In this document: piece after piece, positions 1 through 64,000 of the stretch
Numbering within the stretch: position 1 is the stretch's first letter
Layout of the letters: each line of letters starts with the position of its first letter
From: Rhodocaloribacter litoris
GTDB lineage: Bacteria > Bacteroidota > Rhodothermia > Rhodothermales > ISCAR-4553
Direction of reading: 5' to 3'
Length of the DNA: 64,000 nt
NCBI RefSeq assembly: GCF_011682235.2
Contig: NZ_CP076718.1
Coordinates: forward strand, 1,424,827 to 1,488,826
Position numbers and translations under genes: made by a program
The notes under the pieces: generated by a model
Seen by the model: the letters and a program-made list of their open reading frames with translations, nothing else
The model's database searches: none
Told to the model about the DNA's origin: nothing

Positions 1-425
1 CCGAGCACCTCGCCCCCGGCCCCGACGAGCGTGCGGGCGATGAAGGCGTCGAGGCCGGCGCCGGAGCCCAGGTCGAGGACGGTGTCGCCCGGACGGATGG
101 CGGCCAGCTTCGTGGGCAGGCCGCAGCCCAGGCGCAGGTCGGCCTCGGCCACGTAGCCTTCCACGTCGTCATAGGCCTCGCCGACCATCGAGACCTCGTC
201 GCCGCAACAGGCACTGCCGCAGCCACACCCCGCCTCGCCGGATGCGGCGAGCGCACCGTACTTCGCCCGCACCAGCGCCTTGACGGCCCCGGCCTCCTCC
301 GGCGTCGTGGTCGTCTCCTCCGTCGTTCCGCCGCAGCAGTCGGTGTCGCAGCAGGGCTTCGTCTCGGCGGTGATGACGACTTCCCGCGTGTGCCCGGTCC
401 GCCGGGCCTGTACGTCGATGGTCAT
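1..425 (-). CDS. arsM: Arsenite S-adenosylmethionine methyltransferase, N-terminal part (cut by window edge)
   Basis: Only the first 141 residues are in the window; the rest lies beyond base 1. The product would methylate As(III) using S-adenosylmethionine in the cytoplasm. Visible are Cys-rich patches (Cys25/26/30/31 and Cys67/69/73/74), the conserved LGCGLPT segment with Cys101, and SAM-binding motif I (VLDLGSGAGLD, residues 116-126), matching the ArsM family, whose members are usually about 270-290 residues. The ATG at 425 is preceded by GGAGAG. The gene lies 37 bp downstream of an ArsR-type repressor on the same strand, so it is probably arsenic-induced. The tandem Cys pairs near the N-terminus look like extra thiol ligands. 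Confidence is high for the family. Confidence 0.9.
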   Translation of the reverse strand, partial: MTIDVQARRTGHTREVVITAETKPCCDTDCCGGTTEETTTTPEEAGAVKALVRAKYGALAASGEAGCGCGSACCGDEVSMVGEAYDDVEGYVAEADLRLGCGLPTKLAAIRPGDTVLDLGSGAGLDAFIARTLVGAGGEVL

Positions 426-462
426 GGTGCTCTCCGTTGATGATGAAAAAAAGGCCGGGTGG

Positions 463-792
463 TCAGCAGCCATCCTCCGGCAGGGACAACGCCTCGAAAA
501 ACGCCTCGAAGGCGGCCCGGGCACGACGGAGTGCCCTCACGTCCAGGCAGTAACAGACACGCGGCCCCTCCACGTCCCCGAGGATGAGGCCCGCCTCCCG
601 GAGCACTTTCAGGTGTTGCGAGACTGTGGCCTGTGCCAGCGGCAGGATCTCCACCAGATCGCCGCAGATGCACGTCTGCCGGGATGCCAGCGCCCGCAGG
701 ATGGCCAGCCGCGCCGGATGGGCCAGCGCCTTCGCCAATTCGGCCAGCTCGACATCCGTTTTCGCGAAGGCTTCCGTCTTGGTCGTTGCCAT
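463..792 (-). CDS. arsR: ArsR/SmtB-family metalloregulator
   Basis: A 109-residue winged-helix repressor. The ATG at 792 gives the standard length; the open frame upstream is not needed. HPARLAILRAL (residues 25-35) and the recognition helix ATVSQHLKVLREAGL (55-69) are typical. The Cys41-x-Cys43 motif (TCICGDL) in the DNA-binding helix matches arsenite-sensing ArsR proteins, and Cys80, Cys82 and Cys109 could add thiol ligands. It sits directly ahead of arsM and behind an inverted repeat that overlaps a promoter, so autoregulation with release by As(III) is the likely mode. The inducing metal is inferred from the neighbour. Confidence 0.9.
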   Translation of the reverse strand: MATTKTEAFAKTDVELAELAKALAHPARLAILRALASRQTCICGDLVEILPLAQATVSQHLKVLREAGLILGDVEGPRVCYCLDVRALRRARAAFEAFFEALSLPEDGC

Positions 793-808
793 GGGAGCAC
801 CCGCCGTT

Positions 809-853
809 TTATCGTTTATCGCAAATATACGATTAAACATTCCGGAGTTGCAA
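809..853 (-). promoter_or_regulatory. arsR promoter with overlapping inverted-repeat operator
   Basis: Read on the minus strand, TTG (853-851), a 21-bp spacer and TATATTTG (829-822) fit the Bacteroidota sigma-A promoter pattern (TTTG, about 19 bp, TAnnTTTG). The arms ATCGTTTA (811-818) and TATACGAT (826-833) form an imperfect inverted repeat (7 of 8 pairs) overlapping the -7 element, where a bound ArsR dimer would block polymerase. The placement 20-40 bp before the arsR start supports it. Confidence 0.65.
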
Positions 854-940
854 CGGAGACGAAAAAAACTTCTCCGGCGGAACTTCCCCCGTCGATCCGG
901 CAACAAGCAGCCGACCGTACGAACCCGGCCCCTGGAGCCC

Positions 941-2305
941 TTGAACACGCCGCCCCATCCGTTCACCCGCCGCCCCCACCGGACGCTCATCGGGCTCTCC
1001 GTGCCCGTGCTCTTTTCCCTGGTGGCCGAGCCGGTGACGGGGCTGGTGGACACGGCGTTCGTGGCCCGGCTGGGGGCGACCCCGCTGGCCGCCCTCGGCG
1101 TGGGCACGATGGTGCTCTCGAGCGTCTTCTGGATCTTCAACTTCCTCGGCGTCGGCACGCAGACCGAGGTGGCGCAGGCCCACGGACGGGGCGACGCCGC
1201 GCACGCCCGCCGGATGAACGGCCTGGCCCTGGCGATGGCCGCCGGCTTCGGGGTGCTACTCCTGCTCGCCGGCTACCCGCTCTCCGGCGCCGCCGCTACG
1301 GTCATGGGCGCCGCAGGCGATCTGCACGAAGCCGCCGCCACCTACATCCGCCTCCGCTGGTTCGGCGCGCCGGCCGTCCTCCTGACCCTGGCCGCCTTCG
1401 GGACGCTTCGCGGGCTGCAGGACATGCGGACGCCGCTCTACGTGGCCGTGACGGTCAACGCGCTGAACATCGCCCTGGACGCCCTGCTCATCTTCGGCGC
1501 CGGGCCGGTGCCTCCGCTGGGCATCGCCGGCGCGGCGGCGGCCAGCGTCGTGAGCCAGTGGATCGGCGCGGCGTGGGCCGTGGGCACCGTGCTGCGGCGC
1601 CTCGGCCGCCCGGCCCGCCTCCCCGTCGGCGAGGCCCTGCGCCTCCTCCGCGTCGGCGGCGACCTGTTCGTGCGGACGGGCCTGCTGACGCTCTTCCTCG
1701 TGCTGACGACGCGGACGGCCACGCGCATCGGGGCCGAGGGCGGCGCGGCCCATCAGGCCATCCGGCAGGTGTGGATGTTCACCGCCCTGTTCCTCGATGC
1801 CTTCGCCGTCACGGGGCAGAGCCTCGTCGGCTTTTTCATCGGCGCGGGCGACCGGGCGCAGGCGCGGCGCGTGGCCCGGGTGGTCTGCGGCTGGAGCCTG
1901 GGCACGGGCGTCGCGCTCGGCCTGGCGATGTGGCTCGCCGAGGGGCCGGTGATCCATCTGCTGGTGCCCGCCGGGGCTGCGGCGGTGTTCGTCCCCGCCT
2001 GGCATCTGGCGGCCCTCTCGCAGCCGCTCAACGCGCTCTCGTTCGCCACCGACGGCCTCCACTGGGGCACGGCCGATTTCCGCTACCTCCGCAACGCCAT
2101 GATCGCGGCGACGACGCTCGGCACGGCCGGGCTGCTCCTCATCGACGTGCGGCACCCGCAGGCGCTGGCGCTCGTGTGGGCCGTCACCCTCGGCTGGATC
2201 GCCGTCCGGGCCGCTTTCGGCGTGGCGCGCATCTGGCCCGGCGTGGGCCGGAGCGTCTGGGCCGGCCCCGCTCAGCGCGTGAACGAGCGCGTGCCGTCCG
2301 GCTGA
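941..2305 (+). CDS. MATE-family multidrug/toxin extrusion transporter (DinF-like)
   Basis: About 454 residues from a TTG start with GGAG close upstream; the open frame runs further back, but the MATE domain begins at about residue 15 with LIGLSVPVLFSLVAEPVTGLVDTAF. Twelve hydrophobic helices in two similar halves are visible, with family landmarks such as LGVGTQTEVAQAHGRGD and QSLVGFFIGAGD. Members exchange Na+ or H+ for cationic drugs and metabolites across the inner membrane. The gene is divergent from arsR. Its 3' end overlaps the convergent HmuY-like gene by 34 bp, so the two messages are complementary there. Substrate cannot be told. The start codon is uncertain. Confidence 0.85.
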   Translation: MNTPPHPFTRRPHRTLIGLSVPVLFSLVAEPVTGLVDTAFVARLGATPLAALGVGTMVLSSVFWIFNFLGVGTQTEVAQAHGRGDAAHARRMNGLALAMAAGFGVLLLLAGYPLSGAAATVMGAAGDLHEAAATYIRLRWFGAPAVLLTLAAFGTLRGLQDMRTPLYVAVTVNALNIALDALLIFGAGPVPPLGIAGAAAASVVSQWIGAAWAVGTVLRRLGRPARLPVGEALRLLRVGGDLFVRTGLLTLFLVLTTRTATRIGAEGGAAHQAIRQVWMFTALFLDAFAVTGQSLVGFFIGAGDRAQARRVARVVCGWSLGTGVALGLAMWLAEGPVIHLLVPAGAAAVFVPAWHLAALSQPLNALSFATDGLHWGTADFRYLRNAMIAATTLGTAGLLLIDVRHPQALALVWAVTLGWIAVRAAFGVARIWPGVGRSVWAGPAQRVNERVPSG

Positions 2306-2781
2306 AACACGTAGCGGAACGTGTAGTAGCGCGGCGGGCCAGAAGGCGTGCCGTCCGGGCTGTCCCTGTAGAAGCTGAGGAACTGCACCTTGGCGTACTT
2401 GCCGTCGCGGGTGCGGAGGACGAGCACGCGGTCCGGGATCGGGATGACGGTGTGGGTATCGAACTGGTACAGGTACCACCCCTGGCCGCTGCCGGTGGGC
2501 AACTCGGCTTCGTACCCCCCGGCGGGTGCCTCGTCGAGGGCGTCGAAGGCCTCGTCGACGTACTGGCCCGTCCCGTTGACCCGGACCTCGACGCTGTTGA
2601 AGGCCAGATCCCAGTCATCGTCCGCCTCGTCTATGACCACGACGGGCCCGTTCTCGCGCAGGCTGAAATAGACCCAGCCGGCGGGGGTCGCGTCCAGGTT
2701 TTCGACCCGGTGTGCGACGGGCTGCGCCATCAGGGAGGGGAGGCCAAGGAGGAAGGTCGAAAGGCAGGCAAGCAGGCGCAT
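2272..2781 (-). CDS. HmuY-like secreted protein
   Basis: 169 residues starting with a clear signal peptide (MRLLACLSTFLLGLPSLMA, cleavage near residue 20). The body has HmuY-family landmarks: YFSLRENG, the WDLAFNSVEVRVNGTG segment and a YYTFRYVF strand near the C-terminus. HmuY proteins are surface or secreted haem-binding proteins in Bacteroidota, usually beside a TonB receptor; no receptor is adjacent here. The ATG at 2781 is chosen because it begins the signal peptide; the frame stays open 96 bp upstream. It converges with and overlaps the MATE gene. Haem binding is not shown, since many family members have lost the ligands. Confidence 0.7.
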   Translation of the reverse strand: MRLLACLSTFLLGLPSLMAQPVAHRVENLDATPAGWVYFSLRENGPVVVIDEADDDWDLAFNSVEVRVNGTGQYVDEAFDALDEAPAGGYEAELPTGSGQGWYLYQFDTHTVIPIPDRVLVLRTRDGKYAKVQFLSFYRDSPDGTPSGPPRYYTFRYVFQPDGTRSFTR

Positions 2782-2883
2782 GGTGTGTCCGTATCGATGG
2801 TGGATGCTCCGTTCCCTGCCTGATAACGCCCGCGCCTGCCGTGCGTGCCGCCCCGGGCATGAAGCCGGGATGAACACCCCGGC

Positions 2884-5571
2884 TCATGCCTTCAGATCGG
2901 CCCGCAGGGTGAAGAAAAAGGTGCTGCCCCGTCCGTCCCCCTCGGATTCGACCCAGGCCCGCCCGCCGTGGGCCTCGGCGATGCGCCGCACGAGCGCCAG
3001 CCCGACGCCGGTGCCGTCGATGCCGGTTTCCAGGCGTTCGAACAGTTCGAAAACCTTCTCATGATACGCCGGCGCGATACCGATTCCGTTGTCGCGCACC
3101 CAGCACCGTGCCATGCCATCCTCCAGCCGCCCGCCGATCTCGATCCGCGGATGCGGCTGATCCCCCATGAAGCGCACCGCGTTGTCGATCAGGTTCTGAA
3201 AAACCTCCCCGAGGCGGACGGGGTCACACGAGAGGACCGGCATGTCCGGCGCGATGATGAGTTCGACGTCTTCCTGTTGCCGGTTGCCGAGGACGGCTTC
3301 GGCCGCTTCGGCGGCAATCGCCGAGAGGGCAACGCCTTCCTCCGGCTTCACCATCCGCCCGGCCCGGGAGAGTTGCAACAGCTCGTCGAGCAGGCGGGCC
3401 ATGCGTTCGGCGGCGCCGTCGATGAAGTCCACGTCCTGCCGCACCCGCCCGGCATCGCCGGCCGCGAGGTCTTCCTGCAGCAAGCCGATGAAGTTCTTGA
3501 TGGTCACCAGCGGGGTACGCAGGTCGTGCGAGACGGTATAGGTGAAGCGTTCGAGTTCGGCGTTGCGGGCCTCGAGTTCGGTGATGAGGCGCTCGCGCTC
3601 GCGAGTGGCCCGGACCCGCTCGGTGACGTCGGTGGCAACCCCGATCAGGCCCACGATCTCGCCGCGTTCGTCGTACAGGGGCGTCGTGGTGGTCTCGAAC
3701 ACCAGATCGTCCAGATGCGCCATCCACACATGCGCCTCCCCGTCGAGGCTTCGCCGGAGGTGCGCCACGATATCCGGATAATCGCCGTACAGTTCGAAGG
3801 CGGACCGGCCGACGACCTCGCCCGGCGCCAGTCCCAGCGTGGCCAGGCCCTTCCCCTCCGAGAGGGTGAAACGTCCTTCCCGGTCCAGGGTGAAAAGCAC
3901 GACGGGGACGTTCGTGACGAGGGTGCGGAGCCGGGCCTCGTGGGTCTTCAGGGCTTCTTCGGCCCGTTTCTGCTCCGTCACGTCCCGGGAGATGGCCACC
4001 AGGCAGGGTTCGCCTTCGAGTTCGAACACCTCCGCCGAGACGAGGAAGTCGCGTTCCTCACCCGAATGGATCTTGAAGCGAAACGGCATGTTGCGGAGGT
4101 GCCCGTCTCGCTGCAGGATCTCGACCATACGTTCCCGGTCGTCCGCCTCCCAGATGCCGAGTTCCGACGCCGTCTTCCCGATGGCCTCTTCACGCCGGTA
4201 GCCGTTGATCTGCTCGAATCCCTCGTTGACGTCGAGGAAAAGCCCATCGCGCAGCCGGCTGATGGTGATGGAGTCGGGGCTGGAACGAAAGGCACGGGCG
4301 AACTTTTCCTCCGAGAGACGCAGCGTCCGTTCGGCTTCCTTCTGCTCCGTCACGTCGCGCACCACGGTGATCAGCCCGGAGTCCTCTCCCAGTTCGATGC
4401 GTTCGGCCGAAACCAGGCAGGTGCGCCGGCGCCCGTCCCGGACGCGGAGGTCCACCTCCATGTCGCGGACGCGCCCGTGCCGCCGGACCGCATCGACGAA
4501 GCGGAGGCGGTCTTCCTCGCGCCAGAGCCCCAGTTCGAGCGATTTTCTGCCGACGGCTTCGGCACGGCTGTAGCCGGTCAGGCGTTCGAAGCCGGCGTTC
4601 ACGTCGAAGAGGTAGCCGTCGCGGAGGCGGGAGATGATCACGGCGTCCGGGCTGACGAGAAAGGCCTTGGCAAACTTGATTTCCGACTCCCGCAGGGCGC
4701 GTTCGGCCATCTCCCGCAGCGTCACGTCCCGGAAGCTCCAGACACGCCCCACGACATCCTGCCCGAGGCGTTGCGGGCGTGAATAGCGTTCGACGATGCG
4801 CCCGTCCCGGAAGTGCAGCACATCGAAGCTCTCCCGTTCGGGCCGCGCATAGATGGCCTCCGTTTCGCGGGCGAAGACGCCCGGATCGTTGACCTGATCC
4901 CGCACGTTCTCGACGAGGGCACGGCTGTCGCGGTGTTCCAGTTCTGCCGGGTCGAGTTGCCACAGCTCGCAGAAGCGGGTGTTGTAGGCGACGATCCGGC
5001 GGTTCTGGTCTACCACCAGGAGGCCGTCGGCCGTGGCTTCGATCGTCGAGCGCAGCAGCGAAAGAGAATGTTCGGCGTCATGCAAGGCTTTTTCCTGTTC
5101 GGTGACATCCGCGATCACGGACTGAATGACACGCTCGCCCTCATAAAAGACCACCCGTGAGTCGATGAGCACCTGCCGGCGCTGCCCGTCGGCCCGGACG
5201 AGTGTGCGCCGGACCTTGCCGGCATGGCCTTTTTCGAGTTCCGGCAGGCGGGCCCGTGCGGCGGCATGGTCTTCCTCGGCCAGGTAGTCCAGGGCATGGG
5301 TTCCCACGACGCCGGCCGGCCCGGGGGCGGCAACGAGTTCCGCAAAGGCTTCGTTGGCATAGATGAGGGTCCCGTCGAAACGCAGGAGGGTGATGGCCAC
5401 GGGGGCCGTATCGAGCAGGCTGCGGAAGCGCCGGTCCTGCGGGCCGGTCGTTTCCGGGCCTTGCCGTGCCTGCCCGTGGTGCCGCCACCGGTCGCGGGCA
5501 TAGCGGCCGAGCATCGCCGCCAGGGCACCGGCGACGAACCACAGGACAGCCATAAGAAGCGTTCCGCTCAT
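2884..5571 (-). CDS. Membrane-anchored multi-PAS sensor histidine kinase (orphan)
   Basis: 895 residues: one N-terminal membrane helix (about 3-21), five PAS domains (roughly 46-160, 170-290, 300-420, 425-545, 550-660), a HisKA helix with phospho-acceptor VSHDLRTPL, and a HATPase_c domain with N box (QNLIDNAVRF), G1 (DNGIGI) and G2 (GTGVGLAL). PAS3 and PAS4 are clearly related and look like a recent duplication. It has no receiver domain and no response regulator lies nearby. It starts 3 bp after the ABC exporter subunit ending at 5575, so the two are almost certainly co-transcribed. It probably senses an intracellular or membrane cue through the PAS stack; ligand unknown. Confidence 0.9.
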   Translation of the reverse strand: MSGTLLMAVLWFVAGALAAMLGRYARDRWRHHGQARQGPETTGPQDRRFRSLLDTAPVAITLLRFDGTLIYANEAFAELVAAPGPAGVVGTHALDYLAEEDHAAARARLPELEKGHAGKVRRTLVRADGQRRQVLIDSRVVFYEGERVIQSVIADVTEQEKALHDAEHSLSLLRSTIEATADGLLVVDQNRRIVAYNTRFCELWQLDPAELEHRDSRALVENVRDQVNDPGVFARETEAIYARPERESFDVLHFRDGRIVERYSRPQRLGQDVVGRVWSFRDVTLREMAERALRESEIKFAKAFLVSPDAVIISRLRDGYLFDVNAGFERLTGYSRAEAVGRKSLELGLWREEDRLRFVDAVRRHGRVRDMEVDLRVRDGRRRTCLVSAERIELGEDSGLITVVRDVTEQKEAERTLRLSEEKFARAFRSSPDSITISRLRDGLFLDVNEGFEQINGYRREEAIGKTASELGIWEADDRERMVEILQRDGHLRNMPFRFKIHSGEERDFLVSAEVFELEGEPCLVAISRDVTEQKRAEEALKTHEARLRTLVTNVPVVLFTLDREGRFTLSEGKGLATLGLAPGEVVGRSAFELYGDYPDIVAHLRRSLDGEAHVWMAHLDDLVFETTTTPLYDERGEIVGLIGVATDVTERVRATRERERLITELEARNAELERFTYTVSHDLRTPLVTIKNFIGLLQEDLAAGDAGRVRQDVDFIDGAAERMARLLDELLQLSRAGRMVKPEEGVALSAIAAEAAEAVLGNRQQEDVELIIAPDMPVLSCDPVRLGEVFQNLIDNAVRFMGDQPHPRIEIGGRLEDGMARCWVRDNGIGIAPAYHEKVFELFERLETGIDGTGVGLALVRRIAEAHGGRAWVESEGDGRGSTFFFTLRADLKA

Positions 5572-5574
5572 CGT

Positions 5575-7419
5575 TCAAGCCGCATCGACCTGGTCGCGGC
5601 GAGGGGCTGGAGCTTCCTGTTCCCGGTACTGCAACTCGTACAGCTTGCGGTAGAGGCCGCCGAGGGCCAGCAGTTCCTGGTGCGTTCCCTGCTCGCGGAT
5701 CTGCCCCCGGTGCATCACGAGGATGCGGTCGGCGTGCTGGATGGTGGAAAGGCGGTGGGCGATGACCAGGGAGGTGCGTCCTTTCAGCAATTGTTCGAGC
5801 GCTTTCTGGATGACGTGCTCGGTCTCGGTATCCACGCTGGAGGTCGCCTCGTCGAGCACGAGGATCTCGGGATCATAGACGAGCGCCCGGACGAACGAGA
5901 GGAGCTGCCGTTGTCCGTGTGAGAGCGAGAGGCCGCGCTCGCGCACGTCATGGTCGTAGCGGGCCGGGAGGCGCTCGATGAACGCGTCGGCCCCGATGAG
6001 GCGGACGGCCTCTTCGACCCGCTCCCGGGGGATGCGCGGGTCGTCCAGCGTGATGTTGCGCAGGACGGAACCGGAGAAGAGGAAGACGTCCTGCAGCACC
6101 AGCCCGATGTGCCGCCGCAGGTCGGCCAGGCGCATCTGCCGGACGTCCACGCCGTCGACCAGCACCTGGCCGCGTTGCACCTCATAGAAGCGCAGGAGCA
6201 GGTTGATGATGGTTGTCTTGCCGGCCCCCGTTGCCCCCACGATGGCGACCGTCTGGCCCGGTTCGGCCACGAACGAGACGTCGCGCAGGACCCAGTTCGG
6301 CTCCTGCCCGTCGGCGGGCATCGGGTCGTAGGAGAACCACACGTTGCGGAATTCGATGCGGCCCCGCACCTTTTCGAGGCGGGCCGGTCGCGCGGGTTCG
6401 GGCAACGCCTCGTCGCGGTCGAGCAGGTCGAAGATGCGCTCGGCGCCGGCCATGGCGCTCTGCAGGGTGTTGAACTGGTCGGAGAGGTTGCGGATGGGCT
6501 CGAAGAACTGGCGGGCGTACTGGATGAAGGCGATGAGCACCCCGAGCGTGAGCGTTCCGGTCATGGCCTGCACCCCGCCGAACCAGATCACGAGCCCGAG
6601 CGCCGTGGAGGCGATCAGGTCGATGGCGGGCCAGAAGAGGGCGAAATAAAAGATCGTCTTGAGGTGGGCCTGCCGGTGGTCGTCGTTGATCCGGCGAAAG
6701 CGCCGCAGTTCTTCGGCCTCGCGGTTGAAGAGTTGCACGATGCGCATCCCGGTGATGTGCTCTTGCAGGAAGGCGTTGAGGCGGGCCACCTGGACGCGCG
6801 TCTCCCGGTACTGCTCGCGCACCTTGCGCTTGAACCACAGGGTCGCCCACAGCATGACGGGCATCACGACCAGGGTGACCAGGGCCAGCCGCCAGTTGAG
6901 GGCGAACATGAAGTAGCCGATAAAGACGAGCCGGAACAGATCGCCCAGGATGGTGACGACGCCGGCCGAGAGCACCTGGCTGAGCGACTCGACGTCGCTC
7001 GTGACGCGCGTGATGAGCTTGCCCAGGGGGGTCCGGTCGAAGAAGCGGAGCGGCTGCCGCTGGATGTGGCGATAGACCTTCGTGCGCAGGTCGTAGATGG
7101 CATGCTGCCCGATCCACTGGGTCAGGTAGCTGTTGACGAAGGCCAGCCCCCCTTCGGCGAGCAGGACGAGCACGAGCCACAGCACCATGCGCTGGAGTCC
7201 TTCGAGGTCGCCGACGACGATGTGACGGTCGATGGCGAGCTGGACGAGTTTGGGCCGGAGTGGCCCGAGAAAGGCGACCGTCATCACGGAGACGAAGGCC
7301 AGCGCGACCCAGCCCTTGTAGGGCATCAGGTAGGTAATGATACGACGCAGCAGCTTGCCGTCGAGGCGGGCTGCTTCCTGTTCGTCGGTTGGGTGCTGTG
7401 CCTGCTGGTCGTCCGCCAC
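5575..7419 (-). CDS. ABC exporter half-transporter with canonical Walker B (BmrD/TM288-like subunit)
   Basis: 614 residues: six-helix ABC exporter membrane domain (about 25-330) and a nucleotide-binding domain with Walker A GATGAGKTT (near 395), Walker B ILVLDEATS with the catalytic Glu (near 520) and H-loop IAHRLS. The signature is LSHGQ rather than LSGGQ. The half-transporter at 8725 has the reverse defects (canonical LSGGQ, Asp for the catalytic Glu). This is the pattern of heterodimeric exporters such as TM287/288 and BmrCD, with one active and one degenerate ATP site. I infer that the two pair although RNase Z separates them. Substrate is probably lipid or drug-like. Confidence 0.85.
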   Translation of the reverse strand: MADDQQAQHPTDEQEAARLDGKLLRRIITYLMPYKGWVALAFVSVMTVAFLGPLRPKLVQLAIDRHIVVGDLEGLQRMVLWLVLVLLAEGGLAFVNSYLTQWIGQHAIYDLRTKVYRHIQRQPLRFFDRTPLGKLITRVTSDVESLSQVLSAGVVTILGDLFRLVFIGYFMFALNWRLALVTLVVMPVMLWATLWFKRKVREQYRETRVQVARLNAFLQEHITGMRIVQLFNREAEELRRFRRINDDHRQAHLKTIFYFALFWPAIDLIASTALGLVIWFGGVQAMTGTLTLGVLIAFIQYARQFFEPIRNLSDQFNTLQSAMAGAERIFDLLDRDEALPEPARPARLEKVRGRIEFRNVWFSYDPMPADGQEPNWVLRDVSFVAEPGQTVAIVGATGAGKTTIINLLLRFYEVQRGQVLVDGVDVRQMRLADLRRHIGLVLQDVFLFSGSVLRNITLDDPRIPRERVEEAVRLIGADAFIERLPARYDHDVRERGLSLSHGQRQLLSFVRALVYDPEILVLDEATSSVDTETEHVIQKALEQLLKGRTSLVIAHRLSTIQHADRILVMHRGQIREQGTHQELLALGGLYRKLYELQYREQEAPAPRRDQVDAA

Positions 7420-7449
7420 GATGTTTCTCGCAACCGCCCCGGGGAGGGA

Positions 7450-8454
7450 TCACCCTCCGGTGCGGCCCCTGCCGGTCGCGTCGTGCGTACCCGTGGCCGG
7501 GGCGTGCGTCCGGGGCTCCGGGGTCGGATCTGGCCTTTTCAAAGGGTACCGCCTTAACTCCTCAGCGGCCTCGGTGTTCTCGAAGACGGCCCGGGCTTCC
7601 GCCACGAGCGGGGCCGGGTCGGCATACCGGGCGCTGAAGTGGCCCAGCAGCAGCCGGCGGGCCCCGGCGTCGCGGGCGATGGCCGCGGCTTCGCGCGCGG
7701 TGGCATGCATCGTCTCCAGGGCGCGGTCCCGGTGGGCTTCCCCGAAGGTGGCCTCGTGGTAGAGCACGTCCACGTCGCGGGCCAGCAGCCGGGCCGCCTC
7801 GCAGGGCCGGGTGTCCGTCACGTAGGCAAAGGCCGGTCCGGGCCGGGGCGGCCCGACGACCTCGCCGGCCCGGACCACCTCGCCGCCGGGCAGCGTGACG
7901 TCGTGCCCGGCCTTGAGGCGACGGTAATGCACGTAGTCCGTCACCCCGCGGGCCCGGGCCGCCTCGACGTCGAGCCTTCCGGGCCGCGGCTTCGCCTCGA
8001 ACCGGTACCCGATCGTGAAGACGTTGTGCACCAGCGGCCGCGCCGTCACCACATACGTCTCCGTCTCGAACACCGTGGCCTGCCCGAAGTCCTCGCGCAG
8101 TTCGACGAAGTCGACGTCGAACGAGAGCCAGTCGCGGTCGAGGCCCGGGGTGGCATCCAGGGCGGCGGCGAGGCCCTTCGGCCCCACCACGGTCACACCG
8201 TCCTGGTAGCGAAGCATGCTCATGGTCGCCAGCAGGCCGGGCAGGCCGTAGAAGTGATCGCCATGGAAGTGGGTGATGAAGATAGCGTCGAGGCGGGGGC
8301 TGATCAGCCCGGCCCGCACCATCTGCAGCTGGGTGCCCTCGCCACAGTCGAACAGCAGCGCGTGGCCGCCGTGCCGTAGCACCAGCGCCGAAAAGTGCCG
8401 GCCACGCACGGGCATGGCGGAAGCGGTGCCCAGCGGGATGATTTCCGTCTGCAT
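7450..8454 (-). CDS. rnz: Ribonuclease Z (tRNA 3'-processing endonuclease)
   Basis: 334-residue metallo-beta-lactamase-fold protein with the RNase Z start (IPLGTASAMPVRGRHFSALVL), FDCGEGTQLQ and the zinc motif HFHGDH (residues 62-67). Later metal ligands are visible in TDTRPCEAA and LLLGHFSARY. It matures tRNA 3' ends by cutting after the discriminator base. It is encoded 30 bp before one ABC half-transporter gene and about 270 bp after the other, so a tRNA-processing gene is embedded in an export operon; no functional link is evident. Length and motifs are normal for the short RNase Z form. Confidence 0.93.
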   Translation of the reverse strand: MQTEIIPLGTASAMPVRGRHFSALVLRHGGHALLFDCGEGTQLQMVRAGLISPRLDAIFITHFHGDHFYGLPGLLATMSMLRYQDGVTVVGPKGLAAALDATPGLDRDWLSFDVDFVELREDFGQATVFETETYVVTARPLVHNVFTIGYRFEAKPRPGRLDVEAARARGVTDYVHYRRLKAGHDVTLPGGEVVRAGEVVGPPRPGPAFAYVTDTRPCEAARLLARDVDVLYHEATFGEAHRDRALETMHATAREAAAIARDAGARRLLLGHFSARYADPAPLVAEARAVFENTEAAEELRRYPLKRPDPTPEPRTHAPATGTHDATGRGRTGG

Positions 8455-8510
8455 ACGCGTTCTGAAACGGTTGCGTGGTGCGTGGTGCGTAAAGATCGCG
8501 TGCTACGCTC

Positions 8511-8727
8511 TACGAAATACGCACTATAGCGTTGGTCCATGCTATTGAAGGCGTCGTTGTGCAGCGCGATGTAGCCGCACCCTTCACGGGTGCGCCCCCT
8601 GGCCCACCGGAGAGCCCGGGCCGACGGGACGCGCAACGCGTCCCGGGACGCGACTACACGTGGGCCGTTCGCTAAGGGCAGCCATGCCCTCCATAACCAT
8701 GACCTCCGCTATACGAAATACGCACTA
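8511..8727. repeat. Intergenic element: 16-bp direct repeats enclosing palindromes
   Basis: TACGAAATACGCACTA occurs at 8511-8526 and again at 8712-8727. The second copy ends exactly on the stop codon of the ABC gene at 8725. Between them are two hairpins: CGCACCC/GGGTGCG (8576-8595) and CGGGACGCG-CAA-CGCGTCCCG (8626-8646). No credible ORF is present. The layout resembles a small non-autonomous or REP-type element. Confidence 0.5.
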
Positions 8728-10527
8728 CGATAACGCCGCAATCTCCTGTTCGAGCAGTTGCTTGCGGTAGAGGCCGGCGTAGAAGCCGTCCCGTTCGAGC
8801 AGCTCGGCGTGCGTGCCGCGCTCGACCACGCGCCCGTCTTCCAGCACGAGGATGAGGTCGGCGTCCTGCACGGCTGAGATCCGATGGCTGACGATCACGA
8901 TGGTACGGCGGCCGTAGTGGCGGCGCAGGTGTCCCAGGATGTTACGCTCGGTGTTCACGTCTACGGCCGAGAGGGCATCGTCGAGGATGAGCAGGCGCGG
9001 ATCGCGGACGAGGGCACGGGCAATGGACGTCCGCTGCTTCTGCCCCCCGGAAAGGGTGATGCCGCGCTCGCCCACGAACGTCTCGAAGCCCTTCGGGAAG
9101 TCGCGCACGTTCTCGAGCAGTTCGGCTTCGCGGGCCGCCTCCTCGATGGCCTCGGCCGGGGCGTCCATGTTGCCGAAGGCGATGTTGCCGGCCACCGTGT
9201 CGCTGAAGAGGAAGACCTCCTGTGGCACGTAGCCGATGTGCCGCCGCAACACCTCCAGCGGGATCGTCCGCACGTCGTGCCCGTCGATCTCGACGTACCC
9301 CTCGGTGGGATCGAGCAGGCGCGGGATCAGCTCGACCAGCGTGCTCTTGCCCGACCCCGTCCGCCCGACGACGGCCAGCGTGGCCCCCGCCGGCACCTCG
9401 AAGTCCACGTTCCGGAGCACCCAGGGACCGTCCGGTGTGTAGCGAAACGAGACGTTCCGGAAGGCGAGCGCCCCCTCGATGGATGTGATGCGAGGGTCCG
9501 TGCGCTCGTCGTCGGCCACCTCCGGGAGGGTGTCGAAGATGCGGTTGAGCCGGCTCATCGACGCCGAAGCCCGCTGCACCATCGTCGTCACGAACCCCAC
9601 CGAGGCGACGGGCCAGGTCATCAGCGCCACGTAGATGATGTACTCGGCAATGTTGCCCAGGGTGATGGCCCCGTCGACGACCAGCCGCCCGCCGGTCCAC
9701 ACGACGATGATGGTCGAAAGGCCGACGAGGATGAGAAAGACCGGCTCCCAGGCGGCCTCGACCCGGGTCAGGTCGAGCGTGCGGGCGCGGTAGCGGGCAC
9801 TCTCCTCCTCGAAGGCCCGGGCCTCGTCTTCCTCACGCGTGTACGCCTTGAGCACCCGGATGCCGGAGAGGGCCTCCTGCACCCGGCTCGTGAGCACGGA
9901 ATACTGCTGCTGCAGGGCGTCGCTGCGGCTGTGCACCATGCGGGCCACCAGAAAGACCGAAAGCGCCAGGAAGGGCATCGGGATGAGGGCAAAGAGCGTC
10001 AGGCGCGGCGAGATAATGAACATGGTGGTCATGGCCATCACCACCACCACGACAGCCCGCGTCACGTACATGATCGCCGGACCGATGTACCGGCGGACCT
10101 GCTCGATGTCGCTCGTGGCCCGGGTGATGAGGTCGCCCGTCGGATGACGCAGGTAAAAGCCGAAGGAGAGCGCCTGCAAATGCGCGTAGAGCTTGTTCCG
10201 CAGGTCGTACTCGATATGACGCGACGCCACGACGATGGTCTGCCGCATCAGAAACGAGAAAACGCCGCTGCACAGGCTCAGCAGCACGATCAGCACGCCG
10301 AAGAGCAGCAGGATCGCGAAGAAGACGGCATACAGATACCCCTGCACGGGTGAACCCCCGTAGACGTTGTAGAGGGCCACCATACGTGGGATGCCGTCGA
10401 CCGCCTGCCGGACGACGATGGGCACGACGATGGCGAAAGCCGCCGAGGCCATCGCACAGAGCAGGCCCGGGATGAAAAGATGCCGGTACTTCCAGTAGTA
10501 GTGATTGAGGCGAGCGAGCGGCCGCAT
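8725..10527 (-). CDS. ABC exporter half-transporter with degenerate catalytic site (BmrC/TM287-like subunit)
   Basis: About 600 residues from the ATG at 10527 (the frame is open to 10650, but the family starts near LNHYYWKYRHLFIPG). Six membrane helices precede a nucleotide-binding domain with Walker A GRTGSGKST (near 386), signature LSGGQKQR (near 491) and Walker B LLILDDALS (near 511), where Asp replaces the catalytic Glu. That loss, with an intact signature, marks the degenerate-site partner of a heterodimeric exporter; the complementary subunit is at 5575. The last codons lie in the 16-bp direct repeat of the intergenic element. Drug or lipid export at the inner membrane is inferred. Confidence 0.85.
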   Translation of the reverse strand: MRPLARLNHYYWKYRHLFIPGLLCAMASAAFAIVVPIVVRQAVDGIPRMVALYNVYGGSPVQGYLYAVFFAILLLFGVLIVLLSLCSGVFSFLMRQTIVVASRHIEYDLRNKLYAHLQALSFGFYLRHPTGDLITRATSDIEQVRRYIGPAIMYVTRAVVVVVMAMTTMFIISPRLTLFALIPMPFLALSVFLVARMVHSRSDALQQQYSVLTSRVQEALSGIRVLKAYTREEDEARAFEEESARYRARTLDLTRVEAAWEPVFLILVGLSTIIVVWTGGRLVVDGAITLGNIAEYIIYVALMTWPVASVGFVTTMVQRASASMSRLNRIFDTLPEVADDERTDPRITSIEGALAFRNVSFRYTPDGPWVLRNVDFEVPAGATLAVVGRTGSGKSTLVELIPRLLDPTEGYVEIDGHDVRTIPLEVLRRHIGYVPQEVFLFSDTVAGNIAFGNMDAPAEAIEEAAREAELLENVRDFPKGFETFVGERGITLSGGQKQRTSIARALVRDPRLLILDDALSAVDVNTERNILGHLRRHYGRRTIVIVSHRISAVQDADLILVLEDGRVVERGTHAELLERDGFYAGLYRKQLLEQEIAALS

Positions 10528-10651
10528 GCAGGGGCGGAACAGGGTTGGACAGATGGCACCACGCAAACGCGACAGGCACGGGGCGGATCCGGTCCGCGCC
10601 GATTTCACGGCATCGTCGCCCGTAGGGGGATACGAAGCCCGCCACTGCACC

Positions 10652-11752
10652 TCACGGGGCCGGCAGCCCGAGCTTGACGGCGAAGGCGCTGACCACCTGC
10701 CAGTTGCGGGTCAGGGCGTCGTAGGCCACCCCACCGCCGAACTCGATCCAGGCCCCGCCCATCAGCCGGGCCTCGCCGCCCCCGTTGAAAAGCACCTCCT
10801 CCACATGGTCCTGCGCTCCGCCCTGGCGCGTCTCGGCCTGCACCTCCAGGAACACCTTGTAGGCGTTCACCCCGGCGTAGAAGCGGGTGGACAGCGTGGC
10901 GGCCACCACGTCCAGGCCGCCTTCGATCGGGTCTCGGGTGAGGCCGCCCCGCCCGCCCACGAGCCATTGGCCCCAGCTCCCCAGCCCCCGGGCATAGGTG
11001 AGCCACACGGCGGCTTCGTCGGTCCGCAGGTTCTTCGCCAGCGAGTCCGGGGAAGCCAGGCGCACGGCCACGGCCACGTCCAGGGCCTCCCGGTTCCACC
11101 GACGGTCCGCCTGCGCCGCCAGCACGGCACGCACCTGCTCGTTCAGGGCCTTCACCTGCGCCACCTGGTCCGCCGAGAGCACGGTAAGCGGCACCACCCC
11201 CGGCTGGTCGTCCTCTCCGGGCGGCCCGATGGCGGCGGCATAGATGGCATTGATCTGTGTGGTGAGGGCAGTGACCCGCTGGATGAGGTCATCGTCCGTC
11301 CGGGGATCCGCCTCATCGATCAGGCTGGCGCGCACCCCGAAGGCCATCGCCGAGGGGCCGGCCTCCCCCTCCCCGCGCCGCGTGGCGGCCGAGAGGCGCA
11401 GGCGGTACAGCCAGGGCCGTGCCCGGTAGGCCGAGAGGGTCAGATCCTTCCCCCCCACGAGCATGCCCGGGGAGAACTCCACGGCAAAAACCTCCGGGAC
11501 GGTGACCCCCCCGCCCGCCCCCGTCAGGTCGGCCACGGAGCTGGTGAGCTGGCGCACGGTGGTGGGCCGGAGGATGGCACTCGGATCCACGGCCACCAGG
11601 TTGAACGCCGGCGCATCGGGCACGGAGAAGTCGAGCTGGTACAGTGCGGCGGCGTTCGGATCGGGCTGCTCGCTCAGAGAGAAGAGCTGGGCCGGGGCCG
11701 GCCGGGGGCCTACGAGCAGGGCCGCCACCGCAAGGAGAAGCAGGCGGATCAT
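10652..11752 (-). CDS. Secreted protein of unknown function (envelope candidate)
   Basis: 366 residues with a signal peptide (MIRLLLLAVAALLVGPRPAPAQ). I do not recognise the family. The mature part is rich in Ala, Leu, Val and Gly; its C-terminal third has alternating segments with many Gly and aromatics (for example GLGSWGQWLVGGRGGLTRDP) and ends in LGLPAP, which could be beta-strands of an outer-membrane barrel. The start is chosen because it begins the signal peptide and overlaps the upstream stop in an ATGA arrangement, implying translational coupling with the 142-residue gene. The ABC gene follows 124 bp downstream. Confidence 0.65.
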   Translation of the reverse strand: MIRLLLLAVAALLVGPRPAPAQLFSLSEQPDPNAAALYQLDFSVPDAPAFNLVAVDPSAILRPTTVRQLTSSVADLTGAGGGVTVPEVFAVEFSPGMLVGGKDLTLSAYRARPWLYRLRLSAATRRGEGEAGPSAMAFGVRASLIDEADPRTDDDLIQRVTALTTQINAIYAAAIGPPGEDDQPGVVPLTVLSADQVAQVKALNEQVRAVLAAQADRRWNREALDVAVAVRLASPDSLAKNLRTDEAAVWLTYARGLGSWGQWLVGGRGGLTRDPIEGGLDVVAATLSTRFYAGVNAYKVFLEVQAETRQGGAQDHVEEVLFNGGGEARLMGGAWIEFGGGVAYDALTRNWQVVSAFAVKLGLPAP

Positions 11753-12177
11753 GCGGGCACCTCCGGGTCTTCGGCGTCGGCCCGTACGAGCCGGGCGAAC
11801 AGGTTGAGCGTGACGGTAGGTTCGGTGGTGGTGCCACCTTCCGGATCGGCGGGCACCGACACCTCCCCCAGGACCCGGCCGTCCTGCAGGATCCGCAGCG
11901 TCCCACGGTACCGGCGCTCCGGCGGCAGGGGGGCCAGCGTCACGATGGCCTGCACGATCCGCCGGTGGTTGCGCGCGCTGGGCGTAGGGAGGGCGTAGGC
12001 GTCGTCGTCGGCGTTGATGAAATTGCCGTGCCGGCGCATCACCAGCACGTTCTGGCCGCGTAACACGGCCGTATCGGCCTCCCACAGGCGGAACTCATAG
12101 GAGCCCGGCTGGGCAAAGCCGGAGAGCACCTCGGCAAAGAGCACCCCGCCGTCCGGATCGAAAGGGATATGGTCCAT
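11749..12177 (-). CDS. Unknown 142-residue protein, translationally coupled to the secreted protein
   Basis: 142 residues, no signal peptide and no membrane helix. The sequence alternates short predicted strands (GSYEFRLWEAD, RRIVQAIVTLAPL, YRGTLRILQDGRVLGEVSVP), suggesting a small all-beta fold. No family is recognised. Its TGA overlaps the ATG of the next gene by 4 bp, so the two are made together; one may be cytosolic and the other exported. A Nudix gene lies 49 bp upstream in the same orientation and may share the transcript. Confidence 0.6.
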   Translation of the reverse strand: MDHIPFDPDGGVLFAEVLSGFAQPGSYEFRLWEADTAVLRGQNVLVMRRHGNFINADDDAYALPTPSARNHRRIVQAIVTLAPLPPERRYRGTLRILQDGRVLGEVSVPADPEGGTTTEPTVTLNLFARLVRADAEDPEVPA

Positions 12178-12226
12178 GGTTCGGGTGGATCTGCAGGTTC
12201 CGGGGCCGGCGATGGACCCTGGCAGG

Positions 12227-12736
12227 TCACGGCACGCGCCGCCCGGACGTCCCCACCGTGCGGAGGGCTTCGTCCGGAATTTCCAGTTCGGGGGCGACCC
12301 CTTCGCGGAGGAGCCGGCCGGCGAGCAGAAGGAGCCGGCGCTGTTCGGGCCAGGCCAGCAGCGACGCCGCTTTCACCGCCGGCAGCCACCGGAATGCCGC
12401 GTGCTCTCCGTCCAGCACCGGGTCTGCCGCGATCTCGGCGGCGAAGGCCGGGATGAGGTTCACCCGGTCGTGACGCCATTCGTAGAACGCATTCATCGAA
12501 GGCAGGCACCAGAGGCGACGCGGCCACTGCCCGGTTTCTTCGAGCAGCTCGCGCACGGCGGCCTGCCAGGCCGTCTCACCCGGCGCGATCTTTCCCCCCA
12601 CCATCCGCCACTGCCCGCCATAGATCCGCCCGGCGGATCGCCGGAGGACGAGAAACACCGGTTCCGGGTTCTTTCCGAGCCGGTACGGGTACACATCCAC
12701 GACGCGCGAAACGATTTCTGGCATGGTTTTGAGCAT
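12227..12736 (-). CDS. Nudix hydrolase
   Basis: About 169 residues. The Nudix box is complete: GGKIAPGE followed by [15 protein letters not shown] (G-x5-E-x7-R-E-L-x-E-E-x-G), which binds Mg2+ and positions water for pyrophosphate hydrolysis. The N-terminal [21 protein letters not shown] and the later [14 protein letters not shown] recall NUDIX enzymes acting on dihydroneopterin triphosphate or nucleotides, but the substrate cannot be fixed from sequence. Possible starts are GTG 12763, ATG 12736 and ATG 12724; none has a good Shine-Dalgarno, and 12736 is a compromise. It faces away from the PP2C gene at 12857. Confidence 0.82.
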
Positions 12737-12856
12737 GCGGTGCAACCCGTGCCGGCGGCTCACCCCGAAAATGGAGAGGCGCCACGGGGTGTCAAGTTAT
12801 GAAAAAATCGATACATTGACCGGGACTACCTTCCCCTCTTTACCTGGTGCCGGACC

Positions 12857-14167
12857 ATGGACGACGCCGATCCGAACGGGGCACGGTTGAAAGCCCTCCA
12901 GCACGAGAACGCCCGGCTCCGGCGGGCTGTCGAGGAGCTGTCGCTGCTGAACGACCTGGCCCGTGAGATCGGCAGTGCGCACGGCATCCAGGCCATCATG
13001 CACACGATCATCCGGCGCTCGTTGAAGGCGGTGCGGGCCGAGCAGGGCGTCATCACGCTCGTCGGGGCCGAGACGGACGACCCCAGCCGCACCCTCATCC
13101 GCACGTCCGCCTCTTCGGGCGAGCACCCTTCCTACCGGGCCGAGGGCCAGTTGCTCGGGTGGATGCACCTGCATCGCAAACCCCTGCTGATCAACGACCC
13201 GGCCGGCGACCCGCGGTTCCGGGGCACGGCCTGGCCGCCCGGCATCCGGTCGATCCTCTGCGTGCCGTTGCTGGCCCAGTCCCACCTCGTCGGCGTGCTC
13301 ACGGTCTACAACAAGAAGGGCGGGGCCCGCTTCGACGCCGAGGACCAGCGGCTGCTGACCATCCTGGCCGCCCAGTCCGCCCAGATCATCGAGAACGCCC
13401 GCCTCTATGAAGAGGAGCAGCACCTCCAGCGGCTGCGCGAGGAATACCGCCTCGCCCACGAGATCCAGCAGTACCTGCTCCCGGACGAACCGCCGGAGTT
13501 GCCCGGCTACGACCTCGCCGGGCTGACGCGCCCGGCCACCGAGGTCGGCGGCGACTACTACGACACCATTCCCATGGACGCGCACCGCGTGGCCCTCTGC
13601 GTCGCCGACGTCTCGGGCAAGGGCCTGCCGGCCGCCATGCTGATGGCCAACGTGCAGGCCACGTTGCGCTCACAGAGCCTCCAGCGCCGGGCCCCGCCCC
13701 GCGAGATCATCCGGAACGCCAACCGGCTCCTGTGCCGCAGCATCCGGAAGGGCACCTTCGTGACGCTCTTCTTCGCCGTGCTCGACCTCCGCACGCACCG
13801 CCTCACCTACGTCAACGCCGGCCACAACCGCCCCCTGCTCCGCACCGCCGGCGGGCGCCTGACCGAACTCGGCACCGGGGGCATCGTGCTCGGCTTCATG
13901 CCCGAGTTCGACTTCGAGGAAGACACCATCCCTTTCGGTCCCGGCGACACGCTCCTGGCCTACTCGGACGGCATCACCGAGGCCATGAATGCGGACCGGG
14001 AACCCTTCGAGACGGAAGCCCTGGCCGCGCTCCTGCACCGCCACGCCGGCGAACCCGCCCGGTGCCAGATCGAACAGTACCTCGCCGCCGCCGACCATCA
14101 CGCCGGGCATGCCGCCCAGTCCGACGACATGACCCTGCTCGTCCTCCGCCGCCGGCCCCATACATGA
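12857..14167 (+). CDS. GAF-domain PP2C-type serine phosphatase (SpoIIE/RsbU-like)
   Basis: 436 residues: a short coiled coil (about 7-30), a GAF domain (about 35-185, with ILCVPLLAQSHLVGVLTVYNKKGG), a linker helix (REEYRLAHEIQQYLLP) and a PP2C SpoIIE domain with metal-binding motifs EVGGDYYD, DVSGKG, SDGITEA and QSDDMTLLVL. Such proteins dephosphorylate STAS-domain antagonists in partner-switching pathways controlling sigma factors or other effectors. A STAS protein follows 99 bp downstream, a likely substrate. No anti-sigma kinase is in the window. The GAF domain probably senses a small ligand or redox state. Confidence 0.9.
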   Translation: MDDADPNGARLKALQHENARLRRAVEELSLLNDLAREIGSAHGIQAIMHTIIRRSLKAVRAEQGVITLVGAETDDPSRTLIRTSASSGEHPSYRAEGQLLGWMHLHRKPLLINDPAGDPRFRGTAWPPGIRSILCVPLLAQSHLVGVLTVYNKKGGARFDAEDQRLLTILAAQSAQIIENARLYEEEQHLQRLREEYRLAHEIQQYLLPDEPPELPGYDLAGLTRPATEVGGDYYDTIPMDAHRVALCVADVSGKGLPAAMLMANVQATLRSQSLQRRAPPREIIRNANRLLCRSIRKGTFVTLFFAVLDLRTHRLTYVNAGHNRPLLRTAGGRLTELGTGGIVLGFMPEFDFEEDTIPFGPGDTLLAYSDGITEAMNADREPFETEALAALLHRHAGEPARCQIEQYLAAADHHAGHAAQSDDMTLLVLRRRPHT

Positions 14168-14266
14168 ACCCGAACGCACTTTCCCGTTACGGTGTCTTGA
14201 CTCCGGCCCGTCTTTCCCGTACCGTACAAAAGTTTGATTTTCCGAAACCTGACTTACGGGGCTCCC

Positions 14267-14635
14267 ATGTCCTTCTCCATCGATGAATCCTATCACGCCG
14301 TCGTGATCCACATCAAAGGTAAGTTCCTCGGCGCGCTCGAAGAGACCGCTTTCCGCCAGGCGATCGACGACTTGAAGAAAAAGGGCAAGACCCGCCTGGT
14401 CATCGACCTCTCCAGGGCCGACCTGCTCGACTCGACGGCCATCGGGTTGCTCATCGGAACCCTGACCACCATGCGACGGGCCGGCGGCGACGTCCGCCTG
14501 GCCGGCCTCCAGAACCGGGTCAAGAACCTATTCCTCATGACGCGCCTCCTCGGCCCGGTCTTCGACGACTACGAGACGGTCGAAGATGCCCTGCGAAGCT
14601 TCGAGAGACAACCGGAGGCGCCGGCCGAGACCTGA
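14267..14635 (+). CDS. STAS-domain anti-sigma-factor antagonist
   Basis: 122 residues from the ATG at 14267; an upstream in-frame start would add 11 unlikely residues. The fold is a single STAS domain with the phosphorylation site in LLDSTAIGLLIG (Ser56, followed by Thr57), equivalent to the SpoIIAA/RsbV Ser. The unphosphorylated form would bind a serine kinase/anti-sigma factor; phosphorylation by that kinase and dephosphorylation by the PP2C encoded upstream would switch it. The partner kinase is not here, so the downstream target is unknown. The gene is convergent with the GNAT gene, only 5 bp apart. Confidence 0.88.
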   Translation: MSFSIDESYHAVVIHIKGKFLGALEETAFRQAIDDLKKKGKTRLVIDLSRADLLDSTAIGLLIGTLTTMRRAGGDVRLAGLQNRVKNLFLMTRLLGPVFDDYETVEDALRSFERQPEAPAET

Positions 14636-14640
14636 GGCGT

Positions 14641-15258
14641 TCAGGCTTCCCCGTCCCGGTCCTCCCCCGGATTCTCCGGCAGCTTCGGTGCATTCGGGTC
14701 GAAGAGCATCCCGGTGCACAGGCAGTACTGCCGCTTCGTCCGCGTCAGGATGTCGTAATTGGGACAGCTCTGGCAGCCCTGCCAGAAGACCTCGTCCTGG
14801 GTCAACTCCGAGAAGGTGACGGGGCGGTAGCCCAGTTCCGTGTTGATCTTCATGACGGCCAGGCTCGTGGTGATGCCGAAGAGCTTGGCCTCGGGATACT
14901 TTTTCCGGGAGAGCTGGAAGGCCCGCCGTTTGATGCGCTTGGCCAGGCCCATCTTGCGGAATGCCGGGGCCACGATGAGGCCGGAGTTGGCCACGTACTT
15001 GCCGTGCTCCCACGTCTCGATGTAGCAGAAGCCGGCCAGTTCCTCCCCGCACAGGGCGATGATGGCCTTCCCCTCTTCCATCTTGGCCCGGATGTATTCC
15101 GGTGCGCGCTTGGCGATGCCGGTGCCCCGCACCCGGGCGGCTTCCTCGATGAGCTGCGAGATGGCCTCGGCGTAACGAAAGTCCTGCGGGCCGGCCTCGC
15201 GCACGACAATGTCCAGGGTCTTCGGGGAAGAAGCGGCGGTCTCCGTCTCGGGCGTCAT
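14641..15258 (-). CDS. GNAT N-acetyltransferase of the Bacteroidota arginine-cluster type, with C-terminal Cys motif
   Basis: 205 residues. The GNAT core has the acetyl-CoA loop PAFRKMGLAKRIKRRA (98-113) and strand motifs YIETWEHGKYVANSGLIV. After the core come Cys162, Cys165, Cys179 and Cys181 (CQSC and CLC), possibly a small zinc site. From memory this whole layout, including GTGIAKRAPEYI and NYDILT, matches the acetyltransferase commonly found beside argG in Bacteroidota, thought to supply N-acetylglutamate. No arginine genes are in the window, so the substrate assignment is inference. The GNAT fold itself is confident. Confidence 0.75.
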   Translation of the reverse strand: MTPETETAASSPKTLDIVVREAGPQDFRYAEAISQLIEEAARVRGTGIAKRAPEYIRAKMEEGKAIIALCGEELAGFCYIETWEHGKYVANSGLIVAPAFRKMGLAKRIKRRAFQLSRKKYPEAKLFGITTSLAVMKINTELGYRPVTFSELTQDEVFWQGCQSCPNYDILTRTKRQYCLCTGMLFDPNAPKLPENPGEDRDGEA

Positions 15259-15411
15259 GGAATCGGGGTGGTGGAGGGTGGTAGGAGCACGGGTACGTGA
15301 TGCGCTTCAACACGGAAGCCGGAAGGGCGGTTTCGAACCGGAAGCGCTTCTGAAAAAAAAGGAGGGGCGGGGTGGTTTCGGGTTCCCCGCTTCCGGTGCG
15401 TCTCCGCCGCC

Positions 15412-19440
<4,029 letters not shown>

Positions 19441-19791
19441 GGTTTCGTCTCCGTTGCAGACCAGACGACCGCCCCGTTGCGCTGCGCAACACGAAGGGGA
19501 AGCCAGGCCGCGGACCTGACAAAATACATACCCCTCTTGCGCTTCCCTCCTCCGGGCAACGGGCCCGTCCCCGCCCCCACGATGCGACGGCCCGCCTGAA
19601 GCCCCGAAAACGCGGTTTTACGCGCCGTATCCCACACCTTGCATGCAGCGCCGTCGGTGCTCGCCCCCTTCCCGGGCACCGTGTTATATTGTTTTTCTAC
19701 GCGAAAAAAAGACCGGAAAATTTTACCGGAACAACGGGGAACGGGCCACTGGCGCCCCTGCTCCGAAGACGACACAACCCCCACGATTTCA
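19441..19791. promoter_or_regulatory. Divergent intergenic region between hybrid kinase and serine hydrolase
   Basis: 351 bp without a credible gene; it must hold both promoters. GTTGCGC-T-GCGCAAC (19476-19490) is a perfect 15-base palindrome about 40 bp upstream of the kinase start and could be an operator. On the minus strand TATTTTG near 19527 loosely resembles a Bacteroidota -7 element, but no matching -33 element is clear. Confidence 0.35.
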
Positions 19792-20934
19792 ATGACCCGG
19801 ACAACCCTTTCTCCCGAGGCCGGGACCCTGCCGCCCGGCTTTGCGGCAGCCTGGCGGCAGCTTGCCGGCGAGCACGCCCGGGCACTCCGTGCCGCCGGGA
19901 TCGTAGGCGGCGGCCTTGCACTGGTGCGAGGAGAAACGATCCTGGCCGCGACGCACTACGGCCTGGCCGACCGCGCCACCCGCCGCCCGACGGACCTCCA
20001 CACGATCTACCACTGGGCTTCCGTCACCAAGACGTTCACCGGCATGGCCGTCATGCAACTCCGGGACCGCGGGCGGCTGCACCTCGACGACCCCGTCGTC
20101 CGCTATCTCCCCGAACTCCGCGCCGTGCACGACCCCTTCGGCAGCCTGGAAACCGTCACGCTGCGGCACCTCATGACCCACAGCGCCGGCTTCCGCGGCC
20201 CCACCTGGCCCTGGGGCGGCGACCAGCCCTGGCACCCGCATGAACCGGCCACGTGGTCCCAGCTCGTAGCCATGTTTCCCTACACCACGCTGCACTTCGC
20301 CCCGGGCACGAAAACATCCTACTCCAACCTCGGGATTGTCTTCCTCGGCCGCATCATCGAAATCCTGACGGGCGACGACTACGAAGTGTACATCGACAAA
20401 AACCTCCTCAGGCCGCTGGGCATGTACGCGAGCTACTTCGACCACACGCCCTACCACCTGCTTCCCCACCGCTCGAACAACTACGAATACATCGACGGCA
20501 CTCTCCGCGAAAACGGGCTCGACTTCGACACGGGCATCACGGTTTCCAACGGCGGGCTGAACGCGTCGCTGGCGGACATGGCCCGGTACGTGGGGTTCCT
20601 CCTGGGGGCCACCGCACGGCAGGACGTCTACGAGGGGGTGCTCCGGCGAAGCTCTCTCGAAGAGATGTGGCGGCCCCACTACGAACACGGCCGGTTCGGC
20701 CCGTACCGCGAGTCCGTGGGGCTCACCTTCTTCCTCATGGAAAAGGAGGGGATGCGGGTGATCGGGCACACCGGCGACCAGAAGGGGTTCCGCGCCCTGC
20801 TCTACGTGGACCCGGCCCGGCAGGTGGGCGTCCTGGGCACGTTCAACACGGAGACGCCGCGCACCAAAGCCGTGCTGTTCGCGCTGCGGGAAGCCCTCTT
20901 CGACCGCATCCTGCCGCTGTTCGAGCCCGGTTGA
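19792..20934 (+). CDS. Serine hydrolase of the beta-lactamase/class C (EstB-like) family
   Basis: About 380 residues from the ATG at 19792; the open frame upstream has no domain support. The three penicillin-binding motifs are present: Ser77-Val-Thr-Lys80, Tyr177-Ser-Asn and a late GHTG. Family members are D-peptidases, esterases or beta-lactamases. There is no signal peptide or lipobox, so a cytoplasmic esterase or peptidase is more likely than a periplasmic beta-lactamase. A central segment (PYHLLPHRSNNYEYIDG) is typical of the esterase-like branch. It stands alone and converges with the small membrane protein, 7 bp apart. Confidence 0.85.
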   Translation: MTRTTLSPEAGTLPPGFAAAWRQLAGEHARALRAAGIVGGGLALVRGETILAATHYGLADRATRRPTDLHTIYHWASVTKTFTGMAVMQLRDRGRLHLDDPVVRYLPELRAVHDPFGSLETVTLRHLMTHSAGFRGPTWPWGGDQPWHPHEPATWSQLVAMFPYTTLHFAPGTKTSYSNLGIVFLGRIIEILTGDDYEVYIDKNLLRPLGMYASYFDHTPYHLLPHRSNNYEYIDGTLRENGLDFDTGITVSNGGLNASLADMARYVGFLLGATARQDVYEGVLRRSSLEEMWRPHYEHGRFGPYRESVGLTFFLMEKEGMRVIGHTGDQKGFRALLYVDPARQVGVLGTFNTETPRTKAVLFALREALFDRILPLFEPG

Positions 20935-20941
20935 CGCCGTT

Positions 20942-21532
20942 TCAGGCGACCCGCATCGTCTCGCCGGCCGGCACGCGTACCCGCACCGCCAGGTGATCTC
21001 GCAGGTGCAGGGTGTCGGCGGGCCGCAACCCCAGCACCACGGGTCCTTCGGCCGTCCGGATCAGCAGCAGCGGGTCCTCGAGGCGGTTGACGAAGGCCCG
21101 CGTGGCCGCATAGCGCCGCTCGTGCCGGTGAAAACGCAGGGCGGAGATCGTCTCGACGCCCCGGATCTCCGCGTAGGCGAGGCGGCAGACCTCGCCGCCC
21201 TGCTCGACGCACAGCCCGCCGGCCCCGGCGGTGATCCGGATGGCAGGCCGAAAGCCCAGCACACAGGTACCCAGGCACACGAGCAGCAGCCCCGGCTGCG
21301 CAAGCCAGAAGATCGTGCCGGCCGTGCCGCCGGCCCGGATCGTCTCATGCAGCAGGGCCCAGGCCAGGTACTGAGCCAGGATCAACGCAAGCAACACCCC
21401 CGCAAGCCCGACGATAAAGCACGCCTCGGCACGGCGCGCATCGCGCACCCTGCGGCGAATCGCGCACCCCAGCAGCGATCGGGTGGGGTCAAACCGGCGT
21501 GGAACGACGTACGACAGTGACAAGGCAGGCAA
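20942..21532 (-). CDS. Small membrane protein with PH-like cytoplasmic region
   Basis: Up to 196 residues. Two hydrophobic helices (about 38-60 and 73-95) are followed by a beta-rich region with ITAGAGGLCVEQ, YAEIRGVETISALRFHRHERRY and LEDPLLLIRTAEGPVVLGLRP, a layout like bacterial PH-domain membrane proteins. The frame begins with TTG at 21532; a GTG at 21448 is an alternative start just before the first helix. It lies 47 bp after the AI-2E-family permease at the end of the Mla-type cluster and may be co-transcribed. Function unknown. Confidence 0.6.
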   Translation of the reverse strand: MPALSLSYVVPRRFDPTRSLLGCAIRRRVRDARRAEACFIVGLAGVLLALILAQYLAWALLHETIRAGGTAGTIFWLAQPGLLLVCLGTCVLGFRPAIRITAGAGGLCVEQGGEVCRLAYAEIRGVETISALRFHRHERRYAATRAFVNRLEDPLLLIRTAEGPVVLGLRPADTLHLRDHLAVRVRVPAGETMRVA

Positions 21533-21579
21533 AAGATGGTGGCGGAACGTTTCGCCGGCGGGCCGTGCATCGCCGCGGT

Positions 21580-22944
21580 TCAGGTCTCCGGCGGCGTCTC
21601 CGGTGTGCCGGCTTCGGTGGGTTGCACGGGCGGGGCGGACGTTTCAATCCCATCCTCCGCCGGCAAGCCGCCTTTCGACCGGGCGCCCCGCACATAATCC
21701 CCGTAGGCTGCCAGGTCGATGGTCAATTCTTCCCGGTAGGCCTGATAGGCCGCCACGATCAGGGCTGTGGCGGGCACGGCGATGAGCAGGCCGAGGATTC
21801 CCATGAAGAAGCCGAAGACGAACAGCGCCAGCAGGATAAGCACCGGATGCAGGCCCACCCGCTGCCCCAGGATGTTGGGCGTAAGCACACTCTGCTCCAG
21901 AAACGACTCGCCCAGCAGCACCGCCACTACGATCACCAGATCGACGACCCCCCCGAAGGCCAGTGCAATGAGGCCGCCGATGAAGTAAGTGATGATGATC
22001 CCCAGGTTGGGAATCATGTTCAGCAGCCCGGCCAGTAGTCCGATCAGCAACGCGAACGGCACACCGAAGAGCAGCAGGGCCAGCGACACCATGGTGGCGA
22101 CGATGGCGCTGATGGTAATCTGCCCCCGCAGGTAGTTCCCCACCACGCTGCCCGCCTTCAGCAGGTAGTCCCGTCGCCCGCCGAAAGTGGGAAACAGCTC
22201 GATCAGCCGGGCCGTGATGAGGGGATAATCCTTGAGGGTATAGAAGAACAGCACGGGGATGAGGGCGATGATGGTCACGAGCCCGATCACCGAGCTGAGC
22301 GACTGCACGACCTCCTTGGCCGCGTTGGGGATCCCGCTCGCCAGCGCCGTGGCCTGTTCCTGAATGACCTGCGTGAACTGGCGGATCAACTCGCCTTTGT
22401 CGACCAGGCCGGCGGCCTCCAGCTGATCGAGCAGGGCCAGGTTGAGCAACCACGCACGCAGGTTGCCCACATTGCCGAGGATGCGCGTGGCCAGCACTTC
22501 GAGCTGGCCGACGATGCTGGGCACGAGCATGAGCACAAAGAGCGCCACGACCCCCACCACCAGCGCCGTCATCACCAGCGCCGATACCCACCGGGGAGTC
22601 CGCAGCCGCGCGTGCATGAAGTCGACGGCCGGGTTGCACAGATAGGCCAGCAGGTAGGCCACGGCGAACGGCAACAGGATGACGCTCAGCTCATCCACGA
22701 GCCAGAACACCAGCAGGAAACCACCGGTGAGCAGGAGCGCCCGGGCCGCGCGATGCGCCCGCAGGGGCCAGAGCAGGATCCCGAACGCCGCGGCGACGAT
22801 CAGCGGGTTGAGGAAGTCCCGCATCAGATAGAGCAGCACCAGGAAAAGCGCCAGCCCCCCGGCCAGCAGCGCAACCTCCGAAGCGGACAGCGGGGAGGCA
22901 CCGGCAGAGGAACGGGCCGGCTTTTGAGCGGAAGCGTCGTCCAT
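21580..22944 (-). CDS. AI-2E/PerM-family transporter
   Basis: 454 residues with the usual plan of this family: paired N-terminal helices (GGLALFLVLLYLMRDFLNPLIVAAAFGILLWPLR), a middle amphipathic region (about 110-210), then a cluster of helices with PVLFFYTLKDYP and GLLAGLLNMIPNLGIIITYFIGG, both strong signatures. Members export autoinducer-2, act as Na+/H+ antiporters or have no known substrate. The ATG is 6 bp after the mlaD-like stop, so it belongs to that operon; a role in envelope lipid transport is possible but unproved. Confidence 0.88.
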   Translation of the reverse strand: MDDASAQKPARSSAGASPLSASEVALLAGGLALFLVLLYLMRDFLNPLIVAAAFGILLWPLRAHRAARALLLTGGFLLVFWLVDELSVILLPFAVAYLLAYLCNPAVDFMHARLRTPRWVSALVMTALVVGVVALFVLMLVPSIVGQLEVLATRILGNVGNLRAWLLNLALLDQLEAAGLVDKGELIRQFTQVIQEQATALASGIPNAAKEVVQSLSSVIGLVTIIALIPVLFFYTLKDYPLITARLIELFPTFGGRRDYLLKAGSVVGNYLRGQITISAIVATMVSLALLLFGVPFALLIGLLAGLLNMIPNLGIIITYFIGGLIALAFGGVVDLVIVVAVLLGESFLEQSVLTPNILGQRVGLHPVLILLALFVFGFFMGILGLLIAVPATALIVAAYQAYREELTIDLAAYGDYVRGARSKGGLPAEDGIETSAPPVQPTEAGTPETPPET

Positions 22945-22950
22945 GGCGCG

Positions 22951-24018
22951 CTATTCGTTCGACGTGGACTTTCCGTTCGTTCCGGCGGCTGCTTCCAGCT
23001 CGGCGGCGAGGGCCCGCAGGCGCTGTTCCCATTCGAAGAGCGCACGCTCTTTCTCCTGCAACTTCTTGTACGTCTCGGCCAGGGCCCGCTCGCGCACTTC
23101 GAAGGGGGCCAGTTCCATGTGTCCCCGTTCCTCGAAATACCGTTTGAAGAGCCAGTTGTGCTTGCCGGCCTCCATCAGCTCGGCGAACCGGAACGCGCCC
23201 AGCGCACCCCAGTTGGTCATGTTTTCCGCGTTGTGCATGACCACCCGCAGGTCGCCGGCGATGGCCTGCAGCGAGTCGGCCGTGGCCAGCAGGCTGTTGT
23301 AGACGGCCGGGTCGTTGAGCATGCGGGCCAGGGTGCCCTCGCCCCGGTCCACCTTGTCGAGGATCTCCTGCACCCCCCGGGTGGCCTCGCCGGCCAGTCC
23401 CACGAGGGCCTCGGCGTTGTCCGCCAGGTTGTTCAGCACCCGGCGCGTCTCGTCGGTGGTGGCGACGAAGGCATCATAGAGGGAAGGGTCGTAGATGAAC
23501 TTGCCCAGCGATCCTTCGCCGGCCTGCACGTCCCGCATGATCTGCTCGAAGGCGAGCGCCGCCTGTTCGAAGCGCTGCACCGAGGCCAGGGCCTTGTCTG
23601 TGATTTCGAACAGGTCGAACGGATCGACGCCGGGAATATAGTCGCCCTCGCCGGCCGGCTCGCCCACCACGGGCGACGGCACCAGCACCACGATCTGATT
23701 GCCCACGAGCCCGTCGCTCTTGATCTGCGCCTGGGTGTTCTTCCGCACCAGGTGCCGCGCCTTTTCCGAGATGGCCATCGTGACGACGATCTTCTCCCCG
23801 GGCGCTTCCGGCAACTGCACGCTTTCGACACGCCCGACGTTGACCCCCTGGTACTGCACCGAGGCCCCCGCCACCAGCCCGGCCACGCGCGTAAACTGGG
23901 CCCGCACGTAGAAGGTATCGCTGAAGAGAAACGTGCGGTTGGCCAGCGCAAAGAGCGCGAGCATGAACAGCAGGGCACCTGCCAGCACCAGCAACCCCAC
24001 CCGTGCCTGACGTGACAT
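22951..24018 (-). CDS. mlaD: MCE/MlaD-family lipid-transport protein
   Basis: 355 residues. One N-terminal membrane helix (GLLVLAGALLFMLALFALAN) and an MCE domain (about 35-115; LVAGASVQYQGVNVGRVESVQL) are followed by a long helical tail with coiled-coil character at the C-terminus (YKKLQEKERALFEWEQRLRALAAELEAAA). MlaD hexamers bind phospholipid and form the periplasmic part of the MlaFEDB-type transporter; the permease and ATPase genes are just upstream. A 203-bp gap separates it from mlaF, so it may have an extra promoter. The helical extension, absent in E. coli MlaD, could bridge the periplasm. Confidence 0.87.
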   Translation of the reverse strand: MSRQARVGLLVLAGALLFMLALFALANRTFLFSDTFYVRAQFTRVAGLVAGASVQYQGVNVGRVESVQLPEAPGEKIVVTMAISEKARHLVRKNTQAQIKSDGLVGNQIVVLVPSPVVGEPAGEGDYIPGVDPFDLFEITDKALASVQRFEQAALAFEQIMRDVQAGEGSLGKFIYDPSLYDAFVATTDETRRVLNNLADNAEALVGLAGEATRGVQEILDKVDRGEGTLARMLNDPAVYNSLLATADSLQAIAGDLRVVMHNAENMTNWGALGAFRFAELMEAGKHNWLFKRYFEERGHMELAPFEVRERALAETYKKLQEKERALFEWEQRLRALAAELEAAAGTNGKSTSNE

Positions 24019-24221
24019 GTCTTGAGCCTCGCTTCTGGATGATACCGGTTTCGCCCGGCCATGCCGGGCAGGCCCGTCGACTGACGTGTTTCGCGCCCCG
24101 CCGGGAGGCCCGGTTCACGTCATACGCGACCGGCGCGCCCCCCTCGATCAACGTTCCACCCTCCGTATACCGCCGCCCCGAACGATTTGTTTTCCGGGCG
24201 GGCGCTCCGGGACCGGGGCGT

Positions 24222-25013
24222 TCAGCCTCCGAAGAAGTTGCGCAGCTCCGGGTGGTCGCTCCGGCGCAACTCTTCCAGCGTGCCGCTGGCGATGAAGGTT
24301 CCGTCGAAGAGGAAGTGGGCCCGGTCGGTGATGATCTCGGCACACAGCAGGTCGTGCGTGATGGCCACGCCGGTGATCCCGCGTTCGTCGCGCAGGCGCA
24401 CGATCAGTTCCGAAACGGTGCGCACGGAGACGGGGTCGAGCCCGGTGGTGGGTTCGTCGTAGAGCAGGATGCGGGGTTCGAGGATGATGGCCCGTGCCAG
24501 CCCGATCCGCTTCTTCTGCCCGCCGGAGAGCTCGGCCGGATAGCTGGCAGCCTTCTCGCGCAGGTTCACCCAGTCGAGCGTTTCCTCGATGCGCTCGCGT
24601 CGCTCGGCACGACTGAGGCGGGTATGCCGTTCGAGGATGAAGTCCATGTTTTCGTAGACCGTCATCGAGTCGAAAAGGGCCCCGCTCTGAAAGAGGTAGC
24701 CGATCGAGAGGCGCAGCGCATCGAGCGCGTCGCCGGTGAGCCGGTCGACGCGCCGGCCATCGACCCACACCTCTCCCCGGTCGGGCCTGAGCAGTTGTAC
24801 GATGTGCTTGATCAGCACACTCTTGCCCGAACCCGAGCCCCCCATGACGACGGCGTTCGTTCCCCGCTCGACCGCCAGCGAAACCCCCTTGAGTACCTCG
24901 TTCTTCCCGAACGACTTGTGGAGGTCCCGCAGTTCGATGACCACGTGCGGCGGCGGCGCTCCGTCCTCCGGCACGGCCGCCCCGGTCGCGGTATGTTCCG
25001 ACGGGTCGTACAT
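24222..25013 (-). CDS. mlaF: MlaF-type ABC transporter ATPase
   Basis: 263 residues from the ATG at 25013. Walker A GGSGSGKS, Q-loop (YLFQSGALFDSMTVYENM), signature ELSGGQKKR, Walker B ILLYDEPTTGLDP and H-loop THD are all intact, and the SGALFDSMTV segment is specific to the Mla/MCE subfamily. It powers phospholipid movement between inner and outer membrane with MlaE and MlaD. The gene starts 5 bp after mlaE stops. A 20-residue acidic and Pro-containing N-terminal leader precedes the conserved domain. Confidence 0.93.
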   Translation of the reverse strand: MYDPSEHTATGAAVPEDGAPPPHVVIELRDLHKSFGKNEVLKGVSLAVERGTNAVVMGGSGSGKSVLIKHIVQLLRPDRGEVWVDGRRVDRLTGDALDALRLSIGYLFQSGALFDSMTVYENMDFILERHTRLSRAERRERIEETLDWVNLREKAASYPAELSGGQKKRIGLARAIILEPRILLYDEPTTGLDPVSVRTVSELIVRLRDERGITGVAITHDLLCAEIITDRAHFLFDGTFIASGTLEELRRSDHPELRNFFGG

Positions 25014-25018
25014 GGGCT

Positions 25019-25813
25019 TCAGACCGTACCGAAGAGGGTGATCGAAATCCGGACGATGACGACATCGGCCAGAAAAATCAGCAGCGACGAGGCCACGACG
25101 GCCTGCATCGTGGCCTGCCCCACCTCGCGCGTTCCGCCGCGCACGTGGTATCCGAGGAAGCAGCTCACGATCCCCACGATGAACCCGAAGACGCTCGTCT
25201 TCAGGGTGTCGACGACCAGATCGGAGAAGCGCAGCGCGGAGAAGGCCGTGTTGAAGAAGATGCGGTAGTCCATGTCGGCGGCCAGCACCGATTCCAGATA
25301 ACCGCCCAGCAGCGCGACCGTATCCGTCCACACGGTCAGCACCGGAAACATGAGCACGCAGGCCAGCACGCGCGTGATGACCAGGTAGTGAAACGGCTTC
25401 AGGGCCGCCACCTCCAGGGCATCGATCTGTTCGGTAACGCGCATCGAGCCGATCTCGGCGCCGATGCCCGCGCCGAGGCGCCCGGCCAGCACGAGCGAGG
25501 TGATCACCGGACCGATCTCTTTGACCACCGAGAGCGCCAGCATGCTCGGCAGCATGGCTTCGGCCCCGAAGCGGGCCATCGTACCCCGGCTCTGCATCGA
25601 GAGCACGATGCCGATGGCCAGCCCCGTCACCGCCGTCAGCAAGAAGCTCTTCGTCCCCACCTCGTCCATCTGGTTGAGCAACTCGCGCCATTCGTAGGGC
25701 GGGCGCCAGAAGCGCTTGAAAAACTCGACCGTGAAGAGCACCAGCGCACCCGCTCGCTCGGCAAATTCGGTGAGCAGCCCGTTCTCGGCGGAGGCAAGGT
25801 CTCGCAAAGCCAT
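25019..25813 (-). CDS. mlaE: MlaE-type permease
   Basis: 264 residues from ATG 25813. It shows the MlaE signature stretch VVKEIGPVITSLVLAGRLGAGIGAEIGSMRVTEQ split over helices, FHYLVITRVLACVLMFPVL, and the late VGQATMQAVVASSLLIFLADVVI. It forms the membrane core of the MCE transporter with the MlaF ATPase encoded next. It is the first gene of a five-gene minus-strand set. Starting at the earlier in-frame ATG (25936) would add a Pro/Gly-rich leader with no family support. Confidence 0.92.
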   Translation of the reverse strand: MALRDLASAENGLLTEFAERAGALVLFTVEFFKRFWRPPYEWRELLNQMDEVGTKSFLLTAVTGLAIGIVLSMQSRGTMARFGAEAMLPSMLALSVVKEIGPVITSLVLAGRLGAGIGAEIGSMRVTEQIDALEVAALKPFHYLVITRVLACVLMFPVLTVWTDTVALLGGYLESVLAADMDYRIFFNTAFSALRFSDLVVDTLKTSVFGFIVGIVSCFLGYHVRGGTREVGQATMQAVVASSLLIFLADVVIVRISITLFGTV

Positions 25814-26015
25814 AGGCCCGAACGCAGATGGATGAATTTTTCCCGATCCCACAGGCCCCGGAAAAAGAGACGGAACGCCGGCCGCCCCCCTTCGATTGAA
25901 GGGTTTCCGCGTCCACGAGGCTCGCATGAGACGCAACCCTTTTCCCTCCTGCTAAAATAGCACCCGCTTCCTTGCAATCAAACCCCGGGGCCGGTGCGCC
26001 CCGGCCGTGGCCTCC

Positions 26016-26951
26016 ATGCTGCTGACCCTGCTTACCCTCCTGGGCGGCCTGATCCTGCTCGTGCTCGGTGCCGAAGGGCTGGTGCGCGGCAGCGTCGGCC
26101 TGGCGCTGCGCCTGGGGCTTTCCGCCCTGGTCATCGGCCTGACGGTGGTGGCTTTCGGGACCAGCAGCCCGGAACTCGTCGTCAGCGTGCGGGCCGCCAT
26201 GGCGGGCGAAAGCGCCCTGGCCCTGGGCAACATCGTCGGTTCCAACATTGCCAACATCGCCCTGATCCTGGGGCTCTCGGCCCTCATTCGCCCGATCCAG
26301 GTTCAGCTGCAGGTGATCCGGCGCGAGATCCCCGTCATGATCGCCGTGACGCTGCTGCTGGGCGCCCTCCTGCTCGACGGGGTCATCGGGCGGCTCGACG
26401 GCCTGGTGCTGGTGCTGGGCATCGTCGCCTACACCGGCGTGGCCTACCGGCTGGCCCGGCGTGAAGCAGCCGCAACGGCCTTCGACGAGGCCATCGCGCC
26501 GGCGGCCCGGCCTCTCTGGGCGAGCGTGACGCTGGTCCTGGCCGGACTGGGCGGCCTGCTCCTCGGGGCGCAGCTCCTCGTCCGGGGCGCCGTCACGCTT
26601 GCCGAGGCCCTGGGCATCAGCCGGGCCGTCATCGGGCTGACGGTGGTGGCCGTCGGCACGAGCCTGCCGGAGCTGGCCACCTCGGTCGTAGCCGCCTTCA
26701 AAAGAGAAGGAGACGTGTCGATCGGCAACGTCGTCGGGTCGAACATCTTCAACATCCTGTGCATCCTCGGCGTGGCGGCGCTCGTCCACCCCGTCGAGGC
26801 CGGTGCGTTGCGTACGACCGACTTCCTCGTGATGCTGGCGCTCAGCGTGCTCGTGCTCCCGCTGATGCATACCGGCTTCCGCCTCAACCGCTGGGAAGGC
26901 GCGCTCCTGCTCGCCGGCTACGTCGCCTATCTGACCACGATGTGGCCCTGA
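26016..26951 (+). CDS. Calcium/sodium antiporter, CaCA family (YrbG-like)
   Basis: 311 residues from ATG 26016 (a GTG 9 bp earlier is possible). Two inverted halves each carry the alpha-repeat motifs: VVAFGTSSPELVVS with GNIVGSNIANIALILG, and VVAVGTSLPELATS with GNVVGSNIFNILCILG. The Glu residues in the GTSxPE motifs coordinate Na+ and Ca2+. It is divergent from mlaE; in E. coli yrbG is also next to the mla genes, so the neighbourhood is conserved though oriented differently. Confidence 0.92.
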   Translation: MLLTLLTLLGGLILLVLGAEGLVRGSVGLALRLGLSALVIGLTVVAFGTSSPELVVSVRAAMAGESALALGNIVGSNIANIALILGLSALIRPIQVQLQVIRREIPVMIAVTLLLGALLLDGVIGRLDGLVLVLGIVAYTGVAYRLARREAAATAFDEAIAPAARPLWASVTLVLAGLGGLLLGAQLLVRGAVTLAEALGISRAVIGLTVVAVGTSLPELATSVVAAFKREGDVSIGNVVGSNIFNILCILGVAALVHPVEAGALRTTDFLVMLALSVLVLPLMHTGFRLNRWEGALLLAGYVAYLTTMWP

Positions 26952-27074
26952 CCCGCCGGGGGACAAAAAATTTTTTCGCGCCCCGGCGCGGCGGGAACCC
27001 GTTCATTTTTCGCGGGTTGCCCGGACACTTTTCTCTTTTCTCCCCTCCCCTTCACCCTCATCTCGAACGCAGCC
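26952..27074. promoter_or_regulatory. Intergenic region with A6T6 tract and hairpin
   Basis: AAAAAATTTTTT (26965-26976) lies in otherwise very GC-rich DNA and would be intrinsically bent. A short hairpin AACCCG/CGGGTT (26996-27001, 27013-27018) follows. This could combine an imperfect terminator for the antiporter with promoter sequence for the next gene; no clear -7 element is seen. Confidence 0.35.
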
Positions 27075-27560
27075 ATGTACGAACAAGAAGAACGCACCGG
27101 CGGAAACGAGTTCTGGGACCTGAATCTCCGCACGGCACCGACGGTCTCCCGGGACAAATGGGTGCACCACGCACGGACGAAGATGCTGCGGGGCTATGCG
27201 CTCATCGTGAGCGAGAACCGGCACACGGCCAACTTTTTCATGCCGGGCAAGGGCTATGAGGCCTGCCCCTACCACGTGGCCCGCAAGATGATCCGCGAGG
27301 GCCTCGTCGTCGAGGGGGGGCGGCACACGCTGGGCACGCTCTATCTGCTGGCACCGCACGCGGCCGAGGTGCTGGCACCGCCCCGGCCGGACGAAGACGA
27401 GATCGAAGAAACGTCCGCCTCGGCCGGTGAGTTCGACATGCTGCTCGACGAGGCCCTGCGCACGACCGACCTCACCGACGAGGACGAAGACGAGGACGAG
27501 CCGCTCGACGAGCTGGACGAGGAACCCCTCGACGACGAAACGGAGACGGACACGTTCTGA
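27075..27560 (+). CDS. Unknown soluble protein with acidic C-terminal tail
   Basis: 161 residues. The first 100 form a compact domain (NEFWDLNLRTAPTVSRDKW, ALIVSENRHTANFFMPGKGYEACPYHVARKMIREG, LGTLYLLAPHAAEVL); the last 50 are nearly all Asp, Glu, Leu and Thr and are probably disordered. I do not recognise the family. The FMPGKGYEACPYHVARKM stretch, with its Gly, Cys and His, might bind a ligand or nucleic acid, but that is a guess. It stands alone between the antiporter and a convergent PP2C gene. Confidence 0.65.
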   Translation: MYEQEERTGGNEFWDLNLRTAPTVSRDKWVHHARTKMLRGYALIVSENRHTANFFMPGKGYEACPYHVARKMIREGLVVEGGRHTLGTLYLLAPHAAEVLAPPRPDEDEIEETSASAGEFDMLLDEALRTTDLTDEDEDEDEPLDELDEEPLDDETETDTF

Positions 27561-27626
27561 GAGAAGGCCCGGCGTCACCCCGCATCTTCCTGTCTTCCGG
27601 TCCGGGTTGCTCTCGCCGGGTCGTCC

Positions 27627-28826
27627 TCAGCCGGCGGCCTCCCGGCGCTTGACCACCACCACGGTGGCGTCGTCCGCCCAGGCCCCGTGATGCCCGTAGG
27701 CGAAGACCTCCTCGAAGATGGCGTCGACGAGTTCCTGCGCGCTCAGGTGCTGATGTTGCAGGACGAAGGACCGGAGCCCGCGAATCTCATACATCTCGTG
27801 CCGCCGGTTACGTCGTTCGATGATGCCGTCCGAGTAGAGCACCAGGGTTGCGCCGGGTTCGAGGTAGGCATAGGCCCGGTAGATCGTCGGGTCCCGCAGG
27901 GGGCCGATGACGGTGCCGGTGGCTTCCAGCTGTCGCACCTGGTCGCCGTGCACCAGCAGGGGCGGCGGATGCCCGCAGTTGACGTAGAGCAGGTTGCCGT
28001 TCCGCTCGACCTCGCCGTAGAACAGGGAGATGAAGCGCGTCGAGAAGGTGCTCCGGTGGATGACCTGGTTCAGCTTTTTGATGGTGTAGACGATCTTGCG
28101 CTGGTCTTCGAGCCCCATGCGCAGGCCCGTCACCACGTCGCGCACGAGCAGGGCGGCCGGCAGCCCGTGCCCGCTGGCGTCGCCGATGCTGACGCCCACC
28201 ATCTCGTCGCTGAGCCGGATGAAGTCGTAGAGGTCGCCTCCGACGCGCTCGGCCGGCTGGGAGCGCCCGGCAAAGGCATACCCCTCCATCTCGGGGGCCG
28301 AGAGCGGGAGCAGGCTCTGCTGGATCTGGGCCGCCTTCTCAAGGTCGCTTTGCATGGCACCGGAGGCCAGCTTGAAGTTCAGCGCCGCGCGCACGGCGTT
28401 CATGCACAGCTGGATCTCCTCGTGTGTCCACGCCGGCAACAGGTCGTAGACGAAGAGCCACCGTTTGCCCGAACGCGACGGCCCGGCCGTCACCACGAAC
28501 GCCACCGGAACGGCGGCACGGCCTTCAGGCACCAGCTTGCCGGGCGCCGAGGTGTCGAAAAGGTAGCTCCCATGGCGCAGGACCAGCTCGACGGCCGGAT
28601 CGTCCAGGGCCAGCTCGCGGGTAAACGATCCGCCGTTGTTGGATGCCCGCAGCAGGAAGACCCCGTCGTGCTCCTCGTAGAGTCGTCCGTTGTGGAAGTG
28701 CAACATCTGCCCGAGACTGGCCTCCAGTGCACCGAGCACGGAGGGCAAGAGCTCCGCGTCGTGCGCCGCATCCCCGATGTGCGCCAGCAGGGCATCCATC
28801 CTGCGATAAAAGCTTTTCGGATCCAT
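27627..28826 (-). CDS. PP2C-type serine phosphatase (SpoIIE domain) with N-terminal sensory region
   Basis: 399 residues from ATG 28826. Residues 1-185 form a GAF-like sensory domain without a clear ligand signature; an input helix (LEKAAQIQQSLLPL) leads into the SpoIIE PP2C domain with metal motifs RVGGDLYD, DASGHG, YSDGIIERR and WADDATVVVV. It probably dephosphorylates a STAS protein, perhaps the one encoded at 14267, though none is adjacent. It ends a minus-strand block headed by the tamB-like gene about 100 bp upstream. Confidence 0.88.
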   Translation of the reverse strand: MDPKSFYRRMDALLAHIGDAAHDAELLPSVLGALEASLGQMLHFHNGRLYEEHDGVFLLRASNNGGSFTRELALDDPAVELVLRHGSYLFDTSAPGKLVPEGRAAVPVAFVVTAGPSRSGKRWLFVYDLLPAWTHEEIQLCMNAVRAALNFKLASGAMQSDLEKAAQIQQSLLPLSAPEMEGYAFAGRSQPAERVGGDLYDFIRLSDEMVGVSIGDASGHGLPAALLVRDVVTGLRMGLEDQRKIVYTIKKLNQVIHRSTFSTRFISLFYGEVERNGNLLYVNCGHPPPLLVHGDQVRQLEATGTVIGPLRDPTIYRAYAYLEPGATLVLYSDGIIERRNRRHEMYEIRGLRSFVLQHQHLSAQELVDAIFEEVFAYGHHGAWADDATVVVVKRREAAG

Positions 28827-28924
28827 GTGATGGGGTGATGGTGTGTGGGTGGGTGGTCCCGCCTCCGGTATTCCGGCCCGGAAGCCGCCCCCGGGCCGGG
28901 AACGGAGCGCCGTCCGGCTGCCCC

Positions 28925-31900
28925 CTAATAGGCATACTCCCATTTGAGGTTGACGCGTATGACGGCGCCGCGCCGCAGCAGCCGGATCAGGAGCCGGTCG
29001 ATCACTTCGTATTCCAGCGTCACCTGGGTGGGCACTTCTTCGCCGAAGGCAGTACCACTCTGCCGGAAGGCGATGGGCTGGCTGATGGCGACGTAGAGGC
29101 GGGGAGAGACGTACTTGCCGGCCGTCAGGGTGGCCCCTTCGAGCCCGTTCTGTTCGATCTCGATCACGTCGAGCCCGAGGCCGGTGCCGGCCAGGTTCTC
29201 GATCAGGCCGGCGATCTGGCCGAGTGCCAGCCCGGCCGCCGGGTCCAGCAGCGATGAGCCGCCGCCGCCGGACCGCCCCAGTTGCAGGGCCTCCCCGGCC
29301 GGCCGCCCGAAAGCCAGATAGGAGACGATGTCGGCGAACTCCATCTGGGGATCCGAGCCCAGCGTCACGTCCAGCTCGTCGAGCCGTCCTTCCACCGACA
29401 ACGTGATCGTGACCTCATTGGCGCTGCTGCCCCGGGCCCGCACCACGTACTGCGCCTCGATGTCCATGATCGGGTCGGTGGCCGGCCCGTTGAAGGTGAG
29501 CGTGCCCTGCTGGATGTCGAACCGCTTGCCGAACTGGATGATGCGGCTGCGCTCGGGGATGACGGCAATCGTCCCGAAGACGAGCGGATCGCCGTAGGGC
29601 TGTTTCTGCACCTCCAGGTTGCCCGTGAACTGCACGTCCATCGTGGGGTTCTTCTTGGACCGCAGCCACGTGTCGCGTTCCATACGCACGCGCAGGTTGG
29701 TGATCGTGAGCGCCTCGTAGAAGTCGAACGTGGTGGTGTCGGCTTCGGTGAGCCGCAGGCCGAAGCGCCGTTCGAGGGTCTGCAGGTCCTCTTCGGCCAG
29801 GCGAACCGTTTCGAAGTCCTCGCTGGTGACCTCCTCGGTCAGGAAGATGTCGGCGCTGACGAGTTCGACGTCGCCGCTGAGGACGGGGCTGCGCGTGGTG
29901 CCCTGCAGGACCAGGTCGGCGGCGGCGCGGGCGCGATAGGCCCGCGAGTCGATGGCGAGGAAGTTTTCGGCGCTGAGGCTGAGGTCGAACGCCCCGAGGG
30001 TCAGCTGGGAAAAGTCGATCGTGCCGTGCCCGATCAGGGTGCCGCCGCCGGAGTGGGCTTCCACATGATGGACGAGGATCTGGTTTCCCTGCAGTTCCGC
30101 CTCCAGGGCGATGCCGGAATAGACGAGGCTGCTGCGGGGTCGTCCCAGCAGGGGCAGCCCGAGGCGCCCGTCGCGGACGAAGGCGGTGCCGGCGAAGACG
30201 GGTTCCTCGAAGGTGCCTTCGACCCGGACGTCGGCGGTGAGGCGCCCCTCCAGCACATCGACCAGCTCGCGGTCCATGAAGGGCATGAGCCAGTTGAGGG
30301 CGAAGTCGTCCGTCACCAGGGTCAGGTCGACGCGGCGGTCCGCGGCGGTCTCGCCGGTCCGGCCGGCGGCCAGGCGCAGGTCCATCGGCAGGGAGCCGCC
30401 CAGGGTGAGGGCGCTGCCGTGCTCGTCGGTCAGGCGGGCTTCGAGGGCCAGGCGCAGTTGTTCGTAATGCAGGGTGGCGGTCATGTCGCCGACGGCCTCG
30501 CCGGAGAGGGTCAGGTCGAAGTCGAGCGAGCCGTCGGCCACCGGGTCTGCGGGTGTTCCTTCGAGCACGAGCCATCCGTCGAGGCGGCCGCCGAGCCCCT
30601 GGTAGCCCAGCAGGTCTGCCACGGCGCCGAGCCGGAAGCGCTCGATCGTCAGGATGAGGCTCTGCGTCCCGTTCAGGTCGATCTCGCCATCGAGTGCGAT
30701 CTGCTGCGTAATGTCGCCGTCACCGGCTTCGCGGGCATACAGGAGCAGGTTGCGGATGCGGTAGCGTCCCTCGCCGTAGTCGAGTGTGGCGGGCTGCTGG
30801 AGCCGCCACCGGTCCCGGTCGAACCGGAAGTAGAGGGTGTCGAGGGTGAGGCGGCTCTGCCCCGGCACCAGGTCGATCGAGCCCCCGATGAAGCCGTCCC
30901 GTCGCCGGTCGAGCCGCGTGTTGACCTCGAAGTCGAGGGCCTCGGGCCGGTACGTCGCCTGGATCCGGGTCTGCTCGACGGCCAGGGTGGGCAGGGAGAA
31001 AAAGTCGATGCCGGAGCGCAATTCGGCCCGGGCCAGACGCCGGTTGCGGTCGAACTCGCCCAGCAGGCGTGCCTCCAGCCCGGCGACCCGCACGTCGTTG
31101 TAGACGAAGCCGCTGAGTGTGAGCCGGGTATCGAAGCGCAGCGTGCCGGGCCGCCCCGCCAGGCGTCCTTCGAGGCGCCCGCTGCCCAGCAGCAGCCGCT
31201 GCACCCCGACGAGCGGCTGGAGCGGGTAGGCCGCCACGAGGTCGGCGGCGAAGACAAAGTCGGAGGCGTGCACGCCGGCCGTATCGAAGAGGGCCACGGG
31301 GCCGTAGCCGTGCAGCGTGCCGACGTTGGACTGGAGCACGAGCGTGTCGACCCGGGCGAGGCCCTCGTGGAGGGTGAAGCGGGTATAGGCCGAGTCCAGC
31401 ACCACCTCGTGATACCGGCTCGGGCCGAGGGCGAGCCGGCCGTCGAGGCGCATCGTGGCCGGGTCGAGCCCTTCCCCTTCGACCTCGAAGGCGAGGTTGA
31501 GCCCGGCCCGGAGCGTGTCGAGGCCAGCGAGGCGCCCGAGGTCGAGGCGTTGCGCCCGGCCCCGCGCCGTGAAGGTGGGGCGCTCGCCGGAAAAGCGCCC
31601 GGCGGCGTCGAGCCGGACGTCCCCGCCGGCCACCTCGAAGCGGGCCGTGAGACGGGCCTGCCCGCCGTCGACTTCCGCTTCCAGGGTTCCGCCCGGCAGG
31701 TCAGCCGCATTGATGCGCGAGGCGTCCAGGTCGAGCCGGGCTGCGAGGTGCATCGTGGCCGGGTCGAGCCCCCGCCCTTCGAGGGTGAAGCGGCCATTGA
31801 GGTCGGTGCGGGCGCCTTCCCGGCCCAGAAAGGCGCCGGCGTCGAGCCCGGCGAAGGCGCCCGTTCGAACGACGTAGACGGGCGTGCCGGTGAGGTCGCG

Positions 31901-34138
31901 GGCCGTGCCGGCAACCTCGGCATAGCCTTCCGGAAGGTCGAGTGCCAGGCGATAGGCGAGGGTGTCGGCGGACCAGACCGCCTGCAGGGTAGCGCTGCGG
32001 AGGTGCTGTGCGTTGATGCGCGAGGCGTCCAGGTCGAGCCGGGCTGCGAGGTGCATCGTGGCCGGGTCGAGCCCGCGCCCTTCGAGGGTGAGGCGGCCGT
32101 TGAGGTCCGTCTCGAAGTCCGGCCTCCGGGCCAGCGCACGAAGATCGACGTGCCGGAAGGCGACCTCGTCGAGGGTGAAGGTCGGGGTGGCGGCGAAGGG
32201 CCGCATGTGGCCGTCGAGTGTCACCGTGCCGCCCCGCAGGCGGGCCTCCGCCGCGAGGCGCAGCACCCCCTGCCGGAGGGAGGCACGCGCCTCCCCTTCT
32301 TCCAGCGCATAGACGCCGTAGGAGGTGTTCCGGAGGCGGGCCTCGGCCTGGAGATCGAGCGTGGCGGGGCTGGCGCCGCGTCCTGCCAGGGTGAACGTCC
32401 CGCTGAGGGTGCTGCGGGTGGTGTCGCCGTCCTGCGTAACGACCGGGTATCCGTCCGGCCCGGCAAGGAAGGCCAGGTAGTCGAGGTTCTCGACGCGACC
32501 CCGCTGTACCTCGTAGGCCGGCGTGTCGCCCAGGCGGAGCCGCCCGGCGACGTCGAGGGAGCCCTCGGCCGTAGCAAGGTGGGTTTCGAAGGTGGCCGTG
32601 CCGGCGAGGAGCCGGGCCGTGAGGCGCCCCTGTTCGATCCGGGCGGCGCCCACGGTGGAGGGATCGAGTACGAGCCGGGCGGTCAGGTCGGCGGTCCGGG
32701 GGTCGAGCCCGCGCCCGGTGAGCCGGAGCGTGCCGCCGAGGGTGCCCGTGCGGGTCGAGTCGCCGGTGAAGCGCCGGAGGTCGAGCCCGTGCACGGCGGC
32801 CGTGAGGTCGTAGGCTGGCACGTCGTCGAACGGGCGCAGGGTGCCGCGCACGGTGAAGCCCGTGCCGCGCACCCCGGAATCCAGCACGAGGCGGGCCTGA
32901 CCGTCGTCGAACGTGGTTTCGAGCGTGGCGCGGTCGATCCGCTCGCCCGCCAGGCGGGTGTCGGAGACCGTGGCGCGGAGCATACCGGCCAGCCGGTCGA
33001 GGGCCGGGCCGTGCAGGTCTGCGTGCACCTCGCCCTGCAGGAGGGCTTCGACGTCCGGTCCGGCATACCGGCTGAGGTCGAGCCCGCGTACCTGCGCGTT
33101 CACCTGGTAGCGCAGCGAGTCGGCCAGGCGGGGGGTGAGCCGCCCGTCGAGCCGGATCGTCCCGCCGTCGGAAGTCTGCACGGCAACGCTGAGGGTCGTC
33201 AGGTCGAAGGTTCCCCCCGCCCGCACCGCGCCGGTCATGGTGAGCCGGGGGTCCAGGGTGGGGACGAAAAGGGCAACGTCGCCCAGATGCAGGGGGTCGG
33301 CGGCCAGCGTGAAGTCGAGGCTGTCGGGTCCGGGGGGGGCGCCGAACCGGGGCAACACCCCGCGGGCCGTGAGGCGGCTCCGGTCCGAGACAAGTTCGAG
33401 CCCCCGGAGCTCCAGGCGATGCAGGCCAAGCTGTGCGCCAAGCCGCAGCGTAACGGGGGTGTTCAGGCCTGGCGGGACGAACACGCCCGAGAGGGTGTCC
33501 AGGCTACCCATGATGGCACCGGCCACCCGGAGGCTGTCCATCCGCACGTCCAGCCCGCCGAGCACGAAGAGCGAATCCCGTCCGGGTGCGTAGAACCGTG
33601 CCCGTGCCTGCCCGCCCCGCAGGTGAAGCCGATCGATGATCACCGAGAACGCCGGGGTCGCCGTATCCGGCGCCGTCGTGTCAGCCGGCAACACGTTGAG
33701 GAGGTTCCAGGACGCATCCTCCTGCTGTGCCATCGACACGGCCGGGTTCACCACCTCGATCCGCTCGAAATGGAGCGTCTTGCGGAAAACAGGCCAGAGC
33801 CTGTAGTGCGCCGTCACGGTGTCGACGTGGACCAGCCGGAGCGTGTCGCCCTGAACCAGTTCGACGTCGTAGAGCGTCAGGCGGGAGATCAGGTTGCCCT
33901 GCACACGCCCGACCTCGACGTGCGCCCCTTCGAACAGGCTGAGGCGGTCCAGCACGAAACGCACCATCCGGGTGGCGCCCCACTCCGTCTGAAAGAGAAG
34001 CAGCACAAGCGCGAGCAGACCGAGCACCCCGCCCAGCCCCCATCCCACCCCGCGCACCAGCCACCGGACCACACCCGGGCGGGGAGGCGGGCCGGGGTCG
34101 GGCACCTCGGGCGAAGGCAGGGAGCGGGAACGATTCAT
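28925..34138 (-). CDS. tamB: TamB-like translocation and assembly protein (DUF490) with internal repeats
   Basis: About 1737 residues. An N-terminal membrane helix (VVRWLVRGVGWGLGGVLGLLALVLLLF, about 24-50) is followed by an AsmA-like start, a long predicted beta-helical groove and the DUF490 C-terminus (FGRPAGEAL to the final WEYAY). Proteins of this group bridge inner and outer membranes and move phospholipids or assist outer-membrane protein assembly. Between about residues 470 and 910 a 100-110 residue unit repeats five times, marked by GRGLDPATM-like motifs (near 481, 591, 695, 796, 896); the units at 695 and 796 are almost identical. No tamA/bamA gene is adjacent. Start at ATG 34138; an ATG 30 bp upstream is possible. 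Confidence 0.9.
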   Translation of the reverse strand: MNRSRSLPSPEVPDPGPPPRPGVVRWLVRGVGWGLGGVLGLLALVLLLFQTEWGATRMVRFVLDRLSLFEGAHVEVGRVQGNLISRLTLYDVELVQGDTLRLVHVDTVTAHYRLWPVFRKTLHFERIEVVNPAVSMAQQEDASWNLLNVLPADTTAPDTATPAFSVIIDRLHLRGGQARARFYAPGRDSLFVLGGLDVRMDSLRVAGAIMGSLDTLSGVFVPPGLNTPVTLRLGAQLGLHRLELRGLELVSDRSRLTARGVLPRFGAPPGPDSLDFTLAADPLHLGDVALFVPTLDPRLTMTGAVRAGGTFDLTTLSVAVQTSDGGTIRLDGRLTPRLADSLRYQVNAQVRGLDLSRYAGPDVEALLQGEVHADLHGPALDRLAGMLRATVSDTRLAGERIDRATLETTFDDGQARLVLDSGVRGTGFTVRGTLRPFDDVPAYDLTAAVHGLDLRRFTGDSTRTGTLGGTLRLTGRGLDPRTADLTARLVLDPSTVGAARIEQGRLTARLLAGTATFETHLATAEGSLDVAGRLRLGDTPAYEVQRGRVENLDYLAFLAGPDGYPVVTQDGDTTRSTLSGTFTLAGRGASPATLDLQAEARLRNTSYGVYALEEGEARASLRQGVLRLAAEARLRGGTVTLDGHMRPFAATPTFTLDEVAFRHVDLRALARRPDFETDLNGRLTLEGRGLDPATMHLAARLDLDASRINAQHLRSATLQAVWSADTLAYRLALDLPEGYAEVAGTARDLTGTPVYVVRTGAFAGLDAGAFLGREGARTDLNGRFTLEGRGLDPATMHLAARLDLDASRINAADLPGGTLEAEVDGGQARLTARFEVAGGDVRLDAAGRFSGERPTFTARGRAQRLDLGRLAGLDTLRAGLNLAFEVEGEGLDPATMRLDGRLALGPSRYHEVVLDSAYTRFTLHEGLARVDTLVLQSNVGTLHGYGPVALFDTAGVHASDFVFAADLVAAYPLQPLVGVQRLLLGSGRLEGRLAGRPGTLRFDTRLTLSGFVYNDVRVAGLEARLLGEFDRNRRLARAELRSGIDFFSLPTLAVEQTRIQATYRPEALDFEVNTRLDRRRDGFIGGSIDLVPGQSRLTLDTLYFRFDRDRWRLQQPATLDYGEGRYRIRNLLLYAREAGDGDITQQIALDGEIDLNGTQSLILTIERFRLGAVADLLGYQGLGGRLDGWLVLEGTPADPVADGSLDFDLTLSGEAVGDMTATLHYEQLRLALEARLTDEHGSALTLGGSLPMDLRLAAGRTGETAADRRVDLTLVTDDFALNWLMPFMDRELVDVLEGRLTADVRVEGTFEEPVFAGTAFVRDGRLGLPLLGRPRSSLVYSGIALEAELQGNQILVHHVEAHSGGGTLIGHGTIDFSQLTLGAFDLSLSAENFLAIDSRAYRARAAADLVLQGTTRSPVLSGDVELVSADIFLTEEVTSEDFETVRLAEEDLQTLERRFGLRLTEADTTTFDFYEALTITNLRVRMERDTWLRSKKNPTMDVQFTGNLEVQKQPYGDPLVFGTIAVIPERSRIIQFGKRFDIQQGTLTFNGPATDPIMDIEAQYVVRARGSSANEVTITLSVEGRLDELDVTLGSDPQMEFADIVSYLAFGRPAGEALQLGRSGGGGSSLLDPAAGLALGQIAGLIENLAGTGLGLDVIEIEQNGLEGATLTAGKYVSPRLYVAISQPIAFRQSGTAFGEEVPTQVTLEYEVIDRLLIRLLRRGAVIRVNLKWEYAY
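31710..31804 (-). repeat. Internal DNA repeat in tamB, copy A
   Basis: About 95 bp that recur at 32013-32107 with three differences, 303 bp (101 codons) apart and in frame. They encode the stretch ending in MHLAARLDLDASRINA. Near-identity also at synonymous sites indicates recent duplication or gene conversion. Confidence 0.85.
32013..32107 (-). repeat. Internal DNA repeat in tamB, copy B
   Basis: Second copy of the repeat at 31710-31804. A third, diverged unit lies around 31440-31490, and weaker ones near 32360 and 32690. Confidence 0.85.
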
Positions 34139-34396
34139 GCGACGGGGACCGGGCCGGTTATACGCCATCGTGGATGCTTCAAAGCTACAGCAGCCGGTTC
34201 AGTTTCCACCGGGCATGACCGGCACAACCGGCCCGGCCGGATCGCGTTCCCCCGCCGAACGCGGCGGGGGCCTTCATCCGCCCCGGCCCGAAGCGCGAGA
34301 CGATCCCTGCGGCCTGCATACCTGCCCCCGCCGTGCGTATCTTATGCACGTTGAACCCGCTCCCCCTCACATCCGGCGCCCGGGCGCCCCTTCCCC

Positions 34397-35560
34397 ATGT
34401 CTCGCCTGTTCCCCGGTCTGGCCGTGGCCCTGCTGGTGCTGGCTGCCTGCCAGCGGCCGGAGCCGGCCGCTCCGGAGACCCGCACCGACACGACCACCGT
34501 TTCTCCGGACACGACCCGCACCGCCCGGGTCGACACGGCCACGGTGGCCCCGGCCGACACGCTGGTCACCCGGCTCCCCGGGCCGATCTCCCCGGAAACG
34601 CTCGACAGCCTCCGCCGGGAGATCGAAGCCCTGCGCACCCTCCTGGCCGACCGGGAACGCCCGGCCCGGCCGGACACCACCCCCCGGGCCGCCACCGCCG
34701 ACACCCTCTCGGTCGGGACCCGCCTGCGCACGACCGCCGAAGGACTCGAATACATCGGCCTGCGCGTCACCTTCGCCCTGCTCGTGCTCGTGGTGACCTT
34801 CTTCGCCATCAAGGGGCTCGTATGGCTCTTCGACACGCTGGCCGAGCGGAGTGCCACCCGCCGCCTCCTCTTCAAGAAGCTCATCCCGATCACCCGGCTC
34901 CTCATCTGGACCCTCACCCTCTACTACATCATCGCCGTCGTTTTCTCCATCAGCGAGAGCCAGCTCTTCGCGGCTTCGGCCGCCTTCGGCGTGGCCGTCG
35001 GTTTTGCCGCCCAGGACGTGCTCAAAAACATTTTCGGAGGCCTCATCATCGTGCTCGACCAGCCCTTCCAGGTCGGGGACAAGATCAGCGTCGGCGGCAC
35101 CTACGGCGAGGTCGTCTCCATCGGCCTGCGCTCGACGCGCATCGTCACGCTCGACGACAACCTGGTCTCCGTGCCCAACTCGCAGGTCGTCGACGGGCAG
35201 GTGGCCAACGCCAACGCCGGCGCGCTCGACTGCCAGGTGGTGACGCACCTGTACCTGCCCGGCTGGGTCGATGTGAAGAAGGCCAAAGAGATCGCTTACC
35301 GCGCCGCCGCCACCTCGAAATACGTCTATCTGGACAAGCCCATCGTGGTGATCGTCCGGGACGAGTTCAAGGAGACGTTCCTGACCCACCTCGTCGTCAA
35401 GGCCTACGTGATCGACACGCGGTACGAGTCCGCCTTTTCGAGCGACGTGACGGAGCAGGCCAAGACCGAGTTCCTGCGCCACGGCATGCTCGTACCCTTT
35501 TACCGCCCGGCCCCGATAGGCGACGGCGGTCCCACCGGCAAAGCCTCCGAAACCCCATGA
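34397..35560 (+). CDS. MscS-family mechanosensitive channel with lipoprotein-type signal
   Basis: 387 residues. The N-terminus reads as a lipoprotein signal: MSRLFPGLAVALLVLAAC with lipobox LAAC and Cys18, then a Thr/Asp/Pro-rich linker (about 24-60) and a helical segment (70-90). The MscS core begins at about 117: membrane helices, the pore helix (AAFGVAVGFAAQDVLKNIFGG) and the beta domain (LDQPFQVGDKISVGG; STRIVTLDDNLVSVPNSQ). Since MscS N-termini face the periplasm, lipid anchoring is topologically possible but unusual. The stop overlaps the ATG of the next gene (ATGA), so channel and ATPase are translationally coupled. It is divergent from tamB. Confidence 0.88.
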   Translation: MSRLFPGLAVALLVLAACQRPEPAAPETRTDTTTVSPDTTRTARVDTATVAPADTLVTRLPGPISPETLDSLRREIEALRTLLADRERPARPDTTPRAATADTLSVGTRLRTTAEGLEYIGLRVTFALLVLVVTFFAIKGLVWLFDTLAERSATRRLLFKKLIPITRLLIWTLTLYYIIAVVFSISESQLFAASAAFGVAVGFAAQDVLKNIFGGLIIVLDQPFQVGDKISVGGTYGEVVSIGLRSTRIVTLDDNLVSVPNSQVVDGQVANANAGALDCQVVTHLYLPGWVDVKKAKEIAYRAAATSKYVYLDKPIVVIVRDEFKETFLTHLVVKAYVIDTRYESAFSSDVTEQAKTEFLRHGMLVPFYRPAPIGDGGPTGKASETP

Positions 35561-38500
35561 ACGAGCACAGCCCTCCCGTACCCGGGGAGGTCGCCGGCAC
35601 GGCCGCCTCCGACCGCCTGCTGCCGGTAGCCCCCGCCGACCCGTCCCGGCTCGCAGCCGCCGAGACGGCACGGCGCCACCTCGAGGCGCTCGAACGGGCT
35701 GCGCGGCAACAGCGGCAAGAAGCATACGACGCCATCGAGCGGGACCTGCTGGCACCGCTTCGGAAGAGCGTTCGCCGGGTGGCCAACCGGCATGCCCGCC
35801 TGACGGCAGAAGCCGGCCTCAACGACGGAGCAGACGCCCCGCCGGGCGACGTCTGGGACCGGTTGCTGGCCTACCGGGCGGCGACGGGACGGGAGGTGCT
35901 GCAGGCGCTCCAGCACAGCCTCACGACGCTGGCCCCCGGCGAGCGGATCGGCGCGGCGTTCCTGAACCTGCTCGAAGCGCTGCCCGGCCTGGCCGCCGAC
36001 GTACCCGCCCTGGTGACCCTGCCCGAACCGCCCGACCTGCACGCGCCCGATCCCCGGGACACGCCGGCCGTCCGGCTCAAGAAGAGGATCCTGCGCGGGC
36101 GGGACGCCCTGCGACGGCTCGGGCTCCGGGCCGGCAACGGGATCCGGCGGCTGCTGCGACGTCCCCTGCACCCGCTACCCGCCCGGGACCGGCAGGTACC
36201 GCTGGCGGCCCTGTGCGAATACCACCTGCGGGTTCGCCTCGCCGGGCTGTACCTGCCCGCGCACGAACACCTGCAACAGCACGTCGCCCGGCAGGTGGCC
36301 CGGCTGGAGGCGGCCGTCGCGGCATGGACCGATACCCTCCTGGAGATCGAGGCGCTGCGGGGCGCGTCCCTGCCGGGGGATCCCTCCGGCCATCCGGCCC
36401 GCCCCCGATGGCCCGACTGGGCCCTTCCCGCTCCCCCGCCCGCACCGGACCGGCACCCGGACGAAGCGGCCCACCACCGGGCGCTGCGGCTCGCCCGTGA
36501 GGCGGCCGCCACCCTGCAGGATGGCCTGCAGGCCCTGGCCGGGGCCGAACCCCCGGCATCGCCGTTCGACGAGGCGGAACTCCAGGCGGCCGGCTCGCTG
36601 CTGGCCCGGGACGTCCGCTACGCCGGCACGATGCTGCTCGACCCCGGGCAACGCCGCCTGCCGGAACCCGCCGGCCGCCCGGACGCCCGGCTCCGGGACC
36701 GGCAACGACGGTGGGCCGCCTGGCACACGCAGGCCCGCAACCGAATCGAGGCCGGGCAGCACCTGGTCGCCCTGTACCACGTGCTGCTGCACGCGGAAAC
36801 CGGCCTCCTACAGGAGACGGCACAGGCCACCCTGGTTCCGGTCTTCGAACGGTTCACCTCCATGTTCGAGCGCCTACGCGCGGCGATCGCCCAGGTCGAA
36901 GCGCTGCCTGCCGGGGCCGGTGGCGAGCCGGCCCGCCTGGCCGAGGCGCTGCGCACCCTGCAGGAAGCAACGCTGGCCGACCTGCAGGCGTCGCTGGCCG
37001 ACCTGCCCGGCGTCGTCGCTTCCGACCAGGCGCTTCTGGAGCCGGGAGCCCGCATATGGAAAGAGCTCCTGGCCCATCTCGACACGCTTCCCGAGGAGCT
37101 GGAGGTGCACCCGCTGCCGGCGCCCGACCACCGGGAAGACCCGCCGGTTCAGCCCGGGCAACGCACCTTCCGGATCAACCTGCGCGAGCTCGCCGGCCAG
37201 GCGCTTCCGGCACCTTATCCGGAACGCCTGCACGCGGCCGCCGAGCCGCTGCGGCAGAAGCTCGTCCGGACCTGGCGTGACGTCGAGGGGGTGCTGCACA
37301 TCGTGCAGTACAACCTGGAGGCCGCCCTGGATGAACTCGACGCGCAGCCCGGAGAGAAGACCGACGCCGACGACCGGCCGCATGACCCGGTGGCGACCGC
37401 ATGCGACCTGGCCGCCGGAGGACTCCGCCGTGCCGCCAACACCCTCGCCGCCCTGGTTTCCGACCTGAGAGAACCGTGGCAGGCCTACGAACAAGAGGTC
37501 TTCCGCACCTTTGCCCGGGACCGGGACCTCCTGCTGCGCCAGGTGCGTGCCGCCGGGGCTCCGGAAGCACCGTGGGTCGAACTGCTGGCCCGGCTACGGC
37601 GTGGCGGGGGCTACCTGTACCGGCGGACGCGAACGGCCGCCGGGCAGCTTGCCGAACGTACCCGGCTGCTGTTCCGGCTGGGCCGGCGGCACGCCCGGGA
37701 ACTCCGGCAACAGGCCCAGACGGTCGTGGGCATCGCCACGGCCGACGCCGAAGCCCAGGCCCGCACGCTGGACGCCCTCACCCACCTGGCCCCCCTCCAG
37801 GAACGCCTCCCGCTCATCTACCGCAAGCTCTTCGCCCTCGCCCCGCTGGCGGAACCCTTCCTGCTCGAAAACCGCACACACGACCTCGAAGCCGCCCGTC
37901 GCCACTTCGAGCGCTGGCGACAGGGCCGCCAGGGCGAACCGCTGATCGTCGTGGCGCCGCCAGGGGCCGGCCGCACCAGCTTCCTGAACGTCCTGCCACA
38001 CACGGTCCTGCAACCGGCCGACGTCCGGCCGCTTGCGCTCGAGCGGCGCCTGACGGATCCCGCAGCGCTGGCGCAGTGCCTGGCCGGCGTCCTCGAACTC
38101 GACCTCGACGCGCCCCCCTCACTCGAGGCCCTGGAAGCCGCCCTGCTGGCCCGCACCCGCACCGACCCGCCGGTGGCCTGTCTGATCGACAACCTCGAGC
38201 ACCTGATGCTCCGCACCCTCAACGGCACCGACCTGCTCGAACGCCTGCTCATCCTGTTCGCACGTACCGACGGCCGGATCTACTGGGTCGCCACCATCAA
38301 CGCCCATGCATGGCACTACCTGGGCAAGGTAATCCCTTCCACCACCGGCCTGGCCTCGGTGCGCGCGCTGACCCCGTTCGACCGGGACACCCTCGAAACC
38401 CTCATCCTGAGCCGGCATCGCCGCAGCGGCATGCCCCTGCGCTTCATCGCCCCGGAGGCCCACCCCAGGCGCACGCTCCCGCGTCTCCTGCGCCGTTCCC

Positions 38501-38955
38501 GAACGGACGAGGAACAGCAGGCCGCGCTGCGCCGCCAGTACTTCGACCGGCTCCACCGCTCCAGCGGGCAGAACCTCCGGCTGGCACTCTTCTACTGGCT
38601 CCGCTCCGCCGACTTTGAGGCCGACGGCGACACCCTCACGATCCGCCCCCTCGAACCCCTCGACTTCGGCTTCCTGAACACCTATGACCTGGGCCGGGCC
38701 TTCAGCCTGAACGCTTTCCTGCTGCACGGCACCCTCACCCTCGACGAGCACAACCGCATCTTCCGCCTGTCGGAAGAAGAGGGCATCCTCATCCTGGAGT
38801 CCCTGCTCAACCAGCGGGTCATCGAACCGGTGCCCGCCGGCCGGCAGGACGGCGTCGATGCCAGTCGTATCCACCCCGCCCTCCGGTATCGCCTCCACCC
38901 CCTCCTGCTCCACCCCGTCACCGAATCCCTGCGGGCCCGGCGCATCGTGTACTGA
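35557..38955 (+). CDS. Large helical protein with C-terminal AAA/STAND-like ATPase domain, coupled to MscS
   Basis: 1132 residues from the ATG at 35557, which overlaps the mscS stop. Residues 1-740 are Ala/Leu/Arg/Glu-rich and almost wholly helical, with coiled-coil stretches; no known domain is recognised. A P-loop domain follows: Walker A-like APPGAGRTS (near 798-808; Arg where Lys is usual), Walker B-like CLIDNLEHL (near 874-880; Asn after Asp), a sensor-like YWVATIN, and a C-terminal winged-helix-like region (IFRLSEEEGILILESLLNQRVIEP). There is no signal peptide or membrane helix, so it is cytosolic, the side on which the MscS beta domain lies. I infer a channel-associated ATPase or switch. 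Function is unknown. Confidence 0.7.
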   Translation: MNEHSPPVPGEVAGTAASDRLLPVAPADPSRLAAAETARRHLEALERAARQQRQEAYDAIERDLLAPLRKSVRRVANRHARLTAEAGLNDGADAPPGDVWDRLLAYRAATGREVLQALQHSLTTLAPGERIGAAFLNLLEALPGLAADVPALVTLPEPPDLHAPDPRDTPAVRLKKRILRGRDALRRLGLRAGNGIRRLLRRPLHPLPARDRQVPLAALCEYHLRVRLAGLYLPAHEHLQQHVARQVARLEAAVAAWTDTLLEIEALRGASLPGDPSGHPARPRWPDWALPAPPPAPDRHPDEAAHHRALRLAREAAATLQDGLQALAGAEPPASPFDEAELQAAGSLLARDVRYAGTMLLDPGQRRLPEPAGRPDARLRDRQRRWAAWHTQARNRIEAGQHLVALYHVLLHAETGLLQETAQATLVPVFERFTSMFERLRAAIAQVEALPAGAGGEPARLAEALRTLQEATLADLQASLADLPGVVASDQALLEPGARIWKELLAHLDTLPEELEVHPLPAPDHREDPPVQPGQRTFRINLRELAGQALPAPYPERLHAAAEPLRQKLVRTWRDVEGVLHIVQYNLEAALDELDAQPGEKTDADDRPHDPVATACDLAAGGLRRAANTLAALVSDLREPWQAYEQEVFRTFARDRDLLLRQVRAAGAPEAPWVELLARLRRGGGYLYRRTRTAAGQLAERTRLLFRLGRRHARELRQQAQTVVGIATADAEAQARTLDALTHLAPLQERLPLIYRKLFALAPLAEPFLLENRTHDLEAARRHFERWRQGRQGEPLIVVAPPGAGRTSFLNVLPHTVLQPADVRPLALERRLTDPAALAQCLAGVLELDLDAPPSLEALEAALLARTRTDPPVACLIDNLEHLMLRTLNGTDLLERLLILFARTDGRIYWVATINAHAWHYLGKVIPSTTGLASVRALTPFDRDTLETLILSRHRRSGMPLRFIAPEAHPRRTLPRLLRRSRTDEEQQAALRRQYFDRLHRSSGQNLRLALFYWLRSADFEADGDTLTIRPLEPLDFGFLNTYDLGRAFSLNAFLLHGTLTLDEHNRIFRLSEEEGILILESLLNQRVIEPVPAGRQDGVDASRIHPALRYRLHPLLLHPVTESLRARRIVY

Positions 38956-38967
38956 AGGGGCGGAACG

Positions 38968-38996
38968 AAAAAGGACGCCCCGGATGTGGGGCGTCC
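38968..38996 (-). terminator. Rho-independent terminator of rpoD
   Basis: A 9-bp stem GGACGCCCC/GGGGCGTCC (38973-38981, 38988-38996) with a 6-base loop, followed on the minus strand by TTTTT (38972-38968). It sits between convergent genes and may also slow transcription from the plus strand. Confidence 0.85.
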
Positions 38997-39057
38997 TTCG
39001 CGGCCCCTGCCGGCCGCAGGATGTTTCCGAAAGGTACACAAAAACGAGCCGCGAGGG

Positions 39058-39897
39058 TCAACCGATGTGCATCTGGAGTTCCTCGCGGCGGTGCTTCTGG
39101 CGGAGCTTGCGCAGGGCTTTCTCTTTGATCTGCCGCACGCGCTCGCGCGTGAGGCCGAAACGCTGGCCGATCTCCTCGAGCGTGAGCGGGTGCTCGCGGC
39201 CGATGCCGAAGTAGAGGCGGGTGATTTCGGCCTCGCGCGGGTGGAGCATGCTCAGGGCGCGCTCGATGTCGATCTTGAGCGATTCGTCCATGAGCGTCTC
39301 GTCGGGCGAAGCGTCCTCGTCGTCCGGCAGCACGTCGAGCAGGCTGTTGTCGTCCTCCTCGTTGAAGGGCGCGTCCATCGAGAGATGGCGGCCGGTGTGC
39401 TGCATGGCCTCCCGGATCTTCTCCACGTCCACATCGAGTTCCTCGGCCAGCTCCTCGATGTTGGGCTGGCGCTCGTGGACCTGGGCCAGCTTGGCGCTGG
39501 TCTTGCGGATCTTGGAGATCGTGCCGATGCGGTTCAGCGGCAGGCGGACGACGCGGCTCTGCTCGGCCAGGGCCTGCAGGATGGCCTGCCGGATCCACCA
39601 GACGGCGTAGGAGATGAACTTGAAGCCACGCGTCTCGTCGAAGCGCTGGGCCGCTTTGATCAGGCCGTAGTTGCCCTCATTGATCAGGTCGGCGAGGGTC
39701 AACCCCTGGCCCTGATACTTCTTTGCGACGGAAACCACGAAGCGCAGGTTGGCCCGGGTCAGCTTGTGCAGGGCCTCCTGGTCGCCCTGCTTGATCCGAC
39801 GCGCCAGTTCTACTTCCTCATCAGGGGTCAGCAGGGGTATCTGACCGATCTCCTGGAGATACTGATCCAGCATGCGTTGCTGGCGGGGGACGTACAT
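39058..39897 (-). CDS. rpoD: Primary RNA polymerase sigma factor (sigma-70/RpoD)
   Basis: 279 residues, the short Bacteroidota form lacking region 1.1 and the large non-conserved insert. Region 1.2 ([19 protein letters not shown]), region 2 ([52 protein letters not shown]), region 3 and region 4 ([29 protein letters not shown]) are complete. It directs housekeeping transcription. It is monocistronic: a strong terminator follows, and about 180 bp separate it from the GH3 gene upstream. Confidence 0.97.
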
Positions 39898-40076
39898 AGA
39901 CCTTCAGCGGTTTGGTTGTTTGTAGCAGTCCTGTCTCGAGGCGCTCCTCGCTGGTTTCAACTCCTGACGCAGCCGGCGGATGAGCCTCGCGCTAAGCCCC
40001 GGCGTGCCGGCAAGCGGCGTCGATGCACGCCTTTTTTCAGCGCGTTGTTCCCGCCAATTCGATATTTCAAGCAAGC

Positions 40077-41639
40077 TTATGTGGATCCCGGGGGTTTGTT
40101 TCCGACGAGTGCAAGAACGCCGTCGGCCACGGTGCGTTCCTCGCTCATGCGCGGCACCTTCGTCTGTGCCCCCACGCGGGGCCGGCTTGCCTTCAGCCAG
40201 GCATGGAACGTACCCGGTGGGACGGGGACGACCTCGGGCGGGTCGAAGGCGTTCGGTTCACGACGGATCTGGTAGTGCCGGTTGACCCGTTGCAGGTAGG
40301 CATCCAGGGTTCCGGCGAAGCGGGTCAGGTCGTCGGGCGGCACATCGAACTCGACGAGCCACTGATGGGCCGGCAGCCGGTCGACGGTCGCCGGGCGGGG
40401 GGCCACGTGAAACTCGCGCACCCGGGCCCCGGTGCGGGCACAGGCGGCTTCGAGAGCGGCACGGGCCTCCTCCCCGAAGACGGCCTCGCCGTAGGTGTCC
40501 AGCATTTCGCTGGTGCGACCCGCCACCACGATCCGGGGCGGGTCGGTGGCGGTGAAGCGAACCACGTCGCCGACGCCATAGGCCCACAGCCCGCTGCACG
40601 TGGTCACGTACATGCGGTAGCGAACGCCCGGCTCCACGCCGGCGACGGTGTACCGGCGCGGCGCCTCCGGCGACGGGTCGTCCATCCGGACGAACTCGTA
40701 GAAGACGCCGTTGTCCAGGTGCAGGAGCAGGTCGTCGCCGTGCAGGTCGTACTGAAAGGCGAAGAAGCCCTCGGAGGCCCCGTAGTGTTCCCAGAAGTGC
40801 ACCTGCGGCCGGCCGATCCGGGCTTCGAGCAGGCTGCGGTAGGAGCGCAGGGCCACCCCGCCGGAGAAGTACACCTGGAGGTTCGGCCACACTTCGCCGA
40901 CGGTCGTCGCCTGCCGGCCGTGCAGGGCGTTGTACCGGGCCAGGAGGCGGCTGAACAGCACCGGCGCCCACGAGGGCACCATCGCAATGGCCCGCACGTC
41001 CATCCGCACGGTACGTTCGACGATGGCGTCGAGCTTCTTCTCCCACGCCGGCAGAAAGAGGACCTCGTTCGGCACGGCCTGATAGCGGTAGCGAACGAAG
41101 GCGGGGGCGAACTCGGCCTGCAGGCCGCTGACCTCGCCCACGAGGGTGCCGGGATACTCCGGATCGGCCTCGATGCGCCCCGGCACGCTCAGCAGCCGCC
41201 CGCCGAGCAGCCGGGCGTTACCGCTCTCGGCCAGGTAGCGGAACGCGGAGGCCAGGCTGAAGCGCCGGTTCAGCCGGAGCATTTCCTCGCTGACGGGGAT
41301 GATCTTACCCGAGGAAGCCGTACCGCTGGAGACGGCAAAGTGCCGGAAGGTGCCGGGCCAGAGCACGTCCGGAACGCCGCGCCGCACCCGTTCGACGTCG
41401 TCCCGGATGGCCTCGTAGCCGTGAAGCGGCACGCGCTGCTGATAGGCCGCCACCACATCCGGTGCCCGGGCCAGCTCCTCGAAGCCGAAGCGTCGCCCCC
41501 ATTCGGTCCGGGCCGCCCGCCGGAGCAGCCGCCGCAGGAGCGCTTCCTGCACCGCCATCGGCGCCGCGACGAACCGCTCCACCGTACGGAGCGGCCCGAC
41601 CGGCAAAGCCCGCAGCACAGCGGCCAGCACCCTGCTCAT
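40077..41639 (-). CDS. GH3-family acyl-adenylate-forming enzyme
   Basis: 520 residues, normal for bacterial homologues of plant GH3 acyl-acid amido synthetases. The three nucleotide-binding motifs are visible: SSGTASSGKIIPVS, YGASEGFFAFQ and YGVGDVVRFT. Plant members join amino acids to acyl acids through acyl-AMP; bacterial functions are largely unknown. The ATG at 41639 is the start consistent with the family. It is divergent from folP, sharing a 207-bp intergenic region that contains palindromes. Confidence 0.85.
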   Translation of the reverse strand: MSRVLAAVLRALPVGPLRTVERFVAAPMAVQEALLRRLLRRAARTEWGRRFGFEELARAPDVVAAYQQRVPLHGYEAIRDDVERVRRGVPDVLWPGTFRHFAVSSGTASSGKIIPVSEEMLRLNRRFSLASAFRYLAESGNARLLGGRLLSVPGRIEADPEYPGTLVGEVSGLQAEFAPAFVRYRYQAVPNEVLFLPAWEKKLDAIVERTVRMDVRAIAMVPSWAPVLFSRLLARYNALHGRQATTVGEVWPNLQVYFSGGVALRSYRSLLEARIGRPQVHFWEHYGASEGFFAFQYDLHGDDLLLHLDNGVFYEFVRMDDPSPEAPRRYTVAGVEPGVRYRMYVTTCSGLWAYGVGDVVRFTATDPPRIVVAGRTSEMLDTYGEAVFGEEARAALEAACARTGARVREFHVAPRPATVDRLPAHQWLVEFDVPPDDLTRFAGTLDAYLQRVNRHYQIRREPNAFDPPEVVPVPPGTFHAWLKASRPRVGAQTKVPRMSEERTVADGVLALVGNKPPGST

Positions 41640-41793
41640 ACCCGCCTGGAACAAGTTGAAACGAGAGACCGGAGGCGCCCCACCGGCGCGGCGCCCCGGC
41701 GTTGAAAACGTGCGCTGGTCGCGCCGGGGACGGCAAACCCGGTCTCTTATCGCCGCGGTGGGGCGGCGGGTTCCCTGCCCGCCGGTGTGTGAA

Positions 41794-41820
41794 CCGGAAC
41801 GTTCCGGCCGGAGAACGTTC
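41794..41820. promoter_or_regulatory. Tandem palindromic operator candidate upstream of folP
   Basis: CCGGAACGTTCCGG (41794-41807) is a perfect 14-base palindrome, followed by the 8-base palindrome GAACGTTC (41813-41820). They share the core GAACGTTC with centres 16 bp apart, suggesting two dimer sites on nearly the same DNA face, 27-53 bp before the folP start. The regulator is unknown. Confidence 0.45.
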
Positions 41821-41846
41821 AAACGAACGAAAAAGACGTTCTTCCC

Positions 41847-42803
41847 ATGCTCTCCACTCCGGTCGTTCCGCCACACCTTACCCCGGAGGCGTTTCCTGCG
41901 GAGCGTTTCGTGCTCGACTGCCGGGGGCACCGGCTCGACTGCCGCCCCGGCCTGCCGCAGGGCGCCCACGTAATGGGCATCCTCAACGTGACCCCCGACT
42001 CCTTCTACGACGGCGGCCGGTACACGACCGTCGAGGCGGCCGTGCGCCGGGCCACGGAGATGGTTTCGGAAGGCGCCGCCGTCATCGACGTGGGCGGCGC
42101 GTCCTCGCGGCCGCGGGGCACCGTCTACGGCGAAGGCGCCCGCCCGCTCTCGCCGGAAGAGGAGATCGACCGGGTTCGCCCCGTGATCGAAGCCCTCGCG
42201 GAACATCTGCCCGGCGTGCCGATCTCGATCGACACGTATCATCCCGAAGTCGCACGGGCCGCGCTCGAGGCCGGAGCCAGCCTGGTGAACGACATCACGG
42301 GACTGCGCCTGTTTCCCGAGACGGCCGCGGTGGCGGCGGCCTTTGGCGCCCCGCTCATCGTGATGCACTCGCTGGGCCGGCCCGGTGCGATGCCGCACGC
42401 CCACACCTATACCGACGTCGTGGCCGACGTCGCCGGCGTGCTGCGCGCCGCCGTCGAACGGGCCGAGGCCGCCGGCGTGCGGCACGTGGTCGTCGACCCC
42501 GGCTTCGGGTTCGGCAAGACGCCCGAGGAAAACCTCCGGCTCCTGGAAGCCACGGACCGGCTGCTGGCGCTGGAACGTCCCGTGCTCGTGGGCGTCTCGC
42601 GCAAGAGCACCATCGGGGCGGTGCTGGGCACGAAGACGGATCCGGTGCCGCCTTCGGAACGCCTCTTCGGCTCCCTCGGAGCGACGGCCGTGGCCGTGCT
42701 GCGCGGTGCCACCCTCGTCCGCACCCACGACGTCCGCCCCACGGTCGAGTTGCTCCGGGGGCTGGCGGCGGCCGCCGGCTGGCGGGCGGTGGCGGACGGC
42801 TGA
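41847..42803 (+). CDS. folP: Dihydropteroate synthase
   Basis: 318 residues. It catalyses condensation of 6-hydroxymethyl-dihydropterin pyrophosphate with p-aminobenzoate in folate synthesis. Both family signatures are present: MGILNVTPDSFYDGGRY and AAVIDVGGASSRP, plus the later ISIDTYHPEVA, VNDITG, VDPGFGFGKT and GVSRKSTIG. A short insert follows the second signature. The cdaA gene lies 126 bp downstream, an arrangement common in Bacteroidota. Confidence 0.95.
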   Translation: MLSTPVVPPHLTPEAFPAERFVLDCRGHRLDCRPGLPQGAHVMGILNVTPDSFYDGGRYTTVEAAVRRATEMVSEGAAVIDVGGASSRPRGTVYGEGARPLSPEEEIDRVRPVIEALAEHLPGVPISIDTYHPEVARAALEAGASLVNDITGLRLFPETAAVAAAFGAPLIVMHSLGRPGAMPHAHTYTDVVADVAGVLRAAVERAEAAGVRHVVVDPGFGFGKTPEENLRLLEATDRLLALERPVLVGVSRKSTIGAVLGTKTDPVPPSERLFGSLGATAVAVLRGATLVRTHDVRPTVELLRGLAAAAGWRAVADG

Positions 42804-42929
42804 GCGGGACACCGCCACGGCCGTGCGCCCCCCCGACGTGAGGAGGCCGCTCAAAATCCGCATGCGGCCGTCCCAAATCGGGCACAGGTGCCTTATCTTG
42901 CGCCGGACTGCCGCCCTACCCGCATCGCC

Positions 42930-43724
42930 GTGACGATCATCCCCTGGGTCATACCGATACGGCTTGTCGACCTGCTGGAGATCGGCCTGGTGGCCTATCT
43001 CCTGTACAAGCTGTACCTGCTGATGCGCGGCACGATTGCCGTGCAGATCTTCTTCGGGATCCTGGCGCTCTACCTGATCCAGGTGCTGGTGACGGCGGCG
43101 AACATGACCATCCTGCGGGCCCTTTTCAACTCGATCAGCGATGTCTTCGTACTGGCCCTCATCATCCTGTTCCAGCCCGAGATCCGGCGGGTGTTGCTGC
43201 TGCTCGGCCAGAACCCGCTCATTCGGCGCTTCGTGCGCTCGCCGGCCCAGGAGGCGATGATCGGGGAGGTGGTGGCCGCCGTGGCCGAGATGAGCAAGCG
43301 CCGCATCGGGGCCCTCATTGCGTTCGAGCGAACGACGGGCCTGCGCAATTACATCGAGACCGGGGCGGAACTGCAGGCCAAGGTGACCAAGGACCTGCTG
43401 ATCACCCTCTTCTTCAACCAGAACCCGCTGCACGACGGGGCTGTCATCATCCGCAGCCAGCGCATCGAGGCCGCCCGGTGCATCCTGCCGGTTTCGACGA
43501 GCATGTCCCTGAGCCCCCACCTGGGCCTGCGGCACCGTGCCGCTGTGGGACTGACCGAGCAAACGGATGCGTTCGTGGTGGTCGTCTCCGAGGAGACGGG
43601 ACACATCTCGGTCGCCCGGAACGGTGAGCTGATCCAGAACATCACGGTTAACGAGTTGCGTTCGTATCTTACCGAGGCGCTCTCACCGCAGTCGGCGGCC
43701 GAGACCGAACCGGCCGAGGTCTGA
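42930..43724 (+). CDS. cdaA: Diadenylate cyclase CdaA (c-di-AMP synthase)
   Basis: 264 residues from GTG 42930; a GTG 42 bp upstream would add 14 atypical residues. Three N-terminal membrane helices (about 5-80) precede a DisA_N domain with catalytic motifs DGA (LHDGAVII) and RHR (GLRHRAAVGL). It makes the second messenger c-di-AMP from two ATP, controlling ion and turgor balance. The neighbour folP is the usual one in this phylum; no CdaR-type regulator is present. It lies 31 bp ahead of pcm. Confidence 0.94.
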   Translation: MTIIPWVIPIRLVDLLEIGLVAYLLYKLYLLMRGTIAVQIFFGILALYLIQVLVTAANMTILRALFNSISDVFVLALIILFQPEIRRVLLLLGQNPLIRRFVRSPAQEAMIGEVVAAVAEMSKRRIGALIAFERTTGLRNYIETGAELQAKVTKDLLITLFFNQNPLHDGAVIIRSQRIEAARCILPVSTSMSLSPHLGLRHRAAVGLTEQTDAFVVVVSEETGHISVARNGELIQNITVNELRSYLTEALSPQSAAETEPAEV

Positions 43725-43755
43725 GGTCGCCCGTTTTCCTCCGTGCCTGCCCGAA

Positions 43756-44436
43756 ATGCCGATGGACCCTTCTTCCTCCCGCACCGACGACTGGCAGTTC
43801 CGGCGCCGCCGCAGCCGGCTCGTCGAATCGCTGCGCCGCAAGGGGATCGTCGACGAGCGCGTCCTGGCGGCCATCGAGCGGGTGCCGCGTCATGTGTTCG
43901 TCGACCCGGCCCTGCTCAGCCGCGCCTACCACGACGAGGCGCTCCCCATCGGCCTGAACCAGACCATCTCGCAGCCTTTCACCGTCGCCTACCAGACGAT
44001 GCTGCTGGACGTGCGCCCGGGCGACCGGGTCCTCGAGATCGGCACGGGCAGCGGCTACCAGGCCGCCATCCTGTGCGAGCTCGGCGCGGAGGTCTACTCT
44101 GTCGAGCGGCTCAAGCCGCTGCTCGAGCGGGCCCGGCACCTGCTCAAACGCCTCGGCTACCGCGTCACGACCCGGCACGGAGACGGCTCCTGCGGCTGGG
44201 CCGCCTTTGCCCCTTACGACGGCATCATCGTCACCGCCGGGGCCCGCGAAGTGCCCGAGGTGCTGCTCCAGCAACTCCGCCTGCCGGACGAACACCACCG
44301 CGGCGGTCGCCTCGTCATCCCCATCGGCGATGCCGAAAGCCAGACGATGAACCTCATCATCCGGCGCGGCGAAGACGATTTCGAACGGCATGAGATGGAC
44401 GGCTTCCGCTTCGTCCCCCTCATCCGCGAAGAATAG
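43756..44436 (+). CDS. pcm: Protein-L-isoaspartate O-methyltransferase
   Basis: 226 residues. The enzyme methylates isoaspartyl residues in damaged proteins with SAM, starting their repair. Family landmarks are VPRHVFVDPALLSRAYHDEALPIG, the TISQPFTVAYQ segment, SAM motif I VLEIGTGSGYQAA and the RLVIPIG strand near the C-terminus. An ATG 6 bp downstream is an equally possible start. It probably shares a transcript with cdaA. Repair of isoaspartate would matter in a thermophile, which is inferred. Confidence 0.94.
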   Translation: MPMDPSSSRTDDWQFRRRRSRLVESLRRKGIVDERVLAAIERVPRHVFVDPALLSRAYHDEALPIGLNQTISQPFTVAYQTMLLDVRPGDRVLEIGTGSGYQAAILCELGAEVYSVERLKPLLERARHLLKRLGYRVTTRHGDGSCGWAAFAPYDGIIVTAGAREVPEVLLQQLRLPDEHHRGGRLVIPIGDAESQTMNLIIRRGEDDFERHEMDGFRFVPLIREE

Positions 44437-44490
44437 AGACCGCACAAACCGATCCTGCCCGATCCTTCAACCAACACGAACAGCAAGACC

Positions 44491-44994
44491 ATGCCGCCCT
44501 CCCCCGGACACCTGGCAGCCCAGTACGCCCGGGACTGCGCCACCAACCGGAACAGCACCGGCTACCTGAACCTGTCCGCGCAAATGTGCTGGGACGCCGT
44601 CGTGCTGTGTGCCCACGCCTCCGGTGCCATCGACCGGAAAACCTACCAGCGTCTCCAGAACATCACGGCCACGAACTTCTCCAGCTTCGTTCGGATGATC
44701 GACCCGATCGTCGGCGATGCCGCGGCCATGCGTCGCATCCCCCAGGGCAGCTTCCTGGGCTTCATCGAGCACAAAAACAACATACCCACCCTGATCCACG
44801 CCATGATCGCCGTCGGGCACGGGCTTGCGGCCGGCAACAAGAACGCGTGCATCGGGATCGGCAACCCGGTGGGGTGGGAAATCCTCGATCTGGCCGGCCG
44901 GTTGAACTGGGTGCCCGGAACCAACTGTTTCAACGCGGCCCCGCCGGGCCAGCCGGGGCAGCGGCTGGTGCAGATCCGTTATCGAACCCTCTGA
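44491..44994 (+). CDS. Small protein with possible papain-like cysteine hydrolase fold
   Basis: 167 residues, no signal peptide. I do not recognise a named family. The order of possible catalytic residues is suggestive: Cys33 followed by Trp34 at the start of a helix (NLSAQMCWDAVVLCA), His103 in a hydrophobic strand (LIHAMIAVGHGLAAGNKN) and Asn125 in IGIGNPVGW, spaced as in papain-like folds. GSFLGFIE before the His also fits. It could be a hydrolase, a toxin/effector domain or an inactive relative. It is 54 bp after pcm and convergent with the GH63 gene. Confidence 0.55.
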   Translation: MPPSPGHLAAQYARDCATNRNSTGYLNLSAQMCWDAVVLCAHASGAIDRKTYQRLQNITATNFSSFVRMIDPIVGDAAAMRRIPQGSFLGFIEHKNNIPTLIHAMIAVGHGLAAGNKNACIGIGNPVGWEILDLAGRLNWVPGTNCFNAAPPGQPGQRLVQIRYRTL

Positions 44995-45012
44995 CGGGGC
45001 TCCGGACTTCGA

Positions 45013-46374
45013 CTATCCCTGTTCCTCCTGGAGCATTACCAGCGCGAGCGCCGCGCTCCAGGAGAAACCCGTGGCGCCGCAGCCGGTGCCGTCGCGCGGG
45101 TCGTAGTACTCGACGAAGCCGGACCGTTGCATCAGCTCCAGGCTATGCTGCCGGATGGTCTCGGCCAGCTCGTCGTACCCGTAGCGCCGGAGCCCTTCCA
45201 TCACCATCCAGTTGACGATGATCCATACCGGCCCGCGCCAGTAGCGACGGGGTTCGTAGAAGAAATTGTTCTTGGCCTGGGTCGGCACGAAGTAGCGCGT
45301 GGGACCCGGCTCGCCCGGGGCGTATTCCTCCGGGTTCAGCAGGTGTTCCTCGACGAGGCGGCGGGCCTGTCGTTCGTTGGAAAGGCCGGCAAAGAGCGGG
45401 ATGAAGGTGGCACAGCCGTTCTCCTTCAGCAGCCGCCGGCCGCGCACGTCGTAGGCAAAGTAGAGCCCGTGCTCGTCGTCCCAGAGCCGGTGGTTGAAGG
45501 CATAGCGGAGCGCGCTCATCCAGTCCTCGATCATGCCGGTGGGCTCGCCGAGCGCCCGCGCCAGGGCCACGAGATCCTGGTGGGCCCGGTAGACGAGCGC
45601 ATTGAAAAAGGTGTCCTGCACGAGGAACGGAGACCGGGCGTAGATGGTCTCGGGGTCATATCCCCATTGACGGAAACAGTCGATCAGGTAGATGAAGCGC
45701 TCGTACTCGGCCCGGATGGGGCGTTCGTCCTCCTTGACGTGCACGAAGTCCCGGCGTTCGTAGGGAGGCACCCGGGTGGGAATGACCCGGATCATCGGCT
45801 CGACCCACCGGGCCGCGTTGTCGTTGCCGGACTCCCAGGGATGGATGATGCAGACCAGCCCGGTGTTCTCCGGGTCGCGGGCGGCGTGCAGCCAGCGATG
45901 CCACCGCAGCAGGGCCGGGTAGACCTCGCGCACGAAGGCCAGCGAGGCTTCGCAGTCGGCGGCCGTGCCCTGCCGGCACGCGGCCTCATGCATCAGGCGC
46001 ACACAGGTTGCCAGCAACGGCGGCTGCACGATCCCCGACGTGCTGACCGGCGGCGCGTGCGGGCTCCGCTCGATCTGCCAGAAGTCGGGCGTCGGAAAAT
46101 AATCCGATTTGCCGTTGTGATACACCACGTGAGGCAGCATGCCGTCCTTCCACTGGCCTTTCAGGAGCGAACGTACCTCCTTCTCCGCACGTGCCCGGTC
46201 GAAGGTGCTCAGCCCGAGGGCCACCAGCGCCGCGTCCCAGTTCCACTGATGCGGGTACTGGTACGTACCCGGCTTGACAAACAACCCGACGTCGTTGGTG
46301 CGCAGCACGGCGCGGGCGCGCTCGACCAGTTCGGTTACCTTGATCGTCTCATCGGAAGCGGCGCGAGAAGACAT
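45013..46374 (-). CDS. GH63-type glycoside hydrolase (mannosylglycerate/glucosylglycerate hydrolase-like)
   Basis: 453 residues from ATG 46374. An (alpha/alpha)6-barrel enzyme with YQYPHQWNWDAALVALGL, GQWKDGMLPHVVY, HPWESGNDNAARW and YWRGPVWIIVNW, the pattern of GH63 enzymes that hydrolyse mannosylglycerate or glucosylglycerate, compatible solutes of thermophiles; alpha-glucosidase or trehalase-like activity is the alternative. There is no signal peptide, so it acts in the cytoplasm, fitting recycling of a stored solute. An intact ISAs1-type element begins 129 bp upstream of its start and may have displaced its promoter. Confidence 0.75.
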   Translation of the reverse strand: MSSRAASDETIKVTELVERARAVLRTNDVGLFVKPGTYQYPHQWNWDAALVALGLSTFDRARAEKEVRSLLKGQWKDGMLPHVVYHNGKSDYFPTPDFWQIERSPHAPPVSTSGIVQPPLLATCVRLMHEAACRQGTAADCEASLAFVREVYPALLRWHRWLHAARDPENTGLVCIIHPWESGNDNAARWVEPMIRVIPTRVPPYERRDFVHVKEDERPIRAEYERFIYLIDCFRQWGYDPETIYARSPFLVQDTFFNALVYRAHQDLVALARALGEPTGMIEDWMSALRYAFNHRLWDDEHGLYFAYDVRGRRLLKENGCATFIPLFAGLSNERQARRLVEEHLLNPEEYAPGEPGPTRYFVPTQAKNNFFYEPRRYWRGPVWIIVNWMVMEGLRRYGYDELAETIRQHSLELMQRSGFVEYYDPRDGTGCGATGFSWSAALALVMLQEEQG

Positions 46375-46493
46375 GGTTCCGGAAATGCGGCTTTCTTGGT
46401 GCTTCGGTGTGTTGGAAGAAAGTACAGCAAAACGCCGTGTTTTTCTAAAAGAACAGGACCCCGCGAGATCCGTGCCATACCGGCCGGAGCCTG

Positions 46494-46503
46494 ATGCGTG
46501 CAA
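46494..46503. repeat. Target-site duplication, left
   Basis: ATGCGTGCAA directly abuts the left inverted repeat and matches 47735-47744 exactly. Confidence 0.9.
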
Positions 46504-47734
46504 CAGGGCGAGCGCATTCTAAAATAGGCTAGTGTTAATGGCCTGGGATGTCGTAAGCTGTGCCGGTTCGTCAGCCGTTCCAGTTTGCTCCCCTCCGTTC
46601 ATGTCTGAGACCTGCTTTATTCGCTATTTTGACCACCTTGAGGACCCCCGACGCGATCAGGGCAAACGCCACCGGCTCGAGCACGTGCTCGTGATCGCCC
46701 TCTGTGCCGTTGTTGCCGGTGCTGAGGGCTGGGATGACATCGCCACGTTCGCCCAGGCCAAAGTCTCCTGGCTGACCCAACGGCTCGACCTCAAACATGG
46801 CACGCCCTCGGGCGACACCTTCCGCCGCGTCCTGGCCGCCATCTGCCCGGAGGCCTTCGCCCGCGGCTTCGTACGCTGGGTGGAGGCGCTGGCCCAACAG
46901 ACGGCCGGCGAGGTCATTGCCATCGATGGCAAGACGCTGCGCCGCAGTTACGACAAAGACGACCCGAAGGCCGCCCTGCACATGATCTCGGCCTGGGCGT
47001 GTGAGCAGCATCTGGTGCTGGCGCAAGAGAAGGTCTCGGCCAAGAGCAATGAGATTACCGCGATTCCGGCGCTTCTGGAGGTGTTGGACCTCGAAGGCTG
47101 CATTGTGACGCTCGATGCGATGGGCACGCAGACCGAGATTGCCGAAGCGATCTGCGCGCAGGGGGCGGACTACGTGTTGGCCCTGAAGGGCAACCAGGGC
47201 CTGCTCCACCGTGAGGTGCGGGCCTACTTCGAGCAGGGGCGCACGCGGCACTGGCGGGCGATGCCGGTCGCCTACGCGGAGCGCTGTGACCTGGGGCACG
47301 GGCGCAAGGAAGTGCGTCGGCTGTGGATCTCGACCGATGTGGCCTGGGTGCCCAAGGCCGAGGCGTGGCGTGACCTGAACAGCCTCGTGATGGTCGAACA
47401 CGAGCGCCACACGCAGCAGGGCGTGAGTCTGGAGCGCCGCTTCTACATCAGCAGCCTCGCGACCACAGCGGAGCAGATGCTGGATATCATCCGGAGTCAC
47501 TGGGGCATTGAGAATCAGCTGCACTGGGTGCTCGATGTGGTGTTTCGGGAGGATGAGAGCCGTATTCGGCGCGATCACGGGGGGCAGAACATGGCGGTGG
47601 TGCGGCAGCTAGCGCTCAACCTGTTGCGCAAGGACGAAACGAAGCGGTTGAGTCTGCGCATGAAGCGAAAACGGGCCGGTTGGGACGATGCCTTCCTGGC
47701 GCAGATCGTCGGAATTTAGAATGCGCTCGCCCTG
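46504..47734 (+). mobile_element. Intact ISAs1-family insertion sequence, 1231 bp
   Basis: Bounded by perfect 20-bp terminal inverted repeats CAGGGCGAGCGCATTCTAAA (46504-46523, and its complement at 47715-47734) and flanked by an identical 10-bp target duplication ATGCGTGCAA. It contains one full-length transposase gene, whose stop codon lies inside the right repeat. All parts are uninterrupted, so the insertion looks recent and possibly active. It lies between the GH63 gene and the FG-GAP gene. Confidence 0.95.
46601..47719 (+). CDS. ISAs1-family transposase
   Basis: 372 residues from ATG 46601 (an in-frame start at 46532 lacks support). The N-terminal DUF4372-like zone (YFDHLEDPRRDQGKRHRLEHVLVIALCAVVAGAEGWDDI, given here only as a position of about residues 6-45) and a DDE-type core are present: IAIDGKTLRRS, IVTLDAMGTQ, ADYVLALKGNQ and the C-terminal HWGIENQLHWVLDVVFREDE containing the acidic catalytic residue. 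It moves the surrounding element by cut-and-paste or replicative transposition. The frame is intact. Confidence 0.95.
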   Translation: MSETCFIRYFDHLEDPRRDQGKRHRLEHVLVIALCAVVAGAEGWDDIATFAQAKVSWLTQRLDLKHGTPSGDTFRRVLAAICPEAFARGFVRWVEALAQQTAGEVIAIDGKTLRRSYDKDDPKAALHMISAWACEQHLVLAQEKVSAKSNEITAIPALLEVLDLEGCIVTLDAMGTQTEIAEAICAQGADYVLALKGNQGLLHREVRAYFEQGRTRHWRAMPVAYAERCDLGHGRKEVRRLWISTDVAWVPKAEAWRDLNSLVMVEHERHTQQGVSLERRFYISSLATTAEQMLDIIRSHWGIENQLHWVLDVVFREDESRIRRDHGGQNMAVVRQLALNLLRKDETKRLSLRMKRKRAGWDDAFLAQIVGI

Positions 47735-47744
47735 ATGCGTGCAA
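47735..47744. repeat. Target-site duplication, right
   Basis: ATGCGTGCAA, identical to 46494-46503. Confidence 0.9.
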
Positions 47745-47903
47745 TCCGAGGCCTGTTTCTTTCAGAAAATTCCTTTCTTTTTGCCTTTCGACAAAGCGAA
47801 CCGGTTTCTATCTAGCACCTTCAGATCGTGACCGGAGGCGGTCGCCCGTTCCCCGGGTGCCCCGTCCGGCCCTTCCTGCCTCCATCCTGCACCGGCCTCC
47901 TCC

Positions 47904-49757
47904 GTGAAAGCACCGCGTCACGACCGGTACACCGGTTTTCTGCTGCTCCTGGCCCTGGGCACCGGCCTTGCCACGGCACAGCCCGTCATCCAGCCGTTCA
48001 CCTTCGACCTCGTCCGCCACACCCTTCCCCACGTCGAGCAGGGCTTTCTCAGCTGGGGCGACTACGACAACGACGGCGACCTCGACGTGGTCGTCACGGG
48101 CCGGGGGGCGGCCGGGCTGCACGCGGCGCTCTACCGCAACGACGGCAAGTCGGACGACGAGACGGTGCGCTTTACCGACGCCGGAGCCGGCCTGCCGCCG
48201 GTGCTCTACAGCCGCTCGGCCTGGTTCGACCTCGACGGCGACGGCGACCTCGACCTGGTGCTTTCCGGGAGCCGAACCGAAACCCCGCCGTTCATTCCCG
48301 TCACCCTCCTGTACCGAAACGACGACGGCCGCCTCGTCCCCCTCGAGGCCGGCCTGGAACCCCTGCACAGCGGCGCGGTGGCCCCGGCCGACTATGACAA
48401 CGACGGGGACACCGACCTGCTCCTGGCCGGGATCGATGCGGCGGGCCGCTACCGGGGCCTCCTCTACCGCAACGACGGCGGCACCCTGACCCTGGCCCGG
48501 GACGACCTGCGCGGCGGAACGTTCGGAGCCGCCGCCTGGGGGGACTACGACGACGACGGCGACCTCGACCTGGCCCTCTCCGGCGCCTCGGAAACCGACG
48601 GCTTTGCCACCCTGCTCTACCGCAACGACGCAGGAACGCTCACACCACAGGCCACGGCCCTCGAACCCGTGGCCTTCGGTTCCCTTGCCTGGGGGGACTA
48701 CGACGACGACGGCGACCTCGACCTGGCCCTCTCCGGCGGCCGGCTCTCCCTCCGCTTCTTCGAAGGCACCACCCGGCTCTACCGCAACGACGGCGGCACG
48801 CTGCAGGCCACCGACGACGACCTCCCGGGGATCCTCGCCGGTCACCTCGCCTGGGGGGACTACGACGACGACGGCGACCTCGACCTGGCCCTCTCCGGCG
48901 CCTTCGAAGCCGGCGGCCGGCGTACCGCCCGGCTGCTCCGCAACGATGGAGCCGGCGGCTTCGTGACCGCCACCTTCTTCATCGGCGCCATCTTCGCCGC
49001 CACCGACTGGGGGGACTACGACGGCGACGGCGACCTCGACCTGCTCGCCTCCGGGCTGAGCACCGCCGGCCTCCCCTTCACCAACCTGTACGAAAACCAG
49101 CGGCAGGTCATCCCGCCTCCGCCCCCGCCCCCGGCCGCCCTGCAGGCTACGGTCGAGGGCCACACCGTCCACCTGCAATGGGATCCACCGGCTTCAGGCC
49201 GCAACCTCACCTACAACCTGCGCGTCGGGCGGGCACCCGGCGGCCACGACGTCCTGCCGGTCCCGGCCGACCCCGCCACCGGCCACCTGCGCCTGCCCCG
49301 TCCCGGCAACGTCGCGCACCACACCACCTGGACGCTCCGCAACCTGCCCGGCGGCACCTATTACTGGAGCGTTCAGGCCCTGGACCCGGCCCTGCGCGCC
49401 TCGGCCTTCGCCACGGAGGGCACCTTCACCGTCGAAGCCGCCACCGGAGTGACCACCGCCCCCTCCGACCGGCTTCCGGACCGCCCCCGCCTTCATCCGG
49501 CCCATCCCAACCCGTTCCGCACGACCACCACCTTCCGCTTGGAGCTGCCGCACCCGCAGCCGGTCACCCTGCACGTGTACAACGTGCTCGGCGCCCGCGT
49601 GGCGACCCTGCACGACGGCCCGGCCGAGGCCGGCACCCATACCCTCCGATGGGACGGGCGCGACGCAACCGGCCGGCCGCTCGGCGCCGGGCTGTACGTC
49701 TACGAACTGCACACCGGCGACCGGCTCTTCACCGGTAAGGTCATCCTGCTACCCTGA
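47904..49757 (+). CDS. Secreted FG-GAP/VCBS repeat protein with type IX sorting domain
   Basis: 617 residues from a GTG start that begins a signal peptide (about 1-26). Seven FG-GAP/VCBS-like blades carry calcium-loop motifs of the DYDNDGDLD type, followed by Pro-rich and fibronectin-III-like regions (about 400-515) and a C-terminal domain from HPNPFRTTT to GKVILLP (about 532-617), a type A T9SS sorting signal with FlgD-like fold. It is therefore likely an outer-surface or released beta-propeller. Three blades share an identical 52-bp DNA segment (48534, 48687, 48849). The next gene, 30 bp downstream, encodes a relative. Confidence 0.9.
   Translation: MKAPRHDRYTGFLLLLALGTGLATAQPVIQPFTFDLVRHTLPHVEQGFLSWGDYDNDGDLDVVVTGRGAAGLHAALYRNDGKSDDETVRFTDAGAGLPPVLYSRSAWFDLDGDGDLDLVLSGSRTETPPFIPVTLLYRNDDGRLVPLEAGLEPLHSGAVAPADYDNDGDTDLLLAGIDAAGRYRGLLYRNDGGTLTLARDDLRGGTFGAAAWGDYDDDGDLDLALSGASETDGFATLLYRNDAGTLTPQATALEPVAFGSLAWGDYDDDGDLDLALSGGRLSLRFFEGTTRLYRNDGGTLQATDDDLPGILAGHLAWGDYDDDGDLDLALSGAFEAGGRRTARLLRNDGAGGFVTATFFIGAIFAATDWGDYDGDGDLDLLASGLSTAGLPFTNLYENQRQVIPPPPPPPAALQATVEGHTVHLQWDPPASGRNLTYNLRVGRAPGGHDVLPVPADPATGHLRLPRPGNVAHHTTWTLRNLPGGTYYWSVQALDPALRASAFATEGTFTVEAATGVTTAPSDRLPDRPRLHPAHPNPFRTTTTFRLELPHPQPVTLHVYNVLGARVATLHDGPAEAGTHTLRWDGRDATGRPLGAGLYVYELHTGDRLFTGKVILLP
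48534..48585 (+). repeat. 52-bp exact repeat, copy 1 of 3
   Basis: Identical to 48687-48738 and 48849-48900; spacing 153 and 162 bp, both multiples of three. It encodes the core of one blade (WGDYDDDGDLDLALSG). A diverged copy begins near 49005. Confidence 0.9.
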
Positions 49758-49787
49758 GCCCGCCCCCTCCCGGCCACCGCTTTGCCC

Positions 49788-51158
49788 ATGATACCGTTCC
49801 GTCCCTTTCCCTCCCGCCTCGTCCCCGCTGCCCTGGGAATCGTGGCCGCGCTGGCGCTGCTGGCCACGGCCCCCGGCCACCGCGCCGCCCCCCCACGCCC
49901 CTGGCTCATCCCCTATCCCGTCAAGGCCGTCAGCCTCGGCTCCCTCGACTGGGGCGACCTCGACGGCGACGGCGACCTGGACCTGCTCCTGACCGGTCAG
50001 ACCGTCTTCGGCACCGGCGCCACCGCCACGCTCGGAGCCACCACCCGCGTCTACCGAACCGACGACTCCACCTTCAACATCCAGCGCGGCGAGGCCATCT
50101 TCACCGTCTCGACCAAGGTGCTGCGCGACGTCAACCTCAACAACACCCTCGTCCCACCGGTGCGCCAGGGCAGCGCCCGCTGGTGCGACTACGACCAGGA
50201 CGGCAAGCTCGACATCCTCCTGACCGGCATCAGCGAACGCATCACCGCCTCCGGCAAGGAAAACATCCCCATCGCCCACCTCTACCGGAACGTCGACGGT
50301 CGCTTCGGCACGCAGGTCCAGATCCTGGAACCGGGCGTCTACGACGGCGAGGCCACCTGCGCCGACGTCGACGGCGACGGCGACCCCGACCTGCTCCTCA
50401 GCGGCGCCACCCGCCTCGAACCGCCCCTGGAACCCGTCACCCTCCTGTTCCGGAACGAGGGAGGAGCGTTCACACGCATCGAAACGGGCCTGCCCGGCCT
50501 CCGGCACAGCGCCGCCGCCTGGGGCGACCTCGACGGCGACGGCGACCTGGACCTGGCCCTCTCCGGCGCACGCGCAAACGGGCAATTCATGGCCGCCGTC
50601 TACCGTAACGACGCGGGCACCTTCACGCGGCTACCGGCCGACCTGCCTCCCGTCGCCTTCGGCTCCCTCGAATGGGGGGACTACGACAACGACGGCGACC
50701 CCGACCTGCTCCTCAGCGGCGGCATGCTGGACCCGGAGCTGCTCCGCGGCGTCACCCGCGTCTACCGCAACGACGGCCCGGGCCTCCTCACGGACATCCA
50801 GGCCGGCCTGAAAGGCTGGCTGGCCGGCAAAGCCCGCTGGGGCGACATCGACAACGACGGCGACCTCGACCTGCTCGCCATCGGCCTCGACCGGGCACTC
50901 GGCATCCCGGCCCTCCACCTCTTCGAAAACACCGGCAACCGCTTCACCGAGGCCGAGATCCTGCGCGGCTTCAGCGGCCTCGCCTTCGGTGACGCCCGCC
51001 TCGCCGACTACAACGGCGACGGCGACCTGGACCTGCTCCTGACCGGCCGGCAAAGCAGCGACATGGACCTCACCCTGCGCTTCTTCATGAACCGGCTCAT
51101 CCCGGAATGCACCGACCCGGCCTGGGTCCCCACCGGGGAAGCCCTGACCTGCCTCTGA
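49788..51158 (+). CDS. Exported FG-GAP/VCBS repeat protein lacking a sorting domain
   Basis: 456 residues from ATG 49788. An N-terminal hydrophobic segment (LVPAALGIVAALALLATA) acts as signal peptide or anchor. Seven blades with calcium-loop motifs (DLDGDGDLD, DYDQDGKLD, DVDGDGDPD, DLDGDGDLD, DYDNDGDPD, DIDNDGDLD, DYNGDGDLD) fill the rest, suggesting one seven-bladed propeller. It ends PECTDPAWVPTGEALTCL with two Cys and no T9SS domain, so it may stay periplasmic or use another route. It is co-directional with its paralogue 30 bp upstream and convergent with the lipoprotein gene. Confidence 0.85.
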   Translation: MIPFRPFPSRLVPAALGIVAALALLATAPGHRAAPPRPWLIPYPVKAVSLGSLDWGDLDGDGDLDLLLTGQTVFGTGATATLGATTRVYRTDDSTFNIQRGEAIFTVSTKVLRDVNLNNTLVPPVRQGSARWCDYDQDGKLDILLTGISERITASGKENIPIAHLYRNVDGRFGTQVQILEPGVYDGEATCADVDGDGDPDLLLSGATRLEPPLEPVTLLFRNEGGAFTRIETGLPGLRHSAAAWGDLDGDGDLDLALSGARANGQFMAAVYRNDAGTFTRLPADLPPVAFGSLEWGDYDNDGDPDLLLSGGMLDPELLRGVTRVYRNDGPGLLTDIQAGLKGWLAGKARWGDIDNDGDLDLLAIGLDRALGIPALHLFENTGNRFTEAEILRGFSGLAFGDARLADYNGDGDLDLLLTGRQSSDMDLTLRFFMNRLIPECTDPAWVPTGEALTCL

Positions 51159-51189
51159 CGCGCCTCCCGGAGGATGAGCCCCCGTCCCC

Positions 51190-52080
51190 TCAGAAACGCT
51201 TGCCCGGATAGGCATACCCCAGCGCCGTCACGACCGGTTCCGGCAACGTCCACTCGGCCGTGAACTGGTTGACCGCCCCCAGAAAACCGAACCCGTTCTC
51301 GACGTTGGAGAACGTACCGGGCTGCACGAGCAGTTCGGGATCGAAGACGCCGCCGGGTGGACGCCAGCGATCATCCGACATCGTCAGGCGCATCCCCACC
51401 CCCAGCAGCGTCAGCGGTTCGCCCAGCTGCGCCAGAACGGCCCTGCGGTCTTCGGCCAGGGCCACGTTCACCTGCCAGCCCCCCTCCACCCTCCGGCCAT
51501 AACGCTCCTCGCCATAGACCACCACCACCTCGCGAAAGGGCTCGGTCGGCGGAAAGCTGGCAAACCGGTACCACACCTCGACGCGAAACGGCGGAAAGTC
51601 GATCCCTTCCCAGAGGACCGTCTGCTCCGGCCTCGACAGCCCGGCCGGCGGTGCGACGCGCACGTTCGTCGCCGGCGGCACGGTGGTCTCCGCCGTCGTC
51701 GTGGCCCCGTCGGCGCGCCGCACCTCGAAGCGATAGGTCCAGGACGGAAAGACCTGCATCGGCGCGTAGAAGACATGACCGAAGGAGCCGTCGGCATACT
51801 GGATGACCGAATCCCGCCATACCTGCACCCGCCCGTCCGGCAGGGCCGTGGTGGTCACGTGCACGTCGAGCGGCTCGGGGCCTTCCGGCAGCAGGGTCGT
51901 ACGCAGGGGAATCACCCGCACGAACTGGGTGTCGGCGGCCGTGTCGAGGAAGCCGAAGAGGGTGAAATACCGGTCCTCTTCCTCGAACGGGTTGACGGTG
52001 TCGTCACAGCCCGCCGGCAGCAGCACCAGCAGGAGGAGCGGCCCGAGAAACCGGCGTTGGAAGCACACAGGGCTGTTCAT
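51190..52080 (-). CDS. DUF4249-like lipoprotein partner of TonB receptor
   Basis: 296 residues. A signal with lipobox LPAGC (Cys near 25) begins the protein; the body is all-beta, with YFTLFGFLDTAADTQFVRVIPLR, YRFEVRRADG and a late FSNVENGFGFLGAV, which match DUF4249-like lipoproteins encoded after TonB receptors in Bacteroidota. It is probably surface-exposed or periplasmic and works with the receptor. ATG 52080 overlaps the receptor stop by one base (TGATG), so the two are translationally coupled. Confidence 0.75.
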   Translation of the reverse strand: MNSPVCFQRRFLGPLLLLVLLPAGCDDTVNPFEEEDRYFTLFGFLDTAADTQFVRVIPLRTTLLPEGPEPLDVHVTTTALPDGRVQVWRDSVIQYADGSFGHVFYAPMQVFPSWTYRFEVRRADGATTTAETTVPPATNVRVAPPAGLSRPEQTVLWEGIDFPPFRVEVWYRFASFPPTEPFREVVVVYGEERYGRRVEGGWQVNVALAEDRRAVLAQLGEPLTLLGVGMRLTMSDDRWRPPGGVFDPELLVQPGTFSNVENGFGFLGAVNQFTAEWTLPEPVVTALGYAYPGKRF

Positions 52081-54359
52081 CAATGCACTTCGAGCTTGAG
52101 ACCGAAGGTGGGCAGCAGGGGCAGCTGATCGACACGGCGCAGCGTGAACAGGTCGAAGTAGAACAGGTTACGCCGGTCGTAGAGGTTGATGACGCCGGCC
52201 TGCACGGTCAGGAAGACGTGTGGCTGCAGGCGGAAGGCGCGGTCCAGCGACACGTCGAGCCGGTGGTAAGCCGGCAGGCGTCCCGTGTAGGGGCGCTGGT
52301 AGAGAACCCGCTCGGTGCCCGGCACCTCGGTGACGTTGACGAGGCTGTCCAGCAACACGAAACGATCGAAGCCGATGGAGCGGTTGAAGGGCAGGCCGGA
52401 GCCGAACTGCCAGCGGGTGTTGAGGGTGAAGCCGGCCAGGGTGAGGCTTGCCGTCAGGTTGACCTGATGCCGGCGGTCATGCGGCGGGTCATAGGAGACG
52501 GACGGCTCGCCGGTGAGGAGCTGCAGGGCCGGGATCCGGGTCTCGTAGGTCACTTTCGAATAGCCGTAGCTCGCCATCCCGTAGAAGGGCCCGGTGCCGA
52601 CTTCGAGGCGCACGTCCCCGCCCAGCGCCGTTCCGCCGGCCTGCTGCAGGTTCGTCGTGAAGCGCGGGAAGGCCGTCCACTCGGGGACCACCAGGTTCGA
52701 GAGCCGCTTGTAGAACCCTTCGAGGGAAAAGCCCAGCCACGGGGCGGGCCGGACGTTCCACCCGGCGATGAAGTGCCAGGCTTCCGGCACCAGGCCCAGC
52801 GGCGAGGCGGTCCAGACGGTGAACACGTCGCCGGCGTCCCGGCGGTCGGCCAGGCCGGCGATCTCCTGATGGTACAGCCCCACGGCACCGCTGAAGCGGT
52901 GCAGGCCCCGGTTCCACACCACCCGCAGGCGCGGTTCGAGGAAGGTGCGGCTCTTGCTCGGAAAAGCGTGCACCCGCAGGGCCGGTTGCACCCGCAGCCC
53001 GCTGCCGACCCGGTACTCCGGTTCGAAGTAAAGGCCGGCCTCCGTCACGGACTCGTCCTTCAGGTTCAGGTTCTGAAACTGCCCGTCCAGCCGGCTGCTG
53101 AGCGAGAGCGTGCTCAGAAACAGGCCCCAGTTCACATCGAGGTTGCCCGCATAGTGCGTGACGTTCGCCTGAAAGTTGAACCGTCCTACCGAGGTGGTGC
53201 GGACCGGGCGGGCTTCGGGGCCGAAATCATTCTCCAGCCGGGAATACGAGGTGACGAACTCGGCAAAGATGGGCAGGTTGGCCGGGAGGAAGATCAGGCG
53301 TGCGCCGACGGCATCGTTCGTCCACCCCACCTGATCCTCATCGGCCACGCCGGCCACCGGATCGATCCCGAGGCGTCCCTCGTCGTCCGTATGCAGGCCG
53401 GTGACGGACAGCTGGGCCCCCTCGCTCAGGTTCGCGTGGATCTTGGCGAAGAAGTCTCCGAAGCGGAAAGGCAGGGGCCGGTCCACCAGCCGTTCGGCCC
53501 CCTGTTCGATGACCGACTGCCTGGCCGAGGCCAGCAGCGAGACACGCCCGGGCCAGAGCGGCCCCTCGAGCCGGGCCGAGCTGACGAACGGCGCCGCCGA
53601 GACGGCCGTGGCCCACCGCTGCTTGTTCCCCGTTCTGGCCGAGACGTCGATCACTGACGAGAGCCGCCCCCCGTAGCGCCCGCCATAGCCGCCGGCGTAG
53701 ACATCCGCCGAGCCGACGATTTCCGAGGGAAAAGCCGAAAAGAAGCCCAGCACGTGAAAGGGCTGGTAGATGAGCATGCCGTCGAGCAGCACCAGGTTCT
53801 GGGTGGGCTCTCCCCCCCGGATGAAGAGTTGCCCGCCCTGATCGCCCTGGGAAACGATGCCGGGCAGGGCCGTCAGGTAGTTGACCAGGTCGGCGGAGAC
53901 GTCGGGGGCCGGGATCACCTCGATGTCCGCCGGTCGGATCGTCTGCAGGCCTGCCGTCACGTTGGCGGCACCCGCCGTCTCGCGCTCGCTCTCGACGACG
54001 ACCTCGTCGAGCCGGGTCCGGGTTTCCGACATCGCAAAGTTCCGGGTTTGCACCTCGCCGGCCGCCAGCGTGATCGTCTCTTCATAGGGATCGAACCCGA
54101 TGAAGGTGGCCCGGAGGGTGTACGTGCCCGGCGCCAGGCGCGAGAGGACGTAGAAGCCGTCGTTATCGGTAGCCGTGCCATAACGCGCGTCGCCCGTGCC
54201 CGCCAGCACCACGTTGACGCCCGGCAGCGGCTGGCCGTCGGAGGCGTCGGTCACGAACCCGCGCAGGGTGGCGGTCTGGGCCTGCGCCGGAGGCGTTCCC
54301 AGCACCCCGAACCCCATGAAGCCGAGGCAGAGGCATACGGCCCTGAAAGGACATCCCAT
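52080..54359 (-). CDS. TonB-dependent outer-membrane receptor
   Basis: 759 residues from ATG 54359. Signal peptide (about 1-28), a CarboxypepD_reg-like domain (30-115; LRGFVTDASDGQPLPGVNV), a plug (about 130-235; QLFIRGGEPTQNLVLLDGMLIYQPFH) and a 22-strand-type barrel ending in a C-terminal strand (FGLKLEVH). It imports a bulky ligand across the outer membrane using TonB energy. It lacks the SusC-like length, and its partner is a DUF4249-like lipoprotein rather than SusD, so iron complexes, peptides or another small ligand are more likely than polysaccharide. No substrate enzymes are adjacent. Confidence 0.9.
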   Translation of the reverse strand: MGCPFRAVCLCLGFMGFGVLGTPPAQAQTATLRGFVTDASDGQPLPGVNVVLAGTGDARYGTATDNDGFYVLSRLAPGTYTLRATFIGFDPYEETITLAAGEVQTRNFAMSETRTRLDEVVVESERETAGAANVTAGLQTIRPADIEVIPAPDVSADLVNYLTALPGIVSQGDQGGQLFIRGGEPTQNLVLLDGMLIYQPFHVLGFFSAFPSEIVGSADVYAGGYGGRYGGRLSSVIDVSARTGNKQRWATAVSAAPFVSSARLEGPLWPGRVSLLASARQSVIEQGAERLVDRPLPFRFGDFFAKIHANLSEGAQLSVTGLHTDDEGRLGIDPVAGVADEDQVGWTNDAVGARLIFLPANLPIFAEFVTSYSRLENDFGPEARPVRTTSVGRFNFQANVTHYAGNLDVNWGLFLSTLSLSSRLDGQFQNLNLKDESVTEAGLYFEPEYRVGSGLRVQPALRVHAFPSKSRTFLEPRLRVVWNRGLHRFSGAVGLYHQEIAGLADRRDAGDVFTVWTASPLGLVPEAWHFIAGWNVRPAPWLGFSLEGFYKRLSNLVVPEWTAFPRFTTNLQQAGGTALGGDVRLEVGTGPFYGMASYGYSKVTYETRIPALQLLTGEPSVSYDPPHDRRHQVNLTASLTLAGFTLNTRWQFGSGLPFNRSIGFDRFVLLDSLVNVTEVPGTERVLYQRPYTGRLPAYHRLDVSLDRAFRLQPHVFLTVQAGVINLYDRRNLFYFDLFTLRRVDQLPLLPTFGLKLEVH

Positions 54360-54508
54360 GCGTTCTCCGACCGGATGAAAGACCCCGTGAAAAACCGGCA
54401 GGGAGGTTACGACTTTGACCCGACGGATGAAAGGGAAGATTGAGGCAATTCCACGTCCCTTCTCGCCGGCCCGGATGCACCGCCGCGCGTCCGCCGAAGC
54501 GGTCCGGG

Positions 54509-55564
54509 CTAGAGGCCCGAGGTGCCGGCCGGCTCCGCCTCGACGGTGCGCGAGAGGTCCTGCGGGGCGTCGACGACCTGGACCAGGATGGCTCCCCCGA
54601 CGATCAGCAACCCGGCGACGACCTCGAGCACCGTGGGCACGGTACCGATGGTGAGCCAGGCCAGCAGCAGGGCGGCCAGCGGCACCAGGTTGCCGTAGAG
54701 CACCACGCGGGTCGGCCCGAGGCTGTGCAGGGCACGCACCTTCACCCACTGCCCGACGCCCACCCCGATGCCGCCGCCGAGCACGATGGCCACCCACGTC
54801 CACGCGCCGAGCGAGAGCCAGGCCTGCCCGGCCAGCGAAGGCGAGGCCACCAGCAGGTAAACCCCCCCTCCGATGGCCGTGCGGGCCGCCACCATGGGCG
54901 TGGCCCCGTAGCAGACGGCCAGCGGCTTGATCAGGTGGAGCTCGGCCGCGGCCAGGGTGATGGCGGCCAGCAGCAGGAGGTCGCCGAGCCAGTAGCTGCG
55001 CTCCGGCGCCAGCCCGTCGAGCGCCAGCCCCAGCGTGCCGACACCGGCCAGCACCAGCCCCGTCATCCCTGCCCGCCCGATCCGCTCCGTGTTCAGGAAA
55101 TAGCCCAGGGCAGCGCTCACGGCCGGTCCCAGGGCCAGCCACAACGAAGCACGGGCGCCATGCGTCAACCCCAGTCCTTCGATGCCCAGCCAGGGTGCCA
55201 GCGTCGCCCCCAGCACGGACACCCAGAAAAGCCGCGGCCAGTCCTTCCGGGCGACCCGGGGAAAAAGCCGCATCCCGGTACCGTTGCGCCGCGCCCGCAC
55301 GTAGCCCTGCCCGTAGAGCAGCAGCAACAAGGCCACGGCCCCCATCACGAAACGTGAGACGCTGAACGAGATCGGCGCCATCTCGCGCAGGGCCACCTCC
55401 GCCAGCACAAAGTTGCCGCCCCAGATGAAGATGAACAGCAGCAACAGCCCGTGGTGTGAATACACCGTCGAAGCCGCTTCCACGCCCTCCCGCTCCACCT
55501 CCGTTCCGATAGCCGGGCTCATCTCCAGCGAATCGGTCTTCCTCTCCCGGGCTTTCTGGGGCAT
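54509..55564 (-). CDS. EamA/DMT-family permease
   Basis: About 351 residues with ten hydrophobic helices in two EamA repeats: LLLLFIFIWGGNFVLAEVALREMAPISFSVSRF starts the first, and WLGDLLLLAAITLAAAELHLIKPL the second; GQWVKVRALHSLGPTR and VPLAALLLAWL are typical. Members export amino acids, nucleosides or other metabolites. ATG 55564 is chosen; ATG 55522 is also possible. It shares orientation with the TonB receptor but is separated by 149 bp. Confidence 0.85.
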   Translation of the reverse strand: MPQKARERKTDSLEMSPAIGTEVEREGVEAASTVYSHHGLLLLFIFIWGGNFVLAEVALREMAPISFSVSRFVMGAVALLLLLYGQGYVRARRNGTGMRLFPRVARKDWPRLFWVSVLGATLAPWLGIEGLGLTHGARASLWLALGPAVSAALGYFLNTERIGRAGMTGLVLAGVGTLGLALDGLAPERSYWLGDLLLLAAITLAAAELHLIKPLAVCYGATPMVAARTAIGGGVYLLVASPSLAGQAWLSLGAWTWVAIVLGGGIGVGVGQWVKVRALHSLGPTRVVLYGNLVPLAALLLAWLTIGTVPTVLEVVAGLLIVGGAILVQVVDAPQDLSRTVEAEPAGTSGL

Positions 55565-55883
55565 AATGGCTTCGAACGCATCGAACAGGACGGGGCAAGA
55601 GAACCCTTCACCGCGCCGGCTTCCACGAAGGCTCGACGCAGTCATTCAGGGCGGGATGCAAAAAGAAAAAGGCTTTTCCATGGATTTGCGATACCCTTGT
55701 GCCGCCAAACGGCCTCCGCAGGCCACCAGAACTATGAAGTTTTTGCAAAGGGAAATACCCGCGCGTAATGCAGATGCCCCCCGGGGCACGCAAGAATGAA
55801 TCCACGTGAGTCCTTCCACCCCGCTCACGTGCTCTTACCCCATGGAAGCTTTTCCCCGCTCAACCATCTTCAAGGAGGTACCC
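55565..55883. promoter_or_regulatory. Divergent intergenic region, 319 bp
   Basis: No credible gene. It holds promoters for the DMT permease (minus) and the Cys-motif exported protein (plus). On the plus strand TACCCTTG (near 55690) is one mismatch from a TAnnTTTG -7 element, but no well-spaced -33 element is clear. A strong ribosome-binding site, AAGGAGGT, is at 55873-55880, unusual for this genome, which otherwise shows few. Confidence 0.4.
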
Positions 55884-56309
55884 ATGAAAAAGCTGTTTCC
55901 CCTGCTGGTAGCGGTCGTCTTCGTCGTCGCTGCCACCTTCGAGCCGGCTCCCCGGCCTGTCACGGTCGAGGGAACGCTGGTCGACACGAAGTGTTACGGC
56001 ATGGCCGTCGCGATGGGCAAGGCGGACATGAACGTCTCCAACACCCACAAGGTACAGAAAGACGGCAAGACGATGGACATGCCGAACTGCGCCACCGCCT
56101 GCGCCGGCATGGGCATCCCCGCCGGGGTTCTCACCAAAGACGGCAAAACCTATGTCCTCATCACGCCGGCCAACGCCCTGAAGGACCACATGGCCAAGGA
56201 GGCCCGCGTCACCGGCGACCTGGTCTTCGACGGCGGCATCATCGCCAGCAAGGTCGAGGTCAAGGAGAACGGCAAGTGGAAAGACGTGACCCCCGGCACG
56301 ATGATGTAA
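55884..56309 (+). CDS. Exported small protein with C...CxxxC motif (paralogue 1)
   Basis: 141 residues from ATG 55884, fixed by AAGGAGGT at 55873. A signal peptide (KKLFPLLVAVVFVVAATF) is followed by a small domain with Cys37 (TLVDTKCYGM), Cys69 and Cys73 (NCATACAGMGIPAGVLT) and several Met and His residues. Conserved Cys and Met suggest a metal- or haem-binding periplasmic protein, or disulfide exchange; this is inference. The gene at 56427 encodes a relative with the same pattern. A strong terminator follows at 56331. Confidence 0.75.
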   Translation: MKKLFPLLVAVVFVVAATFEPAPRPVTVEGTLVDTKCYGMAVAMGKADMNVSNTHKVQKDGKTMDMPNCATACAGMGIPAGVLTKDGKTYVLITPANALKDHMAKEARVTGDLVFDGGIIASKVEVKENGKWKDVTPGTMM

Positions 56310-56330
56310 CCACCGCCCCGTGCCCGACTC

Positions 56331-56364
56331 AAAAAGGGGGATCCCTGGCGGATCACCCCTTTTT
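56331..56364 (+). terminator. Rho-independent terminator
   Basis: AAAAAGGGGGATCC (56331-56344) pairs with GGATCACCCCTTTTT (56350-56364), leaving a CTGGC loop and one bulged A; a 14-bp stem followed by a T-rich run. It ends the transcript of the gene at 55884 and separates it from its paralogue. Confidence 0.9.
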
Positions 56365-56426
56365 GTATTTTTCTCCCCTCCCTCACCGCGTTCCACCGGC
56401 CTGGATCTCCCGGCCTGATTGACGTT

Positions 56427-56867
56427 ATGCGACGGTTTTGCTTTATTGCCCTCGTCACGGCGTTGTTCGCTGCCGTGGTTGCCTGTGATCCGCAACCTTC
56501 CCCGGAGCAAAAAACCGAGCCCGTTTACCAGCCCGGGGATTCCCTTGAAGTCGTCGGGTTGCTGGTGGATACCAACTGTTTCGCCGGCGATCCGCAGAAC
56601 ATCGGTCCAGACCACCCTTCGCCCGTGCCCGAGGGGCAAGCGGGACCCGGCTGTGCCCGCTTCTGTGCCCGCATGGGATTCCCGGTGGCCGTGCTCACCG
56701 GCGGCGATCCGGGAGGCAAGGTCTGGATCCTGCTCACCAACGGCCAGGTCCTGGCCGACTACATGTCCCGCACCGTCCGTGCCCGCGGGCGGGTGCGTTC
56801 GGACGGTGTCCTGGTGCCCGAACGCATCGAGCTGCGGACCGGCGACGGCTGGACGTTCATCCTCTGA
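56427..56867 (+). CDS. Lipoprotein with C...CxxxC motif (paralogue 2)
   Basis: 146 residues. The signal ends in lipobox VVAC (Cys20), so it is lipid-anchored, unlike its soluble paralogue. The domain repeats the pattern: LLVDTNCF (Cys51) then CARFCARMGFPVAVLT (Cys76, Cys80), VWILLTNGQVLADYM and a final strand. The two proteins thus share VDxxC, CxxxC-A-x-M-G-x-P and VLT. A copper or haem role is possible given the CusF-like gene nearby, but unproved. It has its own start after the terminator. Confidence 0.75.
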   Translation: MRRFCFIALVTALFAAVVACDPQPSPEQKTEPVYQPGDSLEVVGLLVDTNCFAGDPQNIGPDHPSPVPEGQAGPGCARFCARMGFPVAVLTGGDPGGKVWILLTNGQVLADYMSRTVRARGRVRSDGVLVPERIELRTGDGWTFIL

Positions 56868-57030
56868 ACCGACTCCCGGAACCCGTGCCGCCCCGCTACC
56901 CTCATGCCGTGTGTATCTCGGATGCCATACGCCCGGCAGATCCGGCGCGGCGGTATCCGGTCATCCCAGGCGTGCCGTATGGCGCTTGGGGAAGGATCTC
57001 CCGCCTTCTTCACCTAAGCTTGCCCCGATC

Positions 57031-58161
57031 ATGGCCACGCTACAACCATCCATCGCCCTCTCGCCCACCATACCGCGCCTCGACCGGCGCGACATCTGGC
57101 TGGTGAGCCCCTTCTACGACCTGACCTTCATCATCTTCTCGTCCGTCCTGCTGGTGTTTCCCCACATCAGCCACGCCTTTCTGCAGAGCAACATCTACGT
57201 CGACCTGATCGTGACGATGCTCATCGGCGGGCCGCACCTGTTCGCAACCTACACGATGACGCTCATGGAACCGGACTTCCGCCGGCGCTATCCGGTCTAT
57301 GCCCGGGGCGCCTACCTGCTGCCGGTCCTCATCGTCACGCTGGCCGTCCTCAACCTGACGTTGCTCGTAACGATCTTCTTCTTCTGGGCCTCGGTGCACG
57401 TCATCCACCAGGCCGCCTACGTGGCCGACGCCTACCGGATGAAGGACCCGCGCGGCTGGCGATGGACCTCCCGCATCATCGACTACGGCCTGCTCTTCAC
57501 CTCCCTCTACCCCATCGCCACCAGCAAGCTGATCCACAGCCAGTTCGAAACCGGCGGGCGCACCCTCCTCTTCCCCGACTTTCTCCGGATGGAGTGGCTC
57601 CCTTACGTCGTCTGGGTGCTGTTCCTCGGCTTCCTGGCGGCCTTCCTCGTCAAGACCGTGTGGGAATACCGGCACGGGCTCTTTCACGGCCCGAAAACGC
57701 TCCACATGGCGGTGGCGACCGGGCTCTTCCTGATCACACCCACGCTCGAAAACCTGGATGTGGCCTTTCAGGGCCTCAACGTCTGGCACTCGTTCCAGTA
57801 CCTGGCCGTCGTGCTCTACCTGAACCGGCTGCGGGCCCGGCGCGGGCTGATGAGCTCGCGCATGGTGCAGAAGATCTCCGGCAGCGGGTTCAAGCTCTAC
57901 GGCATGTGCCTGGCCTTCACCCTCGGCGCCGGTGTCCTCTTCCTGGCCACGCTGGGCCTCGTCGTCCACTTCGGCTGGTTCGAAACCGGCCAGATGATGG
58001 GCTCCCTCCTGCACGACCAGGTCTACAGCGACCAGCATTACTTCGCCTTCTACAGCGTCGTCCTCTCGTTCCTGCTGATCCACTACTACTTCGACCACTT
58101 CATCTTCCTCGGCATCGACGAGAAGATCACCCCGGCGTTTGCCCCGCTCGACCCGCGCTGA
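57031..58161 (+). CDS. Polytopic membrane protein rich in intramembrane His
   Basis: 376 residues from ATG 57031; the open frame upstream is spurious. About eight membrane helices. Many His residues lie in or near helices: His45/48 (FPHISHAF), His69, His123 and His126 (SVHVIHQ), His253 (VWHSFQYL), His337, His351 and His356 (HYYFDHF). Such patterns occur in membrane di-iron or haem oxygenases (for example Brp/Blh or desaturases), but the spacing does not match any I can name. I do not recognise the family. It follows the Cys-motif lipoprotein by 163 bp in the same direction. Confidence 0.65.
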   Translation: MATLQPSIALSPTIPRLDRRDIWLVSPFYDLTFIIFSSVLLVFPHISHAFLQSNIYVDLIVTMLIGGPHLFATYTMTLMEPDFRRRYPVYARGAYLLPVLIVTLAVLNLTLLVTIFFFWASVHVIHQAAYVADAYRMKDPRGWRWTSRIIDYGLLFTSLYPIATSKLIHSQFETGGRTLLFPDFLRMEWLPYVVWVLFLGFLAAFLVKTVWEYRHGLFHGPKTLHMAVATGLFLITPTLENLDVAFQGLNVWHSFQYLAVVLYLNRLRARRGLMSSRMVQKISGSGFKLYGMCLAFTLGAGVLFLATLGLVVHFGWFETGQMMGSLLHDQVYSDQHYFAFYSVVLSFLLIHYYFDHFIFLGIDEKITPAFAPLDPR

Positions 58162-58177
58162 CAGGGACAAAAAAAGG

Positions 58178-58278
58178 GACCTGACCGGCGAACGGCCCGT
58201 AGCGCTCCCCCACATCCCTTGGCAACTACGAAGGCAGCCGGTATGGACGCGTCACGCGTCCAGATCGCCGGTCAGGTC
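58178..58278. repeat. Nested inverted repeat (outer arms 14 bp, inner palindrome)
   Basis: GACCTGACCGGCGA (58178-58191) and its exact complement TCGCCGGTCAGGTC (58265-58278) enclose 73 bp containing the palindrome TGGACGCG-TCA-CGCGTCCA (58244-58262). An A-run precedes and TTTT follows, so it could act as a bidirectional terminator between the membrane protein and CusF-like genes, or be a mobile palindromic element. Confidence 0.7.
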
Positions 58279-58305
58279 TTTTCAAGGACAACGGAGAAGG
58301 CCGCA

Positions 58306-58677
58306 TTATTCCCGCACCTTCTCGATACGGCGAACATAGACCCGGTCGTTTTCGACGATGAGGTCGAAGCGCACCCGGTCCCCCCGCGCGATGCCCGCGA
58401 CGAGGGTCGTGTCGTGCAGGGCGAAGGGCATGGTCATGGCATCCATGAAGCCGGGGATGGCCTCGTGTTCGATGACGATGAAGTCCCGGCTCGGGGTGAT
58501 GTTTCGGACTACGCCGGTGGCCTCGTAGGTTTGCCCGACGGCTTCGGCCACGGCGGTATCGGCGGAGACCGCCGCGCCCCGGTCTGACGAAGGCGTTCCG
58601 GCCGGCTCCCGCGCACACCCGGCGAGCACCAGGCCGGCCAGGAGCCAGTACCACCTGCTTTTCGTCCGGCACCTCAT
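58306..58677 (-). CDS. CusF-like copper-binding lipoprotein
   Basis: 123 residues from ATG 58677. The signal has lipobox LAGC (Cys near 21). The rest is an OB-fold with GVVRNITPSRDFIVIEHEAIPGFMDAMTMPFAL and GIARGDRVRFDLIVENDRVYVRRIE, matching the copper-binding domain of CusF and related periplasmic proteins (His and the Met residues of AMTM are the usual Cu ligands; the Trp seen in E. coli CusF is not at the same place). It would hold or deliver copper in the periplasm. No efflux pump is in the window. Confidence 0.82.
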   Translation of the reverse strand: MRCRTKSRWYWLLAGLVLAGCAREPAGTPSSDRGAAVSADTAVAEAVGQTYEATGVVRNITPSRDFIVIEHEAIPGFMDAMTMPFALHDTTLVAGIARGDRVRFDLIVENDRVYVRRIEKVRE

Positions 58678-58813
58678 GGATGATCCGTGATCCGGGCAGC
58701 GAGAGCACACACAGGGTTGGGTTGCCCCGTCCCCGCCCGGCGTTACACGAGGGGGTCGGCGGCCGCGTCCCGGACGGGCAGGGTGATGTCCCATCGCCCG
58801 GCAGCCCATCAAG

Positions 58814-58842
58814 CTGGGTGGCCGCGTCACGCGGCCACCCAG
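58814..58842. repeat. Perfect palindrome overlapping a stop codon (REP-like)
   Basis: Arms CTGGGTGGCCGCG and CGCGGCCACCCAG (13 bp) around loop TCA. On the minus strand the loop is the TGA stop of the SH3-cysteine hydrolase gene and the arm encodes its last residues. It is related to the palindromes at 58244, 58963 and 8626. Confidence 0.85.
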
Positions 58843-59762
58843 AACCCGAAGGCACGGAACCGGGTGGAGGTCCACCAGACGGGGGTGCCGTAACGAAAGT
58901 TGGTGCGGCCTGCCTGGCTCTGCAGCGGTGCACGCACGATGGGCGTGGTGCCATCGCCTTCTCGGACGCGTGACGCGTCCGGTTCCCGCCGTGCCCGGTG
59001 ACCGTTACGCTCGGGCACGACCACGCAGATGTGCCCCGAAAAGTTGAGGTTCCTGCGCTGGGCACAGATGAGCCCGATGCCCCCCGCATTGGCAGCCTCC
59101 TGCAACGTCGTCAGGTCAAAGACCCGTTTCCATCCGAACTGCGGGCCGAAGTCGTCCAGCCAGTCGTAGAGGCTGTTCGCGTTGAGTTCGTGGATCGTCT
59201 CGCCGTAGCGCGGGATGACCTCCCGGCCCGCCGCCAGCGCCGCGATGGCTCCCGGGCGCCACCACACCCGGGGCAGATAGACCCCGGCCAGGTAGCAGTA
59301 GTCGCAGGCATAGATGTTGCAAAACGTGGTGGCCGCCTTCGGCAGGTAGCGCACCCGGCGCTCGACGTCGAGCCACGCCACGATGCCCCCCAGGTCGGCG
59401 GCCTGCTCGGCGGGGGTGGCACGGGGGCGGCGGGAGGGACGGGGCGTCTCACCCAGCGGAAAGGCCCGCCCGCCGTCACGGTCGCGTGTGATGTCCGGGC
59501 GGTTCTCGGCCAGGTGCACCGCCGAGATGGCCTGCCGGGGCGGCGGCACGGTGAAATCCGCGAGCGGCGTGAGGAAACGATGCGCGACGAACCCTTCGAG
59601 CCGGCTTCCCCGGAAGTTCGTTGCCACCTTCCACCAGCCGCCGCCGGCATCTTCCAGCCGGGTCACTTCGTGCCCGTGCGGCAGCACCGCAAGACGCGTC
59701 GCCGCACGGACGACCGGCTCCGAGCGCAGGTTCAGGGCACTGGCTTCCACTTTGAATTGCAT
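58827..59762 (-). CDS. SH3-domain protein with cysteine amidohydrolase-like (CHAP/NlpC-type) domain
   Basis: 311 residues from ATG 59762. An SH3-like domain (about 1-66; ALNLRSEP ... GGWWKVATN) is followed by a catalytic domain with Cys148 in TTFCNIYACDYCYLAG and His244 in SGHICVVVPE, the Cys-His order of CHAP/NlpC peptidoglycan amidohydrolases and phage endolysins. There is no signal peptide. The protein includes PDASRVRE encoded by an in-frame palindrome (58963-58981), and it ends in the palindrome at 58814. It is followed by the CusF-like gene. Cell-wall or phage-derived hydrolase is the likely role. Confidence 0.7.
   Translation of the reverse strand: MQFKVEASALNLRSEPVVRAATRLAVLPHGHEVTRLEDAGGGWWKVATNFRGSRLEGFVAHRFLTPLADFTVPPPRQAISAVHLAENRPDITRDRDGGRAFPLGETPRPSRRPRATPAEQAADLGGIVAWLDVERRVRYLPKAATTFCNIYACDYCYLAGVYLPRVWWRPGAIAALAAGREVIPRYGETIHELNANSLYDWLDDFGPQFGWKRVFDLTTLQEAANAGGIGLICAQRRNLNFSGHICVVVPERNGHRARREPDASRVREGDGTTPIVRAPLQSQAGRTNFRYGTPVWWTSTRFRAFGFWVAA
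58963..58981. repeat. REP-like palindrome inside a coding region
   Basis: CGGACGCG-TGA-CGCGTCCG. It lies in frame within the SH3-cysteine hydrolase gene and shares the GGACGCG/CGCGTCC core with the copy at 58244. A degenerate relative is at 59778-59796, just upstream of the same gene. Confidence 0.8.
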
Positions 59763-60027
59763 GGGCGGGAGAGCTATGGACCGCGTGACACGGCCTGCGT
59801 GAGCGGATGAGGTGAATCCTCCCAGCACAGCATGGATTACGGCCGGTATGCCCGCCACGACTCGATGGCGCTCCGGTTGTCGAAATCCAGATCAGGGATG
59901 CTCCATGATACGCAATTGCCTGCTCCCGAACACAAAAAAAACCAGCGTGATGCGTATGGCGCCGAATATTTCACGCCCTGGAGTTCGGGGCGAGCGTGCG
60001 TGCCCCGGGCATGCCCCGCGGCCGGCC

Positions 60028-60840
60028 TCAGAGCAGGTGCTTCACCCGCCCGCCGTCGACGACGAGCGCCGTGCCGGTGATGTAGCCGGCGCGCGCGCTG
60101 ACCAGAAAAGCCGCGGCGGCGGCAAACTCCGCCTCCGTGCCGATGCGCCGGAGCGCGTTGGCCTCGGCCCATCCCCGCTCGATCTCCTCGACCGAGCTGC
60201 CCGTCCGTGCCCGGATGGCCTCGGCCAGCTCGACCAGCCGGTCCGTGCGCGTATAGCCCGGCAAGATGGTGTTGACCGTGATGCCCTCCGGTCCCAGCTC
60301 CAGCGCCAGGCTCTTGGCAAACCCCTGCACCCCCGCCCGCGCCACGTTGGACAGGTAGAGGTTCGGGATGGGCTCTTTGGCCGAGACGGAGGTGATCATG
60401 AGAATGCGGGCCAGCCCGTCCCCGGCGGCAGCCTTGCGCAGATGCGGCAGGGCGTGACGGCACAGGTTGATCGTGCTCATCAGGTTGAGCTCGAGCGCGG
60501 CCCGCCACTGCGCCGCGTCGAAGTCGTCCACGAAGCCGGCCGGCGGCCCGCCCGCGTTCGTGACGAGGATGTGCAAACCGCCGAAGTGCCCGACGGTCCG
60601 CAGCATGGCTTCCTCGATCTGCGCCTCGTCGGTCACGTCGCAGGCGACCGGGAGGACGTGCTCCCACGAGATGCCGGCGGCCTCCCGGATGTAGGTGGCC
60701 GCCTCTTCGATGCGCCCGGGGTCGCGTGAACAGACCGCCACGCGGCAGCCCTCGCGCGCCAGTTCCAGGGCGACGGCCCGGCCGAGGCCACGGCTGGCCC
60801 CCGCCACGAAAGCGATACGGTCCCTGATACCTAGATCCAT
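60028..60840 (-). CDS. SDR-family oxidoreductase with altered active site
   Basis: 270 residues: Rossmann motif GASRGLG, NAG (VTNAGGPP), Ser in MITSVSAKEP and Tyr in NLYLSNVARAGV. The Lys of the usual YxxxK is replaced by Val, and the LSNVARAGV pattern marks the BKR-like SDR subgroup whose members lack a full catalytic tetrad. It may be a reductase using other residues, or a non-classical one; substrate unknown. GITVNTILPGYTRTDR and YITGTALVVDGG are standard late motifs. It is divergent from ridA, 140 bp apart. Confidence 0.85.
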   Translation of the reverse strand: MDLGIRDRIAFVAGASRGLGRAVALELAREGCRVAVCSRDPGRIEEAATYIREAAGISWEHVLPVACDVTDEAQIEEAMLRTVGHFGGLHILVTNAGGPPAGFVDDFDAAQWRAALELNLMSTINLCRHALPHLRKAAAGDGLARILMITSVSAKEPIPNLYLSNVARAGVQGFAKSLALELGPEGITVNTILPGYTRTDRLVELAEAIRARTGSSVEEIERGWAEANALRRIGTEAEFAAAAAFLVSARAGYITGTALVVDGGRVKHLL

Positions 60841-60980
60841 GAAAAAACGATTTCAGAGCGTGGAAGGACAGGCTCACACCGGCAAGCCGGCACCGGATAT
60901 TAAAACAATATTCGTTTGTTTTCATACCGGGCACAGCGGAAGTTACGTCCGTCGTAACGTAATGGACCCCCTGAACGTCT

Positions 60981-61382
60981 ATGCCTCGCCAAGCTGCCCC
61001 GAGCACCCGTTCCCGCATCAAGACCCCGCTGGCCCCGGCGGCCATCGGGCCCTACAGCCAGGCGGTGCTGATCGGTAACACGCTGTACTGCAGCGGCCAG
61101 ATCGCCATCGATCCCAAGACCGGGCACCTCATCGATGAAGGCATCGAAGCCGAGACCGAGCGGGTCCTCGAAAACCTGGGCGCGGTACTGAAAGCCGCCG
61201 GCATGGACTACCGGCATGTGGTGCGCTGCACGGTCTATCTGACCGACATCAACGACTACGCCCAGGTGAATGAGATCTACGCCCGGTACTTCAGCGAGGC
61301 CCCGCCGGCGCGCGAAGCCGTTCAGGTGGCGGCCCTGCCCCGGGGCGCACGCGTCGAGATCTCGTGCGTGGCCGTCCGCTGA
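60981..61382 (+). CDS. ridA: RidA-family enamine/imine deaminase
   Basis: 133 residues. RidA hydrolyses reactive 2-aminoacrylate-type enamines produced by pyridoxal-phosphate enzymes. Signatures visible: APAAIGPYSQAV, LYCSGQIAIDP, VVRCTVYLTDINDYAQVNEIYARYF and ARVEISCVAVR, with the substrate-binding Arg in the PPAREAVQVAALPRGARVEI segment. A short basic N-terminal extension precedes the family start. It is convergent with the lipoprotein gene at 61399. Confidence 0.93.
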   Translation: MPRQAAPSTRSRIKTPLAPAAIGPYSQAVLIGNTLYCSGQIAIDPKTGHLIDEGIEAETERVLENLGAVLKAAGMDYRHVVRCTVYLTDINDYAQVNEIYARYFSEAPPAREAVQVAALPRGARVEISCVAVR

Positions 61383-61398
61383 AGGGCCGAACGCTGTC

Positions 61399-61974
61399 TC
61401 AGAGTCCCTCCACTTCGAGCCGGAACGTCATCACGAGGGCCATCTCATACTCTTCCGACGGCACCAGTTCCCGGGCGTTGATCTGCAGGATCACCTCGAA
61501 ATCGTTGCGGGTCAGGAAGGCCGTCACATCCCGGTTCGGCAGCACGTTCAGCGTGGCTTCCCGGGCCGCCGGAAAGCCGCTCCGGTTCGCCACCTCGGTG
61601 GCCGAAAGCCCGTCCGCCTCGAACTTGAGGATCGCCTGATCGAGGAAATCGAACTGCTCGTCGATCGGGAAGAGCATCACCAGCCGGGCCGATTCCAGCC
61701 GCGCCGAGACGAGGTCGGCTTTCGAAAAACCCTGGTCCTGCAAGAACGGGCCGAGATCGACCTCGCAGTCGCAGCTCACGTCGCGCAGTTGTCCGACCGG
61801 GAAACCGTCCGACACGAAGCGGAAGCCGATGTCGCGGCCTTCGGCATCTTCGGACACCTCCGGGCGCAGGACGATGGTTCCGCCCTCCTCACCGACCGAG
61901 TCGCAGCCGGTAAGGAGAAGGAGCGCCAGCACGGCAAGGACCGGAAAGCGAAGAACCGAACACGTCGTTTGCAT
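61399..61974 (-). CDS. Lipoprotein of unknown function
   Basis: About 191 residues from ATG 61974 (GTG 9 bp upstream possible). Signal with lipobox LTGC (Cys24). The mature protein is acidic with beta-rich stretches; CDCEVDLGPFLQDQGFSKADLVSARLESARL and ADGLSATEVANRS are unusual. It contains no known domain. It lies downstream of apt on the same strand (about 40 bp), so the two may be co-transcribed. Confidence 0.65.
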   Translation of the reverse strand: MQTTCSVLRFPVLAVLALLLLTGCDSVGEEGGTIVLRPEVSEDAEGRDIGFRFVSDGFPVGQLRDVSCDCEVDLGPFLQDQGFSKADLVSARLESARLVMLFPIDEQFDFLDQAILKFEADGLSATEVANRSGFPAAREATLNVLPNRDVTAFLTRNDFEVILQINARELVPSEEYEMALVMTFRLEVEGL

Positions 61975-62013
61975 CGGGGTCACGGGGCAGGGTTGGGTCC
62001 GGGTGGGTGAAGC

Positions 62014-62541
62014 TCAGAAGCGCAGCACGGCATGAACGGGCACGTTGCCATCGAGGCGGGTACGTCCTTCGAGGAAGCCGAGTTCGATCAGGAAGGCACA
62101 GCCGACGACGCCGGCGCCGGCGCGTTGCACGAGCCGGGTGGTCGCTGCCGCCGTGCCGCCCGTGGCGATGACGTCGTCGTGGATCAGCACCCGGTCGCCG
62201 GGCCCGAGCGCGTCGACGTGCATCTCGATGGTATCGGTGCCGTACTCCAGCGCATACGTTTCCTGTACGGTCCGATACGGCAGTTTGCCGGCCTTGCGCA
62301 CCGGCACGAAGCCCGCGCCGAGGTGCTGGGCCAGCATGCTCCCGAGGATGAAGCCCCGCGCCTCGATGGCCACGACGCGGGTGACGCCCGTCTCCTCGAA
62401 GGGAGCGGCCAGCAACCGCACCGCCTCACGCAGCAGGTCCGGCCGGGCCAGGAGCGGCGTGATGTCCTTGAACTGGATGCCGGGCCGGGGAAAGTCGGGA
62501 ATGGTACGCACTGCTTCACGCAGTGCCTCGGGCACGTTCAT
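62014..62541 (-). CDS. apt: Adenine phosphoribosyltransferase
   Basis: 175 residues from ATG 62541. It makes AMP from adenine and PRPP, salvaging purines. Signatures: IPDFPRPGIQFKDITPLL, VAIEARGFILGSML, VRKAGKLPYRT, and the PRPP loop VLIHDDVIATGGTA. The frame is open 320 bp upstream but this is spurious; the amidase gene ends 34 bp upstream of this start. Function and length are standard. Confidence 0.96.
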   Translation of the reverse strand: MNVPEALREAVRTIPDFPRPGIQFKDITPLLARPDLLREAVRLLAAPFEETGVTRVVAIEARGFILGSMLAQHLGAGFVPVRKAGKLPYRTVQETYALEYGTDTIEMHVDALGPGDRVLIHDDVIATGGTAAATTRLVQRAGAGVVGCAFLIELGFLEGRTRLDGNVPVHAVLRF

Positions 62542-62575
62542 GGGGATTCTGGAACGGGCTGCCCCGCCCCGTCGA

Positions 62576-63751
62576 TCACTGGGCCGAGACGAGGTGCAGT
62601 CCCTTTTCGTAGTCATGCTTGAAGGCGCGGACGGCTCTGAAGATAGCACTTGCCATGTAAGCCTGCCCGTCTTCGCTACGCAAAAAAGCGGCTTCTTCCG
62701 GATTTGAGATAAAGCCGAGTTCAACGAGCAGGGCCGGCATCGAGGCGCTCCAGAGCACGTAGAACCCGGCCTGTTTGACCCCCCGGCTTTTGCGCCCCAC
62801 CCGTTCGGCAAACTGCTGTTCGACCAGCCCGGCCAGGTACTCGCTCTGGCGCATGTAGGCACTCTGTATGAGCTGCATCCGAATCAGGTCGCGCTCGTCG
62901 AAGTTTTTGTAGTGCTCCTGATCTTCCTCGAAGCGGATCACGCTGTTTTCCCGCTCCATCACGGCACGGGCGGCGGCGGTCTTGTGCATCCCCAGAAAAT
63001 AGGTTTCCGTGCCACGGGCGCTCCGGTTGCGGGAAGCGTTGGCGTGGAGCGAGATGAAGAGCTTGCCCCCGGCCTCATTGGCCATGTGGCCGCGTTCCTT
63101 CAGGGGGATGAAGCGATCGTCCTCGCGGGTGTAGACCACCCGGACGCCGAGCCGCTCTTCCAGGTATTGCCCGAGCTTGCGTGCCACGGCGAGCACGAGG
63201 TCCTTCTCCCGCAGCCCACCGGCCCCGATGGCGCCGGTATCCCGCCCCCCGTGCCCGGGGTCGATGACGATGGTATCGAGGCGCCATCGCTCGCGTGCAT
63301 CGGAGGCCGGCTCCACGTGGCGCGCCACCGGCCCGGAAACCTCCGGCGTGGTCAGGCCAAGCAGCAGGTCGGTCGTTTCACGATCCCGGTAAACCCTCGG
63401 GACGACCTGCGGGTCGGCAAGCGAGAAGCGCAGGTGCAGGTGCTGCCCCTTCTGCACCAGTTCATAGGCCCGAACGGGCCCCTGCGGGGGATCTTTCCGG
63501 CAAGCGGCTGCAAGCCCGGTGTTGAACAGGATCAGTTCGAGGACATCGTCGCCGGACCGCAGCGGCTCGCTGTAGGCGACGATGGTCTCGCTCGTATGGA
63601 TACGAACGACGTAGCCCTGCCCGTCGGCGCGGGGCGTGAACGACACCCGCTCGACGGCCGGCGATGCCCACGATACCGGGACCAACAGCGCCAACAACGC
63701 CGTAAGGCCCCACCGCCGCAACCGGCTTTCTCTGTCACGTGCTCCCATCAT
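62576..63751 (-). CDS. N-acetylmuramoyl-L-alanine amidase (AmiC-like)
   Basis: 391 residues; two adjacent ATGs at 63751 and 63748. A signal peptide (LTALLALLVPVSWA) and an AMIN-like domain (about 35-135) precede an Amidase_3 catalytic domain: IVIDPGHGGRDTGAIG (Zn ligand His), the Glu of LREKDLVLAVA, FISLHANAS (Zn ligand His) and MPALLVELGFISNPEEA (catalytic Glu). It cleaves peptidoglycan stem peptides in the periplasm, for cell separation or remodelling. It is first in a minus-strand group with apt and the lipoprotein. Confidence 0.94.
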   Translation of the reverse strand: MMGARDRESRLRRWGLTALLALLVPVSWASPAVERVSFTPRADGQGYVVRIHTSETIVAYSEPLRSGDDVLELILFNTGLAAACRKDPPQGPVRAYELVQKGQHLHLRFSLADPQVVPRVYRDRETTDLLLGLTTPEVSGPVARHVEPASDARERWRLDTIVIDPGHGGRDTGAIGAGGLREKDLVLAVARKLGQYLEERLGVRVVYTREDDRFIPLKERGHMANEAGGKLFISLHANASRNRSARGTETYFLGMHKTAAARAVMERENSVIRFEEDQEHYKNFDERDLIRMQLIQSAYMRQSEYLAGLVEQQFAERVGRKSRGVKQAGFYVLWSASMPALLVELGFISNPEEAAFLRSEDGQAYMASAIFRAVRAFKHDYEKGLHLVSAQ

Positions 63752-63911
63752 GCGATCGTCCTATCCGGTCCATCTCCTCATCCTGCCTCAAAGAAAGTGC
63801 CCGACATCCGGCCCTTCACATTCCCGCGCATGAACGGCCGAAAAATAGGGATTTTTCCGCACAATCGCGCCATACCGCGCGGGCACGCCCGCCTCGAGGG
63901 GGAATGCCCCG

Positions 63912-63947
63912 AAAAAAGGGCCTCCGTCCGGTTCAGGACGAAGACCC
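63912..63947 (-). terminator. Rho-independent terminator
   Basis: On the minus strand GGGTCTTCGTCC (63947-63936), loop TGAACC and GGACGGAGGCCC (63929-63918) form a 12-bp stem with two G-U pairs, followed by TTTTTT (63917-63912). It lies 6 bp after a stop codon at 63953, implying a gene entering from beyond the right edge. Confidence 0.8.
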
Positions 63948-63952
63948 TTCCG

Positions 63953-64000
63953 TCACCCCGGCCTGGAAGATCTTGCCGGATCCGTTGCACGGCGCCCCGG
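63953..64000 (-). CDS. Possible 3' end of a gene cut by the window edge
   Basis: One minus-strand frame reads 15 codons into TGA at 63955-63953, immediately before the terminator at 63947. The frame cannot be proved from so short a stretch, and no function can be assigned. Confidence 0.3.
   Translation of the reverse strand, partial: PGRRATDPARSSRPG

Follow-up and report, generated by a model that had tools for sequence, protein, structure and literature searches.

The window, by which we mean the whole stretch of 64,000 nucleotides analyzed here, contains a gene for an MscS-family channel (P0001) that is followed directly by a much longer gene for an NTPase-like P-loop protein (P0002). A preliminary description of this DNA had proposed that the mscS stop codon and the start of the 3399-bp downstream gene overlap, and this holds: the ATG at 35557 and the TGA at 35558 form an ATGA overlap. 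We assigned the following features.

34397..35560, + strand: mscS gene, MscS-family channel (P0001), 387 aa; PF00924 at 1.8e-20; PDB relatives MscS, YnaI and MscM
34397..34450, + strand: signal peptide with lipobox LAAC (residues 15-18, Cys18); from the sequence and a lipobox survey of relatives
35015..35215, + strand: MscS beta-domain, residues 207-273; Pfam PF00924 match
35557..35560, + strand: ATGA shared by the mscS stop codon and the NTPase start codon; from the sequence
35557..38955, + strand: NTPase-like P-loop gene (P0002), 3399 bp, 1132 aa, soluble
35641..37647, + strand: conserved helical module of ~660 aa, residues ~29-697; AlphaFold model and cross-clade profile match
37807..37833, + strand: family signature LPLIYRKLF, residues 751-759; L751, P752, Y755, L758 and F759 invariant in 32 sequences
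37957..37980, + strand: degenerate Walker A PPGAGRTS, residues 801-808, with Arg806 instead of Lys; column survey
38173..38199, + strand: Walker B-like strand VACLIDNLE, residues 873-881; column survey, model strand 873-878
38413..38430, + strand: RHxxSG motif, residues 953-958; column survey, Arg953 invariant in 89 of 89 aligned
38668..38952, + strand: winged-helix-like C-terminal domain, residues ~1038-1132; models and Orc1/Cdc6-type matches
38973..38996, + strand: strong hairpin 3' of the operon, before the convergent sigma factor gene; RNA fold z -2.5

The unit is flanked by the divergent tamB gene, which starts at 34168, and by a convergent gene for an RpoD-like sigma factor (39058-39897). 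The hairpin at 38973-38996 was not among the sites listed by a simple terminator scan. The NTPase reading frame is open far in the 5' direction through mscS (mechanical ORF of 1540 aa, 34333-38955, + strand), and we favor the start at 35557 over this longer frame because mscS/NTPase overlaps are seen in relatives. The tamB homologue (28925-34168, - strand, 1747 aa) has near-identical internal repeats (GRFTLEGRGLDPATMHLAARLDLDASRIN), and the open frame of 1690 aa antisense to it (29282-34354) is probably a high-GC artefact.

P0001 matches the MscS beta-domain PF00924 with 73.2 bits against a curated cut-off of 20.2, and its best PDB relatives align over about 250 residues (~112-369). Hydropathy analysis detected the signal peptide and two segments (starting near residues 120 and 162) before the beta-domain, while TM3 is visible only via the alignment to solved MscS. 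The channel had been described as lipidated, and P0001 indeed carries the LAAC lipobox; by a simple strict rule, the motif is present in 18 of the 37 MscS proteins encoded upstream of their NTPase gene (mscS-first clade) and in 2 of the 47 from NTPase-first loci. Judging from these motif counts, lipidation is not general in this paired MscS family. The host genome has eight MscS-domain loci, and hence P0001 need not be the main osmotic valve.

The NTPase-like partner

P0002 lacks a TM segment, with no 19-residue stretch exceeding a hydropathy of 1.6. The full-length AlphaFold model, built with 32 sequences, has a mean pLDDT of 84.7 and consists of helices from residue 29 to ~697, a weak stretch at 670-729 and then the P-loop domain; the C-terminal 402 residues modelled alone reached a pLDDT of 92.4 and a pTM of 0.89. 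Both models match Orc1/Cdc6 proteins best (E 2.6e-9, Foldseek probability 1.0), and the archaeal Walker-type ATPase 2qen is also among the matches. Whole-chain TM-scores are only ~0.4-0.5, so the resemblance to Orc1/Cdc6 is one of fold and not of membership. The C-terminal ~400 residues are thus modelled as an Orc1/Cdc6/STAND-like AAA+ core with a helical lid and a winged helix, which agrees with the earlier proposal of a STAND/AAA-like switch made of a P-loop domain with an Arg-containing Walker A, the Walker B-like sequence LIDNLE and a winged-helix-like end. In LIDNLE (residues 876-881), no catalytic Glu comes behind the Asp. As many of the ORC/Cdc6 proteins that match best were solved on DNA, one could imagine that P0002 controls the transcription of its own operon. 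We consider such a role highly improbable, because fusion to transporters anchors homologues at the membrane (see below) and winged helices also occur in STAND proteins that do not bind DNA.

Database searches assigned P0002 to no known family. No Pfam or NCBIfam model matched above its curated cut-off (AAA_22 scored 21.8 bits against a cut-off of 27), the sequence alone had no match among solved structures, and a family profile retrieved from these nothing beyond helical-bundle proteins and weak P-loop matches. The objection that P0002 might represent a known orphan family with an unrelated role is thus not borne out by these searches. About 740 residues before the P-loop domain had been called unassigned and helical. 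They are helical (~29-697) but not featureless, as they contain a conserved module in its own right: a profile made from NTPase-first unfused proteins found the module of P0002 at 1.6e-18 and that of an antiporter-fused homologue (L080) at 2.4e-21, with the best reversed sequence at 1e-4. By this profile comparison, the helical module is homologous across the architectures. It can also be lost, as the short versions in L051, L055, L056 and L067 (frames of ~440 aa, with MscS) keep the NTPase domain only.

A column survey of 89 sequences showed that none of the 40 mscS-first members has the Walker A Lys, compared with 39 of the 46 NTPase-first members. Of the mscS-first proteins, 28 have Arg at this position, and the remaining ones have Leu, Met, Ala, Val, His or Gly. 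Directly behind the acidic residue of Walker B, most sequences have N, G, S, H or D in place of the usual catalytic Glu. Other positions are near-invariant (LPxxYRxLF, G890, R953-H954-xx-S957-G958 and W1014), which shows that the NTPase domain is under constraint. Going by what is generally known of Walker A variants, we read the loss of Lys to mean that hydrolysis is probably not required in the mscS-first clade. Hence, the term ATPase is doubtful for P0002, and the earlier description of the regulator as nucleotide-driven is weakened, as all 40 members of its clade lack the residue. The same loss counts against ATP-driven gating in this clade.

An AAA+ fold and translational coupling would also fit a factor that folds, assembles or places the MscS heptamer or the transporters, possibly co-translationally and without gating them. 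We regard this as quite unlikely, since a hydrolysis-driven chaperone cycle is not expected in a clade that has lost the Lys throughout, and a permanent fusion to a transporter would be unusual for a chaperone.

Conservation and order of the gene pair

We asked whether the two genes are kept together, searching one genome per species. The NTPase was found in 55 of 296 genomes of the phylum, and nearly all of the 40 neighborhoods fetched there have an adjacent co-directional MscS gene, the rest being contig ends. Among the 114 genomes of the window's order, 42 encode the NTPase and 40 a P0001-type MscS (53-70% identity, E <= 1e-96, compared with E >= 1e-32 for every other MscS of the order). 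All 40 are within the 42, the two genomes with the NTPase only are cut at contig ends, and both genes are absent from the other 72 (Fisher p ~1e-28, uncorrected for kinship). For both gene orders, every readable neighborhood has an adjacent co-directional MscS. Where the channel appeared to be missing, a contig border is near the missing side (L034, L040, L077, L096, L097, L099, L105, G321 and G359) or the NTPase gene ends in a 100-N assembly gap (L102).

Scanning genome contigs, we found the NTPase family together with MscS in Rhodothermota, Balneolota, other Bacteroidota, Ignavibacteriota, Gemmatimonadota, Acidobacteriota and Myxococcota. The pair also occurs in a MAG labelled Gammaproteobacteria; this member falls with those of Gemmatimonadota, and the MAG may be mis-binned. 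The two genes thus form a real unit that is conserved over several phyla, and the objection that relatives might not keep the pair together fails. Chance adjacency and an orphan ATPase were rejected on the basis of the co-occurrence and by the adjacency in all intact neighborhoods.

The mscS-first order found in the window corresponds to one side of a branch with 100% support in both the NTPase tree and the MscS tree, and in all family members outside this clade the NTPase gene comes first; both trees come from quick searches and have long branches among the deepest members. When the paired MscS proteins were placed on a tree with 19 unpaired paralogues, pairing required 2 changes, compared with 17.6 in shuffles. 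The distance from the mscS stop to the nearest NTPase start is negative in 29 of 38 mscS-first loci and exactly -4 in 19, counts that are approximate owing to the nearest-start rule. That adjacency persisted although the gene order was inverted points to a functional linkage. The two genes are linked; physical gating of MscS by its partner would be a further step, and a conserved operon can reflect mere co-expression.

Transporter fusions and Trk operons in distant relatives

Homologues in Ignavibacteriota, Acidobacteriota and Myxococcota have ~1500 aa and begin with a CPA-type Na_H_Exchanger domain (1e-18 to 3e-24). In L104 this region was found only by a pairwise profile to another member, and the protein of L052 has a membrane-like N-terminus with no family match. 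Homologues of ~1700 aa (L053, L054, L134 and L135) have instead an N-terminus which we take to be SLC12-like, based on the AA_permease match (1.2e-49 for L053) and our own reading of the C-terminal domain; a profile built without these four detected their NTPase domain with E-values of 3e-45 to 9e-55. L134 and L135, which belong to the same order, together with L053 and L054 represent a second, divergent family member, in which a short MscS-like gene comes after the fusion gene. Besides its SLC12-like fusion, the L135 genome (G215) has a window-type pair.

Genes for TrkA and TrkH adjoin the gene for the ~1500-aa CPA-type form in 13 of 15 loci; of the two exceptions, L101 begins inside the gene and L098 has no Trk gene within the flank examined. 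Where the flanks allow, the order is CPA-like, TrkA, TrkH, CPA-NTPase fusion, MscS in Acidobacteriota, Myxococcota and L052, and CPA-like, CPA-NTPase fusion, MscS, TrkH, TrkA in the Ignavibacteria-type loci. In L036, TrkH and TrkA are encoded ~5 kb upstream of an unfused pair. The small CPA-like operon partner (L048, 11386-12627, - strand; L100, 366-1703, + strand; L104, 970-2289, + strand) had no Pfam match at 0.01 and may belong to an undescribed CPA sub-family. The only lead from the literature is a Myxococcus protein that was assigned to a novel CPA2 subfamily (PMC3924187); this protein may be the same as the small partner or a different one.

The Balneolaceae and mscS-first forms are not fused to a transporter, and in these clades MscS is the sole constant neighbor. 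The window shares with the Trk/CPA/MscS operons the homologous helical module, the NTPase domain and the adjacent MscS; exemplars of TrkA, TrkH and CPA had no match within its 64 kb, and the two TrkH genes of the host genome are situated outside it. Some Balneolaceae have a peptidase M49-like gene downstream of the pair, which is not widely conserved. In the window, the pair is followed ~4 kb downstream by a gene for a cdaA-type diadenylate cyclase (42888-43721, + strand; DAC 2.2e-44, CdaA_N 1.1e-12), which lies next to folP. L031, L032, L036 and L111 likewise have the folP-cdaA block downstream of their pair, and L034 has folP there. The product c-di-AMP is a known K+ regulator, and the proximity may be a functional lead or plain synteny.

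The transporter fusions and Trk operons provide the osmotic and K+ context for the earlier suggestion that the pair is stress related. The suggested role in defense was not supported. A STAND- or AAA-like plan with a long sensor-like region next to a pore protein could be that of an anti-phage system, in which the sensor triggers MscS to depolarize or kill the infected cell, and nSTAND1 is a sub-threshold Pfam match for one relative. PADLOC had no match for P0002, phage and plasmid sequences contained no homologue, inheritance is clade-wise and the partners are transporters of K+, Na+ or Cl-. We therefore rejected this role as unlikely and give it very little credence.

A possible role in turgor control

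MscS and the NTPase-like domain are present throughout, and the helical module accompanies them in nearly all cases. What varies is the ion transporter that is fused or adjacent, and all of these transporters move K+, Na+, H+ or Cl-. The simplest interpretation is that the system regulates turgor and cation balance, with a release channel as its target and, in the deeper forms, transporters as well. Because the module is built, in these deeper forms, into a CPA antiporter or SLC12-like cotransporter, often beside TrkA and TrkH, we infer that it controls both solute release and ion transport. Our favored interpretation, which we consider reasonably probable, is that the pair consists of a channel and its dedicated regulator, serving osmotic and K+ homeostasis. 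P0001 would be the release pore and P0002 its soluble cytosolic partner, with the long helical module contacting membrane proteins and the C-terminal part, including the winged helix, acting as an NTP-binding switch of the Orc1/Cdc6/STAND-like type. Such a partner could read a cytosolic signal (a nucleotide, ions or crowding) and hold ion transport in the state opposite to that of solute release through MscS. In the window's clade, which lacks the transporter part and has lost the Walker A Lys, P0002 would probably act on MscS by binding a nucleotide, or as a non-hydrolyzing switch or scaffold. That P0002 touches MscS directly, which signal it senses, which way control runs and which architecture came first are inferences.

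Alternatively, the genes may form one osmotic-stress unit that is merely co-regulated in a fixed ratio, with the NTPase acting on antiporters or Trk and never touching MscS. The deep forms are fused to transporters and not to MscS, and the gene order is inverted between clades, as this explanation would allow. It is unlikely, though, considering that MscS is the only constant neighbor in the mscS-first and Balneolaceae clades and that both genes were gained or lost together in the window's order.

A bolder form of the channel-regulator hypothesis, possible rather than probable, is an undescribed turgor system in which the Orc/STAND-like module physically bridges the MscS valve and CPA, SLC12-like and Trk transporters and switches between uptake and release. 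Rhodothermales would then have reduced it to a channel and a non-hydrolyzing switch, possibly reading ATP or c-di-AMP.

We found no description of the MscS-NTPase pair or of the transporter fusions in the open-access full-text literature, and neither is represented in Pfam, NCBIfam, PADLOC or, by sequence, the PDB, in line with the earlier remark that no characterized system was known to have this layout. We rate the parts as known kinds and the system as new, that is, MscS with a dedicated Orc/STAND-like partner that is elsewhere built into antiporters and cotransporters. It would be less than categorically new if the partner were just another TrkA-like nucleotide-binding subunit of K+ transport. 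To our knowledge, bacterial MscS channels are seen as tension-driven valves without dedicated NTPase partners, whereas this MscS sub-family was never found without one particular NTPase-like protein among the genomes searched. Gating or tuning of these transporters by the partner, if it occurs, would amount to a new mode of coordinating the release of solutes with the uptake of ions. With its reduced two-gene form, the pair lends itself to a direct test of this idea, and the Lys-bearing and Lys-less clades offer a built-in test of the need for hydrolysis.

Several known systems share features with the pair. P0001 resembles E. coli MscS, YnaI and MscM/MscK in the beta-domain, the TM3-like pore segment and the cytosolic cage region (~250 residues), and differs from them by its N-terminal lipobox/signal peptide and long linker, its separate clade and its fixed NTPase-like partner. 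P0002, as modelled, has the P-loop core, helical lid and winged helix of Orc1/Cdc6 and STAND NTPases of the AAA+ superclass; unlike these, it has no profile match above cut-offs, has lost the Walker A Lys, and combines a ~660-aa helical module with an ion-transport context. Prokaryotic SLC12-like cation-chloride cotransporters form the N-terminus of distant P0002 relatives, which differ from plain cotransporters by an extra helical and NTPase extension of ~900 residues and by the MscS gene downstream. The bCNG-type channels, ligand-gated relatives of MscS, embody the same idea of a cytosolic nucleotide-responsive module that controls an MscS pore, but their cyclic-nucleotide domain is fused to the channel, whereas here the candidate module is a separate Orc/STAND-like protein. 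Finally, TrkA/KTN (RCK) and Kef-type proteins are described as cytosolic proteins that bind nucleotides and regulate K+ transporters and antiporters (PMC2920069, PMC10224563). TrkA and TrkH themselves are encoded in the operons of the deeper relatives, but P0002 differs from these regulators in that its predicted fold is AAA+-like and not Rossmann, and in that it is tied also to a release channel.

Follow-up and report, generated by a model that had tools for sequence, protein, structure and literature searches.

Palindromes of about 18 bp as probable mobile units in Rhodocaloribacter litoris and in phage-like DNA

Introduction

We propose that related hairpins of about 18 bp in the genome of Rhodocaloribacter litoris are probably ultra-short mobile palindromes, which have been copied to many places in the genome and to phage-like DNA that another family of the order also carries. 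That the palindromes are insertions is strongly supported by the alignments of paralogous and related DNA. Single units were inserted precisely and without target duplication, reading frames tolerated them (18 nt equals six codons), some lie nested at the centers of other palindromes, and their arms change together. The genome (G000 in our set) is one contig of 4,502,320 bases; the window is the whole stretch of 64,000 nt that was analyzed initially.

Results

Palindromes in the window

The window contains the following features.

58244 to 58262, plus strand: palindrome TGGACGCG-TCA-CGCGTCCA with 8-bp arms and a TCA loop, located within the loop of a terminator-like stem that separates two convergent genes.
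58178 to 58278, no strand assigned: terminator-like stem with arms at 58178-58191 and 58265-58278 (14 bp, 100% complementary), an A run on the 5' side and a T run on the 3' side, the palindrome in its loop.
58814 to 58842, plus strand: palindrome with 13-bp arms and a GGCCGCGTCACGCGGCC core, whose minus strand gives the final codons and TGA of the SH3 gene.
58963 to 58981, minus strand: palindrome in the SH3 gene with a TGA loop, read as PDASRVR.
59779 to 59795, plus strand: degenerate GGCCGYGTNACRCGGCC copy with one mismatch, close to the 5' end of the SH3 gene.
12054 to 12070, minus strand: exact GGCCGCGTAACACGGCC copy inside the open frame WEAD-TAVLRGQ-NVLV, absent from the original prediction.
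8625 to 8645, plus strand: CAA-loop palindrome with 9-bp arms inside a copy of a ~190-bp intergenic repeat (8525-8713).
58827 to 59858, minus strand: SH3_3-domain gene (PF08239) containing two palindromes, given as the longest ATG/GTG/TTG frame.

The hairpins that had been predicted at 58244, 58814, 58963 and 8625 (given as 8626) were all found as described, and the degenerate copy placed at 59778 is the one-mismatch GGCCGYGTNACRCGGCC listed above. The 58244 palindrome, which is without an empty counterpart, has a folding energy of -9.2 kcal/mol as single-stranded DNA. An Rfam scan of the window gave zero matches at the gathering threshold. The GGACGCG form was only weakly above chance in the window (4 matches versus a shuffle mean of 1.48; 6 of 100 shuffles reached 4), and the GGCCG form was clearly above it (5 matches versus a mean of 0.45; none of 100 shuffles reached 5).

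We compared the SH3 protein with seven orthologues (39-55% identity). According to this alignment, the true start of the gene is probably nearer 59760 than the start of the longest frame. A stretch of ~10 residues at the 58963 copy was absent from all seven orthologues; the palindrome itself encodes six residues, compared with the eight in the original prediction. The 58814 copy does hold the stop codon, as had been claimed. The protein nevertheless ends at the same alignment column as six of the seven orthologues (for the seventh, L027, the alignment is poor in this part); therefore, no extension by this copy is demonstrated. No change in length is seen at this copy, and the data would be compatible with an insertion. 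Among 59 further genomes from the order, none matched the SH3 gene, whereas its orthologues occur in other phyla, suggesting that it was probably acquired horizontally.

Copy number and distribution

We counted the palindromes genome-wide against mirrored patterns as controls. At two mismatches or fewer, GGACGCGTSACGCGTCC occurred at 97 sites versus 1 for its mirrored pattern, which is far from chance and answers the count proposed in the original prediction. GGACGCGNNNCGCGTCC, GGCCGYGTNACRCGGCC and GCCGAACGATCGTTCGGC occurred at 61, 38 and 6 sites, respectively, versus 0 for each mirrored pattern. Chance origin is ruled out by the mirrored and shuffled controls, although the GGACGCG count of the window would be insufficient for this on its own. 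Generic hairpins with a 3-nt loop were not enriched in 464 kb (20 versus 16.8 per Markov sequence), which rules out a general hairpin excess and indicates that the excess belongs to this palindrome family. We coined the labels F1 (GGACGCGNNNCGCGTCC), F2 (GGCCGYGTNACRCGGCC), F3 (GCCGAACGATCGTTCGGC), F4 (GCGGCGYGTACRCGCCGC), F5 (GGCGATGTATGATCGCC), F6 (TCGACGCGTACGCGTCGA) and F7 (CGGACGTGTGCACGTCCG).

Of 112 cells in the two variable stem pairs of 56 copies with the fixed F1/F2 letters, 102 were complementary, indicating that pairing is maintained while the letters vary. Most differences between F1 and F2 fall on every third base; therefore, both can be read as GRVTRP in one frame on either strand, and this common reading may be due to chance. 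Nearly all CAA-loop copies of F1 that were listed lie within the ~190-bp intergenic repeat, which combines a GTAG-flanked hairpin with the CAA-loop palindrome. About thirty copies of this repeat in the R. litoris genome carry the palindrome, and at least one is present in G008 (locus L135), a genome from another family of the same order. At 10200-10450 of locus L110 and at similar places, we observed a further noncoding repeat, CCTCCCCATGCGAAGCGACGGAGGGG, whose indels measure 16 nt.

The palindrome set is nearly private to R. litoris. F1 was found in 6 of 60 genomes, including R. litoris and G008, with one site in each of the others, and F3 was found in 2 of the 60, R. litoris and G008. The F1/F2 pattern occurred in 7 of 394 genomes (57 sites in R. 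litoris, 6 in G008 and one in each of the other five), which rules out a spread throughout the phylum. We found no earlier report of this palindrome family in the open-licence literature that was searched.

Empty sites and unit length

We aligned 1,214,526 bases of the genome to itself and collected insertion loci with a flank identity of at least 72%. The aligned DNA was partly selected around palindromes; therefore, the following counts are not genome-wide rates. Among 83 insertion loci, the net insert was exactly 18 nt in 27 and 36 nt in 2, and these numbers were unchanged after a motif filter removed 33 CAA-repeat rows and left 50. Perfect arms of at least 6 were present in 21 of the 29 inserts of 18 or 36 nt, compared with 3.4% of random 26-mers and 2 of the 14 inserts that had a different length. 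Five of the remaining eight were F4, which has one G-T stem pair, and another, at 3684506, was no palindrome of this set.

After shared events were merged, 25 independent palindrome-bearing loci had an empty paralogous counterpart. The modal net length of these clusters was 18 in 16 cases and 36 in one, an 18-mer nested within an 18-mer; the rest measured 15, 19, 20 (three clusters), 21, 23 and 27. No target-site duplication was found in the clean cases of the paralogous or G008 alignments. F4 was inserted at CCTC^GAAC with identical flanks in a tnpB gene (358703), at ACATA^ATAGG (1089932) and at 1237179, in each case without duplication, and the site at 2337093 of G008 (GGAT^CATG) was likewise clean. 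Several different palindromes showed alike insertion behavior.

These results bear on two explanations that require no mobile unit. The hairpins could be protein-binding or terminator structures that local mutation produced and selection maintained, in line with the covarying arms and with the position of the 58244 copy inside a terminator-like stem. This is contradicted by empty sites with near-identical flanks, by in-frame inserts in genes and by presence or absence between two genomes, and we consider it highly improbable. The inserts could also have been templated, through slippage during replication or through template switching primed at a hairpin, and completed by fold-back copying, with no dedicated enzyme. 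The arms that stay complementary despite sequence variation, the nesting in hairpins, the somewhat variable lengths and the failure to find a Y1 transposase would all suit such a process. However, slippage predicts broad lengths and local templates, whereas one length dominates and identical sequences recur at distant sites; we regard this explanation as improbable.

Nesting in other palindromes

If the palindromes are mobile, other palindromes are among their targets. The empty site lay at most 4 nt from the center of a palindrome whose arms measure 8 or more in 8 of 40 rows and 4 of 25 clusters, compared with 0.4% of 20,000 random positions. F1 was located inside F3 at 2668220 and 3313298. 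For F2, the sites 1089795, 3038240 and 3134423 were within other palindromes, and the insert of 36 nt at 1236552 was, as read by eye, F7 inside F4. Some loci, not all, had the insertion within GCCGAACGATCGTTCGGC and GGCCGCGTNACGCGGCC. The targets of the nested cases are partly palindromes of the same family, which we counted against the proposal of mobile palindromes.

Copies in coding sequence

The host gene usually stays readable after insertion. We read 17 of the 18 tnpB genes in the genome; six-residue inserts (KGRVTR) were present at one site in three genes, and one gene had such an insert at a second site. The same tnpB site was filled in two divergent tnpB groups; gene conversion may therefore connect some of the insertion clusters. 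Two of the 18 tnpB genes have short open frames, and no Y1 tnpA gene is present in the genome. A protein that we take to be DUF4175-like was longer at its copy by six residues than the homologues of G006 and G009, by seven than that of G008 and by three than that of G007. Similarly, a presumably MenE-like ligase had more residues at its copy than those relatives that could be aligned at the site (the L143 row is unaligned). We counted the inserts of both proteins among the in-frame inserts of six residues. In a phage-type integrase, a family-2 glycosyltransferase and a BatA/VWA protein, the frame likewise continues through the copy, as read from the R. litoris sequence itself.

Two Mutator-type transposase genes appear, by eye, to be broken by copies of 17 nt and ~20 nt that shift the frame. 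Some copies outside intact genes had a net length of 17, 20 or 21 nt; selection for the reading frame therefore plausibly sharpens the 18-nt peak among inserts in genes. A mainly extragenic location is a feature of REPs. A crude coding score, too noisy to serve as evidence on this point, left out 31 of 125 sites (CAA type) and classified 56 as noncoding, 9 as coding in frame, 21 as coding on either side but with best frames that disagree, and 8 as coding on one side.

A phage-like island common to two bacterial families

The DNA of G008 is ~89% identical over 4.6 kb to the R. litoris genome at 549-554 kb. We called this island phage-like because it encodes an endolysin and a replication-initiation-like protein according to PHROGs. 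The island copies of two bacterial families, at locus L133 of G008 and at 549-556 kb of R. litoris, differ by palindromes. In G008, additional F3 copies stand at 2337093 and 2335764, together with an additional F2 at 2339547, an F2 nested in an F2 common to both genomes at 2337449, and a 36-nt insert at 2338396 that we read as F2 nested in F3. R. litoris, in turn, carries at 553541 an F2 that is missing from G008 and, at 553783, an F2 nested in an F3 that G008 also has. Thus, presence and absence run in both directions. The comparison also holds other indels, such as coding repeats of 12 and 15 nt; therefore, not all gaps are palindromes, and the 18-nt counts between the two genomes include some non-palindromic indels and one event split in two.

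Among viral contigs, GGACGCGTNACGCGTCC matched 0, GGCCGTGTNACACGGCC 1, GCCGAACGATCGTTCGGC 9 and GCGGCGYGTACRCGCCGC 10, with one site each. A free-phage vector was rejected on these counts, which we took, by judgement, to be near chance. Phage records covered ~3% of the G008 island used as query among the matches listed, and this part was an endolysin or lysozyme gene where annotated.

Search for a mobilizing enzyme

The original prediction described a REP-type repeat that had invaded a coding region and proposed looking for a REP-associated transposase. Dispersal, abundance, invasion of genes and empty sites agree with that description; the transposase and a constant tag do not. A profile search with PF01797 (Y1_Tnp) gave 0 matches in R. 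litoris and 0 in G008, the sole other genome with several copies, and the same profile matched 16 of 60 genomes of the order as well as E. coli. Hence a Y1/RAYT mobilizer was rejected for both genomes on the basis of PF01797, and a resident RAYT/IS200 transposase visible to this model is not the mobilizer today. In 1.21 Mb, inspection of the copy flanks by eye revealed no constant GTAG/CGTC end tag and preferences for T and AAG alone. Filled and empty sites are distinguished by one 18-nt hairpin, or by 36 nt with one hairpin nested in another, not by the inverted REP pair that makes up a REPIN. The 18-nt inserts resemble SDR5 as units of ~20 bp precisely inserted in a palindromic site, and they share with Rickettsia palindromic elements the insertion in frame, not the size of ~150 bp. 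As neither tag nor RAYT was found, we filed the repeats as small mobile palindromes and not as REPs.

The palindromes could still be true GTAG/CGTC REPs that were once moved by a RAYT or an IS200-type Y1 enzyme since lost, with the tnpB genes lacking tnpA as its remnant. Small hairpins, some of them intragenic and stop-supplying, are described for REPs in PMC3733652; moreover, 18 tnpB genes without a Y1 gene are present in the genome, and in the CAA repeat GTAG adjoins a hairpin. Against this, PF01797 is absent from both multi-copy genomes, the 16 genomes that bear it hold at most one GGACGCG palindrome each, the constant tag is missing, and the inserts are single 18-nt units rather than doublets. 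We therefore consider such an origin unlikely.

Discussion

No recognizable Y1 transposase (IS200/RAYT) of R. litoris is the mobilizing enzyme of the proposed mobile palindromes; the enzyme may have gone unrecognized, may have been lost or may be carried by a phage. The unit would move as a folded single strand, and an enzyme supplied in trans would place it into single-stranded DNA. Hairpin tips or nearby positions would be the preferred targets, with tip preference as the presumed cause. Inserts that break the frame would be removed by selection, sharpening the 18-nt peak in genes.

The closest analogues are SDR5, intragenic CGTC REPs and Rickettsia palindromic elements (RPEs). SDR5 are said to be very small mobile repeated elements of cyanobacteria, reportedly described by Elhai and colleagues in 2008, and their host phylum presumably differs from that of R. 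litoris. In the portion of PMC4390886 consulted, SDR5 inserts precisely within the palindrome HIP1, between nucleotides 3 and 4, and no mobilizer is named. The likeness, as judged by description, lies in the very small size and the precise insertion inside a palindrome.

CGTC REPs are described by Di Nocera et al. (2013, PMC3733652) as having 8-9 bp stems, intragenic copies, repeat-supplied stop codons and no dedicated transposase. Short stems, intragenic copies and repeat-supplied stop codons are thus shared with the CGTC/GTAG REPs, as is, for the CGTC type, the lack of a dedicated transposase. However, the palindromes reported here have neither constant end tag nor RAYT, and they differ in the smaller unit, the 18-nt net inserts and the nesting at centers. 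REPINs are also palindromic and dispersed in one genome; yet, as described in PMC3116915, they are RAYT-linked inverted doublets, whereas ours are single hairpins for which no RAYT was found. Rickettsia palindromic elements are likewise palindromic and in frame in unrelated genes, but measure ~150 bp (PMC10969869), compared with ~18 bp here.

More tentatively, and with some doubt on our part, the palindromes might form a distinct class of ultra-short mobile DNA. Its members would be self-complementary units of ~18 bp with unrelated-looking sequences that have one size and one insertion mode (no target duplication, preference for hairpin tips), are moved by a non-Y1 enzyme, travel between bacteria on phage-like DNA and serve as six-codon protein linkers.

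If a hairpin of 18 bp moves as a unit, the smallest possible mobile element would be near the footprint of one protein in size. Islands that differ by such insertions would offer a direct route to the enzyme and a route to deciding whether frame selection or the machinery sets the length. The spread of REP-like repeats in genomes without RAYT would, if the proposal is true, become a question again.
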